From Epilithonimonas arachidiradicis (lineage in GTDB: Bacteria; Bacteroidota; Bacteroidia; Flavobacteriales; Weeksellaceae), in NCBI RefSeq assembly GCF_003610695.1, contig NZ_RAQH01000006.1:124001-188000 (forward strand): a DNA stretch of 64,000 bases, in the 5' to 3' direction. The notes below the pieces were generated by a model. That model ran no database searches. It saw nothing but the letters and a program-made list of their open reading frames with translations, and had not been told where the DNA came from. Position numbers and translations under genes: made by a program. Positions 1 through 64,000 of this stretch are shown one piece after another (positions within the stretch are counted from its first letter, which is position 1; each line of letters opens with the position of its first letter).

Positions 1-999
1 GGTTTCAAAACTGATGATTATTTGGCGAAAATTTCGGAGCTGATTAATAATGGTTTCGAAAATATCACACCGATTCTTGACAACTACAGAGAGCTGGATA
101 AATTGACGGAAAGTATCGACAGAACTTTTGACATCGGAATTAGAATTGCTTCTGAGGAAGAGCCGAAATTCGAATTTTATACCTCAAGATTAGGAATCGG
201 ATACAAAGACATTATTCCTTATTACAGTCAAAAAATTGCTGAACATCCGAATGCTAGGCTGAAAATGCTTCACTTTTTCATTAATACAGGAATCAAAGAC
301 ACGGCTTATTATTGGAACGAATTGTACAAATGTCTTCGCGTTTATGCAAGACTGAAAAAAATCGCGCCGGAAGTTGATTCATTGAATATCGGTGGTGGTT
401 TCCCAATCAAAACATCCTTGAATTTTGATTACGATTACGCTTATATGGTGAACGAGATCGTGTCTCAAATCAAAAAATTCTGCGAAGAAGAAGGTGTTGA
501 AGAGCCAAATATCTATACAGAATTTGGAAGCTTTACAGTTGGAGAAAGTGGCGGTCATCTTTATAAAATTATTTCTCAGAAACGTCAGAACGACAGAGAA
601 AAATGGAACATGATTGACTCGTCTTTTATGACAACTTTACCAGATACTTGGGCCATTTCCCGTCACTTCATTATGTTGCCATTGAACCGTTGGGATGATT
701 CTTATGAGAGAGTTTTTCTTGGTGGATTGACTTGTGATTCAGATGATTATTATAATTCTGAGCAACACACGAATGCGATCTATCTTCCTGTTTTCAATGA
801 AACAAAACCTTTGTACATTGGTTTTTTCCATACAGGCGCTTATCAGGAGACTATTGGTGGTTACGGCGGTGTTCATCACTGTCTGATGCCTCAGCCAAAA
901 CATATTCTGATTGATAAGGATGAAGACGGAAACTTCACGTACGAGTTATTCCGAGAAGAACAAAAACCGGAAGATGTCTTGAAACTTTTGGGATATTAA
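1..999 (+). CDS. speA: Arginine decarboxylase (biosynthetic type), 3' part; 5' end outside the window
   Basis: The open frame runs in from the left edge (codon 1 is the first base) and ends at TAA 997-999, leaving 332 visible residues. It is the C-terminal part of a PLP-dependent fold-type III (group IV) decarboxylase. The glycine loop GGGFPI that contacts the PLP phosphate is at about 391-408. The motif LTCDSDD, with the conserved catalytic-site Cys at 733-735, lies before a GGYGGVHHCL segment. Enzymes of this family convert arginine to agmatine for polyamine synthesis in the cytoplasm. A diaminopimelate or ornithine decarboxylase is possible in principle, but the C-terminal pattern is that of the long Bacteroidetes arginine decarboxylase. 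A strong hairpin terminator follows. Confidence 0.82.
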   Translation, partial: GFKTDDYLAKISELINNGFENITPILDNYRELDKLTESIDRTFDIGIRIASEEEPKFEFYTSRLGIGYKDIIPYYSQKIAEHPNARLKMLHFFINTGIKDTAYYWNELYKCLRVYARLKKIAPEVDSLNIGGGFPIKTSLNFDYDYAYMVNEIVSQIKKFCEEEGVEEPNIYTEFGSFTVGESGGHLYKIISQKRQNDREKWNMIDSSFMTTLPDTWAISRHFIMLPLNRWDDSYERVFLGGLTCDSDDYYNSEQHTNAIYLPVFNETKPLYIGFFHTGAYQETIGGYGGVHHCLMPQPKHILIDKDEDGNFTYELFREEQKPEDVLKLLGY

Positions 1000-1035
1000 T
1001 TAGAAAATAGACTTTTAGATAAAAGGTAATATACG

Positions 1036-1069
1036 AAAAAGCGTCACGATAATTTCGAGACGCTTTTTT
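1036..1069. terminator. Bidirectional hairpin terminator between converging genes
   Basis: A perfect 10-bp stem (1036-1045 with 1059-1068) has A-rich left and T-rich right flanks, so it can end transcription of the decarboxylase gene on + and the nitroreductase gene on -. Confidence 0.85.
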
Positions 1070-1149
1070 ATTAATTTTTCTCGCAGATTTGGATTAAGCC
1101 GATTTTTTACAATCAGCACAATCTGTCTAATCAGCGAGAGAAATAATTT

Positions 1150-1782
1150 TTATTTGATTTCAGTAACGAACTCGTCTTTTGGAGTTCTGTATTTTTTAAG
1201 ATTCAAAAGCCAATCTCCGCTTTCTTCTCTGTAGCCCAAAGGCAGAATCACAACACTTTTCAATCCTTTCTCAGCGAAACCTAATAATTCATCCAGAGCT
1301 TGATTGTTAAATCCTTCCATCGGCGTTGCATCTACTTTTTGCTCAGCAGCTGCAGCAATTGCCAATCCGAAAGAGATATAGGCTTGTTTTGCTGCATGTG
1401 TAGCGTGCCATTCGTTCCCAAGCGGTTCGTACATTCCCCAAAGTCTGGTTTTGTAATCGTCCATCGTTTCTTTAGGAATTCCTCTTTCAGATGTTGTTTT
1501 TTCGAAAACCTCGGAGATGCTGTTGTGAGAATAGCCGTCCCAAGCAGCCCAAACCAAAAGATGAGAACCGTCCGTAATCTGCGCCTGGTCAAAAGCAATC
1601 GGTTGGATTTTTTCTAATAATTCTTTGTTCGAGATAACAAATAATCTGTAAGGTTGTAAACCAGATGAAGAAGGTGCTAATCTTGCCGCTTCTACAATAT
1701 AATCTACTTTATCTTGAGGAACGGCTTGTCCGTTCATTTTTTTGGTTGCGTAACGCCAATTTAAGTCTTCTAATAAACTCAT
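1150..1782 (-). CDS. NAD(P)H-dependent nitroreductase, NfsB-like
   Basis: A 210-residue FMN flavoenzyme of the nitroreductase superfamily, with the N-terminal pattern WRYATKKMNG, then RLAPSSSGLQPYR (flavin-binding), and a C-terminal LPLGYREESGDW segment. Known members reduce nitroaromatics or quinones using NAD(P)H. The start at 1782 is chosen because the family begins directly at this MSLLEDLNWRY segment; an upstream in-frame ATG would add ten atypical residues. A TAACTTTG -7 box lies 27 nt upstream. The gene is divergent from an HxlR-type regulator, a common arrangement in which the regulator senses quinone or aldehyde stress and controls the reductase. The substrate is not deducible. Confidence 0.88.
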   Translation of the reverse strand: MSLLEDLNWRYATKKMNGQAVPQDKVDYIVEAARLAPSSSGLQPYRLFVISNKELLEKIQPIAFDQAQITDGSHLLVWAAWDGYSHNSISEVFEKTTSERGIPKETMDDYKTRLWGMYEPLGNEWHATHAAKQAYISFGLAIAAAAEQKVDATPMEGFNNQALDELLGFAEKGLKSVVILPLGYREESGDWLLNLKKYRTPKDEFVTEIK

Positions 1783-1809
1783 TTTTAGATGATTTTTGAT
1801 TTGAAGTAG

Positions 1810-1817
1810 CAAAGTTA
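1810..1817 (-). promoter_or_regulatory. -7 promoter box of the nitroreductase gene
   Basis: On the minus strand this reads TAACTTTG, matching the Bacteroidetes -7 consensus TAnnTTTG. No clear -33 TTG is visible, so activity may depend on a regulator. Confidence 0.5.
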
Positions 1818-1837
1818 TAAAAGAAAAGTTTATTTTT

Positions 1838-1876
1838 GTAATCAGGTTACAAAAAGTTACCGTTACTAAAAAGTAA
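1838..1876. promoter_or_regulatory. Candidate HxlR operator: two adjacent dyads
   Basis: Two inverted repeats lie between the divergent nitroreductase and HxlR genes: GTAA-N5-TTAC (1838-1850) and TTACT-N4-AGTAA (1863-1876). The second resembles the TACT/AGTA half-sites known for the YodB/HxlR family. They are upstream of the nitroreductase -7 box. Binding is inferred. Confidence 0.4.
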
Positions 1877-1953
1877 TTTATTTGATAATTAGTTAGTTAT
1901 AAAATAATATTAATGATAATTTAATATTACAAATTTGAAAATAAAACATCAAT

Positions 1954-2301
1954 ATGAAAATTAAATGTTGTAAAACCAATCTTCTCGCCGTTCAGGATAC
2001 GATGGATATTTTGAAAGGAAGATGGAAAGTCCAAATCATTGCGGCGCTTTGTTATGATAAAATGCGCTTCTCGGATTTGCAAAAGGAGATTGTAGGTGTT
2101 TCCGCAAAAATGCTAAGCAGTGAACTGAAGGATTTAGAAATCAATCAATTGGTAACGAGAACAGTTCTCAATACGCAACCGATAAGTGTAGAATACGCAT
2201 TGACAGACTATGGAAGAACGTTGAAAAAAATCATTGAGAATCTTGCAGAATGGGGAGTTGAGCATAGAAAAAAGATTATCGGAAAAGTATTAGAGCATTA
2301 G
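1954..2301 (+). CDS. HxlR-family winged-helix regulator
   Basis: A 115-residue protein with the family hallmarks: an N-terminal CC pair (residues 5-6), the segment DILKGRWKVQIIAAL, FSDLQKEIVGVSAKMLSSELKDLE as the helix-turn-helix, and a wing ending in YALTDYGRTL. HxlR/YodB/HypR proteins are dimeric repressors or activators that often sense electrophiles through an N-terminal Cys. The Cys residues here could play that role, which is an inference. It is transcribed away from the nitroreductase gene and probably controls it through the dyads in between. Confidence 0.9.
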   Translation: MKIKCCKTNLLAVQDTMDILKGRWKVQIIAALCYDKMRFSDLQKEIVGVSAKMLSSELKDLEINQLVTRTVLNTQPISVEYALTDYGRTLKKIIENLAEWGVEHRKKIIGKVLEH

Positions 2302-2388
2302 TCAGATTTCTATCTTATTTTAAATTTAAAATTGATTTGAGCTTAGATTTTTTTATCTTTATTGTTTGGTTTTGGGATTAAACAGAAT

Positions 2389-3870
2389 ATGCTGAAAAAG
2401 GTCTTTTCATTGGTGTTTTTTTTGATGTTGGCAGTCAATGCGAACTCGCAGATTACTGATGCGCAGAACCTGACCAAAGATGTAGAAGCATTAATGTATT
2501 CTGACCCTGAAAAAGCGCTGAAAACGGCACACTATATTGTTGCCAATCAAAGTTTTGGAAGTGTAGATGATGTTTATAATGCTTGTCTTTTACAGGCAGA
2601 GATTTACATTAACCTTGAAAGATATAATGATGCTGTCGTAAAATTGATTTCTGCCGACAGACTTTCTCTCAATGTCAATAGCGATTTTTTCAAAGCTAAA
2701 AACGAGTATCTTATTGCCAAAATTTATCAGATAATAGGGTTTCAGAAATCTGTTTCTCATTCTATTTTGGAGCTTGATGATTTGTCAAAATCATTGAAAG
2801 ATGAAGAGAAAAAAGTAGTGGAACTTTGGAAAACTGAGTTGGAGATTCGGACTCTAGTTTCAGCAAAAAATTATAAAGTAGCTCTGGCTTTGATTCAGAA
2901 AAATCAAAATCAGCAATCTGAATTGTATCCAACCTTTGCGATGCAAATTCATCAGATTCAGTCAGAAATAGAAAATCAGCCAAACAAAATTGATTTTAAA
3001 GACAATTCTTATTTTAAGTTTTTATCTGATATCAATCTCCTGAAATCAAAAATTAAAACTAAAGATTTTCAGGAATCAGATTTGCTGGCACTCAAAAAAC
3101 AAAATCCCCAATACGGTGATGTTTTCTACAAAGATTTGTACAAATATTGGTCTCAGGAAGTTTGTAATGGAGCTAAAGCAGAAGACTGTTTTCGTGTAAG
3201 AAAGGAATATATCAAGCTGTTGAAACTATCGATTTCTGATTTGCAGAATGCGCGTGTCAATATCATCAACCTCATCGACCAAAAGGAAAAACAAATCAAT
3301 AATTCTGAAAAAGATTTCCAAAACAAAATTCTATTTGCCTTATTTGTTATCGGATTTTTATCGGCTATTGGCTATTTAATCTACTTTTTAATTTTAAAAA
3401 ATAGAATTAAAATGGTTAATTCTGAAATAGAAAAACGAAATATTTCTGATCAATATGAGCAGAAGTTGAGCGATCAACTGAAAGATTTTCAGGCAAGTAA
3501 CGTATTTGTAATTCCGGAAAAAACAGAAAATCTCATTCTTTCCAAATTAGATGTTTTTGAAAAATCTAAGGAAGTGACCAATCCACAATTGTCTTTGGCA
3601 GTTTTGGCAAAACGCTTGGATACGAACTCAAAATATCTTTCGGAAATTATCAATAAACATAAACAGAAAAACTTTAGTAATTATCTTAATGAGTTGAGAG
3701 TTAAATATATAGTTGATAAGTTAGAAAATAATCCGGAATATCTTCAATATAAAACAAGCTATTTGGCGGAGGAAGCTGGTTTCGCATCCAGAACTACTTT
3801 TACGACGATTTTCAAAAATGTGATAGGAACGAGTCCGTCGCAGTTTATCGACCAACTGAAAAATAAATAG
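2389..3870 (+). CDS. Membrane-anchored TPR/AraC-type transcriptional regulator
   Basis: 493 residues with a signal peptide (MLKKVFSLVFFLMLAVNANS), TPR-like helical repeats over roughly residues 25-300, one transmembrane helix near 320-340 (ILFALFVIGFLSAIGYLIYF), a short coiled coil, and a C-terminal AraC domain with two helix-turn-helix units (LAVLAKRLDTNSKYLSEII and YLAEEAGFASRTTFTTIF). The topology implies a periplasmic TPR sensor and a cytoplasmic DNA-binding domain, a layout known in Flavobacteriia. The start at 2389 gives the signal peptide at the N-terminus; an upstream TTG would displace it. The next gene starts 2 bp after the stop, so the two are co-transcribed. Confidence 0.85.
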   Translation: MLKKVFSLVFFLMLAVNANSQITDAQNLTKDVEALMYSDPEKALKTAHYIVANQSFGSVDDVYNACLLQAEIYINLERYNDAVVKLISADRLSLNVNSDFFKAKNEYLIAKIYQIIGFQKSVSHSILELDDLSKSLKDEEKKVVELWKTELEIRTLVSAKNYKVALALIQKNQNQQSELYPTFAMQIHQIQSEIENQPNKIDFKDNSYFKFLSDINLLKSKIKTKDFQESDLLALKKQNPQYGDVFYKDLYKYWSQEVCNGAKAEDCFRVRKEYIKLLKLSISDLQNARVNIINLIDQKEKQINNSEKDFQNKILFALFVIGFLSAIGYLIYFLILKNRIKMVNSEIEKRNISDQYEQKLSDQLKDFQASNVFVIPEKTENLILSKLDVFEKSKEVTNPQLSLAVLAKRLDTNSKYLSEIINKHKQKNFSNYLNELRVKYIVDKLENNPEYLQYKTSYLAEEAGFASRTTFTTIFKNVIGTSPSQFIDQLKNK

Positions 3871-3872
3871 TT

Positions 3873-4958
3873 ATGAAAACGTTATTATTTATTTTCTTTT
3901 TGATGAGTTCTCAGGTTGTTTTTGGACAATCGGAAAATAATGTGAAGCTGGAAGAGCAAATAACATCGGCAGACAGGATGGCTTTTGTAAACCCTGATTC
4001 TGCATTGATTACGTTGAAAAAGTTAGAGCCAAAAATCGATGGCGGAAGACTGAAAAGCAAATTGTTGTTGGCAAAAGGAAGTGCTTATTCGGTAAAACAC
4101 CTTTCCTCGGATGCGCTCAAATGTGGCTTCGAATCTCTCAATAATTCACAGAAAGGAAAAGACTCTTTGATGATGATTAATGCGCTGGGATTTATTGGAA
4201 ATCAGTATTATATCCTTAAGCTCAACAAAAAAGCGATTAATTACCTCAACAAAGCGGAAACGATTATCGATTACCTCAATGATGACTCTTTGCAGCAGGT
4301 TACAGCGAATATCTATTTTGTTAAAGCATTGATTTATAAAGATAATCTGGATTCTGAGTTTGCAATTCGGTATTTTGATAAAGCGATTAACGAATATAAG
4401 AAGAGCAAAGATAAAAGCACTTTGCTGAATGTCAATATCACTAAAATGCAAAAAGGCTATTCTCTGATTGATATTGGAAGAGCTGACGAGGCGGAAAGTA
4501 TTTATTTGGAAGTAGTTAAAGAAACTGAATTTCACAAAATTTCAGAACTTTATCCATATGCTAAGATTGGGCTCGCTGCTGTTTACGAAAGTAAAAAGCA
4601 ATTTGAGAAAGCTAATAAAATTTTGTTAGAAGCTGAAAAACAAATAAGGAATACTTCTAACATAGGAATGTTGACAGAAGTTTATGATGCATTGAGTCAA
4701 AATTATCTCGGGCAAAATGATAAAGAGAAGTATTTCTATTACAGCCAGAAACTAGAAAATCATCTGCTTCAAAATGATGAGATAGAAAAAAAATCTTTCT
4801 CAGATCTGTTAAATAAAAATATAGAATCTCGGGATTTGGAATTAGAAAATAATCAAAGATTATTCGGTATGTTTATTATTTTGATATTTTTAATTGTATT
4901 AGGAAGTTTATTTTACATCAAAAAAAGAATAAATCAACTGAAATCGGTAAATAATTGA
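3873..4958 (+). CDS. TPR membrane protein, partner of the AraC-type regulator
   Basis: 361 residues: a signal peptide (MKTLLFIFFLMSSQVVFGQ), TPR-like helices (residues about 25-310), a transmembrane helix near the C-terminus (LFGMFIILIFLIVLGSLFYI) and a short charged tail. It looks like a shortened paralogue of the preceding regulator: both have an N-terminal DPEKAL/PDSAL-type helix and the same domain order, but this one stops after the membrane helix and has no DNA-binding domain. It may act as a co-sensor or modulator of the upstream protein, which is an inference from adjacency. No named family is recognised. Confidence 0.75.
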   Translation: MKTLLFIFFLMSSQVVFGQSENNVKLEEQITSADRMAFVNPDSALITLKKLEPKIDGGRLKSKLLLAKGSAYSVKHLSSDALKCGFESLNNSQKGKDSLMMINALGFIGNQYYILKLNKKAINYLNKAETIIDYLNDDSLQQVTANIYFVKALIYKDNLDSEFAIRYFDKAINEYKKSKDKSTLLNVNITKMQKGYSLIDIGRADEAESIYLEVVKETEFHKISELYPYAKIGLAAVYESKKQFEKANKILLEAEKQIRNTSNIGMLTEVYDALSQNYLGQNDKEKYFYYSQKLENHLLQNDEIEKKSFSDLLNKNIESRDLELENNQRLFGMFIILIFLIVLGSLFYIKKRINQLKSVNN

Positions 4959-5083
4959 TTTTAATTGCTTCTTTGTTTTAATTGTTTGTTTTTCAATGCT
5001 TTGTGTTCCTGAAATATTGTCGTAATTCTTGTAAATTCTACGATTCTAAACAGTAAATATTTTCTTTTGTTCAATTTCACAAC

Positions 5084-5091
5084 TACATTTG
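5084..5091 (+). promoter_or_regulatory. -7 promoter box of the GEVED T9SS protein gene
   Basis: TACATTTG matches TAnnTTTG and lies 24 nt upstream of the ATG at 5116. It suggests the secreted protein has its own promoter rather than relying on the TPR gene. No well-spaced -33 TTG is visible. Confidence 0.4.
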
Positions 5092-5115
5092 AAACATAAT
5101 TTAAAATTGAATGAT

Positions 5116-6546
5116 ATGAAATTGAAAAACGCTTTTTTTGCTTCTTTACTTTTATCGGGAATGTTATCTGCACAAACAATCTCAATTAATACAGAAGTTC
5201 CGGGTTATCCTACTGCAGCAAATAGTATATATGAATATTGGTATTGGGCATATGGTATCCAAGTTACCGGAAGTGGTTTTGCTGCTAATTCTGCAATCAA
5301 ATTTACATCGGTTGATCCGCAAGGTGGTTTAAGAAGTTTATCTTCTACAACAGATGCTAGCGGAAATGTGACGTTCCAGTTCAATGGATGGACTAATACT
5401 TCTCCATTAGGATATTATACTCTTAATGTTGAAGATGCATCCGGAAAAACAGCTTCTGGAAATTATACCGTTATCAAAGATCCTAAGCACGTTATTACTG
5501 GCGAAGTTGCTCCTGCAGAATTCAAAATGGGAGATTTTGTTTCGGGAACTAAAATTAAAGTGAAAAATTTGGTTCCTTATGGTCAGGTTAAAATTAACGT
5601 TGGTGATCCTGCATCTAATGGCTGGGAACTGAATAAAGATGAAGAAATGTATGCGGATGAAAATGGAGAATTGAGTATTGATTTCAATTCCAATTCCAGA
5701 CTTTTCGCTCCTGCTGGAATGGTTCCGCTTCAGCCTGTAGAAGGAAACTGGATATTGAGCTACAATGACTGGTCCGGAGAAGGTTTAAAAGGAAGCACGA
5801 AGATAAGAGTATTGCCAAACAACCCAAGCACATCATCTTATTGCTCAGTTTCGGCAACTGTTTCTGAGCCGATAACTTCTGTTACTTTTGCGGATATCTC
5901 TAACGTTTCTGATCCTAATGCCAGTAGTTCTTACGAAAATTTCCTTTCTAAAGTTGGAAACCTTGAACGAGGTAAAGAATATAAAATCACAGTTAAAGGA
6001 AATACAGCTGGATCTTGGAAAGTAAGCACTTTTACTGCCTTTATCGATTGGAATCAGAATGGAACACTTGATAATGCAAACGAAATCTACAGAATCGGTT
6101 TTGTAAAAGGAAGCACTGGTATGGATGATGTGTCTGCTGAGCTGACTATCAAAGTTCCGGAAGATGCAGTAGTTGGAAATACAAGGTTGAGACTTCTAAA
6201 AGTCAATTCACCTTCCACTTTTGCAATGTTTTGGCCAACCGGCGCTTGCGGCAACTATAACAATGGACAAGTTGAAGATTATGCACTTAAAGTAACGGAA
6301 GCATTAGCAACCGGAGAAACTTCTTTCAACAAAGTTCAGTTGTATCCCAATCCGGTGAAAGATGTACTGACAGTTTCATCAAACAAAAAAGTGAATTCGA
6401 TTTCAGTTTACAATACTGCAGGACAATTGGTAAAAACAGTTCAGAACGCCAACACGGTTAATATGAACAATCTATCTGCTGGCGTTTATGTTGTTAAAAC
6501 TGATGTAGAAGGAAAAACAGAGACTTCTAAAGTCATCAAGAAATAA
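5116..6546 (+). CDS. T9SS-secreted protein: aromatic-rich N-domain, GEVED domain, type A sorting domain
   Basis: 476 residues. The signal peptide ends at SAQ (about residue 19). An N-terminal domain contains the cluster EYWYW and pattern GSGFAANS...DPQGG (about 20-225). A GEVED domain follows (about 240-400; IDWNQNGTLDNANEI and a terminal GQVEDYALKV). The last 70 residues are a type A sorting domain (VQLYPNPVKDVLTVSS to the terminal KVIKK). Proteins with this tail are exported by the T9SS and are usually released or attached to the cell surface. The start is the ATG giving the signal peptide. The closest relative in the window is the protein at 52808-54994, which has the same N-domain and GEVED layout. 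Ligand unknown. Confidence 0.85.
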   Translation: MKLKNAFFASLLLSGMLSAQTISINTEVPGYPTAANSIYEYWYWAYGIQVTGSGFAANSAIKFTSVDPQGGLRSLSSTTDASGNVTFQFNGWTNTSPLGYYTLNVEDASGKTASGNYTVIKDPKHVITGEVAPAEFKMGDFVSGTKIKVKNLVPYGQVKINVGDPASNGWELNKDEEMYADENGELSIDFNSNSRLFAPAGMVPLQPVEGNWILSYNDWSGEGLKGSTKIRVLPNNPSTSSYCSVSATVSEPITSVTFADISNVSDPNASSSYENFLSKVGNLERGKEYKITVKGNTAGSWKVSTFTAFIDWNQNGTLDNANEIYRIGFVKGSTGMDDVSAELTIKVPEDAVVGNTRLRLLKVNSPSTFAMFWPTGACGNYNNGQVEDYALKVTEALATGETSFNKVQLYPNPVKDVLTVSSNKKVNSISVYNTAGQLVKTVQNANTVNMNNLSAGVYVVKTDVEGKTETSKVIKK

Positions 6547-6655
6547 TCAAATTTCTTTCAAATAATCTAAAATCTTCTCGGCTATTGTAAAACTATCTTT
6601 TATTGATAGTTGGGATTTTTTTTGCCAAAATTTAACCGAAATTCAAGAAATCTAT

Positions 6656-8635
6656 ATGAAAAAAACTATACTTTTTTTATCCAGTTTCATAGGAACTGTA
6701 GCAATGGCACAAGTAGACGTGGTTGCCTCTTCCGGAACTGAAACTGCTACTTATACCACAGTGAAAGGTGCTTTTGATGCTATCAATGCCGGAACACATC
6801 AAGGTGCAATCAATATCACGCTTACAGCAAACACTTCCGAAACTGCAACAGCGGTTTTGAACAGAAGTACAGGAACAACTTCAAACTTCACTTCGGTTTC
6901 ATTGAAACCTGCGACTGGAACTACTGCTACAATTACCAACTCAACAACGGCTGGTCCGGTTCTGAGAATCTTGGGAAGTAATGTGACAATTGATGGAAGC
7001 AATAATGGTTCAAATTCCAGAGATCTTAGTATCATTAATGGCTTTGCAACAGGATCTGTTGTAATTGGAATGGGATCTTCTGATGCCGCTAATCCATTGA
7101 GTAATGTTACTATAAAAAATACCACAATCATTAACGGTGCAAAAACGACGGGAAGCGGAATCATCGTAAGTAATGCAGCAGGCGCTCAAACAGCAGGGTA
7201 TTTCAATAATATCAGATTAGAAAACAATTCCATTCAAAAATCTTATCAAGGGATTTATATGATTGCAGTTTCTGCGGTTGGAAATGGCTCTGGCTCTGTG
7301 ATTACAAAAAATGATCTTTCTACAAGCGGAGAGAATTGTAATCGATATATGGGAATTTATCTCGGTGGTACAGATGGTGTGGTTGTTTCTGAGAATAAAA
7401 TCGGAAACTTCGAAAATACATCCAACGAAGGGAAAAGAGGAATTTGGTTGGCGGTTTCTACAATGAACTCCACCGTTTCTGATAATATCATTGATAACAT
7501 CACTGTAAATAATGCAGGAGGAGGAAGTGCAACAGGAATCCAAATTTTTAACAATGCAGGAGCTGGTGGTGTACCTACAGCAAACAAGATTCTAAGAAAC
7601 AAAATTTCCAATTTGTCCAGTAATGGATTCAACAGTTCTGTCGTGGGAATCAGCTTGGGAGGTTCCACGGTTGGTACGGTTATAAGTCAAAATGAAATCA
7701 AAAATCTGACAGGTTTAAGAACGGCAACTACGGTAGGTTATGGAGCAGAGGCAATTATCTTGTCTGCAGGAACCGCATCAAACACGTTAGTAAGTAACAA
7801 TTTCATTTCAAAAATCTCTAGTTTTGCGGCTAATACTTCATCAGCAAATTATACTGGAGGCATCTTAATTAATGCAGGAACCGGCTACAAAGTTTATAAT
7901 AATTCTGTTTACTTGACCGAAACTCAGAATGACGGAACCAATAAAGGTGTCCCGATCGCTTTCAGTGTGATTTCTAGTGTTTCTGGCGCTGGTGCAATTG
8001 ATCTTAGAAATAATATTTTCGCTGTTAATCTGGCGGATACAACAATTCCTGCTTTTGCAATGTCAACACCGCCAGTTGCTTCGATTTATTCTAATATCGA
8101 TAATAATATTGCCTACAGTTCTGGTCCGGCATTAGGTCAAACACTGGGCGGGCCGCCTGCTTATACGGATATTGCTGGTATGAAAGGTATCTTAGGAGGA
8201 AATGATAATTCTATCAAAGCTCTTCCAAAATTCGTTTCTGATTCAGATCTTCACATTGCGCTTAATACAGAGAATTCGCCAATCGATAACAAAGGGGTTG
8301 TTCTGGCAGATGTGACAACTGATTTTGATGGAGCTGCAAGAAGCGCAACAACGCCAGATATTGGAGCGGACGAATTTACAATCGAGACAATGGCTGTGAA
8401 TGATGTGGCTAATAAGGCGAAAGTTCAGGTTTATCCTAATCCTGTGAATGATGTTCTGACCGTTTCATCAGACCAAAAGGTGAATCAAATCTCGGTTTAC
8501 AATGTTAGCGGACAATTGATTCAGGAAATCAATAATTCTAATGTCATTAATCTTACTAAATTATCTTCCGGAGTTTACTTTGTGAAAACAGTTGTAGAAG
8601 GTAAAACTGAAATGACAAAAGTGATTAAAAAGTAA
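6656..8635 (+). CDS. T9SS-secreted right-handed beta-helix protein
   Basis: 659 residues: signal peptide MKKTILFLSSFIGTVAMAQ, then a long Gly/Asn/Ser/Thr-rich region with repeated short turns (NNTIxxx, GIYLGG, GISLGGS) typical of parallel beta-helix proteins such as pectate-lyase-like folds, and a C-terminal type A sorting domain (VQVYPNPVNDVLTVSS...VIKK). Beta-helix proteins of this kind are often polysaccharide lyases or adhesins, but no catalytic residues could be assigned. It sits between two other T9SS cargo genes and has its own downstream hairpin. Its sorting domain is very close to that of the next gene, including DNA beyond the stop codon. Confidence 0.85.
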   Translation: MKKTILFLSSFIGTVAMAQVDVVASSGTETATYTTVKGAFDAINAGTHQGAINITLTANTSETATAVLNRSTGTTSNFTSVSLKPATGTTATITNSTTAGPVLRILGSNVTIDGSNNGSNSRDLSIINGFATGSVVIGMGSSDAANPLSNVTIKNTTIINGAKTTGSGIIVSNAAGAQTAGYFNNIRLENNSIQKSYQGIYMIAVSAVGNGSGSVITKNDLSTSGENCNRYMGIYLGGTDGVVVSENKIGNFENTSNEGKRGIWLAVSTMNSTVSDNIIDNITVNNAGGGSATGIQIFNNAGAGGVPTANKILRNKISNLSSNGFNSSVVGISLGGSTVGTVISQNEIKNLTGLRTATTVGYGAEAIILSAGTASNTLVSNNFISKISSFAANTSSANYTGGILINAGTGYKVYNNSVYLTETQNDGTNKGVPIAFSVISSVSGAGAIDLRNNIFAVNLADTTIPAFAMSTPPVASIYSNIDNNIAYSSGPALGQTLGGPPAYTDIAGMKGILGGNDNSIKALPKFVSDSDLHIALNTENSPIDNKGVVLADVTTDFDGAARSATTPDIGADEFTIETMAVNDVANKAKVQVYPNPVNDVLTVSSDQKVNQISVYNVSGQLIQEINNSNVINLTKLSSGVYFVKTVVEGKTEMTKVIKK

Positions 8636-8664
8636 ATCTAATTCATCATAATTATTAATTCAAT

Positions 8665-8699
8665 ACGAGGTTGATCTTATCAGAAAGGCCTCGTTTTCT
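8665..8699 (+). terminator. Hairpin terminator after the beta-helix gene
   Basis: ACGAGG (8665-8670) pairs with CCTCGT (8689-8694), followed by a T-rich tract. Its sequence resembles the terminator at 11666-11704, as if both 3' ends derive from one ancestor. Confidence 0.7.
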
Positions 8700-8736
8700 T
8701 ATTAGTTATTCATAATAATTTCATTAAATATATTTT

Positions 8737-11640
8737 ATGAAGAAAATATTTACAGTTCTTTCTCTTTGTAATGGGATAATCTGGTCTTTTGCCCAATGGA
8801 GTCCAACAACAATGAAAGGGACAAAATCAAAAGAAACAAAAACTGCCAATTTCTATTCTCTTGATCTTAATTCTATCCGAGCAAAGCTGACGTCAGCACA
8901 ACCAACAGGAAAAAATAACAAACCGATTATTGTTGATTTGCCAACCTTAGGTGGAAAGATTGAGCAATTTGAAGTTTACAGTTTACCGGTTGTAGAAAAA
9001 TCTCTGGCAGATCGTTATCAACTTGGGTCATATGTGGGTGCCAAAGTAGGCGATCCTACCGTCTGGGTAAGATTCAGCGTGTCACCTTATGATTTACAAT
9101 CGATGATGTTCAGAGATGGAAAATATGAATTCATTGAACCATTGAATGCAGAAAAAACAGTTTATGGTGTTTTCCCAAAAACCGAAAAACAAAACGGAGA
9201 ACTTGCATTTTCTTGTTCTACTAATGAATCGCCAATCAGTAAAAATCAAATTAATCAATTAACAAAAAGTTCAGATTTTTCAAATTCGGTAACAGATTTT
9301 AGTAAAGCAAGCGATAAGAAATACAGAACTTACCGATTGGCAATCTCTGTGATTGGAGAGTATACACAATATTTCGGTGGCGTTCCACAGGCTTTTGCTG
9401 CGATTAATGCTACAGTAACAAGAGTCAATGGTGTCTTCGAGAAAGATTTTGCCATTCATCTGGACGTACAGGATTTTCCTCAGTTGATTTATACCAATCC
9501 TTCTACCGATCCTTATTCCAGCGCCAACGTCGGAATCGGAGGTGCTTGGAACCTGGAATTGCAACAGACTTTGACATCCGTTATTGGAAATGATGCTTAT
9601 GACATCGGGCATCTTTTTGGAAGAGCTGGAGGTTCCGGCTCTGCGGGAGATGTTGGTAATGTTTGCCGAAACCCATCCAGCAGTACAGATGCCAAATCCA
9701 AAGGCGCCGCTTTCAGTACGCCAAGATCAGGCGGTCCGGAAGGTGAAAGCTTTGATATTGATTTGGTAGCGCACGAGATGGGACATCAGTTTGGAGCAGA
9801 TCATACTTATTCTTTCGATATCCAGTCGGCGCCCAATGAGACTGCACACATGGAACCAGGTTCTGGATCAACTATTATGGGATATGCAGGGATTAGCAGC
9901 GGGACTTCGAATGTCCAGAATTACACGGATTCTTATTTCCATTCCAGAAGTGTAGAGCAGGTTCAGATTTATATTAATTCTCAAACTTGTGGAACGAGTA
10001 ATTCAATTGATAATAATCCACCAGTTGTTACTGCGCTGGCAAATAAAACCATTCCAAAAGGAACTGCTTTTGTGCTGACAGCCGATGCAACAGATGCAGA
10101 AAATAATCCATTAACTTACAGTTGGGAAGAATATGACTTGGCAAAAACTCCGGTCACGACTGTTATCGGAAATAACACAACAGGTGCAAAGTTCAGATCT
10201 TTTCCTGCTTCTAATTTGCCATACAGATTTTTCCCCAAATTAAATACAGTAATCGGTGGTAGCTTATCCAATGCTGCGGACTGGGAATCGGTTTCCGATG
10301 TTGAAAGAACGATGGATTTCCGTGTTTTGGTTAGAGATAACAATCCTGATGTCACACAGCAACAGACAGCAGTCGGGTCTCAAACCATCACAGTTGGGAA
10401 TGATGGACCTTTTAAAATGACAACGGCAAAAGTTTACAATAATGTTGCAAGTCCAGTTACTTGGGATGTGGTAAATACTAATGCTGCGCCTTACAATGTG
10501 TCGAATGTTAAGATTGATTATTCAACAGATCAGGGTCTAACCTGGAATGTTTTGACTAATTCGACACCAAACGATGGATCCGAATTATTTGATTTCTCAG
10601 CGGTCACCTCGAATTCGCAAATTGTCGTGAGAGTTTCTGCTGTTGATAATGTATTTTATGCTTTAGGGAAAGTGGCTGTGTCTCATGTAGCTGCTTGTGA
10701 TGGCTCTGCACCGACTAATTTATTAGCTGTAAATGTTACACAAACTACGGCAACTATTGATTGGGATTTGGTTGCTGGAGCATCTTACACTTTAAGATAC
10801 AAAAAAACTTCAGAAAATAATTGGACAGTTGTTAATAATATTAATACCAATCATTACGACCTATCTCAATTAGAAATCAATAAATCTTATGATGTGAATG
10901 TAGCAGCAGTTTGTAGTGGAACAACGGGAGAATTTGCTCAAAAAACATTCTTTACCAGCGCCTATAATTATTGTGCTGCAGCTTCAACGTACCTGTTTTC
11001 TGAGAAGATTTCTAATGTGAATTTTGCAGATATCAACAACAGTTCTACATCCAATGTGGGTTACGAAGATTTCTCGAACGTTGTTGGAAATGTAACACCA
11101 GGCAAAAGTTATAGTTTTACGGCGTCTTCATCTACCGGTTCCTCGGATTATGATCAGGTTCTTGTTTGGATAGATCTTAATCAGGATGGCGATTTTGATG
11201 ATGCTGGCGAGAAGGTTTTAACTTCCAGTTACAAAACATCGCCTTGGACAGGTGTTATTACAATTCCTGCATCTGCATTAGCTGGCAGAACCAAAATGAG
11301 AGTCCGTCTTTACGGCGCAATCTCTAATCCGAATACTACACCGTGCGGAGATTCTTATTACGGGCAAGTCGAGGATTACACTTTGAATATCGGACAGTTA
11401 AGCGCTTCTGATGTTGATAAAATTGCTATCCAATATTACCCGAATCCGGTTGATGAGGTTTTAACCGTCTCATCTGATAGAAAGATTAATCAGATTTCAG
11501 TTTACAATGTAACAGGGCAATTGCTGCAGGAAGTTAATGATACTAATGTCATTAATTTGAGCAAATTATCTTCAGGCGTTTACTTTGTGAAAGCAATTGT
11601 GGAGGGTAAAACAGAGACGACAAAAATTATAAAGAAGTAA
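8737..11640 (+). CDS. T9SS-secreted reprolysin-type zinc metalloprotease
   Basis: 967 residues. A signal peptide (about 1-19) is followed by a propeptide-like N-terminal region and a metzincin domain with the zinc motif HEMGHQFGADH (H346, E347, H350, G353, H356) and a downstream Met-turn-like IMGYAG. A cadherin/Ig-like region (about 430-640), a fibronectin type III domain (about 655-740), a GEVED domain (about 745-885, ending GQVEDYTLNI) and a type A sorting domain (last 70 residues) complete the chain. The family is secreted peptidase M12B-like (reprolysin). All zinc ligands are present, so activity is expected. Substrates are unknown. Confidence 0.9.
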   Translation: MKKIFTVLSLCNGIIWSFAQWSPTTMKGTKSKETKTANFYSLDLNSIRAKLTSAQPTGKNNKPIIVDLPTLGGKIEQFEVYSLPVVEKSLADRYQLGSYVGAKVGDPTVWVRFSVSPYDLQSMMFRDGKYEFIEPLNAEKTVYGVFPKTEKQNGELAFSCSTNESPISKNQINQLTKSSDFSNSVTDFSKASDKKYRTYRLAISVIGEYTQYFGGVPQAFAAINATVTRVNGVFEKDFAIHLDVQDFPQLIYTNPSTDPYSSANVGIGGAWNLELQQTLTSVIGNDAYDIGHLFGRAGGSGSAGDVGNVCRNPSSSTDAKSKGAAFSTPRSGGPEGESFDIDLVAHEMGHQFGADHTYSFDIQSAPNETAHMEPGSGSTIMGYAGISSGTSNVQNYTDSYFHSRSVEQVQIYINSQTCGTSNSIDNNPPVVTALANKTIPKGTAFVLTADATDAENNPLTYSWEEYDLAKTPVTTVIGNNTTGAKFRSFPASNLPYRFFPKLNTVIGGSLSNAADWESVSDVERTMDFRVLVRDNNPDVTQQQTAVGSQTITVGNDGPFKMTTAKVYNNVASPVTWDVVNTNAAPYNVSNVKIDYSTDQGLTWNVLTNSTPNDGSELFDFSAVTSNSQIVVRVSAVDNVFYALGKVAVSHVAACDGSAPTNLLAVNVTQTTATIDWDLVAGASYTLRYKKTSENNWTVVNNINTNHYDLSQLEINKSYDVNVAAVCSGTTGEFAQKTFFTSAYNYCAAASTYLFSEKISNVNFADINNSSTSNVGYEDFSNVVGNVTPGKSYSFTASSSTGSSDYDQVLVWIDLNQDGDFDDAGEKVLTSSYKTSPWTGVITIPASALAGRTKMRVRLYGAISNPNTTPCGDSYYGQVEDYTLNIGQLSASDVDKIAIQYYPNPVDEVLTVSSDRKINQISVYNVTGQLLQEVNDTNVINLSKLSSGVYFVKAIVEGKTETTKIIKK

Positions 11641-11665
11641 AGTTTATCATAATTGTGTTTTTATT

Positions 11666-11704
11666 AAACGAGGCTGATCCATTAAGGAAAAGCCTCGTTT
11701 TTTT
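11666..11704 (+). terminator. Strong hairpin terminator after the metalloprotease gene
   Basis: A perfect 10-bp stem (11666-11675 with 11691-11700) and a T-tract. The core ACGAGGCTGATC resembles ACGAGGTTGATC of the terminator after the previous gene. Confidence 0.85.
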
Positions 11705-11732
11705 ATGATTCAAAGATATCATAGAATAAAGC

Positions 11733-11831
11733 TTCGCATCGGTCGAGTCTTCTCTGCGCAGAGACGAAGCGATGGGTGCGCAGTCATCGAGTGAAACCTG
11801 CGCAGTGATTGGTCAGTCTCTGCGCAGGTTT
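11733..11831. repeat. 22-bp-periodic GC-rich repeat with TGCGCAG core
   Basis: TGCGCAG occurs at 11755, 11777, 11799 and 11821, exactly 22 bp apart each time, with a degenerate fifth unit at 11733 (TTCGCAT). The unit interiors share only parts, such as CGAGT at positions 12-16 in the 11733 and 11777 units. The core contains the palindrome TGCGCA, so several hairpins are possible: an 11-bp stem (11794-11804 with 11821-11831) followed by five T residues could stop + strand transcription. The array fills the gap between converging genes and is GC-rich compared with its surroundings. Origin and role are unknown. Confidence 0.65.
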
Positions 11832-11838
11832 TTATGTA

Positions 11839-13485
11839 TTACTTTTTGGTGTAGTTGTAAGTTTTTCCGTTTTGGATTAATTGTAACTGATTCGGTAAGA
11901 AAACTACTTCAATTTTTGCAGGAGCAAATTTGAACTGATCTTTATCAACATATTCTAATGGAAATGCAGATTGTCCTTTTCCCTGCGCCAATAATTGGTC
12001 ACCTTCCGAATAGATTTTCAAATCCATAGCGATATCAGGCGAAGTGTAATCGCCAATATATTTTTGGAGTTTTTCAGGTATTTTAGTTTGAGTTCCAAAT
12101 TTCGGATATTCATAATCTAAATCATAAATCAAGCTCAGGATACCGATCGCCAGATTATTATGTGGAAATTCTTCTCCATTAATAATCATCGAAACCGAAT
12201 AATCGTCTTTCGTATTATAAGATGTAATCGAGTGGCTTCCGGCTGTATCGCCGCCGTGCCCAAAAGAAACCTGATTGTAAAACGGGACAGGCATTATTCC
12301 TAATCCGAATTTTAGATCTGAACTTGGTTTCGGCAGCATCTTTTCCAGCGTTTCTTTTTTCACAAATTTATTATCGAACAAGGCATTAATAAAAAGATTG
12401 AGGTCGTAAGATGTAGAAACAAGATCGCCCAAACCGATACAGTTATGGAAATCGAAATCCTCAATTTCTATCCAATCGCCATCTTTGTTTTCATAAGATT
12501 TGAAAACGTTTTTCGGATTATCAAGAACCGAAAAAGTATTCTTCATATTCGCTTTGCTTGTGATATTTTCTTTCAGAAGAACATTGTAAGGCTTCTTCGC
12601 CACTTTTTCCAAAATTCTGCTCAACAGATAATAGCCCGAATTGGAATATCTTGTCTTTTCTCCCGGCTCAAACTCAACACCTTGTGCTTTGATGGTGTCA
12701 AGAATTGCTTTGTCTCCCACAGGTTTTTTGAAAAGCCATTGGTAATGTTCTCCAGCATAATCGCCTAAACCGCTGGTGTGATTCATTAGTTTTTCGATGG
12801 TGATTTTGTCTGCATTTGGGATTTCAGGATAATATTTGGACAGCTTGTCGTTGATGTTTAGTTTTCCTTTTTCTACCTGTTGCATCAGCATCACAGCAGT
12901 AAACAATTTGCTGATAGATCCAACCTGATATTGTGTGTTGGGATTCCATTTGACATTTGGTAATTGATCTTGCCCAAAATTTCTTTGGTAAATTTCTTTC
13001 CCTTTCCTGAAAATCGAAATACTTCCAACAGACTGTTTGTTCGCTGTTAAGTAGTTTAAGAAATCATCAATTTTCTTTGTATTGATTTCCCTATTGCCGA
13101 TGTCTTTAATCTTTTCATCATTTGTACTTGGTTTTTCCGTTCCGTCATTTCGATAAAGATTTAATGGAAACGATCTTGAATTCTGTTCGAATATTCCTTC
13201 AAAATGGTTGGTTTTGTATTGGCCTTTGTAAGACGCTTTCAGCTCATTCATTTCAAAAATCAATTCATTATTACTGAATTCGGTTTTATCAACCTTGATA
13301 ATTTTGTCTCCCTGTTTTGGGCTTCTAGCAGTAGAAACGTAAGTGTTATTTTCTTTTTTAATATCAAGAATCAGTGGCAGTTTCATTGCTCCTAAATCGA
13401 TTTCTCCTCTCCAGGAACCTGTTAATTCTTGGGCGTAAAAAGTCTGTGCTAATAAAATCAGCACCAATAAAAATTTGGTTTTCAT
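11839..13485 (-). CDS. Secreted serine hydrolase, beta-lactamase/class C (S12) family
   Basis: 548 residues: signal peptide MKTKFLLVLILLAQTFYAQ, an N-terminal lipocalin-like or beta domain (to about residue 115), the S12 hydrolase domain (about 140-450), and a C-terminal beta domain. The three active-site motifs are visible: SISK (S190 nucleophile, K193), YSN (Y280, N282) and HGG (410-412, replacing KTG). The family includes D-aminopeptidases, esterases and penicillin-binding-like proteins; this sequence does not indicate a true beta-lactamase. It is the last gene of a minus-strand operon, 13 bp after the membrane protein gene. Confidence 0.85.
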   Translation of the reverse strand: MKTKFLLVLILLAQTFYAQELTGSWRGEIDLGAMKLPLILDIKKENNTYVSTARSPKQGDKIIKVDKTEFSNNELIFEMNELKASYKGQYKTNHFEGIFEQNSRSFPLNLYRNDGTEKPSTNDEKIKDIGNREINTKKIDDFLNYLTANKQSVGSISIFRKGKEIYQRNFGQDQLPNVKWNPNTQYQVGSISKLFTAVMLMQQVEKGKLNINDKLSKYYPEIPNADKITIEKLMNHTSGLGDYAGEHYQWLFKKPVGDKAILDTIKAQGVEFEPGEKTRYSNSGYYLLSRILEKVAKKPYNVLLKENITSKANMKNTFSVLDNPKNVFKSYENKDGDWIEIEDFDFHNCIGLGDLVSTSYDLNLFINALFDNKFVKKETLEKMLPKPSSDLKFGLGIMPVPFYNQVSFGHGGDTAGSHSITSYNTKDDYSVSMIINGEEFPHNNLAIGILSLIYDLDYEYPKFGTQTKIPEKLQKYIGDYTSPDIAMDLKIYSEGDQLLAQGKGQSAFPLEYVDKDQFKFAPAKIEVVFLPNQLQLIQNGKTYNYTKK

Positions 13486-13498
13486 AGAATTATTTTGT

Positions 13499-14068
13499 TT
13501 AAAGAATGGTTTGACTAACGATTATTACGATTAATGAGACAACTGCGAAGAAGACAATGTGTTGCCACTTTTTAAGATTGGTAGCCGTCTTGAATCCGTT
13601 ATAATACAATACTAAGCTGTAAATCATAAATGGTAAAGTTGCTAATGCAAAAGCTGTAACCATGATCAAATTGATGGTTTCTACTTGATTCGGATCGCCA
13701 GCACTTTTTGTAATACTTTCGGTTGCGTTTTTCAAAAATGACATTCCCGAGATGGGCATTATTAAGATCAATGGAATGGCGGATATCAGAACAGTATTGA
13801 TGATATCGATGATTCTTGTTTTATTATTAAAGAATTTGGCAATAATAAAGAGAACAATGATTGCGAAAATATAACTTAAAGAATTGATTTTCAAAACATC
13901 CCAAATCGTTTGAGTGCCTTCCAGCCGGGAAAGGTGAAAAATACTGTCATTCACATTTCCAGCATAGTAGCAGGCAAAAATATTGAGGATAAAAAATACA
14001 ATTCCTACGATGAGAAGTTGGATATCATTAAATTTTCCAAAAGGATTAAAGATCGTTTTCCAGGTCAT
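13499..14068 (-). CDS. Multi-pass membrane protein, Yip1-like
   Basis: 189 residues with about five predicted membrane helices (for example LLIVGIVFFILNIFACYYAG, YIFAIIVLFIIAKFF and HIVFFAVVSLIVIIVS). The layout and the N-terminal segment TWKTIFNPFGKFNDIQ suggest a bacterial Yip1-domain protein, but the family assignment is tentative. The start at 14068 is preferred to an upstream ATG at 14110, because it follows the stop of the preceding gene by 4 bp and avoids an unneeded overlap. It lies between a DUF2089-like protein and a secreted serine hydrolase; role unknown. Confidence 0.65.
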   Translation of the reverse strand: MTWKTIFNPFGKFNDIQLLIVGIVFFILNIFACYYAGNVNDSIFHLSRLEGTQTIWDVLKINSLSYIFAIIVLFIIAKFFNNKTRIIDIINTVLISAIPLILIMPISGMSFLKNATESITKSAGDPNQVETINLIMVTAFALATLPFMIYSLVLYYNGFKTATNLKKWQHIVFFAVVSLIVIIVSQTIL

Positions 14069-14072
14069 GGTT

Positions 14073-14339
14073 TTAGTTTTGAAGTTTTTTGACTTTTTCG
14101 ATGAGGTCATCCATTTTATTTCTCATAGTAGGGTAAGACAATTCGGCTTGCTTTGCCATTTCCTTGATGCTTCCGCTGGAGAGGAAAAAGTTGAGAATAA
14201 AGTCCTGATCATCCCTGCTCAGTTTCAAAAGTGTAGGAAGTTCATAATCGCCATTGACTTGTGTAGCGCAAGAAGGACATTTCATCTGACTTACATTCAG
14301 AGTATGATCACAACTTGGACAGATAATGGGAAGTTTCAT
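14073..14339 (-). CDS. DUF2089-like zinc-ribbon/HTH protein
   Basis: 88 residues: two CPxC pairs at the N-terminus (CPSC at about 8-11 and CPSC at about 21-24) form a zinc ribbon, followed by a helical region (LLKLSRDDQDFILNFFLSSGSIKEMAKQAELSYPTMRNKMDDLIEKV) with a clear helix-turn-helix look. This matches DUF2089-type proteins, which are thought to be small DNA-binding regulators. It is the first gene of a three-gene minus-strand operon and may autoregulate it (inference). Confidence 0.75.
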   Translation of the reverse strand: MKLPIICPSCDHTLNVSQMKCPSCATQVNGDYELPTLLKLSRDDQDFILNFFLSSGSIKEMAKQAELSYPTMRNKMDDLIEKVKKLQN

Positions 14340-14435
14340 TTAGTTTAATTTTGTTTTACAAATGTAATAATAATTTTAATAAAGTTAAAAAATATTTTAA
14401 TTTTATTAAAAATTAATTTGAAATAGAAAATAAAA

Positions 14436-14457
14436 AAACTTCCAGCAATGGAAGTTT
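14436..14457 (-). terminator. Hairpin terminator downstream of the 14483-15187 gene
   Basis: A perfect 9-bp stem (14436-14444 with 14449-14457), GCAA loop, and a T-tract on the minus strand. Confidence 0.8.
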
Positions 14458-14482
14458 AAGTGATTATAATCAAGTGTTATGT

Positions 14483-15187
14483 TTAATTTGATATTTTAGA
14501 TTGGTCTTTAGGTTTCACATAATCGCTATAGCTTATTGGAGAATATACTTTCTGCTCCACGATATTCTTAGAAGCTTTCCAGTAATTGGCGTCAAATTTT
14601 TTGGATAATGTAATAGAGCACAAAAGTACTTTGTTACTAATTTTAAGTTTTACAGTAGTAATGTAATTATTTTCAGAATAAGTGAATTGCGGAATCTTCT
14701 CTGTGGATTCGCTGGTTTCACCATTGGCATAAGTTACAGTCCATTTGTAAAGATAATCTCCGGAATTAGCGTTTGGAAAGAACGAAATAATGGATTCGCT
14801 TACTTTCACATCTTTGAAATCATCGATATTGATGCCACAGCTATTATCGAGAAGATTCTGCTGAAGGCTTTGCTTCGGATCTACAATTTCAATATTTTTT
14901 TCGCATAGCACAACGCCATTATCCGTTAAGATAGAAACCGAGATGGTGCTTTTACCATAGCTTTTCCCCGCCAGATTTACACTTTTCAGTTTGTTATTGC
15001 CTTCAATCTTTACAACCTGTTCGTTGGACGATTTCCAGGAATAGCATTCATCACATTGTGCATTGGCACCAACCGTAATGGTTGTGATCTCGTTAAGCGT
15101 TGGAATTTTACTTGGAGTAATGGCACATTGACCGTGCAAGTTGGTGATTGCCAGGAAACCGGCAATCGGGATAAATAAATTTTTCAT
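14483..15187 (-). CDS. Secreted protein of unknown function
   Basis: 234 residues with a signal peptide (MKNLFIPIAGFLAITNLHGQ). The mature part starts with CAITPSKIP and has several Cys residues, including a CDEC pair, and a beta-rich Ig-like character (SWKSSNEQVVKIEG, KSTISVSILTDNG, DYLYKWTVTYANGE). No sorting domain or lipobox is present, so it is probably periplasmic or secreted by an unknown route. The start at 15187 places the signal peptide at the N-terminus; an earlier ATG at 15208 is possible. No family recognised. Confidence 0.65.
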   Translation of the reverse strand: MKNLFIPIAGFLAITNLHGQCAITPSKIPTLNEITTITVGANAQCDECYSWKSSNEQVVKIEGNNKLKSVNLAGKSYGKSTISVSILTDNGVVLCEKNIEIVDPKQSLQQNLLDNSCGINIDDFKDVKVSESIISFFPNANSGDYLYKWTVTYANGETSESTEKIPQFTYSENNYITTVKLKISNKVLLCSITLSKKFDANYWKASKNIVEQKVYSPISYSDYVKPKDQSKISN

Positions 15188-15222
15188 CTTTATAAGTGTG
15201 TCTTGCAAAGATAAAATAAATT

Positions 15223-16851
15223 TTATACTTGAATCACACCTAGATTAAATTTTTCTGTAATTGGAGAATGATTAGCCGCTTCTATTCCCATACTGATCCA
15301 TTTTCTGGTATCGAGAGGGTTAATGATAGCATCTGTCCAAAGCCTTGCTGCGGCGTAAGTCGGCTGGATTTGTTTGTTGTAATCTTTCAGAATTTTGTCA
15401 AGAATTTCTTTTCGTTCTTCTTCCGAGATTTCCTTTCCTTGTTTTTTAAGTGAAGATTCCTGGATTTGTAATAAAACATTTCCTGCCTGCGAACCTCCCA
15501 TCACGGCTAATTCTGCCCACGGCCAAGCAACAATCAATCTTGGGTCATAAGCTTTTCCGCACATCGCGTAATTTCCTGCGCCATAAGAATTTCCTGTAAT
15601 CACAGTGAATTTCGGAACCACAGAATTAGAAACTGCGTTTACCATTTTGGCACCGTCTTTTATGATGCCGCCTTGTTCGGATTTTGATCCCACCATAAAG
15701 CCTGTAACATCCTGAAGAAAAACCAACGGAATTTTTCTTTGATTACAATTAGCAATAAAACGTGTTGCTTTATCAGCAGAATCAGAATAGATCACACCGC
15801 CGAATTGCATTTCACCTTTTCCGCTTTTTACGAGTTTTCTTTGGTTGGCAACAATTCCAACGCTCCAGCCATCGATTCTGGCAGTTGCACAAATGATGCT
15901 TTTACCATAATCTGGTTTATATTCTTCATATTCAGAATTATCTACAAGACATTTGATGATTTCAAAAGTGTCATATTGCTCAGATCTCACAGCTGGCATT
16001 ATTCCAAAGATATTCTCCGGATTTTCTTTTGGAGGAAAACTTTCGGTTCTGTCAAAACCTGCTTTCTCAAAATCTCCAACAGATTTCATTATATTTTTAA
16101 TTCGATCCAAAGCATCTTTGTCATCTTTGGCTTTATAATCTGTAACACCGGAAATTTCACAATGTGTTGTGGCGCCTCCAAGAGTTTCATTATCGATATT
16201 TTCGCCGATTGCTGCTTTTACGAGATAACTTCCTGCTAAGAAAATACTTCCGGTTTTGTCCACAATCATTGCTTCATCACTCATAATCGGGAGATAAGCG
16301 CCGCCAGCAACACAGCTTCCCATAATCGCAGAAATCTGAATAATCCCTGCAGAACTCATTTTCGCATTATTTCTGAAAATCCTGCCAAACATCTCTTTGT
16401 CTGGGAAAATTTCATCTTGCATTGGCAAATAAACACCGGCAGAATCCACCAAATAAATGATTGGTAAACGGTTTTCCATCGCAATTTCCTGAGCTCTTAG
16501 ATTTTTCTTCCCTGTAATTGGGAACCAAGCTCCAGCTTTCACAGTCGCATCGTTGGCAACAACAATACACTGTTTGCCAGCAATGTATCCGATTTTTACA
16601 ACCACGCCGCCAGCTGGACATCCGCCTTCTTTCTCATACATCTCGTAACCTGCAAATGCACCGATTTCTATGGTGTCAGAATTCTTATCAAAAAGATATT
16701 CTAAACGTTCTCTAGCCGTCATTTTTCCTTGATCACGTTGTTTTTGAAGCGCTTTTTCGCCGCCTCCCAATTTGATTTTGGACAAAATTTTCTTGGTATC
16801 AGAAAGTTTCAGTTTGTTGATATCTTCTCTTTTATTGAATTCTAAATCCAT
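15223..16851 (-). CDS. Acyl-CoA carboxylase beta subunit (methylcrotonyl-CoA carboxylase-like)
   Basis: 542 residues, the full length of a carboxyltransferase subunit with two crotonase-like halves. Recognisable are LGGGEKALQKQRDQGKMTAR at the N-terminus, VDSAGVYLPMQDEIFPD, the oxyanion-hole region GSCVAGGAYLPIMSDEA in the first half, and TGNSYGAGNYAMCG in the second. AYLPIMSDEA and the FPD segment favour methylcrotonyl-CoA or a related branched-chain acyl-CoA over propionyl-CoA, but the substrate is not certain. The biotin-carboxylase partner is not in this window. The complex carboxylates acyl-CoA in amino-acid or lipid catabolism. Confidence 0.88.
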   Translation of the reverse strand: MDLEFNKREDINKLKLSDTKKILSKIKLGGGEKALQKQRDQGKMTARERLEYLFDKNSDTIEIGAFAGYEMYEKEGGCPAGGVVVKIGYIAGKQCIVVANDATVKAGAWFPITGKKNLRAQEIAMENRLPIIYLVDSAGVYLPMQDEIFPDKEMFGRIFRNNAKMSSAGIIQISAIMGSCVAGGAYLPIMSDEAMIVDKTGSIFLAGSYLVKAAIGENIDNETLGGATTHCEISGVTDYKAKDDKDALDRIKNIMKSVGDFEKAGFDRTESFPPKENPENIFGIMPAVRSEQYDTFEIIKCLVDNSEYEEYKPDYGKSIICATARIDGWSVGIVANQRKLVKSGKGEMQFGGVIYSDSADKATRFIANCNQRKIPLVFLQDVTGFMVGSKSEQGGIIKDGAKMVNAVSNSVVPKFTVITGNSYGAGNYAMCGKAYDPRLIVAWPWAELAVMGGSQAGNVLLQIQESSLKKQGKEISEEERKEILDKILKDYNKQIQPTYAAARLWTDAIINPLDTRKWISMGIEAANHSPITEKFNLGVIQV

Positions 16852-17097
16852 AGGGTTTTCTTTGGGTCTAAAGATAAAATTTTTTGATTGATGGCAAAAC
16901 GAAAGAGTTTATTAATTGTATAATTGTATCGTGCTACTTTTAAAATTTAATATTACTTTTTGTAATATATCGCTGGATTTTCCGTTTGATTGATAAATGA
17001 AATAAATTTTTAGTTAGTTTATGTTTATTTTAATAAGTTTTCTTATTAGAGATCCGTATGATTTTTGTACGGATTTTTCATTCAGACATTCCAGATT
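16852..17097. other. Non-coding AT-rich interval with tandem hairpins
   Basis: This gap separates divergent genes. Towards its right end are two hairpins in a row on the + strand: TAATAAG-TTTT-CTTATTA (17031-17048) and ATCCGTA/TACGGAT (17052-17058, 17068-17074) followed by four T residues. No gene ends here on +, so the terminator-like structure has no obvious client; a short + strand RNA is possible. No convincing promoter was found for it. The remainder shows nothing recognisable. Confidence 0.45.
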
Positions 17098-17098
17098 A

Positions 17099-17132
17099 TT
17101 GGCTTCAAAACAAGAAAATTATCCTAATTTTG
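17099..17132 (+). promoter_or_regulatory. Promoter of the EamA/PorV operon (TTG, N23, TAATTTTG)
   Basis: A TTG at 17099-17101 and TAATTTTG at 17125-17132 match the Bacteroidetes -33/-7 elements, with 23 bp between, at the long end of the usual range. The ATG is 23 nt downstream. Confidence 0.6.
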
Positions 17133-17155
17133 CAAATTGAAAATCAATATTCCTA

Positions 17156-18055
17156 ATGAAGAATTCTTATCTGCTGAGGTTACACTTTATCGTTTTTTTA
17201 TGGGGCTTCACAGCTATTTTAGGAAAGTTGATTTCTACTGATGCACCGTTATTGGTTTTTTATAGAATGTCATTTGCTGCGGTTTTTCTTTATTTATATC
17301 TACGTATTGTAAAAAAAGAAAGTATTAAAGTTACAAAAGGCTTATTACTAAAATTGGTAGGAATAGGTAGTGTAATGGCTTTTCACTGGTTGTTCTTTTT
17401 TCAATCGATTAAGGTTTCCAATGTTTCAATCGCACTTTCCTGTTTGTCATTATCAACCTTATTTGCCTCTTTAATAGAACCATTAGTTTTTAAAAGAAAA
17501 CCAGATTGGGTCGAGGTTATTATAGGAATCATTATTGTGATTTGTATTTCTTTGATTTTCAATGCGGAACTGAAATATAAGGAAGGTATATTTTATGGAA
17601 TTCTGTGCGCACTTTTCGGAACTATTTTTTCGGTTTTCAACGGTAAAATTTTTGGAAAAACCAGTTCCGGAAATATTATTTTCTACGAGATTGCAGGTGG
17701 ATGGTTGATCATTAGTTTGTTTTTTATTTTCACAGGACAAATTTCTTCTCTCAGCGAAATAAGTTATACCGATATTGCGTTAATAGTATTGTTGGCTTCT
17801 GTTTTTACGGCTTATCCAATGTTCGAAAGTGTAAGGCTTATGAAGTTTATTTCACCTTTCACATTGATTTTAACGGTAAATCTTGAGCCTGTTTATGGGA
17901 TTATTCTGGCTTTTTTTATCTTTGGAGCTTCAGAGCATATGAGTCCCATTTTTTATATTGCTTCTTTGGTGATGATTATAGCAATTGTTATCAATGGAAT
18001 TATAAAATCAAAACGAAAAAAAGAAGATACAATTGCAGAACACAACCATCTGTAA
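17156..18055 (+). CDS. DMT-family (EamA) transporter
   Basis: 299 residues with ten predicted membrane helices arranged as two EamA repeats (first half to about residue 140, second from about 150). The opening LLRLHFIVFLWGFTAILGKLIS and the end of repeat 1 (KVSNVSIALSCLSLSTLFASLIEPL) are typical of drug/metabolite transporters, inner-membrane exporters of metabolites. Substrate not deducible. It is the first gene after a good promoter; the PorV/PorQ gene begins 10 bp after its stop, so the two are probably co-transcribed. Confidence 0.85.
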   Translation: MKNSYLLRLHFIVFLWGFTAILGKLISTDAPLLVFYRMSFAAVFLYLYLRIVKKESIKVTKGLLLKLVGIGSVMAFHWLFFFQSIKVSNVSIALSCLSLSTLFASLIEPLVFKRKPDWVEVIIGIIIVICISLIFNAELKYKEGIFYGILCALFGTIFSVFNGKIFGKTSSGNIIFYEIAGGWLIISLFFIFTGQISSLSEISYTDIALIVLLASVFTAYPMFESVRLMKFISPFTLILTVNLEPVYGIILAFFIFGASEHMSPIFYIASLVMIIAIVINGIIKSKRKKEDTIAEHNHL

Positions 18056-18065
18056 ACAGCTTTTG

Positions 18066-19148
18066 ATGAAAAGAATTTTATTTTTTTTACTGATTATTTT
18101 TTCACAAATCTTTGATGCCCAAATCATCAGAAAATATTCTAATGAATTTTTGAATATTGGAGCAGGAGCAAGAGGGCTTGCCATGGGTGGTGCTGTTATT
18201 TCTAATCAGGATGATGTTTATTCTCCGATGTGGAATCCGGCAGGATTGATGAAAATTGAAAGCGACTGGCAAGTGGCAGCAATGCACGCAGAATATTTTG
18301 AATCTATTGCTAAGTATGATTATATAGCCTATGCAAAACCTTTGGATTATGGAAATGGGGTTTTCGCCATTTCATTAGTAAGGTTAGGGGTTGATAATAT
18401 ACTTAATACAACGCAATTAATTGATTCTGAAGGCAATATTGATTATGATAAAATCAGCTCTTTCTCAACCTCAGATTATGCTGCATTATTTTCTTACGCT
18501 TTTCATCCCAACGGAAATCAAAAATTAGACGTAGGAGCAACAGCAAAAGTCGTTTACAGGAATGTGGGGAAGTTTGCCAGCGGTTATGGTTTTGGATTTG
18601 ATATTGGCGCTGTTTATCGTACAGATACCGATTGGAATTATGGCGTCATGTTGAGAGATGCCACCACGACGGTGAATTTTTGGACCATTAATCAAAAAGA
18701 ATTATCAACAGTTGTGAATGGTGAGGAATTCAACCCTGCTCCAACCGACAAAATGGAAATCACAATGCCCAAGTTGAACTTCGGAGTCAGTAAAACTTAC
18801 GAATTCAATAGAGATTTAAAGTTATTGCCGGAAGCCGGCGTTAATATCGATTTTGCAAAAACCGCAGCTTTGATTTCGACAGATTTTGCAAGTATTACGC
18901 CTTATGTCGGCGGAGAATTGATTTTTCAGGATATGATTTTTGTGAGATTAGGATTGAATCGATTTCAGTCTATTACTGATATAGAAGACTTAAAAAGAAA
19001 AGTATCTTTCCAGCCAAGCGCAGGTATTGGAATTAAATATAAAGGCTTAACATTGGATTATGCCATTACCAACTCAGGAATTGGTGGTTCCAATTTTTAT
19101 TCTAATTTCTTTTCTTTGAAATTGGATATGCAAGGTTTTAGAAATTAA
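18066..19148 (+). CDS. PorV/PorQ-family outer membrane beta-barrel protein
   Basis: 360 residues with signal peptide MKRILFFLLIIFSQIFDAQ, then the family signature NEFLNIGAGARGLAMGGAV...YSPMWNPAGL and alternating beta strands to a C-terminal aromatic strand (FFSLKLDMQGFRN). PorV-type proteins are FadL-like barrels that shuttle T9SS cargo; PorQ-like members have other export roles. It fits the T9SS theme of the window, but it is unclear whether it is PorV itself. The start at 18066 is chosen because it begins the signal peptide; an in-frame ATG at 18033 would overlap the EamA gene. Confidence 0.75.
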   Translation: MKRILFFLLIIFSQIFDAQIIRKYSNEFLNIGAGARGLAMGGAVISNQDDVYSPMWNPAGLMKIESDWQVAAMHAEYFESIAKYDYIAYAKPLDYGNGVFAISLVRLGVDNILNTTQLIDSEGNIDYDKISSFSTSDYAALFSYAFHPNGNQKLDVGATAKVVYRNVGKFASGYGFGFDIGAVYRTDTDWNYGVMLRDATTTVNFWTINQKELSTVVNGEEFNPAPTDKMEITMPKLNFGVSKTYEFNRDLKLLPEAGVNIDFAKTAALISTDFASITPYVGGELIFQDMIFVRLGLNRFQSITDIEDLKRKVSFQPSAGIGIKYKGLTLDYAITNSGIGGSNFYSNFFSLKLDMQGFRN

Positions 19149-19162
19149 TTATACTAATCATT

Positions 19163-19921
19163 ATGAGAAATATTTCAATTTTTTTATTTGTTTTCGTGAT
19201 CGCAGTAATCAAGGCTCAAGTTGTTTCAGATTACAGATATGTTGTGATTCCTGCAGAGTTTAATGATTTCAAAGAAAACAGAACTTATGGCTTGAGCAAT
19301 CAATTAGAAAAAACCTTGAAAGCCAAAAAATATACCGTTCTGCCAGCCACTAAGAATGATTGGCCATCTGATGCGTTGATGAATCCTTGCAGTATTTTGA
19401 ATGCCGAGCTTCTGGATGATAAAAGCATGTTTCGTAATAAACTGATTCTACAGTTCAAAGATTGTAGCAACAAAATCGTTTTTACAGAAAAAGGAAGCAG
19501 CACGATCAAAGAGTTTGAACCGGGCTATCAAGATGCTTTGAAGCAGATATTAACTAAAATTCCTGCTTCTAATCCAACTGTAACTGTCAATAAACTTGCT
19601 GAAACAACAGCTTCGGAACCTGTTAAAAAAGAATTACAAGGCTCAAAAGAAACCATTTTACAAACATCAAATGCCGTGCGATATAGCAACGGAACATTGG
19701 CTTTACAAAAGATCCAAATTGATAACAGTCAGTTTATTTTGGTTGATAGCAATAGTTCTGTTCCTTTTGCAACCTTCAAATCGACTGCAAAGAAAGATGT
19801 TTACAGAGTAAAATTAGGTTCTGGCGAATCGACAATCGGGTATTATGAAAACGGAAATATCGTTATAGAAATGCCAAAAAGCAATGGAGAATTTGCAAAT
19901 GAAATCTTTACTGCGAACTAA
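19163..19921 (+). CDS. Secreted protein of unknown function
   Basis: 252 residues with signal peptide MRNISIFLFVFVIAVIKAQ. The N-terminal half (VSDYRYVVIPAEFNDFKENRTYGL, LEKTLKAKKYTVLP) resembles the start of periplasmic proteins that build a Rossmann-like fold; the C-terminal part has the pattern FATFKSTAKKDVYRVKLGSGES. No sorting domain or lipobox. It is 14 bp downstream of the PorV/PorQ gene and ends in a strong terminator, so it is the last gene of that operon. Family not recognised; a periplasmic partner of the barrel is a guess. Confidence 0.7.
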   Translation: MRNISIFLFVFVIAVIKAQVVSDYRYVVIPAEFNDFKENRTYGLSNQLEKTLKAKKYTVLPATKNDWPSDALMNPCSILNAELLDDKSMFRNKLILQFKDCSNKIVFTEKGSSTIKEFEPGYQDALKQILTKIPASNPTVTVNKLAETTASEPVKKELQGSKETILQTSNAVRYSNGTLALQKIQIDNSQFILVDSNSSVPFATFKSTAKKDVYRVKLGSGESTIGYYENGNIVIEMPKSNGEFANEIFTAN

Positions 19922-19945
19922 TTAACAATTAATCTTAAGAAAATC

Positions 19946-19973
19946 AAAAAGCTCAGATCACTCTGAGCTTTTT
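19946..19973. terminator. Bidirectional hairpin terminator
   Basis: A perfect 12-bp stem (19946-19957 with 19962-19973) with a TCAC loop, between the converging secreted-protein gene and the peroxiredoxin gene. Confidence 0.9.
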
Positions 19974-19989
19974 CTATGAAAATCTAAAA

Positions 19990-20625
19990 TTATTTATTCG
20001 GTTGTGGTGTGTAGCGCAAATAAGGTTTTACAACTTTTACACCTTTGGTAAATTTTTTCTCTGCGTCTTCCTGGGAAACTGCTGGCGGAATAATCACATC
20101 TTCGCCATCTTTCCAATCAACAGGTGTTGCAACACCATAACCATCTACCAATTGCAAGGAGTCTAAAACTCTAAGTATTTCCGTAAAATTTCTTCCAGTA
20201 GAAGCCGGGTAAGTAATGATTAATCTTACCTTTTTATTAGGATCAATAATCAGTAAAGATCTCACGGTTAAAGTGGCGCTTGCGTTCGGATGAATGAAAT
20301 CATATAATTCTGAAACTTTCTTGTCCTGATCGGCAATGATAGGGAATTCTACTTCCGTATTTTGGGTTTCGTTGATGTCAGAAATCCAACCTTTATGATT
20401 GTCAATTCCATCGACGCTTAAGGCCAGAACTTTTGTGTTTCTTTTATCAAATTCTGGTTTCAGTTGTGATGTTTTACCCAATTCTGTTGTACAAACGGGA
20501 GTGTAATCTGCAGGGTGAGAAAATAATATTCCCCAAGAATCTCCGAGGTATTCGTAAAAATTAAGTTTTCCTAAACTGCTTTCTGCATCAAAATTGGGAG
20601 CGGTATCGCCAAGTTTTATAGACAT
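19990..20625 (-). CDS. 1-Cys peroxiredoxin (Prx6 type)
   Basis: 211 residues. The peroxidatic cysteine is C45 in DYTPVCTTELG, with the Prx6-type C-terminal region (LQLVDGYGVATPVDWKDGEDVIIPPAVS). Prx6-type enzymes reduce hydrogen peroxide and organic hydroperoxides in the cytosol with an external thiol. A bacillithiol donor is conceivable, because bshA is nearby, but this is inference. The length and all main motifs are intact. It is probably monocistronic, between two hairpin terminators. Confidence 0.93.
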   Translation of the reverse strand: MSIKLGDTAPNFDAESSLGKLNFYEYLGDSWGILFSHPADYTPVCTTELGKTSQLKPEFDKRNTKVLALSVDGIDNHKGWISDINETQNTEVEFPIIADQDKKVSELYDFIHPNASATLTVRSLLIIDPNKKVRLIITYPASTGRNFTEILRVLDSLQLVDGYGVATPVDWKDGEDVIIPPAVSQEDAEKKFTKGVKVVKPYLRYTPQPNK

Positions 20626-20716
20626 ATTTTTAATATTTTATGATTAATGGAAAACAAATTTAGCAATAAATATTTCAATTCATACTAATTTAGTATTATT
20701 TATTTTCGATCATAAA

Positions 20717-20739
20717 AAAACCACAGATCCTGTGGTTTT
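20717..20739 (-). terminator. Hairpin terminator of the lipoprotein gene
   Basis: A 10-bp stem with an ATC loop (20717-20726 with 20730-20739) and a T-tract on the minus strand, just downstream of the 20762-21277 gene. Confidence 0.85.
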
Positions 20740-20761
20740 AAATTTATTTGTGAAGCTGGGA

Positions 20762-21277
20762 TTATAATGTTCCAACTTTGCTGTCATCGATTTTATATTT
20801 TGCAATAATTTCTTCGTAAGACATTTTCTTCAAATCTTCGGAATTTGCATTTTTTCCATAAACTGCTGGGACTAACACTACTCTGAATGTTTGATTATTC
20901 AAATATTGTGGAGTTGTACTGATATCATATGTTCCTCCGGCATAAATCATAAAATCATTTTTAGAAAAATCAAAATCGTAATCTAGTTCTCCCTCATTCA
21001 AGTAAAGGGTTCTAGGTATTTGTTGCCATACAGGAGAGTTACCAGTTGTTCCCGCTTGTCTGAAGATGATAACATAGTCTTGATCTAACATAGGGTTATT
21101 GAAACTTTGTCCATAATGCCAACCATCCGTTGCATTATATGAAAAATTAACATTTCTCAAATCATATACAGCAGGATAATCCACATCAACTTGTACATAA
21201 TCATCATCGTCATCCTTACAGCTGAAGATGAATAAGCTACCAACGAGCAATAATAAAAGGGGCAAAAACTTTTTCAT
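20762..21277 (-). CDS. Surface lipoprotein of unknown function
   Basis: 171 residues with a lipoprotein signal peptide ending in the lipobox FIFSC. The Cys is followed by KDDDDDY, an acidic stretch matching the Bacteroidetes lipoprotein export signal, so the protein is probably displayed on the outer face of the outer membrane. The mature part is beta-rich (YPAVYDLRNVNFSYNATDG...VIIFRQAG) and ends in a short helix. No family recognised. Confidence 0.75.
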   Translation of the reverse strand: MKKFLPLLLLLVGSLFIFSCKDDDDDYVQVDVDYPAVYDLRNVNFSYNATDGWHYGQSFNNPMLDQDYVIIFRQAGTTGNSPVWQQIPRTLYLNEGELDYDFDFSKNDFMIYAGGTYDISTTPQYLNNQTFRVVLVPAVYGKNANSEDLKKMSYEEIIAKYKIDDSKVGTL

Positions 21278-21392
21278 AGGTATAAATATTTACGTTAAAT
21301 TTTTAATTACAAATTACAGACCATAAAAATAGCTAATTTCCGTGGAATTAATATCTTTATGGAAACTTTCTAAAATTTTAGATTTTCAAAAT

Positions 21393-23141
21393 ATGAAAAG
21401 GTTAAGTCTTCTTGTAATAACTTTTATTTCTCAATTTTATTTTGCTCAGTATCAGCCTAAAAATATTTCCAATTCGGATATCAAAAAAGCCAATGATTGG
21501 GTAGATAAAACTTATAACTCGCTTTCCCAGGATGAAAAATTGGGACAGCTTTTTATTGTTGCACTTTATACTAACAAAGGTGAGGATTTTATTAATCAGA
21601 TCAGGAATATCGTTGTCAATGATAAAATAGGCGGATTGATTCTGATGCAGGATGACGCTGCAAGAGAAATTAATCTGGTTAATGAATTCCAGTCCAAATC
21701 AAAAGTGCCGCTGATGATTGGTATGGATGCGGAATGGGGACTATTTCAAAGAATAGCAAAAGCTCACAAATATCCTTGGGCCATTGCACTTGGTGCGATT
21801 CAGGATAAAAATCTGATTTATGAGATGTCTGCAAAGATTGCTGAAGATTGCAAGAGAATGGGCATCAATTGGGACTTTGCACCTGTTGTGGATGTCAACA
21901 CCAATCCCAATAATCCGATTATCGGAAACCGTAGTTTCGGTTCGGATGTTAACAATGTGGTGAATTCTGCTTTGGCCTACTCCAATGGTTTGCAGGATAA
22001 CAGAATTCTTGCGGCGATAAAACATTTCCCGGGTCATGGCGATACAGATACAGATTCGCATCTGGATTTGCCAGTTGTTTCTCATAACCTGGAAAGATTA
22101 GAAAAAACGGAAATTGCACCTTTCAAGGCATTAATGAATAAAGGTGTTGGTGGCGTTATGGTCGCGCATCTCTATGTTCCGGCTTTGGAAAATGAAAAGG
22201 GAATTCCGGCTTCGGTTTCCAAAAAAATAATAACAGGACTTTTAAAGGAAAAGCTTGGTTACAAAGGTCTAATTATTACGGATGCATTGAATATGGGTGC
22301 AGTTGCAAACAAGTTCAAGGCTGGAGAGTTAGATGCATTAGCTTTCAAAGCAGGAAATGATATTATGTTATTTTCGCAGGATGTTGCAACTGGAAAGAAA
22401 CTGATTCAAAAAGCGATTGATAATGGCGAAATCCAACAAACCAGAGTAGAAGAGAGTGTTAAGAAAATTCTTTTGACCAAATATTATCTTGGTTTGAACC
22501 AATACAACAGCATCAATCCTGAAAACGTTAACGAAGATTTGAATAATGCATCACATTCGGCTTTGGTTCAGAAAATGTACGCCAATGCTTTGACATTAAT
22601 CAAAGATGATAAAAAGTTATTGCCATTGGATTGTAAAGAAACTTATTATTACGTTCCGTTAGAAGAAGCGCCCTATGATACTTTCCTGAATCAAATCAAT
22701 ACAGGTACAACTGTAATTCTTAAAAAAGCTAATGAAATCAATATAATTCCAGCCAATTCGAAAGTGATTGTTGGCTTTCATAAAGATAATTCTACAGCTT
22801 ATAGACCTTACAAAATTTCTGACGCAAGCAAGAAGGTTTTATCAGATTTAAGTAAAAATCAAAGTGTAATTCTGGATGTTTTCGGAAGTCCTTATGCTTT
22901 GAAAGATATTGATATTTCTAAAATTTCCACGGTTTTGGTCTCTTATGAAAATAACGACGACTCAATGAAAGCCACAGCTAGCGGAATTCTCGGACAAACC
23001 AAAATTTCAGGAAGACTTCCGGTTTTGGTGAATGACACTTTGAAATTCGGAATAGGAATAGATGTTGAGGCTAAAATTCAAAATCAAACTGATAGAAAAA
23101 ATAGTTCAGAAACCAAAAATTCTAAGGCTGTAATTGAGTAA
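21393..23141 (+). CDS. Secreted GH3 beta-N-acetylhexosaminidase (NagZ-like)
   Basis: 582 residues with signal peptide MKRLSLLVITFISQFYFAQ. It is a glycoside hydrolase family 3 protein with LIGLD-type barrel segments (LMIGMDAEWGLFQRI, WDFAPVVDVNTNPNNPIIGNRSFG), the catalytic loop KHFPGHGDTDTDSH (about 210-223, with the His/Asp pair typical of NagZ) and the nucleophile Asp in TDALNM (about residue 297). Known NagZ enzymes release N-acetylglucosamine from muropeptides. The signal peptide suggests periplasmic action in cell-wall recycling. The C-terminal 200 residues form a second GH3 domain. The start is the ATG before the signal peptide; an upstream in-frame ATG at 21342 is less likely. Confidence 0.9.
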   Translation: MKRLSLLVITFISQFYFAQYQPKNISNSDIKKANDWVDKTYNSLSQDEKLGQLFIVALYTNKGEDFINQIRNIVVNDKIGGLILMQDDAAREINLVNEFQSKSKVPLMIGMDAEWGLFQRIAKAHKYPWAIALGAIQDKNLIYEMSAKIAEDCKRMGINWDFAPVVDVNTNPNNPIIGNRSFGSDVNNVVNSALAYSNGLQDNRILAAIKHFPGHGDTDTDSHLDLPVVSHNLERLEKTEIAPFKALMNKGVGGVMVAHLYVPALENEKGIPASVSKKIITGLLKEKLGYKGLIITDALNMGAVANKFKAGELDALAFKAGNDIMLFSQDVATGKKLIQKAIDNGEIQQTRVEESVKKILLTKYYLGLNQYNSINPENVNEDLNNASHSALVQKMYANALTLIKDDKKLLPLDCKETYYYVPLEEAPYDTFLNQINTGTTVILKKANEINIIPANSKVIVGFHKDNSTAYRPYKISDASKKVLSDLSKNQSVILDVFGSPYALKDIDISKISTVLVSYENNDDSMKATASGILGQTKISGRLPVLVNDTLKFGIGIDVEAKIQNQTDRKNSSETKNSKAVIE

Positions 23142-23147
23142 ATTTAT

Positions 23148-23689
23148 AACCACAAAAGTCACAAAAGTTTTTTAGATTTTATAAAGTTAAAATAGAAAAC
23201 TAAAAAGAAATGATAACACAATCTTATTTAACAGATTTGACTTATAAAATTAATGGAGCTTGTATAGAAGTTCATAAACATTTAGGTCCGGGATTATTGG
23301 AAAGTATTTATTGTGAAGCATTGAAGGAAGAATTTGCATTAAGAAATATTAATTTCAAATCAGAATTTAGAATTGATGTTATTTATAAAGAGAAAGTTTT
23401 AAATTGTGATTTCAGATGTGATTTTCTAATTGAAGAAATAATCGTTTTGGAAATAAAATCTGTCAAAAGAATTGAAGATATTCATAAAGCACAACTTTTG
23501 AATTATATGGGATTATTAAAAATCCCGAAAGGTATTCTTATTAATTTCAATGTAAAAAATATTTTTCATGAAGGACAAGAAACATTTGTTTATAAGCATT
23601 ATGAACAATTAATGTAACTCGAGAATTTATTTTTACTTTAAATATTTACAATAATCTTTAAAAACAAATCTTTTGTGACTTTTGTGGTT
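23148..23689. mobile_element. GxxExxY cassette bounded by perfect 20-bp inverted repeats
   Basis: The 20 bp at 23148-23167 (two CACAAAAG-type units) recur as an exact reverse complement at 23670-23689. Between them lies only the 135-codon GxxExxY gene and about 40-55 bp on each side. The cassette begins 6 bp after the stop of the GH3 gene and ends 17 bp before bshA. A related sequence without the gene occurs at 41569-41652, and a half end at 44949-44965. The design resembles a small mobile cassette, but no transposase is present and mobility is an inference. Confidence 0.6.
23210..23617 (+). CDS. GxxExxY protein (PD-(D/E)XK nuclease-like)
   Basis: 135 residues with the motif that names the family, G28-LL-E31-SI-Y34, in GPGLLESIY. 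A PD-(D/E)XK-like core follows: D71 in RCDFLIEE and E81-I-K83 in VLEIKSV, then the helix HKAQLLNYM and a C-terminal GILINFN strand. The fold belongs to the restriction-endonuclease-like superfamily (PF13366). Biological function is not established. It lacks a signal peptide and should act in the cytoplasm. It is the only gene in an inverted-repeat-bounded cassette. Both acidic residues and the Lys are present, so nuclease activity is possible. Confidence 0.9.
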   Translation: MITQSYLTDLTYKINGACIEVHKHLGPGLLESIYCEALKEEFALRNINFKSEFRIDVIYKEKVLNCDFRCDFLIEEIIVLEIKSVKRIEDIHKAQLLNYMGLLKIPKGILINFNVKNIFHEGQETFVYKHYEQLM

Positions 23690-23706
23690 TAAAAAAATAA
23701 TAAAAA

Positions 23707-24861
23707 ATGAAAATAGGAATACTTTGCTATCCAACTTACGGCGGAAGCGGAATTGTGGCAACAGAATTGGGAATGTCTTTGGCCGACAAAGGTTATGAAG
23801 TCCATTTCATAAGTTCGGCATTGCCGGCACGTTTAGATGTTACCAATCCGAATATTTTTTTCCATAAAGTCAACGTGCAGACTTATCCGTTGTTCCAATA
23901 TCAGCCTTACGATATCGCCTTGTCTTCAATGATTTATCGTGTCGTGAATCTTTATAAATTGGATATTTTGCACGCCCATTATGCGATTCCTTATGCTTAC
24001 GCAGCTTTTACAGCCAAACAAATGTTGAAAGCTGAACACAAAGATGTGCCTTTGGTGACAACACTTCACGGGACGGATATTACGCTTGTTGGTCAGCATC
24101 CAAGCTACAAGCACGCTGTGGAATTTTCTATTAATCAGAGCGATACAATCACTTCGGTTTCCGAAAGTCTTAAAAAAGACACTTTGCAATTTTTCAATAT
24201 TCAGAAGGAAATTCAAGTCATAACCAACTTTATTGACAATTCTGTTTTTGACGAAGATTGCAAAACCTGTCAGCGTGAGCAGTTTGCAAGTGATGATGAG
24301 AAGATTCTGATTCACGTTTCCAATCTTCGTCCGGTTAAGAGAATTCAGGATGTTCTGGAGATTTTCAAAAATGTCAACAAGAAAATTAAATCCAAACTGA
24401 TAATCATTGGCGAAGGGCCTGATATGGAGAAGATTTCCGAATTTATGGAAAATAATCCGGACTTGATTGGTAAAATCAAATTGCTTGGAAAAGTCAACGA
24501 TTTGTACAGGATTCTGCAACTATCAGACGTCTTTCTTTTACCTTCCGAACAGGAGAGTTTTGGTTTGGCAGCTTTGGAAGCAATGGCAGCCAGAACGCCG
24601 GTTATCAGCAGTAATGCAGGGGGAATTCCGGAAGTTAATATCCAAGGCGAAACTGGATTTTTGGCAGAAACCGGAAATGTGGAAGCGATGTCCAATTACT
24701 GTATCAAATTGTTGAGTGATGAGAATCTTCTCGAAGAAATGAAAAAGAATGCAAAAGCCCAAGCCATTCATTTTGATTTGAAAAATATTCTTCCGATTTA
24801 TATTGATATGTACGAAACGACCATTGCAAAATTCGAAGAAGCGAAGTATAAGCAAGTTTGA
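23707..24861 (+). CDS. bshA: N-acetyl-alpha-D-glucosaminyl L-malate synthase
   Basis: 384 residues, the standard length for this GT4 glycosyltransferase. The N-terminus MKIGILCYPTYGGSGIVATELG, LHAHYAIPYA and the GT4 C-terminal signature PSEQESFGLAALEAMA with GGIPEV are characteristic of BshA. It joins L-malate to UDP-GlcNAc, the first step of bacillithiol synthesis, in the cytoplasm. The other bsh genes are not in the window. The start is the ATG directly before MKIGIL. Its upstream region includes the right end of the GxxExxY cassette, so the insertion may have altered its promoter (inference). Confidence 0.93.
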   Translation: MKIGILCYPTYGGSGIVATELGMSLADKGYEVHFISSALPARLDVTNPNIFFHKVNVQTYPLFQYQPYDIALSSMIYRVVNLYKLDILHAHYAIPYAYAAFTAKQMLKAEHKDVPLVTTLHGTDITLVGQHPSYKHAVEFSINQSDTITSVSESLKKDTLQFFNIQKEIQVITNFIDNSVFDEDCKTCQREQFASDDEKILIHVSNLRPVKRIQDVLEIFKNVNKKIKSKLIIIGEGPDMEKISEFMENNPDLIGKIKLLGKVNDLYRILQLSDVFLLPSEQESFGLAALEAMAARTPVISSNAGGIPEVNIQGETGFLAETGNVEAMSNYCIKLLSDENLLEEMKKNAKAQAIHFDLKNILPIYIDMYETTIAKFEEAKYKQV

Positions 24862-24888
24862 TAGGATATTAAGTTTTCTACTTTTACA

Positions 24889-24974
24889 AAGTCTTTGACT
24901 CCGTTCAGACTGACACTTTAAAATTAAATATTTAGTATTAGAGTTGTCACGCTGAGCGGAGTCGAACTGTTTTT
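24889..24974 (+). repeat. MITE-like imperfect inverted repeat, copy 1
   Basis: About 86 bp with terminal inverted repeats: GACTCCGTTCAGACTGAC near the left end and GTCACGCTGAGCGGAGTC at the right. The interior shares TATTAGAG followed by TGTCAC with copy 2 at 25904-25990, in the same orientation. It lies just after bshA. Confidence 0.7.
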
Positions 24975-25089
24975 AAGGGAAGTATTTTAATATATAATTA
25001 TTTGAACATAAGTGTTTTGTTGAAAATAATTTTATAAATTAGAGAAAAATATTTCTAATAAATTATTGAATCATCAAAAGCACAACATT

Positions 25090-25890
25090 ATGAGTATCAA
25101 AAAACACTTTCTTGCGATCTTCTTTTTGTTAATTGGCTTCTTAGCTTATTCCCAAACCGATACCATTACAATGACCGACGGTAGCGAGCTCCGCGGAAAA
25201 GTCGTTAAGTATAATCCGAATGATATTACGTTTGTCCATCAGAATGAAACCTTGGAATACACGCTCAACAAAAAAGACATTTCCAAAATCACATTTTCTT
25301 CCGGCCGCATAGAGTATCTTAATGCGACTGCTATTACGCCGAACACTTCACAGTCCGTAGATTACAAGAATAAAGTAGCGATTTTGCCTTTCAGATATGT
25401 AAGAGATCAGGAAAAAAGCAACGAGACAATGACGAAGAAAATCCAACAGGAAACGTACACGATTTTCAATTCCAAGAAACAGAATCTTAAGTTCCAGGAC
25501 CCTACGGAAACCAACGCACTATTGTACAAAGCCGGAATCAATGAAAGTAATATGCAAGGCTTCACGATGGGCGAGATTGCCCATATCCTGAATGTGGAAT
25601 ACGTTGTCAGCGGAATGGTTTCTGTGGAGAAAACCAATACTTACACATCCAACTACGGTAGCTCCAATACCAATGTTTCGCAAAAAAATAACGGTGCCAA
25701 GGTCAATTCTACAGGTTCGTCTTCTTCTACAACGTATCAGAATTACAACACCAGCATCACAATGAACATCTTTTCTGTGAATGGTGACAATCTCTTTACG
25801 CAGAATCACAATTCGTTCTGGCCATACGAAGATGCGTATAAAACCACTTTGGATTATCTGGCGAAACGCACGCCGCTTTATAAAAGATAA
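25090..25890 (+). CDS. Secreted protein with SH3-like and CsgG/LpoB-like regions
   Basis: 266 residues. Signal peptide MSIKKHFLAIFFLLIGFLAYS; a short beta-barrel-like region (TITMTDGSELRGKVVKYNPNDITF) typical of small SH3-like modules; then a region beginning KVAILPFRYVRDQ with GEIAHILNVEYVVSGMVSVE, the pattern of CsgG/LpoB/FlgT-type domains that bind periplasmic or outer-membrane partners. A Ser/Asn-rich low-complexity loop follows at about 205-225. No lipobox, so it is periplasmic or secreted. The start is the ATG before the signal peptide. The gene is bounded by two similar repeats. Specific role unknown. Confidence 0.7.
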   Translation: MSIKKHFLAIFFLLIGFLAYSQTDTITMTDGSELRGKVVKYNPNDITFVHQNETLEYTLNKKDISKITFSSGRIEYLNATAITPNTSQSVDYKNKVAILPFRYVRDQEKSNETMTKKIQQETYTIFNSKKQNLKFQDPTETNALLYKAGINESNMQGFTMGEIAHILNVEYVVSGMVSVEKTNTYTSNYGSSNTNVSQKNNGAKVNSTGSSSSTTYQNYNTSITMNIFSVNGDNLFTQNHNSFWPYEDAYKTTLDYLAKRTPLYKR

Positions 25891-25903
25891 ATTTAAGAAT
25901 ATA

Positions 25904-25990
25904 AAAGTCTTCGACTCCGCTCAGACTGGACAATTTTCAATATAAAGTTTGCTATTAGAGATGTCACACCGAGCGGAGTCCAAGTGTTTT
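25904..25990 (+). repeat. MITE-like imperfect inverted repeat, copy 2
   Basis: About 87 bp, same design and orientation as 24889-24974: CTTCGACTCCGCTCAGACTG on the left and GTCACACCGAGCGGAGTCC on the right. It starts 13 bp after the stop of the enclosed gene and may act as an mRNA 3' hairpin. Confidence 0.7.
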
Positions 25991-26041
25991 GAATTATTAA
26001 TTAAAATTTCAAAATGTACTTTTAAAATATTTCTGTAACTT

Positions 26042-26074
26042 AACCTTCCGGAGTTTTTCTTCGGAAGGTTTTTG
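26042..26074 (+). terminator. Hairpin terminator upstream of the DUF2851 gene
   Basis: AACCTTCCG (26042-26050) pairs with CGGAAGGTT (26062-26070), followed by T residues. It closes the transcript of the 25090-25890 gene beyond the repeat. Confidence 0.8.
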
Positions 26075-26096
26075 TTTAACGGAAATCACAACACAA

Positions 26097-27365
26097 ATGA
26101 ATGAAGAAATATTGCAATATATCTGGAATTATAAAAAATTCCGGAACTTCGATTTCATCTCGACGGATGGACGGGTTATCGAAGTTTTAGAATTCGGTGA
26201 GCGGAATAATAACTCCGGGCCTGATTTTCTCTTTGCTAAGATTAAGATTGACAACATCATTTTCGCTGGCAACATCGAGATTCATACCAAAGCTTCCGAT
26301 TGGTTTTTCCACAATCACTCGGGCAATCCAGAGTTTGGAAACCTGATTCTCCACGCCGTCTATATCAACGATTGTGAAATTCCGGAATTGGAGAAACAGA
26401 ATATTCCAACGCTTGAACTTAAAAATTATATTGATGAAGAACTGATTCAGAAACATCAGAATCTGAAAGCAGAGCATTCTTTCATTGCTTGCGAAGAGCT
26501 GTTTGATGTGAGCAAAATTCCACTCTTTTTCGAGGAAACAGTTTTATTAAAAAAGCTGGAATTCAAATCGCAGGCTTTTCAGGAGTCGCTTACCAACAAT
26601 CAAAATAATTACGAAGCAGTTTTATTTCAAAATCTGGTTTACTCATTTGGTTTGAAAGTGAATGCCGATATCTTTCTCCAAATGGCGCAAAGTCTGGACT
26701 TTGCTGTCATTCAAAAAATAAAGCAGAATGATATCCATCTGGAAGCTTTGTTCTTCGGTATCTGTGGCTTTCTGGATGCGCCGCAGGATGAGGTAATGAA
26801 AATCTGGAAACGCGAATTTGAGTTTCTTAAAGTGAAATTTAATTTACCTGGCGTTCGAATTCATCCTAAATTTTCAAAACTTCGTCCTCCAAACTTTCCA
26901 ACCATCCGACTGTCGCAATTGGCCAATCTTTATCATTCTCAACCCAATCTTTTCTCAAAACTGATTGATGCAAAATCGATTGATGATTTGTACAGAATTT
27001 TTAGAGATGTCAAAGCTTCGGAGTACTGGGACAACCGGTTTAATTTTGGAAAAATTTCAAGTATTGAAGGAAAAAAATATCTGAGTCAGGATTTTGTTGA
27101 TTTGATTATCATCAATACGATTTTGCCTTTGAAATATTTCTATCATAAAAATCACAATCCGGAGATAGTTGATGATATCTTTGATTTCTACAAACAGATG
27201 AAACCAGAGAAAAATTCAGTTTTAGACGAATGGAAAGAGTTGGGAATGAAATTTGAAAATGCGCTGCAGACACAGGCTTTTCTTTATCAGTACAAATTAT
27301 TTTGCACTCCGAAAAAATGCTTAAATTGCAGTATTGGTTTTCAGCTTCTGAAAACTGAAAATTAA
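26097..27365 (+). CDS. DUF2851 family protein
   Basis: 422 residues, the normal length of this Bacteroidetes family. The N-terminal part has the conserved NSGPDFLFAKIKIDN...GNIEIHTKASDW segment, which looks like a PD-(D/E)XK-type core (D and E residues on adjacent strands with a following K), and the C-terminus has a four-Cys tail (CTPKKCLNCSIGF). No signal peptide. A nuclease-like fold is suggested by the first 120 residues, but no function is established. The PspC-like gene starts 5 bp downstream, so the two are co-transcribed. Confidence 0.8.
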   Translation: MNEEILQYIWNYKKFRNFDFISTDGRVIEVLEFGERNNNSGPDFLFAKIKIDNIIFAGNIEIHTKASDWFFHNHSGNPEFGNLILHAVYINDCEIPELEKQNIPTLELKNYIDEELIQKHQNLKAEHSFIACEELFDVSKIPLFFEETVLLKKLEFKSQAFQESLTNNQNNYEAVLFQNLVYSFGLKVNADIFLQMAQSLDFAVIQKIKQNDIHLEALFFGICGFLDAPQDEVMKIWKREFEFLKVKFNLPGVRIHPKFSKLRPPNFPTIRLSQLANLYHSQPNLFSKLIDAKSIDDLYRIFRDVKASEYWDNRFNFGKISSIEGKKYLSQDFVDLIIINTILPLKYFYHKNHNPEIVDDIFDFYKQMKPEKNSVLDEWKELGMKFENALQTQAFLYQYKLFCTPKKCLNCSIGFQLLKTEN

Positions 27366-27370
27366 TCACA

Positions 27371-27607
27371 ATGGAAGAACCAAAAGCAATCAGCAGAATA
27401 CGCCACAAGATGGAACGGGAATGGTTTGGCGTGCTCACGAGGTACGGTACCAAGCTGGGGATCCCGGTTTCCAAACTGCGCGTTTTCTTTATCTATTCTA
27501 CATTTGCGACGGCAGGGATTTTCTTTCTGTTTTACCTTGGTTTGGCTTTTATGCTTTGGGTGAAGGATTGCATTATTACGAAAAGACCAAGCGTTTTTGA
27601 TTTATAA
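27371..27607 (+). CDS. Small PspC-domain membrane protein
   Basis: 78 residues with one or two membrane helices (LRVFFIYSTFATAGIFFLFYLGLAFMLWV) following an amphipathic N-terminus (WFGVLTRYGTKLGIPVSKLR), the pattern of a stand-alone PspC domain. PspC is a membrane sensor of envelope stress in other bacteria, where it is usually longer. Here it is second in an operon with a DUF2851 gene. Role inferred only. Confidence 0.75.
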   Translation: MEEPKAISRIRHKMEREWFGVLTRYGTKLGIPVSKLRVFFIYSTFATAGIFFLFYLGLAFMLWVKDCIITKRPSVFDL

Positions 27608-27737
27608 TTGCTTTCTGGCTAATTCATCTGGTTTTGTCGATTTCTGTCTACACTGATATTATCATTGTGTATAATGCAATTCTTATAGTATGACTCCATC
27701 TCTATTTTATGGAGGTAAGCTGATAGGATGACAAACT

Positions 27738-27824
27738 GCAGCCCGACTTGAGTGGAGCTCATTTTTGCAATGGGAAAGCTTTGGCAAAAAATAGCGGGAA
27801 CGGAAGGCGGAATAGCTGCCCTAA
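27738..27824 (+). repeat. Dispersed flavobacterial element, copy A
   Basis: About 87 bp running from GCAGCCCGACTTGAGTGGAG to TAGCTGCCC, with a pair of TTTTTGC and GGCAAAAA tracts that can pair around a variable loop, then AGCGGGAACGGAAGGCGGAA. The ends match copies B (44700-44810) and C (62375-62512), which are on the opposite strand. It occupies the gap between the converging PspC and sdhB genes. The rest of 27608-27882 holds no gene that I can support. Confidence 0.6.
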
Positions 27825-27830
27825 TAAAAA

Positions 27831-27856
27831 AATCCGATTGAAAATTCAACCGGATT
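27831..27856 (-). terminator. Hairpin terminator of the sdh operon
   Basis: AATCCG (27831-27836) pairs with CGGATT (27851-27856), with an inner TTGAA/TTCAA stem and one mismatch; a T-tract follows on the minus strand. Confidence 0.8.
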
Positions 27857-27882
27857 GATATTTAAAGAAATTCAATTTCTAA

Positions 27883-28656
27883 TTAAGAATTAGCTGTAGT
27901 CAGATTTGCAACTGCATATTCTCTGTTCATTCTTGCGATGTTTTCCAAAGAAATTCCTTTTGGACATTCAACCTCACAAGCTCCGGTATTGGAACAGTTT
28001 CCAAAACCTTCTTCGTCCATGGCTTTTACCATATTCAGAACTCTTCTTTTTGCTTCTACACGGCCTTGTGGCAACAATGCGAACTGAGATACTTTTGCAC
28101 CTACGAATAACATTGCTGAACCGTTTTTACAAGAAGCCACACAAGCACCGCAACCAATACATGCTGCAGCATCCATAGCCTTGTCAGCATCTTCTTTCGG
28201 AACTGGAATTGCATTGGCGTCCAAAGTATTTCCGGAAGTATTCACGGATACAAATCCACCAGCTGCCATCACTCTGTCGAAAGCGCTTCTGTCCACTACC
28301 AAGTCTTTGATTACCGGAAAAGCAGCACTTCTCCAAGGCTCGATATGAATGGTTTCGCCGTCACGGAAATGACGCATATGTAACTGACAAGTCGTAATGC
28401 CTGTATCCGGGCCATGCGCTCTACCATTGATGTAAAGGGAACACATTCCGCAGATGCCCTCACGGCAATCGTGGTCAAATGCCACAGGGTCTTTACCTTC
28501 GTTGATTAACTGCTCGTTCAGGATATCCAACATTTCCAGGAATGAGGAATCTGTAGAAACATCAGAAATTTTATAAGTATCGAATTGTCCCTTCGATTTA
28601 TTATTTTTTTGTCTCCAAATTTTCAGCGTAAGATTTAAGCCTTTTTTTGCACTCAT
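27883..28656 (-). CDS. sdhB: Succinate dehydrogenase/fumarate reductase iron-sulfur subunit
   Basis: 257 residues. The [2Fe-2S] ligands are in [16 protein letters not shown] and a later CQLH. The two further clusters are bound by [15 protein letters not shown] and [15 protein letters not shown]. The subunit passes electrons between the flavoprotein and the membrane cytochrome b. It is last in the operon sdhC-sdhA-sdhB; the gap to sdhA is 23 bp. The length and all Cys motifs are those of the B-type (quinol:fumarate reductase-like) complex used by Bacteroidetes. Confidence 0.95.
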
Positions 28657-28679
28657 TTTTATATATTTTTGAATGGAGA

Positions 28680-30689
28680 TTATTTGTAACTTCTTGCTTT
28701 AACTTCGATGTTTTCGTACACCAGTTCTTCCTTATGAAGGACTTCCTGATTGATGTCTGCACCTTTGTATTCCCACGCAGCAACGTACTTGTAGTTTACG
28801 TCATCACGTTCTGCTTCACCGTCCGGCGTAGAGTGGTCTTCACGGAAGTGTCCACCGCAAGATTCATTTCTGTTAAGCGCATCGATAGCCATTAACTGTC
28901 CTAATTCCAGAAAGTCAGCCACTCTGAATGCTTTTTCCAATTCAGGATTCAGGTTATCAGCATCACCAGGCACTTTTACATTTTGCCAGAAGTCTTTTCT
29001 AACCTCTTCGATTTCTCTGATAGCCTCTCTCAAGCCTTCAGGCGTTCTTCCCATTCCAACTTTGTTCCACATAATGTGTCCCAGTTGTTTGTGGAAATGA
29101 TCTACTGAATGTGTTCCTTTGTTGGTCAGGAAAAAATTGATTTTATCTTTGATTTCTTTTTCAGCTTCGTCGAATGCCGCAGAATCCGTTGGAATCTTGC
29201 CGGTTCTAATGTCTGCAGAAAGATAATCCGCAATAGTGTAAGGAAGAACGAAGTAACCGTCTGCCAAACCTTGCATCAAGGCCGAAGCGCCCAATCTATT
29301 GGCACCGTGGTCAGAGAAATTAGCTTCCCCAATTACGAAACATCCGGGGATGGTAGATTGCAAGTTATAATCAACCCAAACACCACCCATTGTGTAGTGA
29401 ACTGCAGGATAAATCTTCATCGGTGTTTTGTAAGGATCATCAGCAGTAATTTTCTCATACATTACGAATAAGTTACCGTATTTCTCTTCAATCCACTTTT
29501 TACCAAGGTCATAAATCTGCTGTTCCGTTGGATTATGTATATGTTTTTCGATAGCGGCTTCTTTACCCTTTTTCATAATTTCTGTTGAGAAATCCAGGTA
29601 AACGCCTTCTTTTGTATCATTATTTTCAATTCCGAAACCAGCATCACATCTTTCTTTTCCAGCTCTGGAAGCCACGTCTCTAGGAACCAGGTTTCCGAAA
29701 GCAGGATATCTTCTTTCAAGATAATAATCTCTGTCTTCTTCTTTGATGTTTTCCGGTCTCAGTTTTCCTTCACGGATGGCTACAGAATCTTCAATTTTCT
29801 TAGGAACCCAGATTCTTCCTGAGTTTCTGAGAGATTCTGACATTAGAGTCAATTTAGACTGCTGCGTTCCGTGCACCGGAATACAAGTAGGGTGAATCTG
29901 TACATAACAAGGATTGGCAAAATAGGCTCCTTTTTTGTGGATTTTCCATGCTGCAGAAACGTTGGAACCCATTGCATTGGTAGAAAGGAAATAAACATTT
30001 CCGTAACCACCAGAAGCAATTACGACTGCGTGAGCAGAATGTCTTTCGATTTCTCCGGTTACAAGGTTTCTTGCGATAATCCCTCTTGCTTTTCCGTCAA
30101 CAATTACAAGGTCAAGCATCTCGTGGCGGTTGAACATCTGGATTCTACCTTTACCGATTTGACGGCTCATTGCAGAATATGCGCCTAATAATAACTGTTG
30201 TCCGGTTTGTCCTTTGGCATAAAACGTTCTTTTTACCTGAACACCACCAAATGAACGGTTATCCAATTGTCCGCCATATTCTCTACCGAAAGGAACACCT
30301 TGTGCCACACATTGATCAATGATGTTAGCAGAAACTTCTGCTAATCTGTAAACGTTAGCTTCTCTTGCACGGTAATCGCCGCCTTTGATAGTGTCGTAGA
30401 ACAGCCTGTAAGTAGAATCGCCATCGCCTTGATAATTCTTAGCTGCGTTGATACCCCCTTGAGCAGCAATAGAGTGCGCTCTTCTTGGAGAATCCTGGTA
30501 GCAGAAAGCTTTTACGTTATAACCTTGTTCAGCAAGAGTCGCAGCAGCAGAGCCTCCGGCTAATCCTGTCCCAACAATGATAATATCTATTTTGTCCCGG
30601 TTGTTTGGCGCAACCAGGTTCATATGATCTTTATGATTTTTCCATTTGTCCTTAAGCGGACCGTGAGGAATTTTTGAATCTAAACTCAT
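28680..30689 (-). CDS. sdhA: Succinate dehydrogenase/fumarate reductase flavoprotein subunit
   Basis: 669 residues. A Rossmann motif ([20 protein letters not shown]), the His-containing covalent-FAD segment [17 protein letters not shown], the substrate-binding [11 protein letters not shown] region and a C-terminal [15 protein letters not shown] are visible. It oxidises succinate to fumarate (or the reverse) at the cytoplasmic face of the inner membrane. The longer-than-average length is usual for the Bacteroidetes B-type enzyme. It lies between sdhC and sdhB with short gaps. Confidence 0.95.
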
Positions 30690-30702
30690 AATTTACTTTT
30701 TA

Positions 30703-31362
30703 TTATTGAGTAACGAAGTGATAAATTGCGATGATGATGAATCCCAATGGAATCAATACAGAATACCAGTTTCCAAAAGCCTTGATAAAAGGCGTGTACT
30801 TTGGATGTCTCGCACCGATAGACTGGAAAGAAGACTGGAAGCCGTGAGCCAGGTGAAGGCCTAAAAGCACAAATGAAATGATGTAAAGAATCACTCTCCA
30901 GATGCTTCCAAACTTATTGTGCAAGTCGCCCCAAAAGCGGTTTTCCTCCACGGGAAGACCTTCGATGTACTTATAATTCATCTCGTGGTACCAGAAGTCG
31001 TACATATGAAGCCCCAAAAAGGCCAAAATCACCAAGCCGGTAATGATCATATTTCTGGACATCCAAGTAGAGTTGGCTTCGCCTTTATTCATCGCATACT
31101 TGACGGGACGCGCTTTGTTGTTTCTAATTTCCAGGACAAATCCCATTACGAAGTGGAAGATGACGGCTACCATCAGAATAGGCTGCATCAAAAATTGAAT
31201 CAAGGGATTGTATCCCATAAACTGAGAGGCATTGTTGTAAGCGGTCTGTCCGAACAATGATAATAAGTTAACGGAAAGGTGCATCACCAAAAAAATCAGC
31301 AAAAATATTGCTGAAAGTGCCATAGCATATTTTCTCCCGATAGAAGACGTAATACCTGCCAT
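30703..31362 (-). CDS. sdhC: Succinate dehydrogenase/fumarate reductase cytochrome b subunit
   Basis: 219 residues with five predicted membrane helices, fitting the single-subunit, di-heme B-type anchor; no separate sdhD is seen. Conserved His residues in helices (for example FLVMHLSVNL, IFHFVMGFVLE, LGLHMYDFWYHEM, LLGLHLAHGFQ) are the likely heme ligands. It anchors the complex and reacts with menaquinone. First gene of the operon, with a TAAATTTG -7 box 26 nt upstream of the ATG. Confidence 0.93.
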   Translation of the reverse strand: MAGITSSIGRKYAMALSAIFLLIFLVMHLSVNLLSLFGQTAYNNASQFMGYNPLIQFLMQPILMVAVIFHFVMGFVLEIRNNKARPVKYAMNKGEANSTWMSRNMIITGLVILAFLGLHMYDFWYHEMNYKYIEGLPVEENRFWGDLHNKFGSIWRVILYIISFVLLGLHLAHGFQSSFQSIGARHPKYTPFIKAFGNWYSVLIPLGFIIIAIYHFVTQ

Positions 31363-31387
31363 AATTCTGTTGTTGTTTGAATTTTCA

Positions 31388-31395
31388 CAAATTTA
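31388..31395 (-). promoter_or_regulatory. -7 promoter box of the sdh operon
   Basis: Reads TAAATTTG on the minus strand (consensus TAnnTTTG), 26 nt before the sdhC ATG. The -33 element is not clear. Confidence 0.5.
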
Positions 31396-31525
31396 GAAAA
31401 TAGTTGAGTGATATAACATTGAGAAATGTCAGAAAAATATAGTTTGTAATCTTTCTAAATAACGTTAAAATAATGTTAATAAATATTTCAAAATTTATAA
31501 TATTCTGTTTTTAAAATCAATAAAA

Positions 31526-31547
31526 AACCTCGAAATAATTCGAGGTT
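31526..31547 (-). terminator. Hairpin terminator of rpoN
   Basis: A 9-bp perfect stem (31526-31534 with 31539-31547), ATAA loop, and a T-tract on the minus strand, just after the rpoN stop. Confidence 0.85.
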
Positions 31548-31551
31548 GGAT

Positions 31552-33015
31552 TTATAATTCTTTTCTTAATCTTGCTACCGGGATATTCAGTTGTTCGCGG
31601 TATTTTGCAATGGTTCTTCTTGCGATGTTGTAGCCTTTTTCTTTCAGGATTCCCACAAGAGCATCATCCGTATAAGGTTTTCTCTTGTTTTCCTTGTCAA
31701 TAGCTTCTTGCAAGTGTTGCTTGATTTCTTTTGTAGAAACCTCTTCGCCATCATCATTGGTTAATGAATCAGAAAACAGGTTTTTAAGATAAACAATTCC
31801 GTTAGGTGTGTCTGCATATTTGCTTTTTACGACTCTGGAAATGGTCGAGATATCGAAGCCTGTAATGTCGGCAACATCTTTCAGAATCATCGGTTTGATA
31901 TTTTTCTCGTCGCCGGTCAGGAAATAATCTTTCTGAAGTTTCACAATCGCAGTAATAGTTTGCAGTAGTGTATTTTGTCTTTGGTTGATTGCATCAATAT
32001 ACCATTTTGCAGCATCCAGTTTTTGTTTGATGAAAAGTGCTGCCTGCTTATGTTCTGCAGAATTTTTATCGTGAGAATAAGTTGATAGGATCTCTTTATA
32101 CTCTTCAGAAACCCTTAGAGTTGGCGCATTTTTATTATTCAAAGAAGGAATAACCTGGTTGTCTTTGATTTGAATCACAAAGTCCGGGATGATCTCTTGG
32201 TTAATAGTGATCGTTTGTGTATCAAAGTTTCCTCCAACTTTTGGCGATAATCTTGAGATTTCGTCCAAAGCTTCTTTCAGATCCTCTTCTTCGATGTCAT
32301 ACTTCTGAAGGATTTTATTGTAATGCTTATTTGCTAATGCATCAAACTGATTTCGCAGGATGTTTCCTGCTAAAATTACCGCGGAGTCAGAGCTTACTTT
32401 TTTCTCGATCTGCAAAAGAAGGCATTCTCTCAGATCTCTTGCGCCAACACCTGGCGGATCCAGTTTTTGAACATAATTTTCAAGAATATCGGTTACTTTT
32501 TCGATAGTTGTATATATACCTTGTGAGAATGCTAGGTCATCAACGATGGATTTGATTTCTCTTCTAAGGTAGCCATCTGTATCAAGGTTTCCGATAATAT
32601 ATTCTGCAATTTTCAAATCTTCTTCATCAATGTTAGAAAGCCGAATTTGCTCCAAGAGATAATCGTAAAGTGTCTGACCTTCTGTTAAAAGGGACTGATT
32701 GTCAAATTCTTCATCATCGGCGGAATAATTACTGCTTGCGGTTTTATAGCTTGGTTCGTCATCGTAAAGATACTCATCAACATCAAAATCTGTTTCGATA
32801 CTTTCATTGCCCTCACTTTCGTATTCTTCGTCTGCTTTGGAATAGTCTTCTTCCGCATTTTCATCCGCTACTTTTTCTAAAGCGGGGTTTTCTTCCAGTT
32901 CTCTTTCCAATTCCTCTTCAAACTCCAAAGTATGAAGTTGTATCAGCTTCATCAATTGGATCTGTTGAGGCGCTAGTTTTTGACCGAGTTTAAGTTGTAG
33001 ATTTTGCTTTAGCAT
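31552..33015 (-). CDS. rpoN: RNA polymerase sigma-54 factor
   Basis: 487 residues. The N-terminal Gln/Leu-rich activator-interacting region (LKQNLQLKLGQKLAPQQIQLMKLIQ) is followed by a very acidic linker (about 45-115), the core-binding domain (DLDPPGVGARDLRECLLLQIE type segment), the helix-turn-helix (LKDVADITGFDISTISRVV) and the C-terminal RpoN box (ARRTIAKYREQLNIP). Sigma-54 recognises GG/GC promoters and needs an AAA+ activator, none of which is in this window. Full length and intact. Confidence 0.95.
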   Translation of the reverse strand: MLKQNLQLKLGQKLAPQQIQLMKLIQLHTLEFEEELERELEENPALEKVADENAEEDYSKADEEYESEGNESIETDFDVDEYLYDDEPSYKTASSNYSADDEEFDNQSLLTEGQTLYDYLLEQIRLSNIDEEDLKIAEYIIGNLDTDGYLRREIKSIVDDLAFSQGIYTTIEKVTDILENYVQKLDPPGVGARDLRECLLLQIEKKVSSDSAVILAGNILRNQFDALANKHYNKILQKYDIEEEDLKEALDEISRLSPKVGGNFDTQTITINQEIIPDFVIQIKDNQVIPSLNNKNAPTLRVSEEYKEILSTYSHDKNSAEHKQAALFIKQKLDAAKWYIDAINQRQNTLLQTITAIVKLQKDYFLTGDEKNIKPMILKDVADITGFDISTISRVVKSKYADTPNGIVYLKNLFSDSLTNDDGEEVSTKEIKQHLQEAIDKENKRKPYTDDALVGILKEKGYNIARRTIAKYREQLNIPVARLRKEL

Positions 33016-33133
33016 AATTTTTCAATTGTCAATTTAATGATCAACTTTACGAAGTTAGAAAAATATTTTTTAAAAACAACAAGTTTAGCACGATTTTTGA
33101 TGTATTGTTTTCAAGTTAAATAGTTAGTAAAAT

Positions 33134-33167
33134 AAAAAACCTTCAGATTGCGGTCTGAAGGTTTTTT
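33134..33167 (-). terminator. Hairpin terminator of the M13 peptidase gene
   Basis: A perfect 14-bp stem (33134-33147 with 33154-33167) with flanking A and T tracts. Confidence 0.9.
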
Positions 33168-33169
33168 AT

Positions 33170-35242
33170 TTACCAGATTTTGATTCGGTTTTCCGGAGCT
33201 ACGTACAATTTGTCCCCAGGCTTGATGTCAAATGCTTTTTGAAATGCATCCATATTCACCAGTGGTCCAAAACTTCTGTAATATCCCGGCGAATGCGGAT
33301 CGGTTTTAACCTGGTTGGTCATATACTTGTCTGTAGATTTGGTCCTCCAAACGGTTGCCCAGCTCATAAAGAATCTTTGATCTTGTGTCAAACCGCTAAT
33401 TTTTCCAGGATTTCCGTGGTCTTTCAGATACATTTGTAAAGCTGTGTAAGCGACATTAATTCCGCCTAGATCTCCAATGTTTTCTCCACTAGTGAATTTT
33501 CCATTCACGAAACTTCCTTTCACTGGTTCGTATTTATCATACTGCGCTGCCAGCTTTCCCACTTTTTCATCAAAGTTTTTTCTGTCGCTGTCTGTCCACC
33601 AATTGTTCAGGTTTCCATCGCCGTCGAAACGGGAACCGCTGTCATCGAATCCGTGAGAAATCTCGTGTCCTATAACACCACCGATTCCGCCAAAGTTAAC
33701 AGCAGGATCGGCTTTGAAATTAAAAAACGGCGGTTGCAATATCGCTGCCGGAAAGACAATTTCGTTATTCGAAGAGCTATAATAGGCATTTACGGTTTGT
33801 GGCGACATTCCCCATTCCGTCTTATCTACAGGTTTTCCTACTTTGTCCAGATTCTTTGCATACATCCATTCTGTGATTTTCTCGAGATTATCAAAATAGG
33901 TTCCGCCATTGGATGCGAGTTTAAGATTTAATTTTGAATAATCTTTCCACTTATCCGGATAAGCGATTTTCACTTTGAATTTGTTCAGTTTTTCTAATGC
34001 CTTTTCCTTGGTTACTGGCGACATCCATTCAAGATTTTCGATGTGGAGTTTGAATGATTTTTTGATGTAATCTACATACGTTTCCATTTTTTGCTTGGCT
34101 TCCGCTGGGAAATTTTTCTCAACGTAAAGTTTTCCAAAAGCTTCTCCTAAAACGCCGTTGATTACTCCAAGTCCACGTTTTTCCATAGAACGCTGCTCCT
34201 GCTGACCTTGCAGATATTTGGAATAGAAATCAAAGCGGATATTGTCCAGATTCTGGTCCAGATTGCTTGCATTGTTGTTAAGAAGATCATACTTCATATA
34301 TTCTTTGATGAGTCCAATATTATTGTCTGTCATCCAAGAATCCATATTTTGATAATATTTCAATTCGCCAATAATCACTTTGTCTGTGTTAACGCCAACC
34401 GTTTTAAGATAATCCGGAAGGTTGATGTTTTTCACCAAAGGTTTTAATTCTTCAACGGTTTTCGGATTGTAGCGCAAATTCGCATCACGACCTTGTTCCA
34501 GAGTCAAAAGGTCTTGTGCCAGTTTTTTCTCGAAATCAACAATTTGCTGAGCTGTTGCATCAGGATTTTTGTTGCCCAAAACCGTCTCAAGTTTGGCAAC
34601 GTAGTTTTTATATTCAGCTAAAGTTTTGGTATTGGCATCATTTACTTTTTGATAGTAATCTTTGCCTAAACCTAAACTTGGTCCACCCAGATAAACCGCA
34701 TTCATTACGGAATTTTTCATATCTGCACTAACTCGCCATCCATAAAAAGGATTATCTCCTGAGGGTGTAGCTTCGATAAGATATTTTTGTAAATCCTTGA
34801 CGTTTTTAATGGCGTCAATTTTCGTTAACTGAGATTTGATAGGCTTGATGCCTTCTGCATTTCGTTTTTTCCAGTCTATGAAAGTGCCGTACAATGCCTG
34901 GATTTTTTCGCCTTCAGAATTGGGTGCAAATTTCTCTGAAAGCACCTTGTTCAGAATATCCAAAGATGCCACATCCACATCCTCTCTCAAAGCGTTGAAA
35001 GAACCCCAACTTGGCTTGTCAGAAGGAATCACTGCGGTTTTCATCCAGCCACCATTCACATAATTATAGAAGTCATCCTGAGGTCTCACACTAGTGTCCA
35101 TATAGGAAAGGTTGATGCCTTCATCTTTTGACATGTTGGTTTGTACGGATTTCTGGTTTGCGGTTCTGTTCTGTGCCGTGACAGTGCTGCCAACATAAAA
35201 GGTGGCGCCGACTGTCATCAGGTAAATGCTTAACTTTTTCAT
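33170..35242 (-). CDS. M13-family (neprilysin-type) zinc metallopeptidase, PepO-like
   Basis: 690 residues with an N-terminal signal peptide (MKKLSIYLMTVGATFYVGSTVTAQ). Zinc motif HEISH at residues 526-530, the downstream GENIGDLGGI with the third ligand Glu and Asp, and the NAYYSSSNNEIVFPAAILQPPFF segment of the M13 family are all present. The C-terminus ends in the usual KIW. M13 enzymes cleave peptides shorter than about 40 residues. It is exported to the periplasm or surface and is probably monocistronic, with a strong terminator. Confidence 0.93.
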   Translation of the reverse strand: MKKLSIYLMTVGATFYVGSTVTAQNRTANQKSVQTNMSKDEGINLSYMDTSVRPQDDFYNYVNGGWMKTAVIPSDKPSWGSFNALREDVDVASLDILNKVLSEKFAPNSEGEKIQALYGTFIDWKKRNAEGIKPIKSQLTKIDAIKNVKDLQKYLIEATPSGDNPFYGWRVSADMKNSVMNAVYLGGPSLGLGKDYYQKVNDANTKTLAEYKNYVAKLETVLGNKNPDATAQQIVDFEKKLAQDLLTLEQGRDANLRYNPKTVEELKPLVKNINLPDYLKTVGVNTDKVIIGELKYYQNMDSWMTDNNIGLIKEYMKYDLLNNNASNLDQNLDNIRFDFYSKYLQGQQEQRSMEKRGLGVINGVLGEAFGKLYVEKNFPAEAKQKMETYVDYIKKSFKLHIENLEWMSPVTKEKALEKLNKFKVKIAYPDKWKDYSKLNLKLASNGGTYFDNLEKITEWMYAKNLDKVGKPVDKTEWGMSPQTVNAYYSSSNNEIVFPAAILQPPFFNFKADPAVNFGGIGGVIGHEISHGFDDSGSRFDGDGNLNNWWTDSDRKNFDEKVGKLAAQYDKYEPVKGSFVNGKFTSGENIGDLGGINVAYTALQMYLKDHGNPGKISGLTQDQRFFMSWATVWRTKSTDKYMTNQVKTDPHSPGYYRSFGPLVNMDAFQKAFDIKPGDKLYVAPENRIKIW

Positions 35243-35300
35243 TAAAGATTTATTTTTATATTTTCAAATCTAGTAATTTTAAATTTTATCGGTATTCAAA

Positions 35301-35330
35301 AAAATCCCATTCAAGAATGAAAGGGATTTT
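35301..35330 (-). terminator. Hairpin after the toxin gene
   Basis: AAAATCCC (35301-35308) pairs with GGGATTTT (35323-35330). The right arm overlaps the toxin stop codon by two bases; T-rich on the minus strand. Confidence 0.6.
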
Positions 35331-35622
35331 ATAGTTCGAGGTTGTCGGGATTTCTTCGGTTGTCCCAGAAAGCTATTATTTCTATGTTTTGTTCTGATAT
35401 TTTATAATAAAGAGAAAAATATTTTAGAATAGGAACTTTATAAGTATTGTGAAAATTTGTTGTAATTCCTGAATTTGGATTTTGTATCAGATAATTTATT
35501 TTTCTTTCCACATCTGCAATCAATTTTTTCGAATATGAATTTGATTTATTATGTTTTGTCCAAAAAATAAGTGTGCTATAATAATCTGATTCTGCATCAT
35601 CTGACCAAATTACTTTATACAT
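35329..35622 (-). CDS. RelE/ParE-family toxin
   Basis: 97 residues with the ParE/RelE-type layout: N-terminal strand KVIWSDDAESDYYSTL, two helices (SYSKKLIADVERKINYLIQNP), then NTYKVPILKYFSLYYKI and a C-terminal IEIIAFWDNRRNP. ParE-type toxins inhibit gyrase; RelE-type toxins cleave mRNA on the ribosome. The sequence alone does not decide between them. It overlaps the upstream antitoxin gene by 13 bp, the usual translational coupling of toxin-antitoxin operons. Confidence 0.85.
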   Translation of the reverse strand: MYKVIWSDDAESDYYSTLIFWTKHNKSNSYSKKLIADVERKINYLIQNPNSGITTNFHNTYKVPILKYFSLYYKISEQNIEIIAFWDNRRNPDNLEL

Positions 35623-35828
35623 TCTCTTGCTTTTTGACTCACTTCATCATTAGAAGAAAATCTTCCTTCTTTAATGTCTAAGATTCCCTTTAATATTTTT
35701 TCTTTTTGCCAATCCAGAAGTTCTTCAGCTTGTTCTTCACTTTTAAATTTGATTTTCATTTCTTCTAAAAGAGATTTCAGAATCTGAAGTTGTTTTTGGT
35801 TTTCAGGATAAATGATTAAATTTTCCAT
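35610..35828 (-). CDS. Antitoxin of the RelE/ParE pair
   Basis: 72 residues, highly charged and mostly helical (QLQILKSLLEEMKIKFKSEE, LLDWQKEKILKGILDIKEGRF), ending in a segment that would wrap the toxin. No DNA-binding motif could be named with confidence. The start at 35828 begins MENLIIYPEN; an earlier ATG at 35846 would add six residues. Its stop lies within the toxin's first codons. Function is assigned from position and layout. Confidence 0.75.
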   Translation of the reverse strand: MENLIIYPENQKQLQILKSLLEEMKIKFKSEEQAEELLDWQKEKILKGILDIKEGRFSSNDEVSQKARECIK

Positions 35829-35855
35829 CAGTTCAATTTTTATCAAAGTTAATAA

Positions 35856-35887
35856 AAAATTCCTTCAATTAAAACTGAAGGAATTTT
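35856..35887 (-). terminator. Hairpin terminator of asnS
   Basis: A 12-bp perfect stem (35856-35867 with 35876-35887) with a T-tract on the minus strand, between asnS and the toxin-antitoxin genes. Confidence 0.85.
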
Positions 35888-35910
35888 ACTTTTTATATTC
35901 AAGTTAATGC

Positions 35911-37359
35911 TTAAAACTCTGCGTTTTTCGGTGTTCTTGGGAAAGGAATCACGTCTCTGATGTTGGTCATTCCTGTTACAAAAAGCACCAATCTTTCCAA
36001 TCCTAATCCAAAGCCAGCGTGCGGCACAGAACCGAATCTTCTCGTATCCATATACCACCAAAGTTCTTCTTCATCAACGTGCATTTCTGCCATTTTCGTT
36101 TTCAGAACATCCAGTCTTGCTTCTCTTTCAGAACCGCCGATGATTTCTCCAATTCCTGGGAAAAGAACGTCCATTGCTGCAACGGTTTTGTTATCATCAT
36201 TCAGTTTCATGTAGAAAGCCTTGATTTCTTTCGGGTAATCAAACAAAACAACTGGGCTTTCAAAATGTTTTTCAACTAAGAATCTCTCGTGCTCAGACTG
36301 TAAATCGGTTCCCCATTTCTCAACAGGGTATTGAAATTTTCCTTTTTTGTTTTCTTTAGAATTCAATAAGATTTCAATTGCTTCTGTGTAAGAAACTCTC
36401 TTGAATCTTTTTGCAATCACATTTTCCAGCTTTTCGATAAGACCTTCTTTTGCTCTTTCTTTTTCTGGTTTTGATTTTTGCTCTTCCTCAAAACGTTTGT
36501 CAAGGAATTCCAAATCGTCTTTGCAATTGTCCAAAACATATTTAATCACATATTTTAAGAAGTCTTCTGCCAAATCAATATTGTCTTCCAAATTGTTGAA
36601 AGCAACTTCCGGCTCAATCATCCAGAACTCAGCTAAGTGACGTGTTGTGTTAGAATTCTCTGCACGGAACGTTGGTCCGAAAGTATAAATTCTTCCCAAT
36701 CCCATTGCCGCGGTTTCACCTTCCAATTGTCCGGAAACCGTCAGGCTGGTTTTCTTACCAAAGAAATCCTGGGAAAAATCGATATCGCCTTCTTCTGTTT
36801 TTGGAATATTATCAAGGTCAAAATTCGTAACGCCGAACATTTCTCCGGCACCTTCTGCATCAGCTCCCGTAATTACTGGTGTGTTGATATAGAAAAACTG
36901 ATTTTGGTTGAAGAATTGATGAACCGCAAAACTCACAGCGTGACGTACTCTGAAAACGGCACCAAACAAATTGGTTCTGAATCTCAAATGGGCCTGCTCA
37001 CGCAATTTCTCCAAACTGTGTTTCTTCGGTTGAAGAATGGTTGCCTGTAATTCGTCAAAGAAATTATCTCCAAGAACCGTAATTTTCTTAGCGATGATTT
37101 CCACCGTTTGACCAGCACCTTGACTTTCCACAACTTCACCTACAACTTTCAAAGACGAAGCAGTATTGATTTTCTTGATAGTTTCTTCGTCGAAATTTTC
37201 AAAATCTACTACAATTTGCAAATTATTAATCGTAGAACCGTCATTCAATGCGATAAAGCGATTGGAACGAAACGCACGAACCCAACCCTGAACGGTGATG
37301 TCGTGATGCAATACTTTTTTGTAATCTGCCAAAAGGTCTTTAATAGTCTGTCTTTTCAT
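35911..37359 (-). CDS. asnS: Asparaginyl-tRNA synthetase
   Basis: 482 residues: an OB-fold anticodon-binding domain (to about 110; [20 protein letters not shown]), then a class II catalytic core with motif 2 ([22 protein letters not shown]) and motif 3 ([12 protein letters not shown]). The pattern [12 protein letters not shown] and the long insertion at about 280-330 are those of bacterial AsnRS rather than AspRS. It charges tRNA-Asn with asparagine. Full length, single gene, closed by a terminator. Confidence 0.95.
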
Positions 37360-37469
37360 TTTAGTAAAACTTTTGTGAAGTTTCTGTTTTAAAATTAAGT
37401 GAGTGCAAATTTAGGAAAAATCGCTGTAAGTCCTTAATTACATTTAGAGTTTCTATCTTTTATATCAAA

Positions 37470-38069
37470 TCAATTCAATAAAACTGATTTTCTAATACTT
37501 TTTCCCTGACGGATTTTCCACGCGTGATAAGAACTCGGAACATCGAATTGCCATATCGGTAAAATCAAAATGATTAAAATGACATCAATGTGAGAAATTA
37601 ATCCGAGAATCAGACATAAATAAAATGCCCAATTTGCCGTGCTGAAACCTATCAAAAATGTGAAAGCTAATAATAAACTCAGTCCCCAAAATTTGGAAAG
37701 CCAAGCGTGCGTGCAGGTCTCTTTCCCGAATTTCCAAAAACTGATAATGTAACACAACGCTTCCATTCCGAAAATCAAAGAAATGCTTTTCCAGTGATCT
37801 TTGATGATTTCGGAATTTAGCCAATAAGTCGAAAATCCGATTGCCAGCCAGAAGACTAAATCCGTTTGACTATCCAACCTTCTTAATTTTTCGGATGAAA
37901 CACCAACTTTTCGGGCGATAATTCCATCAAAAATATCAGTCAGTAATCCAAAATACATTAGAAATAAAATTATAGTCCTTGATTTTTCTCCAACAAAATA
38001 TCCTAAATATAGAATGGCAATTGCTGAGAGAAATCTTAGTAGAATTAATAAATAAGGAATTGTTTTCAT
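37470..38069 (-). CDS. CDP-alcohol phosphatidyltransferase family protein
   Basis: 199 residues with about six membrane helices. The family motif reads D45-IF-D48-G49-II-A52-R53...D66-SQT-D70, so all four Asp residues and the first Gly are present. The second conserved Gly, expected eight residues after R53, is Leu62. Members transfer a phosphatidyl group from CDP-diacylglycerol to an alcohol in the inner membrane; the acceptor (glycerol-3-phosphate, serine or inositol) cannot be read from the sequence. It overlaps the upstream gene by 4 bp (ATGA), so the two are translationally coupled. Confidence 0.8.
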   Translation of the reverse strand: MKTIPYLLILLRFLSAIAILYLGYFVGEKSRTIILFLMYFGLLTDIFDGIIARKVGVSSEKLRRLDSQTDLVFWLAIGFSTYWLNSEIIKDHWKSISLIFGMEALCYIISFWKFGKETCTHAWLSKFWGLSLLLAFTFLIGFSTANWAFYLCLILGLISHIDVILIILILPIWQFDVPSSYHAWKIRQGKSIRKSVLLN

Positions 38070-38752
38070 AATTTTTTAGTTTTAAAGTTCCAGTTGATGA
38101 TTGGTAATTGTCGCTTTTCGTTTTTGTTCCAAAGTCCTATCTGGATATTTTTTCCGGTTTTACTTTTATTGATTAATCCAAATTGAACACCTTCTAGTTT
38201 ATCTGAATCATTAACTAATCCAACTTGAAAACCTTTAAAATCATTGATTTCATTAAGTCCAGAAATTGAAATTCCTCTTCCTACTTTTGCTGAATTACCG
38301 AAGCAGGAGAAATAGAAACCGTTCAGGCTTTCTACATAAGTTCCGAAAAATGTGAAGGATATTCCATTCATTTTTCTTCCATTATTATAGACCGAAAAAT
38401 TTATTCCGTTGTGACTTGTGTTTTTTAAGAAACCGCCAAAAGATATATTGACGCCATTAACAATCGATGTTTCGTTCCCGGGAAATCTATCCGGTTTATA
38501 AAAGCAAATCCAGACAATTGCCAATGGATTGATTTCTAAATTTAGTCCATTAATGATTTTAGGTTTTTTAATGTTTTGATTACCAAGTGATTCGTAGGCT
38601 TCATCCAAACCTAATCCAATTGCCAATCCATTTACATTGTTAATTTTTTGAGAAATTGGTGTGAACCTTATTATACTAATGCTATCAGATTTACTTTGTC
38701 CATAAGACATTGTACTTATATAAATGAACAGTAATAATAATTTCGTTTTCAT
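38066..38752 (-). CDS. LA_2272-like surface repeat protein
   Basis: 228 residues with signal peptide MKTKLLLLFIYISTMSYGQ. The mature chain is built of about ten short repeats of the type G-I/V-x-h-G-hhN (VNGVNISFGG, MNGISFTFFG, LNGFYFSCFG, FKGFQVGLVN, LEGVQFGLIN, KNIQIGLWN), which would form a beta-solenoid or barrel surface. This matches the LA_2272/LA_2273 surface repeat family by appearance. It is coupled to a membrane phosphatidyltransferase gene downstream. Function unknown. Confidence 0.75.
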   Translation of the reverse strand: MKTKLLLLFIYISTMSYGQSKSDSISIIRFTPISQKINNVNGLAIGLGLDEAYESLGNQNIKKPKIINGLNLEINPLAIVWICFYKPDRFPGNETSIVNGVNISFGGFLKNTSHNGINFSVYNNGRKMNGISFTFFGTYVESLNGFYFSCFGNSAKVGRGISISGLNEINDFKGFQVGLVNDSDKLEGVQFGLINKSKTGKNIQIGLWNKNEKRQLPIINWNFKTKKL

Positions 38753-38834
38753 AGCAATTAATTTAAAATTGATGAGACAAAATTATTTCCGAATCCCAAC
38801 TTTATAAATGCGGAAATGAATTAATATTTTTTTC

Positions 38835-38842
38835 TAAATTTG
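38835..38842 (+). promoter_or_regulatory. -7 promoter box close to the GTG start of the HTH protein
   Basis: TAAATTTG fits TAnnTTTG and lies 15 nt upstream of the GTG at 38858, so a transcript would have a leader of only about 10 nt. This supports the GTG start. Confidence 0.45.
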
Positions 38843-38857
38843 TGAAAATCGCAAAAG

Positions 38858-39793
38858 GTGTATCAGGAACTTTTATTGAAAGAGATCAGAAACAAAATCG
38901 GAGACAAATCTCTGAATGATGAGTTGGCGAATGTCCTCAACATCAGCTACGACGCAGCGCACAGAAGAACCTCGATGAAATCCAAATTTTCGTTGGAAGA
39001 AAGTTTACAGCTTGCGAAGTTTTACAACATTTCGTTGGATAGATTTCTAGAAAATACGGATAATCTTTTGGTTAAGAAGACGAAAGCAGTCAATAAAATT
39101 GAGGATTTACATTCGTTTTTTGATAATACTTTAGATATTTTGAATGCTATTCAGTTTTCGGAGAATTCTGTAATTTATTATTCTGCGAAGGATATTCCGT
39201 TTTTTTATACTGTTTCAGATACGTTATTGTCGAGATTCAAAATCTATGTTTGGATGAATTTGCTTAATTCCAAACAGGTTTTTATTCCGTTTCAGGATTT
39301 CCAGCCACAACAATTTAATTCAAAAACTAAAATTCTGAGAGAGATTTATGAAGGACAAAATGTAATAGAGCTTTGGAATGATATGACAATTTCAAGTATT
39401 TTACTTCAGGTTTCCTTTTATTTTGAAATTGGACTTCTCAAAAAAGAAGATGCTGTAAACATACTTTCAGAACTGGATGATTTGATTCATTACATAGAAA
39501 ACAAAACGGAAACTAATCCTCGTTTTCAGATTTATCAGAACGAGTTGGTTCATCTTTCCAATGATATTTTTATCTCGAATGGTTCGCAGTCCACAATGGC
39601 GATTCCTTGTAATATGTTTGGATATCTATTGACAAACGATACAAAAACCTGTAAGGAAACTTTGAATTATTTTGAACATCAAATTAAAAACTGTAAATCT
39701 CTGAACACAGCTGGAAATAGAGACAGAAAGCTGTTTTTCAATAGAATGCAAACTCAAATAGAAAATTTGAAAACGAAATTACAATTTCTTTAA
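38858..39793 (+). CDS. Helix-turn-helix regulator with helical C-terminal domain
   Basis: 311 residues starting at GTG. The N-terminal 60 residues contain a helix-turn-helix (SLNDELANVLNISYDAAHRR), XRE-like, followed by a mostly helical domain (about 90-305) with no named family. GTG is the only good start: an in-frame TGA lies 15 bp upstream (38843), and the next Met is 40 residues in, after the HTH. A -7 box sits just upstream. The next gene (membrane protein) follows after 23 bp and may be its target or partner. Confidence 0.75.
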   Translation: MYQELLLKEIRNKIGDKSLNDELANVLNISYDAAHRRTSMKSKFSLEESLQLAKFYNISLDRFLENTDNLLVKKTKAVNKIEDLHSFFDNTLDILNAIQFSENSVIYYSAKDIPFFYTVSDTLLSRFKIYVWMNLLNSKQVFIPFQDFQPQQFNSKTKILREIYEGQNVIELWNDMTISSILLQVSFYFEIGLLKKEDAVNILSELDDLIHYIENKTETNPRFQIYQNELVHLSNDIFISNGSQSTMAIPCNMFGYLLTNDTKTCKETLNYFEHQIKNCKSLNTAGNRDRKLFFNRMQTQIENLKTKLQFL

Positions 39794-39816
39794 ATGCTAT
39801 TAAAAAAACACTTATT

Positions 39817-40515
39817 TTGAAAAAAACAACATCACAATCTTCTAACTCCATACTCGAAACCATAGAGCCAAGCTTGCTTTTTGCCGATTTTCTGATGATG
39901 GGATTTATGGCATTCAAATATTATATGCTTTGGAGTAATCCGCAAATTGGCGATGCTACAAGTATTTTCCAAATGGCAGGATTGATGGGGTTCGAGTTCG
40001 TTATGATCCACTCTGGTGTATTAATGGCTATAATGCCAAAATGGCTTTCGTTGATAGTTTTTGCTCCCTTTTATGGATTATTTGCTTGGGCTTTCAACAA
40101 AATAATTGGTGGAGATAATTTGGTAACATACATTTATATGATTGCGGTATTCAACAGGATGCGTTTTGCTTTTTTCAATGTAAATGAAGATATGAAACAA
40201 AAGCAAGTTGGGCGATCTGTTTTTGCGGCAATGTTTTATTTTTTCCTTGTATTTGGAGTTGTGCTTGGCTCATCGCTCATCCCAGAATTAGGATTAAATG
40301 AAGCTAATCTTGAAAGAATCGGCTATGCTGAAGCCAAAACACACGGCGGACTTTTCCTGGATGAACCCAAAACAGCCATTTGCTTGGGAACCATTTATTA
40401 TTTAGGTTTATGTTTATTTTCCTTACCAGGTAAATGGTTTTGGGATGAACAGAAATGGGAGGCGAGAACAAAAAAATGGACTAATTCGATAGAAAATTAC
40501 AAAAAAAATAAATGA
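39817..40515 (+). CDS. Multi-pass membrane protein of unknown function
   Basis: 232 residues with five or six predicted membrane helices (PSLLFADFLMMGFMAFKYYMLW, GVLMAIMPKWLSLIVFAPFYGLFAWAF, VFAAMFYFFLVFGVVLGSSLI, AICLGTIYYLGLCLFSLPG). The start is taken as TTG at 39817, because an ATG start would be residue 27, after the first hydrophobic segment begins; the start is uncertain. It follows the HTH gene by 23 bp. No family could be named. It ends 35 bp before a decayed rimM fragment. Confidence 0.65.
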   Translation: MKKTTSQSSNSILETIEPSLLFADFLMMGFMAFKYYMLWSNPQIGDATSIFQMAGLMGFEFVMIHSGVLMAIMPKWLSLIVFAPFYGLFAWAFNKIIGGDNLVTYIYMIAVFNRMRFAFFNVNEDMKQKQVGRSVFAAMFYFFLVFGVVLGSSLIPELGLNEANLERIGYAEAKTHGGLFLDEPKTAICLGTIYYLGLCLFSLPGKWFWDEQKWEARTKKWTNSIENYKKNK

Positions 40516-40550
40516 ATAAATAAACAATCGCTTTATCAAAAAAACGTTAT

Positions 40551-40690
40551 TTACTTATTCTTTTTAGAAGGCGCCAAAAAAAACATTCATCAAACCTTGT
40601 GACAAAACATTTTTGATAAATTACTCCTAGACAGTTCACTTCCAAACCCTAATCTGAATGGAATGGTGATTTCCTTGCTAGAAAGATTGT
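40551..40690 (-). pseudogene. Remnant of a rimM 3' end
   Basis: Read on the minus strand, this stretch translates as KEITIPF...NLSKMF...FFLAPSKKNK, aligning with the end of the intact RimM at 43375-43917 (KEIIIPI...KFIKMF...VFLIPSKKDE). There is one codon deletion and two consecutive in-frame TGA codons where the intact protein has LM. DNA similarity is visible, for example in CATCAAACC, TTCACTTCCA and GGTGATTTCC. Only the last 45-50 codons are present, and no start exists. It lies in an otherwise non-coding 237-bp gap. Confidence 0.7.
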
Positions 40691-40752
40691 GATACAAGAT
40701 TGTTTTTTAATAAAATGTATGAACAAATTGATAATCTAAAACAAAAACTATA

Positions 40753-41553
40753 ATGAAAAACCTTCGTAATGGCGAATTTTTTGGACAGACCAATGAAAAG
40801 CTCAACTTTGATGGATTGACCATTACGGATACCGAATACACGCATCCTTACGTCGATTGGCATTATCACGAGAATCCTTATTTTACGTTTTTGCTTCAGG
40901 GAAATATGACGGAAGGGAATAAGAAAGAAATATACGATTGCTCTGTCGGAACTTTGCTTTACCATCATTGGGAAGACGCGCATTACAACATCAAACCGGA
41001 CATTTTCACCAGAGGTTTTCATATCGAAATTACGGAAGAATGGTTTAGAAAGTTTCAGGTTTCAAAGGATAATTTGGAAGGCAGTTTCAATATCAAAAAT
41101 CCAGTTTTCAAATTATTGATTTACCAGATTTTCAAAGAATCAAAATTGAATGATAATTCTTTTGAATTGAGTATTAATCAAACTTTATTGAATCTTTTTA
41201 GCCAATTGTCCAATCAGAAAAGCTCTTCTGAAAAGAAACCGATTTGGGTTAATCAGATCGATGAAATTCTTCACGAAAGTTTTACGGATAAATTAAATCT
41301 AACAGAACTTTCCCAAACTCTGAATATTCATCCGATGCATCTCAGTCGGGATTTTCAGAAATATTTCCATTGTAATTTGGGCGAATATATCAGAAAACTG
41401 AAAGTCGAAAAATCATTGATTTTATTAAATCAAAATGATTCTTTGTCTGAAGTTGCTTTGGAATGCGGATTTGCAGACCAAAGTCATTTTATCCGATGTT
41501 TCAAAGAAAATATCGGAATTACACCGTTGAAATTTAAAAATATTCTGAAATAA
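40753..41553 (+). CDS. AraC-family transcriptional regulator
   Basis: 266 residues: an N-terminal cupin-like sensor domain (HPYVDWHYHENPYFTFLLQGNMTEG), then a C-terminal AraC domain with two helix-turn-helices (LTELSQTLNIHPMHLSRDF and LSEVALECGFADQSHFIRCFKENIGITPLKFK). No membrane anchor, so it is a soluble cytoplasmic regulator of unknown ligand. It is followed by a secreted serine hydrolase, which may be its target (inference). Confidence 0.9.
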   Translation: MKNLRNGEFFGQTNEKLNFDGLTITDTEYTHPYVDWHYHENPYFTFLLQGNMTEGNKKEIYDCSVGTLLYHHWEDAHYNIKPDIFTRGFHIEITEEWFRKFQVSKDNLEGSFNIKNPVFKLLIYQIFKESKLNDNSFELSINQTLLNLFSQLSNQKSSSEKKPIWVNQIDEILHESFTDKLNLTELSQTLNIHPMHLSRDFQKYFHCNLGEYIRKLKVEKSLILLNQNDSLSEVALECGFADQSHFIRCFKENIGITPLKFKNILK

Positions 41554-41568
41554 ATTTTTCGTTTTCCT

Positions 41569-41652
41569 GCAAAAGTCACAAAAGTTTTAGTGATTTCTTC
41601 AACTATCAAAATGCTTGTGCTCTTTGTGAAAATCTTTGTGCCTTTGTGGTTA
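41569..41652. repeat. Empty relative of the GxxExxY cassette
   Basis: The left end GCAAAAGTCACAAAAGTTTT matches the left end of the cassette at 23148, and the right end (AATCTTTGTGCCTTTGTGGTT with TAA) matches its right end with small changes. Only about 40 unrelated bases lie between. It sits in the gap between the AraC and serine hydrolase genes. Confidence 0.55.
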
Positions 41653-41723
41653 ATTTCATCGATGTTAATTTCATTCTATTTTTTCCGGAATTCAAAGTCT
41701 AATTTTGTCAGATAAAATTTACA

Positions 41724-43367
41724 ATGAAATCAACTTTTTTATTTCTCCTGATTTTCGTCTTCGGATTTTCTCAAAGTCAAACTAAAAATATCGTTGAGCC
41801 TGAAAAAATCGAAAATCCCATTCAGAAAAAGCATTTGAACCAGATTCTGTTTTTAGATAAAGTAGTTTCAATTGAAAATCTCCAGGAGTCTGATTTTCTT
41901 AAAACAATGACTTTTCAGGAAGATAAAGATTTTGATGTTCGTGTTTTTTTGGATAATTCTTTGGTCAATTATCTTCATCAGCTTGATAATTCTTTGACCA
42001 TTGATGAATTAGTTAAAAAAGGAAATTACCAATTCAGTTTCTATGTTGACGGAAAATTGATTTATACCGAAAATCTAAATTCCGGAGCGGGAAAAATGGA
42101 AGATAAAAAAATTAAAACCAATTTTAGGATTCCGTTTCTGAATACGAAAAATGAAGATTCTTGGGGAAGATATCTTTGGATGAGGTTTTTCTTTGCAAAT
42201 GGCGGAATGGACGCTTTGGATGCTGGAAACCATACTTTGAAAATCGAAATCAAACCATATCTGAAAACTTCAACTCTGAAAGTTGGAAATGTGATTGCAT
42301 CAGGAGAAATCCAATTAATTGTTCCGAAAAAGAATGTTCCTGAAGAACAAATCGCAGTTCAAAAAATCAAACCAAACAGCGGTTGGAAAGTTTCTGATGA
42401 GAAAATCAACCAAGAAAAAATCAGACTTCTCAATCAAAAAATTGCTGAAAATAGATTCAGAGAAATTACGGGAATTGTTATGATTAAAGATGATAAATTA
42501 TTGCTGGAAGAATATTTCAACGGTTACGGAAGAGATAGTCTGAATGACACACGTTCGGTTGGGAAATCTTTTTCTTCAGCTTTGATGGGAATTGCAATCA
42601 AGGATGGTTACATTAAAAATGAAAATCAAACTCTGAAAGATTTCTATGATTTGAAACAATTCAAAAATTATTCTTTGAAAAAAGATAGTGTCACGCTTAA
42701 AAGTCTATTGACAATGAGTTCTGCTTTTGACGGAAACGACGAAGATTATGATTCTGCTGGAAATGAGGAGAATATGTATCCAACAGATAATTGGGTGAAA
42801 TTTACTTTGGATTTGCCAATGACTGAGAATAAGATTGGAAAAATTTGGCATTATTTCACGGCCGGCGTTGTTGTTACCGGAGATATTCTGGACAAATCTG
42901 TTCCGAACGGTTTAAAGGATTATGCAGAGAAAAAACTATTTCAACCACTTGGAATCACAAATTACAAATGGCAATTCACGCCTCAACAAAAACCTTCTCT
43001 AGCAGGCGGATTACGAATGCGGGCTTTGGATTTTGCTAAGTTTGGACAGCTTTACAAAAATAATGGAACTTGGAACGGAAAGAAGATTTTAGACAAAAAT
43101 TGGATTCAGAAATCTTTCACCAATTATTTTGCTGATAACAAAGAATCAGAAAGTTACGGTTACTTGTTTTGGCGAAAAGTCTATAAAGTCGGAAACAAAA
43201 GTTTTGAATCTTACCAATCCAGCGGAAATGGTGGAAACAAAATTATCATTTTTAAAGATCTTCCCATTGTAATAGTTATCACAGCAAAAGCTTATAACAG
43301 ACCTTACGCTCATTCTCAAGCTGATAAAATTGTTCAGGAATATCTGTTGCCTGCTATTTTGAATTAG
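41724..43367 (+). CDS. Secreted serine hydrolase, S12/beta-lactamase-related
   Basis: 547 residues: signal peptide MKSTFLFLLIFVFGFSQSQ, an N-terminal beta domain (to about 215), then the hydrolase domain with SVGK (S278, K281), YFT (Y377, T379) and GNGG (501-504, in place of KTG). It differs from the hydrolase at 11839-13485 in domain order and motif details, so it is a distant homologue rather than a recent copy. Likely a periplasmic or secreted esterase/peptidase. It lies between the GxxExxY-like repeat and rimM. Confidence 0.83.
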   Translation: MKSTFLFLLIFVFGFSQSQTKNIVEPEKIENPIQKKHLNQILFLDKVVSIENLQESDFLKTMTFQEDKDFDVRVFLDNSLVNYLHQLDNSLTIDELVKKGNYQFSFYVDGKLIYTENLNSGAGKMEDKKIKTNFRIPFLNTKNEDSWGRYLWMRFFFANGGMDALDAGNHTLKIEIKPYLKTSTLKVGNVIASGEIQLIVPKKNVPEEQIAVQKIKPNSGWKVSDEKINQEKIRLLNQKIAENRFREITGIVMIKDDKLLLEEYFNGYGRDSLNDTRSVGKSFSSALMGIAIKDGYIKNENQTLKDFYDLKQFKNYSLKKDSVTLKSLLTMSSAFDGNDEDYDSAGNEENMYPTDNWVKFTLDLPMTENKIGKIWHYFTAGVVVTGDILDKSVPNGLKDYAEKKLFQPLGITNYKWQFTPQQKPSLAGGLRMRALDFAKFGQLYKNNGTWNGKKILDKNWIQKSFTNYFADNKESESYGYLFWRKVYKVGNKSFESYQSSGNGGNKIIIFKDLPIVIVITAKAYNRPYAHSQADKIVQEYLLPAILN

Positions 43368-43374
43368 TGATTTC

Positions 43375-43917
43375 TTACTCGTCTTTTTTAGAAGGAATCA
43401 AGAACACATCCATCAAACCTTCCGGTAAAAACATCTTGATGAATTTTTCTTCACGATTCACTTCCAGAATCCAGTCTCTGATAATCGGAATGATGATTTC
43501 TTTTCCGGCAAGGTCAAGGATGAAATAATTCTGAGCAGTCTGGTCATTGATAGAAACAATATTGCCGCAAGTTTTTCCATCCGCTTCTCGGATTTCGAAA
43601 CCAATGACTTCGTGATAATAGAATTTTTTTCCCGTCAATGGAGGGAGTGTAGAAAGCGGAAGATAGACACCTTTTCCAAGCGATTGATTCACCAAGGCTT
43701 CGGAAGAATTCTTGAAAGAAATAATTTTGGTGTCCGCTTTGGACCAGGATTGTTTTTCCACAAAAAAAGGAACCAATAGACCATTGACTTCCACAAAAAT
43801 CGATTCCAATTTGTTGTACATCTCAGGTTGGTCTGTGTCCAGTTTCAGAATCACATTCCCTTGCAAACCGTGTGTTCTGGTAATCGTTCCTAAAAAATAG
43901 CAATCTTCTTTTCTCAT
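43375..43917 (-). CDS. rimM: Ribosome maturation factor RimM
   Basis: 180 residues: N-terminal RimM barrel (RKEDCYFLGTITRTHGLQGNVILKL), linker, and a PRC-barrel-like C-terminal domain (FYYHEVIGFEIREADG...FILDLAGKEIIIPI). It binds ribosomal protein S19 and helps assemble the 30S head. It follows rpsP on the same strand, as is normal for this locus in many bacteria, but a hairpin terminator lies between them. A decayed copy of its 3' end is at 40551. Confidence 0.95.
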   Translation of the reverse strand: MRKEDCYFLGTITRTHGLQGNVILKLDTDQPEMYNKLESIFVEVNGLLVPFFVEKQSWSKADTKIISFKNSSEALVNQSLGKGVYLPLSTLPPLTGKKFYYHEVIGFEIREADGKTCGNIVSINDQTAQNYFILDLAGKEIIIPIIRDWILEVNREEKFIKMFLPEGLMDVFLIPSKKDE

Positions 43918-43944
43918 TATTTCCGATGATGAATTTTATTAAAC

Positions 43945-43975
43945 AACAAAGACACGAAAACTTCGTGTCTTTGTT
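43945..43975. terminator. Hairpin terminator between rpsP and rimM
   Basis: A perfect 14-bp stem (43945-43958 with 43962-43975) with an AAC loop. It would end most rpsP transcripts and so lower rimM expression relative to rpsP. Confidence 0.85.
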
Positions 43976-43995
43976 TTGTATCTTTTGTTAAAGAA

Positions 43996-44568
43996 TTAAG
44001 CCTGAGTTTCTTCAGTTCCTTCTGCCTCAGCAGTTGGCTCTTCAGTAGCAGCTTCTTCTGTTGCAACTTCCTCAGCAGGAGCGTTAGCAGCCTCTTCAGC
44101 AGCTTTTGCATCAGCCTCAGCTTTCGCAGCAGCATCAATTCTTGCCTGGTTTACTTTTGCTTCAGCTTCCAGAGCTGCTTTTTTAGCATCAGCTTTAGCA
44201 GTTGATAAACCTTCAACTTTTCCTTGTACTTTAGCATCTTTTGCCTCAACCCAAGCAGCGAATCTCTTCTCAGCTTCAGCCTCGTCAAAAGCACCTTTAG
44301 CAACACCACCTTGAAGGTGTTTTTTGTACAAAGCACCTTTGTAAGAAAGGATAGCTCTTGCAGTATCAGTTGGTTGAGCTCCGTTGTTTAACCACTTTAC
44401 AGCAGAATCAACGTTCAAGTCGATAGTTGCAGGGTTTGTAATTGGGTTGTAAGTACCTAATTTTTCGATGAATCTACCATCTCTTCTAGCTCTTGCATCC
44501 GCAACTACGATGTGGAAGAAAGGTTTCCCTTTCGAACCGTGTCTTTGTAATCTGATTTTTACTGACAT
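43996..44568 (-). CDS. rpsP: 30S ribosomal protein S16 with C-terminal extension
   Basis: 190 residues. The first 80 or so are S16 ([42 protein letters not shown]...[11 protein letters not shown]). The remaining 100 are an Ala/Glu/Lys-rich, low-complexity helical tail ending in repeated [17 protein letters not shown]-type sequence. Such tails are common for S16 in Bacteroidetes and do not indicate damage. The promoter upstream is the best-matching in the window. Confidence 0.96.
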
Positions 44569-44615
44569 AAATTTTAAATTTGTGGGAACACGTCCCGGTT
44601 AAATGTTTGAGTTTG

Positions 44616-44645
44616 CAAAGATATAAAAAAAGTTTGATGTTCAAT
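44616..44645 (-). promoter_or_regulatory. rpsP promoter (TTG, N19, TATCTTTG)
   Basis: On the minus strand, TTG (44643-44645) and TATCTTTG (44616-44623) are separated by 19 bp, an excellent match to the Bacteroidetes housekeeping consensus. The mRNA would carry a leader of about 40 nt containing a small GGGA/TCCC hairpin (44584-44596). Confidence 0.75.
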
Positions 44646-44699
44646 AGCCTGAATTAAAAAATCTAAAAACCTTAAACATAGAACTTAAACTTTCAATAT

Positions 44700-44810
44700 T
44701 CAGGAGCCGGGAACCTGCTTTCAGATGCAATCTTTTTTGCATCACGCTTTGTCAGACTGAGATTCTCGAAGTCCACGCAAAAAAGGATTTCCACTGCAAT
44801 CAGGGCTATG
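44700..44810 (-). repeat. Dispersed flavobacterial element, copy B
   Basis: On the minus strand it reads from TAGCCCTGATTGCAGTGG through TCCTTTTTTGC, a variable loop, GCAAAAAAGATTGC, to GGCTCCTG. The paired TTTTTTGC/GCAAAAAA tracts match copies A and C. Its loop includes TGTCAGACTGAG...TCGAAG, which resembles the right end of the MITE-like repeats at 24889 and 25904. Confidence 0.6.
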
Positions 44811-44948
44811 GATTTTGTTTTTCAATCCAAGATTTATCAAACCATAGAAATTAATAAAACTCAAAATCGAAATTCCAAAAATTGAAGTGCTTTTATGTGA
44901 ACTAAATTAAAAATCAAATAATTCACTTAAGTGCTTATAAAAAAAACT

Positions 44949-44965
44949 ATTGTGTCTTTTGTGGT
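44949..44965 (+). repeat. Solitary right end of the GxxExxY-type repeat
   Basis: TTGTGTCTTTTGTGGTT differs at one base from TTGTGACTTTTGTGGTT in the right inverted repeat at 23670-23689. No matching left end was found nearby. Confidence 0.4.
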
Positions 44966-44976
44966 TGAGAAAAACA

Positions 44977-46269
44977 TCAGCTCAAAGCTTTTTTATAAGT
45001 CTCTAAAGCCCGTTCTCTTGCAAATTTATGCTCAACGATTCTGTCATCCAAAACACTTTTATCAAAATCAGGATTCCACTTTCGGATGTATTTCAAATCT
45101 TTATCGAATTTCTTTGTCTGTTCATCCGGATTGAAAACCCGGAAGTATGGCGCGGCATCGCAACCACAACCTGCCGCCCATTGCCAGTTGCCATTGTTGG
45201 CGGACAAATCATAATCCAATAATTTCTTCGCAAAATAAGCTTCGCCCCAACGCCAGTCAATCAAAAGATGTTTAGTAAGAAAGCTGGCAACTACCATTCG
45301 GATTCTGTTGTGCATTCTTCCGGTTTGGTTCAGTTGTCGCATTCCGGCATCCACAATAGCATAACCAGTTTCTCCGTTGCACCATTTCTCAAATTCAGAT
45401 TCCTTGTTGCGCCATTGGATATCTTCATATTTTTCCTTGAAACAATGCTTCACCACTTTCGGAAAATGAAAAAGGATCTGCATAAAAAATTCCCTCCAAA
45501 TCAATTCATTGAGCCAAGTTTCGTTATGACTCAAAGCAAATTTCACACACTTCCTAATCGAAGTTGTTCCAAATCTCAACGCAATTCCCAAATGTGTCGT
45601 GGCGTCCAAAGCAGGGAAATCTCGTTTTTCATCATAAGTATCGATAATTTTAGATTCCAGTTTTGGTTCTTCAAATTCCAAATCTGTTTTTTCAAATCCG
45701 ATCTCCTTTAAGCTTAAGATTTTCTTCTTTGGTAGTTTTTGAAATTGATCTTTCTTCAGTTTGTTTGTATTGTAATCCTTTTCCGAAAGTAGTTTCTTCC
45801 ACTTTTTAGAATAAGGCGTGTAAACGGTGTAAGGTTCGCCATTATCTTTTGCAACTTCATTTTTTTCAAAAATAACCTGGTCTTTGAAATCGAAAAACTC
45901 AATATTTTTTGATTGGAGAAAATTCTTTATTTCATCATCTCTTTTGATTGCCGAAGGTTCATAATCTCTGTTGCAATAAACCGATTGGATATCATATTCC
46001 TTCTGTAATTGTTTGAAAATCTCCAAAGGTTTTCCATAAAAAGTGAGAAGAGAACTTCCAGTCTCGTTCAGCTCTGTATTGATTTTTTCCAGTGACTGAT
46101 GAATGTAATCGACTCGCCGGTCGTTTTTATCTTCTAAAAGGTCAAGAATGCCTTTGTCAAAAATAAAAATTGGAATTACTTTTTCATCAGATTTCAAAGC
46201 TTCGGACAAGCCTTTGTTGTCATCCAATCTGAGGTCTCGCCGAAACCAGAATATTGAGATTTTTTGCAT
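44977..46269 (-). CDS. phrB: Deoxyribodipyrimidine (CPD) photolyase, class I
   Basis: 430 residues: N-terminal alpha/beta antenna domain (ISIFWFRRDLRLDDNKGL) and a C-terminal FAD domain (ELIWREFFMQILFHFPKV, GYAIVDAGMRQLNQTGRMHNRIRMV and NWQWAAGCGCDAAPYFRVFNP). It repairs cyclobutane pyrimidine dimers with blue light. The length and WQWAAGCGCDAAPYFR favour a photolyase over a cryptochrome. The start at 46269 is the Met before QKISIFWFRR. The nitroreductase gene lies 29 bp upstream, probably in the same operon. Confidence 0.93.
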   Translation of the reverse strand: MQKISIFWFRRDLRLDDNKGLSEALKSDEKVIPIFIFDKGILDLLEDKNDRRVDYIHQSLEKINTELNETGSSLLTFYGKPLEIFKQLQKEYDIQSVYCNRDYEPSAIKRDDEIKNFLQSKNIEFFDFKDQVIFEKNEVAKDNGEPYTVYTPYSKKWKKLLSEKDYNTNKLKKDQFQKLPKKKILSLKEIGFEKTDLEFEEPKLESKIIDTYDEKRDFPALDATTHLGIALRFGTTSIRKCVKFALSHNETWLNELIWREFFMQILFHFPKVVKHCFKEKYEDIQWRNKESEFEKWCNGETGYAIVDAGMRQLNQTGRMHNRIRMVVASFLTKHLLIDWRWGEAYFAKKLLDYDLSANNGNWQWAAGCGCDAAPYFRVFNPDEQTKKFDKDLKYIRKWNPDFDKSVLDDRIVEHKFARERALETYKKALS

Positions 46270-46298
46270 TGATAATTTTATAATCAATCAATAAAAAA

Positions 46299-46811
46299 TT
46301 ATTCCAAACTTCCCAGATAAAACAATCCCAAACATTGTTGATTCTCTTCAATTTTCAAAGAATCTTTCAAGTTGTTTACGATTTTTGGAGAACTCCAATA
46401 GCAGCCAATTCTGTGAGCAGTGCACGTGAGATACATATTCTGTACGGCCATAGACGTTGCTGCAATCTCTTCCCAGTCTGGAACTAATCCGCTGAATTCA
46501 ACCACAATCGAAATCACAGCACTAGCTTTTGAAATTTTAAAACCAATATCATCGTATTTTTTTTGTAAAAACTGAAATTCTGGTGTCACTTCTTTGTAAA
46601 TATTTTGAAGCTCCCATCCTAGATTTTGTTTTTCTTCTCCTTTGAAAACTTTGAAGCGCCAAGGTTTTGTACGTTTGTGATTTGGAGCGAGAACGGCATT
46701 GCTGAGAATTTCGTCAATGATATGTTGTGGGATTTCTTTGTCCGAGTAATCTTTTGGGAAGATGCTTCTGCGCTCTTCTATAATATGTTTTAGAATTGTT
46801 GCGTTTTCCAT
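46299..46811 (-). CDS. Nitroreductase family protein
   Basis: 170 residues with the nitroreductase pattern: RRSIFPKDYSDKEIPQHII, AVLAPNHKRTKPWRFKVF (flavin binding), and a C-terminal GCYWSSPKIV and GLFYLGSLE. Shorter than the protein at 1150-1782 and closer to the YdjA-like subgroup. FMN-dependent; substrate unknown. A TATCTTTG box lies only 4 bp upstream of the ATG, so the mRNA may be leaderless. It is followed by the photolyase gene. Confidence 0.88.
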   Translation of the reverse strand: MENATILKHIIEERRSIFPKDYSDKEIPQHIIDEILSNAVLAPNHKRTKPWRFKVFKGEEKQNLGWELQNIYKEVTPEFQFLQKKYDDIGFKISKASAVISIVVEFSGLVPDWEEIAATSMAVQNMYLTCTAHRIGCYWSSPKIVNNLKDSLKIEENQQCLGLFYLGSLE

Positions 46812-46815
46812 AGTT

Positions 46816-46823
46816 CAAAGATA
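46816..46823 (-). promoter_or_regulatory. -7 box 4 bp upstream of the nitroreductase ATG
   Basis: TATCTTTG on the minus strand fits TAnnTTTG. With transcription starting about 4-7 nt downstream, the mRNA would begin at or very near the start codon. Confidence 0.45.
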
Positions 46824-46923
46824 CGGGAAGAAAGGCGAAAGGTAAAAGTTTTAAGAAAAAAGAATAAAGTAAAAAGATTCGAGTTGGGGAAAACTTCCAT
46901 CATCCAACTTCAAGCTTCCATCT

Positions 46924-47373
46924 CTAAAATATTTCTACGATTTCCTGACTGATTCTATTGAGGATAAAAGAATCACCGGGTTTCATTCCCATCATTGTTT
47001 GGGCCATTGGACTTTCTGGAGAGATGGCGTAAAAACGGTCGCCCTGAAAGAAAAACTCTCCCAAAGAAACAGAAATATAAAAACGTGCTTTGTTGGTAAT
47101 GACAAGCGAACCCAGCTTTACGACATCAGACTCCGAGTTCAGGACTTTTCGCATTTGAGTTTGCATACTTTTCAGAGAAACCATTTGCTTGTCCAAATGA
47201 TAAATCTCTTCTTGAATCTCTTCTCTTATCGAATCATATTTTGATGTCTTTTTGATGTCCCGGCTGGCTTCCAAAGAAAAATTAAGATAAAACTCCAAAG
47301 TTTTAACTTTCCCCGAGAGAGAGTCGTTCACAAAATTCCGTAATTCACTTTTATCATAAACTGTCTTCTGCAT
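46924..47373 (-). CDS. GreA/GreB C-terminal-domain protein
   Basis: 149 residues: an N-terminal helical hairpin (SLEASRDIKKTSKYDSIREEIQEEIYHLDKQMVSL), then a GreA/B-type C-terminal domain (KLGSLVITNKARFYISVSLGE...YAISPESPMAQTMMGMKPGD). Classical GreA is about 158 residues with a longer coiled coil and acidic tip, which is not evident here. It may bind RNA polymerase near the secondary channel and modulate elongation (inference). The start is the Met of MQKTVYDKSELRNF. Neighbours are trmD and a nitroreductase. Confidence 0.75.
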   Translation of the reverse strand: MQKTVYDKSELRNFVNDSLSGKVKTLEFYLNFSLEASRDIKKTSKYDSIREEIQEEIYHLDKQMVSLKSMQTQMRKVLNSESDVVKLGSLVITNKARFYISVSLGEFFFQGDRFYAISPESPMAQTMMGMKPGDSFILNRISQEIVEIF

Positions 47374-47418
47374 ACATCCAATTTTAAATAAAGATAATGA
47401 TTTTAAAAACAAATAAAA

Positions 47419-47441
47419 ACCTCTCTAGAAATTAGAAAGGT
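47419..47441 (-). terminator. Hairpin terminator of trmD
   Basis: A 9-bp stem with one G-T wobble (47419-47427 with 47433-47441) and a T-run on the minus strand. Confidence 0.7.
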
Positions 47442-47463
47442 CATATTTTGATTGTATCATTAA

Positions 47464-48138
47464 TTATTCCAAAAGGTCTGGTCTACGTTCTTTTGTGATT
47501 CTTACTGCCTCATCGTGTTGCCATTCTTCGATGGCGCCGAAGTTACCGCTCAATAAAATTTTAGGAACCGATAAACCTTTGTAAGTTTCTGGTCTGGTAT
47601 AGATGGGGTAAGATAAAAGGTCGTCTTGAAAACTGTCCGTCAAAGCACTTTGCTCGTCATTCAAAACACCGGGCAATAATCTGATAACAGAGTCTGCTAA
47701 AACACAAGCGGCTAATTCTCCGCCGGTTAAAACATAATCGCCAATAGAAATTTCTTTGGTAATGTGCAAATCACGAACTCTTTGGTCGATGCCTTTGTAA
47801 TGGCCACAAAGAAAAATCAGATTCTTTTTGATGGAAAGCGTATTTGCGATTCTTTGATTGAGCGTTTCTCCGTCAGGCGTTAGATAGATGATTTCGTCAT
47901 AGTCTCTTTGTGATTTCAGTTCGGAAATACATTTGTCCAATGGTTCCACCATCATAATCATTCCTGCGCCGCCGCCGTACGGTTCATCATCAATCTGGCG
48001 GTGTTTCCCAACGCTCCAGTCTCTGATGTTATGAAAATGAACTTCTGCCAGCCCCTTTTCCATCGCTCTTTTTAGGATTGACGTTTTGAAAGGACTTTCC
48101 ATAAGTTCCGGAAGTACGCTGATGATATCGATTCGCAT
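47464..48138 (-). CDS. trmD: tRNA (guanine-N1-)-methyltransferase
   Basis: 224 residues with the SPOUT knot: [13 protein letters not shown] at the N-terminus, [16 protein letters not shown], the knot segment [14 protein letters not shown] and [18 protein letters not shown]. TrmD methylates G37 of tRNAs to prevent frameshifting. The start at 48138 follows the family; the longer frame to 48195 would add an atypical tail of 19 residues. In many bacteria trmD is beside rpsP and rimM; here it is 3.5 kb away on the same strand. Confidence 0.95.
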
Positions 48139-48156
48139 AGCTGTTATAATTGATAG

Positions 48157-48195
48157 ATGATAAATGATAGGCGATGAATTGTAATCATTTATCAT
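48157..48195. repeat. AT-rich 12-bp inverted repeat upstream of trmD
   Basis: ATGATAAATGAT (48157-48168) and its perfect reverse complement (48184-48195) enclose 15 nt. No T-tract follows, so a terminator is unlikely. Confidence 0.5.
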
Positions 48196-48214
48196 TCATC
48201 AAGAATCATTTATG

Positions 48215-49474
48215 TTATTGTTCTGTTGGGTTTTTTCTGGACGGTGCAATAATCAATCTTAGGGATGAATCTTTATTAAAATAGCTCCACATCCAGTTGA
48301 AGAAAATCGCGATTTTATTTCTGACGCTCAGAATCAGCATCAAATGTAAGAACATCCAGAAATACCAAGCAAGAAATCCTTGAAATTTAAATTTCGGAAG
48401 ATCGACAACGGCTCTGTGCTTTCCTATGGTTGCCATAGAACCCCGGTCGATGTATTCGTATTCCTGCCAATCTTTTTCTGAATTTTTCTTGAAATTTTTA
48501 GCAAGATTTTTTCCTTGATTAATAGCAACATTCGCAACCTGAGGATGACCTTGCGGATATTTTGGCGTTTCCATATAGGCAATATCACCGATTGCGAAGA
48601 TATTATCGTAACCTTTCACCTGGTTAAATCTGTTCACGATATATCTGTTTCTCACAAGATTTTCCTTATTGAAATCGTCAATGATATTTCCAGTAACGCC
48701 TGCTGCCCAAATCACATTGTTGGTCGGAATCGAGTTTCCGCTTTGCATATAGATTTTGTCACCGTCATAATCTGTTACACGTTCATTTTTCAGAAATTTC
48801 ACACCTAACTGAATCAGATATTTTTCCGCAGCATCCTGAGATTCCTGGCTCATTGCTTCCAATGGTTTATCACCGGAACTGATGAGAATAATGTTGAGGT
48901 CAGAAAAATTCATTCTCGGATAATCTCGTGGCATTATGTAGGTTTTCATCTCGGAAAAAGCGCCCGCCAGTTCCACACCGGTTGGTCCGCTACCTACGAT
49001 CACAAGATTCCAGTTGCCGTCATCGCTGGATTTCCTTTCGATAATCATCTTTTCGAAAGTCATCAAAATGTGATTTCTGATGGTAATGGCTTCCTGTGTG
49101 TTCTTCATTCCTAAAGCCAAATCCTGCATCTTCTGATTGCCAAAGAAATTGGTTTTACAACCTGTCGCAATTACCAATTTGTCATACGTGAACACGCCAT
49201 CCTCTCCAATAACTTTGTTTTCAGAAGGAATGATTTTTTTGATATCCGTCATCCGGAACTGGATATTTTTCGATTTCTGAAAAATCTTCCTGAAGGGGAA
49301 AGAGATGTTGGAAGGTTCAATACGCCCGGTTGCAACCTGATAAAATAATGGCTGGAACATGTGATGGTTCATCCTGTCAATGACCATTACTTTATATTTG
49401 GGATTGTTGTTAAGATGACGGGCAAGCTGCAAACCTGCAAAACCTCCTCCGATGATGACGATCTTTTCCCTCAT
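48215..49474 (-). CDS. ndh: NAD(P)/FAD-dependent oxidoreductase, type II NADH dehydrogenase
   Basis: 419 residues with two Rossmann motifs: FAD-binding IIGGGFAGLQLARHLN at the N-terminus and NADH-binding VIVGSGPTGVELAGAF near the middle, then IFAIGDIAYM, the FAD second motif. A C-terminal amphipathic/hydrophobic stretch (FLAWYFWMFLHLMLIL) provides peripheral membrane attachment. NDH-2 oxidises NADH and reduces menaquinone without pumping protons. Intact; single gene. Confidence 0.92.
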   Translation of the reverse strand: MREKIVIIGGGFAGLQLARHLNNNPKYKVMVIDRMNHHMFQPLFYQVATGRIEPSNISFPFRKIFQKSKNIQFRMTDIKKIIPSENKVIGEDGVFTYDKLVIATGCKTNFFGNQKMQDLALGMKNTQEAITIRNHILMTFEKMIIERKSSDDGNWNLVIVGSGPTGVELAGAFSEMKTYIMPRDYPRMNFSDLNIILISSGDKPLEAMSQESQDAAEKYLIQLGVKFLKNERVTDYDGDKIYMQSGNSIPTNNVIWAAGVTGNIIDDFNKENLVRNRYIVNRFNQVKGYDNIFAIGDIAYMETPKYPQGHPQVANVAINQGKNLAKNFKKNSEKDWQEYEYIDRGSMATIGKHRAVVDLPKFKFQGFLAWYFWMFLHLMLILSVRNKIAIFFNWMWSYFNKDSSLRLIIAPSRKNPTEQ

Positions 49475-49582
49475 TGTGATTTTTTTATAAAATTAAGGTT
49501 TTTATTTTGCTTTAGATTCATCAAAAATTATGCTTAAAATTAATTAAAACAATGATTTCTGTCATTTAAAATAAAAAAAGAA

Positions 49583-49608
49583 CCCTGCCGAAAATAAATC
49601 CGACAGGG
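49583..49608 (-). terminator. Hairpin terminator of the btuB-lipoprotein operon
   Basis: CCCTG (49583-49587) and CAGGG (49604-49608) with inner CG pairs and one wobble; a strong T-tract follows on the minus strand. Confidence 0.8.
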
Positions 49609-49633
49609 GTCTAAAAACACAAATGATGAAAAG

Positions 49634-50665
49634 TTAATTTTTGTAAAAACCACCGGTAATTATACCTGCTGAAAAAGTTTTTTCAAGGTTACCAGTAAGT
49701 GAATAAACAGAAATTTTTGATGCTTCCTTATAATCCTTAACATCGGAAATGAAAATTTTACCATTCAGCACTTCCAAAGTATAGATTGTAGAATAATCTG
49801 TAAACGGAGCAATCGTAAAGGTAGGAACAGGCGTAGATGTGCTTGATAAATCGGTTACATAAACGTTTCCTTTCGAATTGAAAACTACTTTGCTATTTTC
49901 AACACTCAGGTTTTCACCATTTGGAATTCCTGCATATTTGGTTTCTTTTGTGATTTCTCCTGCAGCATTGATCTGATACAGATAAGTATCCACATAATCA
50001 TTGGTTAATGTATATACCACATTGTCAACTGAAACAGTTTTAGTGATCTGTCCGTGTGGAAGTGTAATAAGCTTTTCTACTTCGTTTGCGCTGTTGATAA
50101 CCGAAATTTTATTTCCAAATCCATAAGAAGCATGCTGAACAAAAACCTTATTACCAGCGGAAACAATTCTCTCTACTGTGTCCGTAAAGTTTATTTTTTT
50201 TACGAAATTATTGTTGGCAGAATTATAAACTGCAACATATTGGTCTCCCATATAGGTGCTGTTTGTAACATAAAAACTGTTGTTCGCAAAAGTAATGTAA
50301 CGTGGCTGCTTTACATTGTCCGTAATAGTTGCCGTTTTATTGAATCTGAAACGATTGACAACTTCGATTTTGTTAGAATTATTAGCAACAATATAGGCTT
50401 GGTCTCCGGAAAATCCAATATTGTTAACAACATCTCCAAGATCGGCATTATTCACTTTTTTGTAGATTCCGTTTTCTATTGTAGAAAAATCGGTCGGGAT
50501 AAAAGAAACATCACCGCTAGGCGTTCCGAAGTTACCTTCATTAGAAACAAGGATTCCACTGTATGACTTTTCCTGATTTTCGAAATCAAAGTCATCATCA
50601 TTACAAGAAGCAACCAACAATAATGCTGATGCAAAAAAACAAGTTAAAAGGTTGTTGATTTTCAT
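49634..50665 (-). CDS. Surface lipoprotein with YncE/DUF5074-like beta-propeller
   Basis: 343 residues: lipoprotein signal with lipobox LLVASC, followed by NDDDFDF, matching the acidic surface-export signal. The mature chain has repeated blades (GDQAYIVANNSNKIEVVNRF, NNSFYVTNSTYMGDQYVAVY, VDNVVYTLTNDYVDTYLYQI) of a YncE-type beta-propeller. Its gene is 20 bp downstream of the btuB-like receptor gene, so both are under the cobalamin riboswitch. A cobalamin-capture role beside the receptor is likely (inference from operon), similar in position to BtuG-type surface propellers in Bacteroides. Confidence 0.8.
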   Translation of the reverse strand: MKINNLLTCFFASALLLVASCNDDDFDFENQEKSYSGILVSNEGNFGTPSGDVSFIPTDFSTIENGIYKKVNNADLGDVVNNIGFSGDQAYIVANNSNKIEVVNRFRFNKTATITDNVKQPRYITFANNSFYVTNSTYMGDQYVAVYNSANNNFVKKINFTDTVERIVSAGNKVFVQHASYGFGNKISVINSANEVEKLITLPHGQITKTVSVDNVVYTLTNDYVDTYLYQINAAGEITKETKYAGIPNGENLSVENSKVVFNSKGNVYVTDLSSTSTPVPTFTIAPFTDYSTIYTLEVLNGKIFISDVKDYKEASKISVYSLTGNLEKTFSAGIITGGFYKN

Positions 50666-50685
50666 ATGTATAAAAATTTATTTAT

Positions 50686-52500
50686 TTAAAAATTCAGGTT
50701 AAGATTGACAGCGTAATTTCTTTTCGGCATAAAATAATAATTAACTGTTTGATAGACTTCATCAGTTAGATTATTGATTTTAAATCCTAACTGCAAATGT
50801 TTTGTTGGACTGAAGCTGATTCCTGCATTGAGAACAAAATAATTCTCCAGATAATTAATTTCACTGTCATCAACGTAACGCTTGCTGTTATACAAAGCCT
50901 GGAAAAATAATCCAATGGTTTTGTATTGGTAACTGCTGTTGAAATTGATCTGATGAAACGGAACGTAACTTAGCTGCTTTTTGGTTTCCAAATCTACAGA
51001 TCTGGTGTGCGAATAGCTAATCTTCGCGTCAACCTTATGATTGTTCCAATTTTTATTAAAAGACAGTTCGGTTTCCAAGCCATAAAAATCAACTTTTTTT
51101 ACATTCTTTGGAGACCAGATGGCAGGAGTTACAGGAACCCATTGGATCATATCGGTCATCTTGATGTAATAAGGCGTAATTCCCAGTTTGAAATTGTGAT
51201 AGCTAAAATAATGCGACATCTCTGCCTGATAAGAAGTTTCCGGAACCAAATCCCGATTTCCGCCGGGTTCCCAATACAGATCATTGAAAGTTGGGGCTTT
51301 GAAATTCCTTGAAATATTAATTGAGCTTTGATACCAGCTGTTGACGAGATATTTTGCACTTGCAGAAAAGAGAAACGGACTCTTGTAACCTTCTACAAAA
51401 TCCTGTTTAGCACCCAGTTCCCAATAGAACTTTTCAGATTGGGAATTTCTGTAAAGCAAAGAAAAACTTCCCAAATTTCTTTTCGGAGTTTTGATGCCGG
51501 AGCCAAAACCTTCCGCTTCGTTATATTGATATTCTGTGATGAGGTTGAAAGTCGAGTTTTTCGAAACTAAGAAGTCAAAATCATTCTTGATAATATACTG
51601 TTTCCCGGTTCCACCGCTGGTTTTACTTTTATTAATATCTCCAAAATACTGGAAATTGTCCTCCAGATAAGCCAGCTTCAAATTATTTTTAAATTTTCCT
51701 GAATGTAATTTCCAACCAGCCAGACTGCGGAATGTCTGAACGAGATATTTGGTTTTAGTTTGATTTTCCGAAAAAATGGGGTAGTGCTGATCACTATCAT
51801 AATGTTGGCTTTGCCAGTAGAACTCATTGTTCGGATTGATTTTATAACCCAGGCCAAGATTGAAACTTGTATTCTGATATTCGCCGTTTCGGTTGATGAA
51901 TTTTTTTTCAGGAACTTCAAAATCATTTTTGCTTTGCGAATGATTAATGTTGACATTGAAACTGAAATTCTCATTGCTGAATTTCCCCTTAACCAGAGAA
52001 TTGTTCGTTTCAAAAGAACCGTATTCTGTGAAAATTGTTCCGCCGAAGCCTTTATTGTAATCCAATCTATTGTTAAGGTGGATAGATCCGCCGATCGCAC
52101 CGCTTCCGTAGATCACACTTCCGCCTCCGAATTTGATTCCGACATTTTCGTAGCTCAAAGGATTCATATTATTAATGTCACCTTGCCCCAGAAAAATCGA
52201 ATTGATATTGATACCATTCCATACAAAAGCTGTTTGTGAAGCTGTTGTTCCACGGAATGAAGGTGATGACGTCGCGCCTCGCCCATTTTCTTTGATATAA
52301 ACATTGGACTGAAATCTCAGCAAATCCGATAAAGACGTAGAATTTTCAAGAATTTTATCGGTATTAAGATTTGATATTTTTGCCGTTTTTGAAACTTTAC
52401 TGAATTGATTATCAATAAATACAGTATCAATCAACGATTCCTGGGCGGAAACCTGATGCATCAAACCAATGAAAAAGAATGTTAATATACGTTTCTTCAT
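50686..52500 (-). CDS. btuB: TonB-dependent cobalamin receptor, BtuB-like
   Basis: 604 residues: signal peptide MKKRILTFFFIGLMHQVSAQ, an N-terminal plug domain (LSDLLRFQSNVYIKENGRGATSSPSFRGT, MNPLSYENVGIKFGGGSVIYGSGAIGGSIHL) and a 22-strand barrel ending in the aromatic strand RNYAVNLNLNF. The plug motifs are those of TonB-dependent receptors. The cobalamin riboswitch directly upstream identifies the substrate as vitamin B12 or a related corrinoid. The start at 52500 gives the signal peptide; the longer frame to 52524 would overlap the leader. Confidence 0.9.
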   Translation of the reverse strand: MKKRILTFFFIGLMHQVSAQESLIDTVFIDNQFSKVSKTAKISNLNTDKILENSTSLSDLLRFQSNVYIKENGRGATSSPSFRGTTASQTAFVWNGININSIFLGQGDINNMNPLSYENVGIKFGGGSVIYGSGAIGGSIHLNNRLDYNKGFGGTIFTEYGSFETNNSLVKGKFSNENFSFNVNINHSQSKNDFEVPEKKFINRNGEYQNTSFNLGLGYKINPNNEFYWQSQHYDSDQHYPIFSENQTKTKYLVQTFRSLAGWKLHSGKFKNNLKLAYLEDNFQYFGDINKSKTSGGTGKQYIIKNDFDFLVSKNSTFNLITEYQYNEAEGFGSGIKTPKRNLGSFSLLYRNSQSEKFYWELGAKQDFVEGYKSPFLFSASAKYLVNSWYQSSINISRNFKAPTFNDLYWEPGGNRDLVPETSYQAEMSHYFSYHNFKLGITPYYIKMTDMIQWVPVTPAIWSPKNVKKVDFYGLETELSFNKNWNNHKVDAKISYSHTRSVDLETKKQLSYVPFHQINFNSSYQYKTIGLFFQALYNSKRYVDDSEINYLENYFVLNAGISFSPTKHLQLGFKINNLTDEVYQTVNYYFMPKRNYAVNLNLNF

Positions 52501-52539
52501 AACCTGCCCTTCCTCCGAAAGCATCTATTTAAATTAACA

Positions 52540-52700
52540 TTGGCAGGTCTCCTGACTTTCGCAGATTTTGTGCCTTCTCATCAGCTTTTGGCGGACAATG
52601 GCGAGATTACAAAATCTTTTATCACGATCTACAGTTGCGGGGACAGTCGGAGAATTACACTCCGTTCCCTTTTAATCCCGAATAAAACTCGGAAACCAAA
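52540..52700 (-). ncRNA. Cobalamin riboswitch
   Basis: On the minus strand, in order: GGTTTCCGAG, GATTAAAAGGGAACGG, the B12-box-like CTGTCCCCGCAACTG, AAAGCTGATGAGAAGG, and the terminal box GAAAGTCAGGAGACCTGCC. These are the conserved elements of the AdoCbl-type riboswitch. The last box ends about 40 nt before the btuB start codon, so control is probably of translation initiation. Confidence 0.93.
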
Positions 52701-52706
52701 GTGCGG

Positions 52707-52714
52707 CAAAGATA
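52707..52714 (-). promoter_or_regulatory. -7 promoter box of the riboswitch transcript
   Basis: TATCTTTG on the minus strand, immediately upstream of the riboswitch sequence. It places the transcript start near 52700. Confidence 0.6.
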
Positions 52715-52751
52715 AATATAATTAAATTAGGATTGATGTATTTTAAAAAGA

Positions 52752-52781
52752 AAATGCCGCCTCAGATATGAGACAGCATTT
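52752..52781 (-). terminator. Hairpin terminator of the 52808-54994 gene
   Basis: AAATGC (52752-52757) pairs with GCATTT (52776-52781), with an inner CTCA/TGAG stem; T-rich on the minus strand. Confidence 0.65.
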
Positions 52782-52807
52782 ATTAAAAATAATTATGAAA
52801 AGATGAA

Positions 52808-54994
52808 TTACTTCTTGATGATTTTAAAAGATCTGCTTTCTTTTCCGTCATTGGTTTTCAGGATGTAATTTCCTTTCGGCAATTTTGTGGTGTTCAGAAC
52901 TGATGTTTTAGAATTTGTATTTTGTTCCATCACTTTTTTTCCTGACATATCATAAACTTCAACTTTGTTTATTTTATGATCAGATTCGATATTAAGGTTA
53001 TCACCCACTGGGTTTGGATAAACTCTCACCGTATTTTTGGAAACATCAGTTGTTGCCATGAGCTGATTAACATGAATATTGAAAACACAAGTATCTATGA
53101 TAACGCCATTCTTTACCAAATTATGAACAATCACATTATCACCGATTGGGAAGTCTGAGCCAGATTCTTTCCCCTGAACCAAAACTACAGTCGGATCAGC
53201 ATCTGCGCACTCATAATAAACTTTGAAAACACCGTCTAATCCGTCTTTTACTGTCCAATTATTACCACTATTACCGGAGATATACGTGTTTGAAGTTGTA
53301 CCATCAGTGGTTTTCGCTTCCCAGGAAACTAAAGGCCCTTGCCCTTGCATGGCTACCCAGTATTTTCCGCTTTGTAATTCTACAGTTTCTGGCAATTTTA
53401 TGGAGACTTCATAAACTGCAAATCCATTGGAGGCTGTTCCGATTTGGTTTTGAGATTCATAAGTAAGGTTATCGAAAGATTTTACTAGCTCGCCAGGCTG
53501 GCCGTTGTTGTCTTTATAGATATAAACGTTTGTGCCGTAAGAGAATCTCACGAAATTAGGAACAATTTTATTCACTTTCATTGTTTGTCCTGCCGGCACG
53601 ATGAAATCATTGGCTACCAAAACATTAGTGAAGCTAACTAAACTTTGAAAATTATTGCTTGGGTAATTGATACTGCAAGATGCTGTAGAATTTCCGGAAC
53701 AAGCAAAAGGAAGTGTGTAGTTCACCTTTGCGGTAGGCTCCCCAGGGTTAGTATTGGCGTTGATGTCCGCCGGGCAAGTGAATTCGCAGCCAGGGTCCGC
53801 CATTCCATTAGTGATATTTAATGTATAATCTTCCGCCTGCCCGGAGTTATAATAATATCCTGATGCACCAGTCGGCCAGAACATAGAATATTCCGTTACA
53901 GACTGCATTTTTAGAACTCTGATTCTTGTATTGCCGTTGATTGCATTTTGCGGAATGGTAATCGGGAATTCTGTAAACTTGTCATCAACTCCGGTAGAGC
54001 CGAAAATATAACCTTCGCTGATGATTTCATTATCTTCATCCAGGATACCGTTATGATTCCAGTCAATAAAAAGCGTATAAGTATCCGGTGCATAATCTGT
54101 ACGGTTCTGACCTTTTATTTTGACATTGTAAGTTTGTCCGGCTTGCAGATTAAATATTTTATCCGTCATATCTTCATAGAACGTAGAACTGTCAGGGTCA
54201 GTATTATAGCCCAGACCATTGATTTCGAAACGAGTTATTGGCGTGGCAGGTATAAAATTGTCTACTTTATCTATGGGATCATATGAATTCGGCGTTGGGT
54301 TGTTAGGTAATATTCTGAATTCGGTAGTGCCAAAATAATTGGAATTGTACTCGCCTACACTTATTCTCCACGTTCCGGCTATATCAGGCATCGTGTCACC
54401 CCAAGGGTAGGTTGTTGTGTTTCCGTTAAAAGAAATATCAAAATTTCCATTTTCATCTGCAAAATATTGTCCTGTAATGCCTGAGCCGGATTCATTTGGA
54501 GAAAAGATGTGCACTACGACTTGTGCATTAGGTTCTACTTTAGTGGCATGCAATTTCAATCCAAAATTAAAAAATTGATCCATTGTCAAATATTTAAAAT
54601 TGGTTGTCACGGCTATGGTTTCATTTGGATTGCCAACCACCGTTAGATTAGCAGTGGCGGTCTTGCCATTTGTATCAGTCGCCTTTACAACGTGTGAACC
54701 TTTTACTGATTTGTTTTTCTTAGCACTAATCTGGATAGAAAATTTCCCTTCGCTGTCAGCTGTACCCTCAAAGTTTCTCCAGGGTTTGCCATCCGGATCT
54801 GTGGCAAAGACTGTTACCTTCGAATTAGGCGTGAATCCTGTTCCTAAAACAGGAAATCCGCCGGACCAATACCACCATTCATCTATGGTTCCTTGTGTGT
54901 CAGATACTAATGAAGTATCTAATGTAATCTGTTGTGCATTGAAAAGCCCGAAAAATAATAAAAACAAGCTTTTTAGTAGTAATTTTACATTCAT
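52808..54994 (-). CDS. T9SS-secreted protein: aromatic-rich N-domain, GEVED domain, type A sorting domain
   Basis: 728 residues: signal peptide MNVKLLLKSLFLLFFGLFNAQ, N-domain with EWWYW and GTGFTPNS...DPDGK, a GEVED domain (about 245-390, IDWNHNGILDEDNEI to GQAEDYTLNI), a further beta domain with several Cys residues (about 395-650), and a type A sorting domain (VRVYPNPVGDNLNIES...KIIKK). The N-domain and GEVED domain are paralogous to 5116-6546; the extra C-terminal domain is missing there. Exported by the T9SS. It is divergent from a TPR-LuxR regulator. Confidence 0.85.
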   Translation of the reverse strand: MNVKLLLKSLFLLFFGLFNAQQITLDTSLVSDTQGTIDEWWYWSGGFPVLGTGFTPNSKVTVFATDPDGKPWRNFEGTADSEGKFSIQISAKKNKSVKGSHVVKATDTNGKTATANLTVVGNPNETIAVTTNFKYLTMDQFFNFGLKLHATKVEPNAQVVVHIFSPNESGSGITGQYFADENGNFDISFNGNTTTYPWGDTMPDIAGTWRISVGEYNSNYFGTTEFRILPNNPTPNSYDPIDKVDNFIPATPITRFEINGLGYNTDPDSSTFYEDMTDKIFNLQAGQTYNVKIKGQNRTDYAPDTYTLFIDWNHNGILDEDNEIISEGYIFGSTGVDDKFTEFPITIPQNAINGNTRIRVLKMQSVTEYSMFWPTGASGYYYNSGQAEDYTLNITNGMADPGCEFTCPADINANTNPGEPTAKVNYTLPFACSGNSTASCSINYPSNNFQSLVSFTNVLVANDFIVPAGQTMKVNKIVPNFVRFSYGTNVYIYKDNNGQPGELVKSFDNLTYESQNQIGTASNGFAVYEVSIKLPETVELQSGKYWVAMQGQGPLVSWEAKTTDGTTSNTYISGNSGNNWTVKDGLDGVFKVYYECADADPTVVLVQGKESGSDFPIGDNVIVHNLVKNGVIIDTCVFNIHVNQLMATTDVSKNTVRVYPNPVGDNLNIESDHKINKVEVYDMSGKKVMEQNTNSKTSVLNTTKLPKGNYILKTNDGKESRSFKIIKK

Positions 54995-55023
54995 TTATTT
55001 AATTTTTTATGATTAATTGATGC

Positions 55024-55101
55024 AATGTTACAAGTAAGTGACAACTTTTCAATTTTTTGCGGGTAACATTATAAATACTCTGTTTTTTGCTGAGTAACAT
55101 T
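55024..55101. promoter_or_regulatory. Three copies of an AATGTTAC/GTAACATT motif between divergent genes
   Basis: AATGTTAC at 55024-55031 and its reverse complement GTAACATT at 55063-55070 and 55094-55101. The latter two lie in a direct repeat of about 26 bp (TTTTTTGC...GTAACATT...TATA), 31 bp apart, close to three helical turns. Probably operator sites for a dimeric regulator, perhaps the adjacent TPR-LuxR protein. Confidence 0.45.
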
Positions 55102-55175
55102 TTATATACATTTGATTTAAATTGCTGATTATCAATGCTTTTAAAGTAGGGTTTAATATAATCGAAAAATAGTCT

Positions 55176-55183
55176 TAACTTTG
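55176..55183 (+). promoter_or_regulatory. -7 promoter box of the TPR-LuxR gene
   Basis: TAACTTTG (TAnnTTTG), 16 nt upstream of the ATG at 55200. No -33 TTG at normal spacing, so an activator may be needed. Confidence 0.5.
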
Positions 55184-55199
55184 ATTATTACTTCTCGGG

Positions 55200-56750
55200 A
55201 TGCGGATTGTTTTAACTTTATTTTTTGTACTTTTTACGATATTCATCAATGCACAGAATGATTCTAAAAATTCTGATGCCTATGTAAAGCGTCTTGTGAA
55301 TTTGATTAGGGAAAATAACAATAACCGTATCAAATCTATGAGTTATATCCAGGAGGCTCTTCGTTTTGAGAAAGAAATAGCGGACTCAACCAGGATTGAG
55401 CTTTATGTGACGGCCGGTAATTGTTACAAAGACCAGGAGTCTTATTATTTGGCTCTTAGCTATTATTATAAAGCTTTAGAGATTAAAAACGAGAAAGAAT
55501 CCAACCGTTCTTTTAGTATCCTGAATAATATTGGAGGCTGTTATTATTTTATGGGTAACTATAAAAAAGCGCGGTATTTCTGGGAATCGGCACTTAAAAA
55601 ATTCGAGTCTAATAAATCAAGCCAAAATGTTGAAGGCTCCCTTATCTATAATAATCTTGCAGTCCTGGAAAAAGAGCACGGTAATTACGCTAGAGCGTTG
55701 GAAATGCTGAAGGAATTCCTGAAAAGAAATGAAAAACTGAAAGATACTTTCAATATTATTATTGCTTATGAAAATATTGCGGATGTCAATGTCAAATTAA
55801 AAGAACAGGATCTGGCCATTTCTAACCTGTCAAAAGGCATCGGTCTCGCTAAGAAAATCAAATCAGATTATGACCTTGCAAGTCTTTACACAGACATCGG
55901 GAATATCTATCTTTCGCAACCTTCCCGCAAAGATTCATCTTATTATTATCTTTCCAGCGCTTTCAATATTGCTAACAGAAGCGATTTTTCCGACATCAAA
56001 TTATCTTCATCGGAAAAGCTGGTTTCCTATTTTGAGAATCAAAAAGATTATAAAAGCGCATTATACTATCTTCATATTGCAAAATCTTTGTCGGAAGCAA
56101 CCATCAACAAAGAGAATGCTAAGAAAGTTTCCAGGCTGGAATCGGAATTTGAAGAAAAGAACAAGCAGAAAGAACTTCTTCAACAGCAGAAAAAAAGAGA
56201 GCGTTATTTCATCTCCGGAATTGTGCTTTTATTGTTGTTTTCCGTAATTGTTTTTCTGATGTTCAAATTGCAGAAAAGCAAATCCGAAAAAAAAGCGGCT
56301 GAAAATAAATTGCTTGCCAAAAAACTGGATGAGAAAAATAAAGAACTGGCCAATAACGCAATCAAAATGATGCAGGCTTCCGAGATCTTCCAGACCACAC
56401 AAAAAGAGCTGAAAGAGATGGACCCCAAGTACGAAGACGACCGGAAGATGATTTCCCGGATTATTATGGACTTCAAAAAAGGGTCACAAGCGCTCAATAA
56501 ATCTGAGTTTGAGAAACTTTTTATTGAAACTGATGAAGATTTTTATAAAAAGTTATTAGATAAATATCCGTCACTCACCAAAAATGAACTTCGGCTTTGT
56601 GTGTTTTTGAGACAGAATCTTTCTTCTAAAGAGATTTCTGCTATTACACAGCAAAGTCCTCACAGTATTGTCGTAGCAAGGTCAAGGCTGAGAAAAAAGC
56701 TCGGCTTGGAAGAATCTCAGAGCATCAGTAATTTCCTGATTCAATTTTAA
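55200..56750 (+). CDS. Membrane-anchored TPR/LuxR-type transcriptional regulator
   Basis: 516 residues: signal peptide (MRIVLTLFFVLFTIFINAQ), TPR repeats over about 30-315 (for example YYLALSYYYKALEIKNEKES, NYARALEMLKEFLKRN), one transmembrane helix (YFISGIVLLLLFSVIVFLMF, about 338-358), a coiled coil, and a C-terminal LuxR/GerE-type helix-turn-helix (LTKNELRLCVFLRQNLSSKEISAITQQSPHSIVVARSRLRKKLG). The sensor is periplasmic and the DNA-binding domain cytoplasmic. It is divergent from a T9SS cargo gene, with repeated motifs in between. Confidence 0.85.
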   Translation: MRIVLTLFFVLFTIFINAQNDSKNSDAYVKRLVNLIRENNNNRIKSMSYIQEALRFEKEIADSTRIELYVTAGNCYKDQESYYLALSYYYKALEIKNEKESNRSFSILNNIGGCYYFMGNYKKARYFWESALKKFESNKSSQNVEGSLIYNNLAVLEKEHGNYARALEMLKEFLKRNEKLKDTFNIIIAYENIADVNVKLKEQDLAISNLSKGIGLAKKIKSDYDLASLYTDIGNIYLSQPSRKDSSYYYLSSAFNIANRSDFSDIKLSSSEKLVSYFENQKDYKSALYYLHIAKSLSEATINKENAKKVSRLESEFEEKNKQKELLQQQKKRERYFISGIVLLLLFSVIVFLMFKLQKSKSEKKAAENKLLAKKLDEKNKELANNAIKMMQASEIFQTTQKELKEMDPKYEDDRKMISRIIMDFKKGSQALNKSEFEKLFIETDEDFYKKLLDKYPSLTKNELRLCVFLRQNLSSKEISAITQQSPHSIVVARSRLRKKLGLEESQSISNFLIQF

Positions 56751-56764
56751 ATTTAATCTAAGCT

Positions 56765-57796
56765 TTAATAGACTGATTCATAAAAATCCTGCAAAGGTTT
56801 TGGAAATGATTTTTCATCGGCCTGATTTGTGTTAACGATTGAAAAATCAAATTCTTTGGCAAAATTCTCAAAATCCTTTCTTGAGTCAATTTCGGCTGTG
56901 TTGATTTCAATAGAAAGATTTTTATGTGTCAGTTTGTGATTAACGGTTTTTGAATTAATGATATACTCGTTCCAATTCTCAGGAATAGAAGTTGGGAATT
57001 CGTACAACTTTTTCCAGATGAAATCATTGCCGCGTTGTTTGATGAGAAATTGATTTTGATATTTCACAAAAAAATATTTCAGGCTCAAATCTGACACTTT
57101 AACCTTTTTCGTCTTCACTGGGAATTCCGAAATTCTTCCGGTTTGGAAAGCGATACAATCCTCATTCACAGGGCAGAACATACAGAGCGGATTCTTCGGT
57201 CGGCAGATTTCAGCTCCGATATCCATTATAGCCTGGTTGAATTCCCCAGGTTTTTCGTCCGGCATCACTAACAAAGCCAAATCTGAAAAATGTTGAAAAG
57301 CTTTCGAACTGGAAATGTCAAAATCATCCGCAAAAATCCTTGACAAAACACGATAAAAATTGCCATCAACTGCGGGGACTTTTTCGTCGAAACAAATGCT
57401 TGCAATTGCGGCAGCCGTATATTTTCCGACACCTTTTAATTTTAAAATGTCATTATAATGATTCGGAAATTCACCCCCGAAATCTTCTACAACCTGATGA
57501 GCGGCTTTGTGAAGATTAATCGCTCTGGAATAATAGCCAAGACCTTTCCAATACAATAAGACCTCGTCTTCCGACGCTTGATGGAGCTCTTTTACGGTTG
57601 GGAATCTTTCTATAAATCTGAGATAATGACCAAGGCCTTGTTTTACCTGGGTTTGCTGTAAGACAATTTCGCTGATCCATATATTGTAAGGAAGCTGGTT
57701 TTCTCTCCAGGGAAGTTGTCTGGCATTGGTATCATACCACTTTGTAAGCTTTTTTCCAATGTGAAGAAAATCAGCATTTTGTTTGTTTGTTTTCAA
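56765..57796 (-). CDS. mutY: A/G-specific adenine DNA glycosylase
   Basis: 343 residues. Catalytic Glu43 in SEIVLQQTQV, helix-hairpin-helix LKGVGKYTAAAI, the catalytic Asp144 in PAVDGNFYRV, and the [4Fe-4S] ligands C198, C205, C208 and C214 in the usual C-x6-C-x2-C-x5-C spacing. A C-terminal NUDIX-like domain (about 230-343) for 8-oxoG recognition follows. It removes adenine mispaired with 8-oxoguanine. VDGNFYRV replaces the usual VDGNVxRV, a minor change away from the catalytic Asp. Its ATG overlaps the region of the divergent HU promoter. Confidence 0.94.
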   Translation of the reverse strand: MKTNKQNADFLHIGKKLTKWYDTNARQLPWRENQLPYNIWISEIVLQQTQVKQGLGHYLRFIERFPTVKELHQASEDEVLLYWKGLGYYSRAINLHKAAHQVVEDFGGEFPNHYNDILKLKGVGKYTAAAIASICFDEKVPAVDGNFYRVLSRIFADDFDISSSKAFQHFSDLALLVMPDEKPGEFNQAIMDIGAEICRPKNPLCMFCPVNEDCIAFQTGRISEFPVKTKKVKVSDLSLKYFFVKYQNQFLIKQRGNDFIWKKLYEFPTSIPENWNEYIINSKTVNHKLTHKNLSIEINTAEIDSRKDFENFAKEFDFSIVNTNQADEKSFPKPLQDFYESVY

Positions 57797-57814
57797 AAAT
57801 ATGTCTTATATTTG
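57782..57814 (+). promoter_or_regulatory. Promoter of the HU gene (TTTG, TATATTTG)
   Basis: TTTG occurs twice (57782-57785 and 57786-57789), 21 or 17 bp before TATATTTG (57807-57814). All fit the Bacteroidetes consensus. The ATG at 57844 is 29 nt downstream. Confidence 0.7.
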
Positions 57815-57843
57815 CACACCAAAAATATAAAGAATTTTAGAAA

Positions 57844-58134
57844 ATGACAAAGGCAGAATTGGTAAATACCATCTCGAACAAGCTGGGAGTAGAAAAGAAT
57901 GATACACAGAAAGTTATCGAAGCTTTTATGCAAGAAATCAGAACCTCTATGTATAATGGAGATAATGTATATTTAAGAGGATTCGGTTCTTTTATTATCA
58001 AAACCAGAGCGGCTAAAACAGGTAGAAATATTTCTAAGAATACAGCTATAGAAATCCCTGCTCATAATATTCCTGCTTTCAAACCTTCAAAAACTTTTGT
58101 GGAAAAAGTAAAGACCAAAGTTGCAGTAAAATAA
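57844..58134 (+). CDS. hup: HU-family DNA-binding protein
   Basis: 96 residues, normal length for HU/IHF. The N-terminal KAELVNTISNKLGVEKNDTQ helix pair, GDNVYLRGFGSFIIKTRAAKTGRN beta arm with the conserved GFGSF, and KTFVEKVK C-terminal helix are visible. HU bends and compacts DNA as a dimer. A 30-residue basic protein gene follows 36 bp later and the RNase G gene beyond it. Confidence 0.95.
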   Translation: MTKAELVNTISNKLGVEKNDTQKVIEAFMQEIRTSMYNGDNVYLRGFGSFIIKTRAAKTGRNISKNTAIEIPAHNIPAFKPSKTFVEKVKTKVAVK

Positions 58135-58170
58135 TTAGTTGAATATTAACAGTAAAAAAATATATAAATT

Positions 58171-58263
58171 ATGCCAAGCGGAAAAAAAAGAAAAAGACAC
58201 AAGGTAGCAACGCACAAAAGAAAGAAAAGAAGAAGAGCAAACAGACACAAGAAGAAAAAATAA
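58171..58263 (+). CDS. 30-residue, extremely basic protein; candidate ribosomal or RNA-binding protein
   Basis: ATG 58171 to TAA 58261-58263. 21 of the 30 residues are Lys, Arg or His (for example MPSGKKRKRHKV and KRKKRRRANRHKKKK). Composition and length resemble tiny ribosomal proteins such as bTHX or L36-type proteins, and Bacteroidetes-specific small ribosomal proteins are known, but the exact family is not certain. It is co-transcribed with HU (36-bp gap) and followed by a terminator. Codon use is ordinary and the frame is free of alternatives on the other strand. Confidence 0.7.
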   Translation: MPSGKKRKRHKVATHKRKKRRRANRHKKKK

Positions 58264-58293
58264 TTTAGCCTTTTTGAGTCTTAAACATATTAA

Positions 58294-58324
58294 ATATAGT
58301 TGGCGTATTGCCAGCTATATTTTT
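58294..58324 (+). terminator. Hairpin terminator after the small basic protein
   Basis: An 11-bp stem with one wobble (58294-58304 with 58310-58320), loop GTATT, and a T-tract. It separates the HU transcript from rng. Confidence 0.75.
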
Positions 58325-58370
58325 GTTTTATATTTACAACCTAATCTTAATAAAACCTTTTTATGAAGTT

Positions 58371-59927
58371 ATGAAGAAAGAACTGATTATTTCCAATGAG
58401 GGAGATGCTTCAAAAATTGCTTTATTGGAAGACGGTCGCCTTTTTGAACTTCACGAGCAGGAAACAAAAACCGACTTTGTAGTTGGTGATTTGTTCCTCG
58501 GAAAGATCAAAAAACTGGCACCCAATCTTAATGCCGCTTTCGTAAATATCGGTACGGATAAGGATGCTTTCTTACATTATCAGGATCTTGGTCCACAATT
58601 TTTATCGTATCAGAAGTTTCTGAAAAATACGATTTCCAAAAAACAACAGACATCAAGTCTTAAAAATTTTGAAACAACTAAAGACATCGATAAACTGGGA
58701 ACTGTTGATAAAGTTCTGACAGCGGGTGATCTTGTTTTGCTGCAAATTACAAAAGAACCGATCTCTACAAAAGGACCGAGAATCTCTACTCAGATTTCTC
58801 TTACAGGTCGTTTTTTGGTTCTGATCCCTTTTGATAACAAAATTTCTGTTTCCAAAAAAGTTGGAGACCCCGAAGAAAAAAACAGATTGAAAACTTTGAT
58901 AGAAAGTATTCGTCCGGAAGGTTTCGGGGTGATCATCAGAACCGTTGCAGAAGGGAAAAAAGTGGCCGAGCTTCATAATGATATGAATCAGCTGGTAAAA
59001 AAATGGGAATCTACTTTTAAGAATATTCAGAAAAATAAAGTGCCAAGCAAGGTTCTGAGTGAAGAAGACAAAGCGTCTTCGATCTTAAGAGATAACTTTA
59101 ACCAGGATTTCGTAAGTATCATTTGTGATGACGAAAAGATGGTGGAGGATATGAAATCTTACATCGAAGTGATTGCTCCTGAGCGAAAAAACATCGTTCA
59201 GTTCTATGACTCTCACATTCCTCTTTTGGAATATTATAATGTAGAAAAACAACTGAAACAGAGTTTTGGTAAACACGTGAATATCCCAGCTTCCAAAGGT
59301 GCTTACCTTGTAATTGAACATACAGAAGCGCTTCACGTAGTGGATGTGAATTCAGGAAATAATATCTCGTCATCTTCTACCAACAAAACCCACGCTTTAA
59401 CTGTCAACAAAATGGCAGCAACAGAAATTGCAAGACAACTGCGTTTGCGGGATATGGGCGGAATCATTGTGGTGGATTTCATTGATATGACAGATCCGGA
59501 ACACAGGAAGGAACTATACGAACACTTCCGTGAAGAGATGAAGCGTGACAAAGCTAGACATAAGATTTTGCCACCTTCAAAATTCGGTCTCATCCAAATG
59601 ACAAGACAACGCGTCCGTTCCGAAAAACATATCGAAACATCCGAAGAAAATCCGAATAAGGACGGCGAAATCATCGCTCCAATTGTAATTGTGGAAAGAA
59701 TGGAAGAATCTATCCGAACAATTATACAAAAGGAAAAAGGCAAATTGTACCTTCACGTACATCCTTTCCTGGAAGCCTATCTTACGAAAGGGCTGGCAAG
59801 TATCCAAAACAAGTGGTTTTTGAAATACAAAAAATGGGTAACCATCATCCCGAGAGATTCCTTCAAGATGTTGGAATTCCATCTCTATAATTCTAACAAA
59901 AAAGAATTAATGAGTTACTCTAATTGA
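58371..59927 (+). CDS. rng: Ribonuclease G
   Basis: 518 residues of the RNase E/G family without the long RNase E tail. An S1 domain (GDLFLGKIKKLAPNLNAAFVNIGTDKDAFL), the 5'-sensor region, and DNase I-like core with the metal-binding Asp in VVDVNSG and VVDFIDM, then FGLIQMTRQRVRSE, are visible. RNase G processes 5S/16S rRNA precursors and degrades mRNA. The start at 58371 is the Met of MKKELIISNEG; a longer in-frame extension to 58308 overlaps the terminator and is rejected. Confidence 0.94.
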   Translation: MKKELIISNEGDASKIALLEDGRLFELHEQETKTDFVVGDLFLGKIKKLAPNLNAAFVNIGTDKDAFLHYQDLGPQFLSYQKFLKNTISKKQQTSSLKNFETTKDIDKLGTVDKVLTAGDLVLLQITKEPISTKGPRISTQISLTGRFLVLIPFDNKISVSKKVGDPEEKNRLKTLIESIRPEGFGVIIRTVAEGKKVAELHNDMNQLVKKWESTFKNIQKNKVPSKVLSEEDKASSILRDNFNQDFVSIICDDEKMVEDMKSYIEVIAPERKNIVQFYDSHIPLLEYYNVEKQLKQSFGKHVNIPASKGAYLVIEHTEALHVVDVNSGNNISSSSTNKTHALTVNKMAATEIARQLRLRDMGGIIVVDFIDMTDPEHRKELYEHFREEMKRDKARHKILPPSKFGLIQMTRQRVRSEKHIETSEENPNKDGEIIAPIVIVERMEESIRTIIQKEKGKLYLHVHPFLEAYLTKGLASIQNKWFLKYKKWVTIIPRDSFKMLEFHLYNSNKKELMSYSN

Positions 59928-59976
59928 AAGAATTAACATTGATTTCGGGAAACAAAAATTCCGAATCTATAATTTT

Positions 59977-60012
59977 AAAGTCTGTTTAATTTTATTAGAC
60001 AGACTTTTATTT
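59977..60012 (+). terminator. Hairpin terminator after rng
   Basis: AAAGTCTGT (59977-59985) pairs with ACAGACTTT (59999-60007) with further inner pairs; T-rich tail. Confidence 0.75.
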
Positions 60013-60053
60013 TTCCTCAAATACTTATTATAGATATTATCCGTTTAATTTCT

Positions 60054-60061
60054 TAAATTTG
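60054..60061 (+). promoter_or_regulatory. -7 box 5 bp upstream of the lipoprotein ATG
   Basis: TAAATTTG fits TAnnTTTG. The start codon at 60067 coincides with the expected transcription start, so the mRNA may be leaderless. Confidence 0.45.
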
Positions 60062-60066
60062 GTTTT

Positions 60067-60594
60067 ATGAAAAACATTTACACACTTCTTATATTTTGCC
60101 TTTTTACAAGCTGTTATACATATAGATCGGTTGCTGACCAGAAAGAAATCGAAGAAAAAACAACCGATAGTCCACGGAAAAGACCCCAAAGGCCCGAGAT
60201 GGCAGCTGTGGCGGCAAGTGATAATTCGGTAATGCAAAATCAGGCACAGAAAAGTCAATTGCAAAATGCTACAGCAGCCGGGAAAGTAAAATCAGATCCT
60301 GTAAGCCCCAAGAAAACAACCAAAATATTAAGCATAAAAGATAAGCTAGAACCTGCCAAGATCTACAAAATAAAAGTGGCAGATAAACGATATAAGGTCC
60401 AAGTGGATCAATGGGAAAGCGATTCTCTGGTGGTTCACCCGGTGCATAAGCCAGAGAAAAAAATGAAATTTCATAAGAATCAAATCGAAGAAGATGCTAT
60501 CTTGGAAAAACGTTTCTCTCAGCCTATTTCCGATATCCTGACTGTTACGGCTTATGCTGGAATTGCGGTTCTGATTGCCGTGCTGGCTTTCTAA
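60067..60594 (+). CDS. Lipoprotein of unknown function with C-terminal membrane helix
   Basis: 175 residues: lipoprotein signal MKNIYTLLIFCLFTSC (lipobox FTSC), then a Lys/Arg/Pro-rich low-complexity region with DNSVMQNQAQKSQLQNATAA, then a folded segment (KIYKIKVADKRYKVQVDQWESDSLVVHP) with a small beta-barrel look, and a C-terminal hydrophobic helix (ILTVTAYAGIAVLIAVLAF). The combination of lipid anchor and C-terminal helix is unusual. No acidic export signal, so periplasm-facing location is expected. Family not recognised. Confidence 0.7.
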   Translation: MKNIYTLLIFCLFTSCYTYRSVADQKEIEEKTTDSPRKRPQRPEMAAVAASDNSVMQNQAQKSQLQNATAAGKVKSDPVSPKKTTKILSIKDKLEPAKIYKIKVADKRYKVQVDQWESDSLVVHPVHKPEKKMKFHKNQIEEDAILEKRFSQPISDILTVTAYAGIAVLIAVLAF

Positions 60595-60722
60595 CTATAT
60601 CCCAACAAATTTACATCAATCTGATTCTGGAAGAAAAATCTTTTGGCAATATTTTATTTGTCATTAACTAATATTTAACGTCAAGATTTAGTTAATTAAT
60701 CATTATTAAGATATTTTGGTAA

Positions 60723-60730
60723 TAATTTTG
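60723..60730 (+). promoter_or_regulatory. -7 promoter box of porX
   Basis: TAATTTTG, 27 nt upstream of the porX ATG. No -33 TTG at the expected distance. Confidence 0.45.
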
Positions 60731-60757
60731 ATATAAGAACTTTAAATTAAAAAATAT

Positions 60758-62302
60758 ATGTCAGGAAAAATTTTATGGATCGATGATGAAGTGGATTTAT
60801 TAAGACCTCATATTGTCTTTTTGGAGAATAAAGGTTACAAAGTTACGCCCATAAACAACGTAAATGAGGCTCTTGAAATTATAGAAAAGGAAAAATTCGA
60901 GTTAACTCTTCTTGACGAAAATATGCCGGGAATCTCCGGTTTGGAAGCGATTCCAATGATCAAGGAAAAAGATAATGCGCTTAAGATTGTGATGGTGACA
61001 AAGAGCGAAGAAGAGCACATTATGGAGCAGGCCATTGGTTCTCAGATCGAGGATTATATCTTAAAGCCTGTTAATCCCAATCAAGTGCTTCTGTCTTTGA
61101 AAAAGAATTTGCAGAGTGCAAGTCTGGTAGAACAAAAAACAATTGTTGACTACCAGCAGGAGTTTCGCAATCTGAGTATGGAATTGTCTTATCTCCGCAC
61201 CTACCAGGATTGGGCAGAATATTATAAGAAAATCCTGAATTGGGAAATCAAATTTGACAAGGTCTTTGACAATGAGTTTGCCGATCTTCTACAGAACCAG
61301 AAAGAAGAAGCAAACATTCAGTTTTCAAAATTTATAGAAAATAACTACGAAGATTGGCTGCACAGCAACGAAAAGCCGATGATGAGTCATACGCTTTTCA
61401 AAGATAAAGTGAAGCCGGAAGTGGAAAAAGATAAAGTACTCTTGTTGATGGTCGATAACCTGAGATACGATCAGTGGAAAGTCATCGAGCCTTTGTTTAC
61501 AAGATTCTATAACAAGACATCTGAGGATTATTATTTCAGTATTTTGCCAACAGCAACGCAGTATGCACGTAACTCATTTTTTGCAGGATTGATGCCATCC
61601 GAAATCGAGAAAAGATTCCCGGAATATTGGTTCAATGACAATGAAGAAGGTAATAAAAATGAACACGAGAGAGACTTTTTGGAAGACCAGATGAAGCGAA
61701 TCGGTTTGTCAGGAAAATCAATGAAATATCTCAAGATTCTGAATGCCGACTTCGAAAGAAAAATTTTGGACGACTTCAACCAGCATAAGAACAACGATCT
61801 CTTGGTGATTGTCTACAATTTTATCGATATTTTGTCCCATGCAAAAACGGATAATAATATTGTCAATCAATTGATTAGAGATGACAAGACTTTCAGATCG
61901 TTAACCTACAACTGGTTTGAAAATTCGTCTTTGATCAAGATTATCAAAACGGCTGCGGAAAATGGCTTCAAGCTGGTCATTACAACAGACCACGGAACGG
62001 TTTATGTTAAAAAACCAAGTAAAGTAGTCGGAGACAGGGAAACATCCACCAATATCAGGTACAAAACAGGACGTAGCCTGACCTACGACGACAAAGATGT
62101 TTGGGCGATTGATAATCCCGACAAACTCTTTCTACCAAAAGGAAATCTCAGTTCAAAATATATCTTTGCAAAGAACAACACATTTTTGGCTTATCCAAAA
62201 AATTACAACCATTTTGTAAATTATTATAAAGATACTTATCAACACGGGGGAATTTCTCTTGAAGAGGTCATCATCCCGATAAGCATATTAGAGCCCAAAT
62301 AG
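60758..62302 (+). CDS. porX: T9SS response regulator with PglZ domain
   Basis: 514 residues. An N-terminal receiver domain (about 1-120) has the acid pair D9-D10, the phosphoacceptor D53 in LLDENMPG, T81 and K103 in LKPVNP. A PglZ/alkaline phosphatase-like domain follows (about 200-514) with LLMVDNLRYDQW and VITTDHGT, the metal-binding motifs. PorX, paired with the kinase PorY, controls T9SS gene expression and gliding or secretion in several Bacteroidetes. The kinase is not in this window. The gene is followed by a strong terminator. Confidence 0.93.
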   Translation: MSGKILWIDDEVDLLRPHIVFLENKGYKVTPINNVNEALEIIEKEKFELTLLDENMPGISGLEAIPMIKEKDNALKIVMVTKSEEEHIMEQAIGSQIEDYILKPVNPNQVLLSLKKNLQSASLVEQKTIVDYQQEFRNLSMELSYLRTYQDWAEYYKKILNWEIKFDKVFDNEFADLLQNQKEEANIQFSKFIENNYEDWLHSNEKPMMSHTLFKDKVKPEVEKDKVLLLMVDNLRYDQWKVIEPLFTRFYNKTSEDYYFSILPTATQYARNSFFAGLMPSEIEKRFPEYWFNDNEEGNKNEHERDFLEDQMKRIGLSGKSMKYLKILNADFERKILDDFNQHKNNDLLVIVYNFIDILSHAKTDNNIVNQLIRDDKTFRSLTYNWFENSSLIKIIKTAAENGFKLVITTDHGTVYVKKPSKVVGDRETSTNIRYKTGRSLTYDDKDVWAIDNPDKLFLPKGNLSSKYIFAKNNTFLAYPKNYNHFVNYYKDTYQHGGISLEEVIIPISILEPK

Positions 62303-62337
62303 TTTTTTTCATAGTTTATTTGATTTGGGTTTATTGG

Positions 62338-62370
62338 GGCGGAAAAATTGATACTTTTTCCGCCTTTTTT
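62338..62370 (+). terminator. Terminator of porX
   Basis: A 10-bp perfect stem (62338-62347 with 62355-62364), a 7-nt loop and six T residues: a textbook intrinsic terminator. Confidence 0.92.
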
Positions 62371-62374
62371 ATTT

Positions 62375-62512
62375 TTAGGAGCAACAGGATTAGTCGTTCT
62401 TTCACCATCCACACCCGCTATCCACTATATCTTTTTCTTTTTCCAACGCTCAGGCTGCGCCTGTCCAAAGCTAAAAAGAAAAAGGATGCCGTTCCTATCG
62501 GGGCTAGAATCA
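62375..62512 (-). repeat. Dispersed flavobacterial element, copy C
   Basis: On the minus strand: TAGCCCCGATAGGAACGG, ATCCTTTTTCTTTTT, a 30-40-nt GC-rich loop, AAAAAGAAAAAGATATAGTG, GATAGCGGG and the end GCTCCTAAAAA. The order of blocks matches copies A and B. It sits directly after the porX terminator. Small open frames here are not believed to be genes. Confidence 0.65.
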
Positions 62513-62574
62513 CGCAATCACCATTTTCGAATGGAATTGGTCTGAATTAATTTACGATTTAAAATAAATAGCTT

Positions 62575-63078
62575 ATGAAAAATATTGATGTCATACTACA
62601 AGAGCACAACCTGGATAGATCTCAAATTGAAGAATTGCTGAGGCAGAACAGAAAAATAGAAGCCATAAAGGTGGTGCGTGATGCAACCAATTACACCTTG
62701 AAAAGTTCAAAAAACCTTGTGGAATCTATTGAAGGAAATCAGACTCATTTTATAGAAGATGATGCCTTCAAGAATAGTAAGGTTTCCGTCAAGATGCTCA
62801 ACAAAAATGGAAAAGTTATCATAAGACTAAAACTGAATAACCAGCCGGAAAAGATAGTGTTTCCATCAGATCCGGATTGGGCAGAAGTCAAAAAAGCAAT
62901 GGGAAATAATCCTCAGCTTCTCGCTTACGAAAAAGCCTATTTGGAAAATCCCAACGACTTTCAATATCAAAAAAATACACTTTTCATAGAGGAAGACAAC
63001 TCAGGCAAATGGAAATTTGTACTTTTGGCTTCTGTTATAACAATCGTTATTATTTATTTCATTTATTCAAAATCATAA
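62575..63078 (+). CDS. Membrane protein with ribosomal L7/L12-like segment
   Basis: 167 residues. Residues about 20-50 (LLRQNRKIEAIKVVRDATNYTLKSSKNLVE) follow the pattern of the L7/L12 C-terminal domain (IKVVRxxTxxxLKxAKxLVE). A middle region with PSDPDWAEVKKAMGNN is followed by a C-terminal transmembrane helix (FVLLASVITIVIIYFIY) and a short tail, giving a cytoplasmic domain tethered to the inner membrane. Function unknown; the next gene is exonuclease III, 5 bp after this stop. Confidence 0.7.
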   Translation: MKNIDVILQEHNLDRSQIEELLRQNRKIEAIKVVRDATNYTLKSSKNLVESIEGNQTHFIEDDAFKNSKVSVKMLNKNGKVIIRLKLNNQPEKIVFPSDPDWAEVKKAMGNNPQLLAYEKAYLENPNDFQYQKNTLFIEEDNSGKWKFVLLASVITIVIIYFIYSKS

Positions 63079-63083
63079 AAAGA

Positions 63084-63848
63084 ATGAGAATCATTTCCTA
63101 TAACGTCAACGGCATCCGTGCGGCATTTACAAAAGACTTTCTGGGTTGGCTCAATGTTGCAAGCCCAGATGTGATTTGCATCCAGGAAAGTAAGGCAGGA
63201 AATGACCAGATTGATATAGAGAGTTTTGAAAAGCTGGGTTATCACAGCTATTGGCACTCGGCGTTGAGAAAAGGTTATAGCGGCGTAGGAATTGCGTCCA
63301 AAGTTAAACCGAATCACATAGAATACGGCTGCGGCATAGAAAGTTATGACAACGAAGGGCGAATCATGCGGGCAGATTTTGACGGATTTTCCGTGATTTC
63401 TGTTTATGTCCCGTCCGCATCTAATATAGAAAGGTTGGACTTTAAAATGCAATTCTGTTTTGATTTCTTAGACTATATCAAAGAACTCAGAAAAACCATC
63501 CCAAACTTAATCATCAGCGGAGATTTCAATATTTGTCATCAGGCGATTGATATCCATAATCCAATTGGTTTGGCCAATACATCGGGCTTTTTGCCAATGG
63601 AACGGGAATGGATGACCAATTTTATGAAAGAAAACAGGTTGACGGATAGTTTCAGATATTTTAATGATCAGCCGGACCAATATTCCTGGTGGAGCTACAG
63701 AGCAGGTTCAAGAGCAAGGAACAAAGGTTGGCGTTTGGATTACAATTTCGTCTCAGAACCTTTGAAAGAAAAAATGACCAGAGCCGTGATTCTTCCGGAA
63801 GTCAAACATTCTGATCATTGCCCAGTTTTAGTCGAATTCGAATTATAA
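63084..63848 (+). CDS. xth: Exodeoxyribonuclease III (AP endonuclease)
   Basis: 254 residues of the Mg-dependent EEP family: N-terminal ISYNVNGIRAA, metal-binding Glu in IQESKAG, YVPS with the active-site Tyr, SGDFNICH, and C-terminal WRLDYNFVS and KHSDHCPVLVEF, carrying the catalytic Asp/His. It cleaves abasic sites and removes 3' blocks. The start at 63084 is the Met directly before RIISYNVNG. It follows the L7/L12-like gene by 5 bp. Confidence 0.95.
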   Translation: MRIISYNVNGIRAAFTKDFLGWLNVASPDVICIQESKAGNDQIDIESFEKLGYHSYWHSALRKGYSGVGIASKVKPNHIEYGCGIESYDNEGRIMRADFDGFSVISVYVPSASNIERLDFKMQFCFDFLDYIKELRKTIPNLIISGDFNICHQAIDIHNPIGLANTSGFLPMEREWMTNFMKENRLTDSFRYFNDQPDQYSWWSYRAGSRARNKGWRLDYNFVSEPLKEKMTRAVILPEVKHSDHCPVLVEFEL

Positions 63849-63888
63849 CTATCAAACTCAATAACACTCAAACCCTCAAACTCACCCT

Positions 63889-64000
63889 GTGCACGAGCAA
63901 ATCAATCTTATTATAGAAATCCTGGGAACCATCTCCTTTGCGATGTCGGGCAGTTTTGCCGCGATGCAAAAACGTCTGGATCCATTTGGTGTTTTGATTA
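63889..64000 (+). CDS. TRIC-type (UPF0126) channel-family protein, 5' part
   Basis: The frame starts at GTG 63889 and runs off the right edge, giving 37 codons: LIIEILGTISFAMSGSFAAM then KRLDPFGVLI. The segment GTISFAMSGSFAAMQKRLD matches the first helix of bacterial trimeric intracellular cation channel (TRIC/UPF0126) proteins, which normally have about 200 residues and two repeats. No ATG is in frame nearby, so GTG is preferred. Partial; confidence limited by length. Confidence 0.7.
   Translation, partial: MHEQINLIIEILGTISFAMSGSFAAMQKRLDPFGVLI

Follow-up and report, generated by a model that had tools for sequence, protein, structure and literature searches.

GxxExxY genes are common yet unexplained, and the copy that lies beside bshA in Epilithonimonas arachidiradicis raises the question of what such a gene is doing between perfect inverted repeats. 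We analysed this locus within a stretch of 64,000 nucleotides (contig NZ_RAQH01000006.1, positions 124,001 to 188,000), referred to as the window. The initial annotation, made from the letters of the window, had described a GxxExxY gene in a tightly fitted cassette with 20-bp inverted repeats built of two units, and had suggested that the protein acts on these repeats or that the cassette moves as a unit.

A GxxExxY cassette between GH3 and bshA

The anatomy described there was borne out in every part. The repeats at the two ends, hereafter the arms, are fully complementary over 20 bp, and the enclosed gene product matched both TIGR04256 (GxxExxY, E 1.2e-38, 132 bits against a cut-off of 35) and PF13366 (PDDEXK_3, E 1.8e-37, 128.7 bits against a cut-off of 22). 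The upstream neighbour is a family-3 glycosyl hydrolase gene (GH3, 21342-23141, PF00933) and the downstream neighbour is bshA (23707-24861, TIGR03999, 524.9 bits against a cut-off of 273.7), and all three genes lie on the + strand. The features, in window coordinates, are:

23148..23167, + strand, left arm, AACCACAAAAGTCACAAAAG, two units (ACCACAAAAG, TCACAAAAG) spaced 9 bp
23168..23209, + strand, left spacer; its inner inverted motif (AAAGTTAAAATAG-like) is weak and forms a loose pair with the right spacer
23210..23617, + strand, GxxExxY protein gene, 135 aa, predicted PD-(D/E)XK fold
23618..23669, + strand, right spacer, in which the inner motif has its partner (TTTTTACTTTAAA)
23670..23689, - strand, right arm, exact reverse complement of the left arm
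44947..44965, - strand, single arm copy elsewhere in the window, 2 mismatches
41566..41584, + strand, weak arm-like match that may be due to chance, 3 mismatches

When mismatches are allowed, the arms cover 23143-23171 and 23666-23694 (29 nt, 90%) and their alignment extends through the inner motif of both spacers. Motifs like this inner motif are found in some other GxxExxY cassettes and in some short elements. The window also holds a cobalamin riboswitch (52525-52715, minus strand, 103.4 bits) and two Flavo-1 RNAs (44707-44811 and 62407-62509, minus strand), the first of which lies about 135 bp from the single arm copy.

The cassette protein is predicted to be an intact nuclease

The D-ExK active site is intact, with D71, E81 and K83 invariant across 27 aligned sequences, namely the window protein and 26 of the 70 relatives found. 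Structure prediction gives an intact PD-(D/E)XK nuclease fold; the best Foldseek E value for the model was 3.1e-3, and no solved structure related by sequence was found at E 1. The gene is under purifying selection, with 91% identity at codon positions 1 and 2 and 62% at position 3 in a comparison that covered L091 and 32 of the 33 loci in one context (L112 left out, 6 dropped).

PF13366 is matched in 93 of 148 family genomes and in 101 of 198 from across the phylum; no GxxExxY match was found among 50,697 phage records at E 1e-5. The source genome has six PF13366 matches, including the window gene. Among the other copies, L066 has an arm score of 35, while L067 scores at chance level (22) with units visible by eye. 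L068 (G000:C1:99180-99529) is a broken GxxExxY gene in two pieces with degenerate CACAAAG-type arms (score 40), and L069 is a weak match inside a 362-aa frame.

Inverted arms flank relatives of the gene

Most close homologues carry flanking repeats; homologues lacking them would have refuted the reading of the initial annotation. Inverted repeats scoring at least 32 flank 59 of 69 close relatives (70 were found, and L075 was dropped at a contig end), against 22 of 2084 control pairs; these relatives are not independent, since they fall into 15 upstream contexts, one of which comprises 34 loci. In the family set, arms were found at 17 of the 30 best matches and 18 of 40 further copies (control 8/259), and in the phylum-wide set at 16 of 30 loci (control 1/357). 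By the same score, 13/30 loci of the family set and 14/30 of the phylum set are without arms. Nine wider loci, eight plasmid matches and one from Syntrophaceae, include three with clear arms (Bernardetia 36, Bacteroides 45, Syntrophaceae 84); arms at chance level (21-24), some with units visible by eye, were seen in Treponema, Gemmatirosa, Sphingomonas, Fusobacteria, Prevotella and Persicobacter. Clear arms were present at one of five loci outside Bacteroidota, so the case beyond this phylum rests on that one locus.

The unit sequences vary (CACAAAAG, CACATAG, CATATAAG, CGCAAAG, CACAGAG, CACAGATT, CACGGAT). Among 105 left arms from pairs scoring at least 30, the units repeat at a step of 9 bp in 62, 8 bp in 13 and another distance in 3, and 27 have no step. 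We found no treatment of the repeats of GxxExxY genes in the open PMC papers searched; two of these mention GxxExxY by name, each in a single passage on a subject other than repeats.

Gene-less arm pairs are dispersed in the source genome

The arm 19-mer is found in 102 copies (52 + 50) with up to 3 mismatches in the 3.65-Mb source genome, against 9 (4 + 5) for the reversed 19-mer, and thus the arm is not a chance sequence. The stretches fetched around arm matches contain 39 further inward-facing pairs that enclose no gene and span 48-176 bp, with at most 5 mismatches per arm and 7 for both together. The pairing script left 21 arms unpaired, a few of which have a poor partner nearby. Just outside the arms, 36 of the 39 pairs have an A on the left and 34 have a T on the right, and this uniformity indicates that the usual inverted repeat is 20 bp long. 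Among the arm pairs seen in this genome, the only gene enclosed is GxxExxY.

Gaps between ORFs hold 36 of the 39 pairs, one is apparently inside a short ORF and the positions of two are unresolved. The elements lie close to gene 3' ends, at a median distance of 10 nt, with 24 of 36 measured ends within 12 nt. In predicted single-strand DNA folds of four elements, the arms paired every time (z -6.6 to -10.9). The interiors are mostly unlike: in a comparison of 28 of the 39 interiors, those of at least 45 nt, 19 of 378 pairs scored at least 30 (flanks, 0), and the part shared by similar interiors is an inner inverted motif. No target-site duplication was found at the 39 elements (2-9 bp, shifts 0-3), with no excess over shuffled partners; some insertion sequences and MITEs are known that make none. 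The stretches holding short elements gave no significant GxxExxY remnant, and an Rfam scan of 8 of the 51 stretches retrieved for the repeats gave no match.

The same sites differ between congeners

We compared the bshA site in 23 genomes of the genus:

Full-length gene in cassette: G000 (the source genome), G017, G004, G011
Cassette whose gene lacks 11 codons including E20: G005
Short element that retains the two arms plus the gene's first codons: G002, G013
Remnants of one or both arms, no gene: G022, G010, G015, G006, G014
57-81 bp and no element: G016, G009, G021, G007, G008, G018
Other small ORFs: G003, G012, G020
GH3 not beside bshA: G019
No bshA match: G001

Sites without the element, which the initial annotation had proposed to look for, exist in the six congeners with 57-81 bp at this position. 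The short form in G002 and G013 keeps the arms and the first codons, which shows that gene-less elements can arise by internal deletion. In G017, G004 and G011 (L150, L152, L153) a third, forward arm stands directly behind the GxxExxY stop codon. GH3 adjoins the GxxExxY gene in five relatives, including Epilithonimonas hispanica, E. hominis and E. bovis.

A second site (L019, 662-714) carries the arm type of the window with differing loops in G000, G017, G016, G009 and G010, an element with another arm type in G022, G015, G006, G003, G020 and G008, and neither in G018, G001 and G021. This other type is similar to the termini of GxxExxY cassettes at other loci of the genus: in a comparison with L188, its left halves reached 33-43, whereas the shuffled maxima were 25-27 and the window's own arms gave 20-24. 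Site E2 of L019 was rejected as an empty-site test because its gene content differs. At site E1, a matched change in one unit between the congeners G009 and G016 was seen by eye.

Arm sequence follows the protein

The closer two proteins are in sequence, the more similar are their arms (r 0.585 for 96 loci; permutations reached at most 0.163). The value is inflated by the selection, which took 143 loci to 99 with arms of at least 30, proteins of at least 100 aa and no stops, and then to 96 after removal of identical proteins, so that only loci with arms were compared. Loci with different upstream neighbours give the fairer figure: 159 pairs above 70% protein identity share arms (0.654), and pairs below 50% do not (0.22-0.26). 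With one locus per context, r was 0.31 (n 29). Mean arm similarity was 0.28 for 21 paralogue pairs from the same genome, as defined by the genome labels of the loci, and 0.63 for 1143 cross-genome pairs above 60% identity. The correlation shows that gene and arms travel together, and is not proof of recognition.

One context is represented by 33 loci from Chryseobacterium and its kin. Between species, its arms show 92% identity; they were positioned by their best match to a consensus, a procedure slightly in their favour. A reduced set (32 of the 33 plus L091, without L112, 6 dropped) gave 96%. The corresponding values are 60% for codon position 3, 55% for the right spacer and 42-50% ungapped or 65-70% gapped for the outer flanks. 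Arms that are more alike than third positions and flanks must be selected or otherwise kept alike.

The repeats are also linked to the gene across genomes. Among the 148 family genomes, at least two repeats were found in 32 of the 33 that carry a close gene relative, defined by a 64% cut that was set after seeing the data and that includes proteins with CACATAG arms (e.g. L103, L230), against 3 of the 55 without any GxxExxY gene. Two repeats may be the cassette's own arms, hence the count was also made at four, which 29 of the 33 reach. Within genera the link is weak, with p 0.017 in g41 and no significance in g35, g25, g38 and g1. In the genus of the source genome, 12 of 21 genomes are without a close gene relative, and 11 of those 12 have at least four repeats. 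One of the congeners, G014, has 38 arm copies (at most 1 mismatch) and no PF13366 match; either the repeats persist longer than the gene or they are maintained by something else. Ten Flavobacterium-type genomes, chosen for a locus with that arm, which itself gives two matches, all have at least five matches to that arm type.

Movement of the cassette as a unit, one of the two suggestions of the initial annotation, is well supported. The same gene and arm type occur at several unrelated loci, congeners differ at the GH3-bshA site, where the cassette is present, partly deleted or absent, and the arms follow the protein between loci with different upstream neighbours. That the protein acts on these repeats, the other suggestion, is plausible and fits the intact active site, the conserved arms and the link between gene and repeats. 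We infer the nuclease to be the driver of the movement.

Unrelated S23-type genes have similar arms

S23-type genes (PF05635) that lie between protein genes are also flanked by inverted arms, built of 8-bp units (AATAAAGA, TTAGAATT and others). Arms scoring at least 32 were found at 16 of 32 loci, against 9 of 352 controls (L070, L071, L072, L281-L309), and the source genome's own S23-type copies have arm scores of 43, 27 and 34. Similar arms around unrelated genes weaken a reading specific to the nuclease. The plan may have arisen more than once, or the arms may serve a host process common to both.

Alternative explanations

This likeness leads to an explanation at the level of RNA, which we regard as unlikely. 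Here the element would resemble the intervening sequence (IVS) of 23S rRNA, with arms that pair in the transcript for RNase III processing or message protection, an unknown RNA route of spread and the protein as helper or passenger. S23-type genes are relatives of the rRNA IVS genes and have arms of the same plan, and excerpts of PMC4990558 describe tandem GACAGAT heptamers before the S23 ORF of the Coxiella IVS. The elements hug stop codons, and in 35 of the 39 contexts with both neighbours known (42 in all) the neighbours are co-directional on both sides. However, co-direction is only moderately above the background of 508 of 623 adjacent ORFs in the loci and 39 of 53 in the window, and short elements occupy tandem, convergent and divergent gaps much as ordinary window gaps are distributed (26/5/5 against 27/5/5). 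Nor are the arm variants compensatory, as 5 of 76 are common to both arms, where 3.0 are expected by random pairing, with a maximum of 11.

The proximity to 3' ends would also suit repeats that are useful to the host, in which the arm pairs are intercistronic hairpins, such as message ends or supercoiling sites, and GxxExxY is a domesticated binding factor. Conserved arms and a gene under purifying selection agree with this, but the flank composition of the elements shows no T-run, so they are not classical terminators, 5 of the 33 loci in one context have a disrupted reading frame, and the sites differ between congeners; we find host use improbable. Slightly more doubtful still are arms that serve as ends moved by an unlinked transposase, with GxxExxY as cargo caught in one copy. 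Inverted ends with gene-less short copies do resemble MITEs, and G014 keeps many repeats with no GxxExxY match. Against this stand the missing target duplication, the count of zero matches to the Y1 transposase family (PF01797, the one family searched) in the source genome, GxxExxY as the sole gene enclosed there, and unrelated arm types elsewhere that again enclose GxxExxY.

Comparison with known systems and a proposed mechanism

We consider the chances to be about even that the window holds one gene-bearing copy of a palindromic element family, a two-part system like REPIN/RAYT in which an unrelated nuclease spreads the arms. In excerpts of PMC3116915, REPIN/RAYT systems consist of a gene beside palindromic repeats, with the same repeats dispersed as inverted pairs and specific to each subtype. 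The elements described here share the gene with its palindromic repeats, the dispersed intergenic pairs with a short spacer and a repeat for each subtype. In contrast, RAYTs are Y1 (HUH) transposases, whereas here the gene encodes a PF13366 nuclease and no Y1 gene is present; the arms are tandem 9-bp units, not REPs, and read ACCACAAAAGTCACAAAAG without the GTAG/CGTC tag named for REPs in the title of PMC3733652.

The 23S rRNA IVS is likewise a small single-gene insert with inverted repeats, the Coxiella heptamers and the unit-built arms of intergenic S23-type genes in this bacterial family adding to the resemblance. IVSs, however, lie in rRNA and are cut out of RNA, whereas the cassette lies between protein genes and encodes PF13366, not the S23 four-helix bundle protein. 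Like MITEs, the short elements are gene-less with inverted repeats, and one site has an internal deletion of the gene-bearing form; unlike MITEs, they show no target duplication and mostly unlike interiors, and the Y1 search found no transposase parent. The predicted fold and active-site pattern resemble those of Cas4, lambda exonuclease and Hjc nucleases. Cas4 proteins carry iron-sulphur cysteines, whereas the cassette protein has 135 aa with no invariant cysteine in the alignment, and no Cas protein was found among six neighbouring proteins scanned (19163-27362). Since REPIN/RAYT, insertion sequences and MITEs, IVSs and Cas4 each fail a tested feature, we rate the GxxExxY system as new in kind and REPIN/RAYT-like in its working, on the strength of anatomy and comparison, with a putative role for the enzyme.

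We propose that the Cas4-like PD-(D/E)XK nuclease would recognise its own arms by their tandem units, perhaps in hairpin or cruciform form, and would cut at or near the element ends. Host repair or replication of the cut could then spread the cassette and gene-less copies within the genome, in parallel with the RAYT transposases, which are thought to spread REPINs. The position just behind stop codons may simply reflect the loss of insertions elsewhere. If gene and arms descended together with no recognition, arms would be linked to protein as well. The repeats of G014 and of other congeners that have no close gene relative, the arms of S23-type genes, the missing target duplication, the mostly unlike interiors, the armless GxxExxY loci, the single clear locus of five outside Bacteroidota and the best Foldseek E of 3.1e-3 all count against a two-part nuclease system.

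A wider reading, which we offer tentatively, is of a transposase-free mobile system widespread in Bacteroidota and also found beyond it. In it, a minimal solo Cas4-like nuclease would recognise and cut tandem units and copy its own cassette together with swarms of gene-less palindromes, each subtype with its own code; S23 would be a second, unrelated family on the same plan, and the rRNA IVS its best-known special case. Two puzzling small-gene families would thus stand side by side under one element plan. With the nuclease system, GxxExxY genes would gain a context and, in the units that flank them, a likely target. It would account for anonymous repeat families between the genes of these bacteria, and would be a REPIN-like system that relies on another enzyme.

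Each protein subtype has its own repeat, and recognition is therefore open to test by swapping pairs. The proteins at L103, L110, L113 and L230 are about 70% identical to that of the window and have CACATAG arms, not CACAAAAG. This is a recent change of the repeat code, and these relatives are useful for finding specificity residues.
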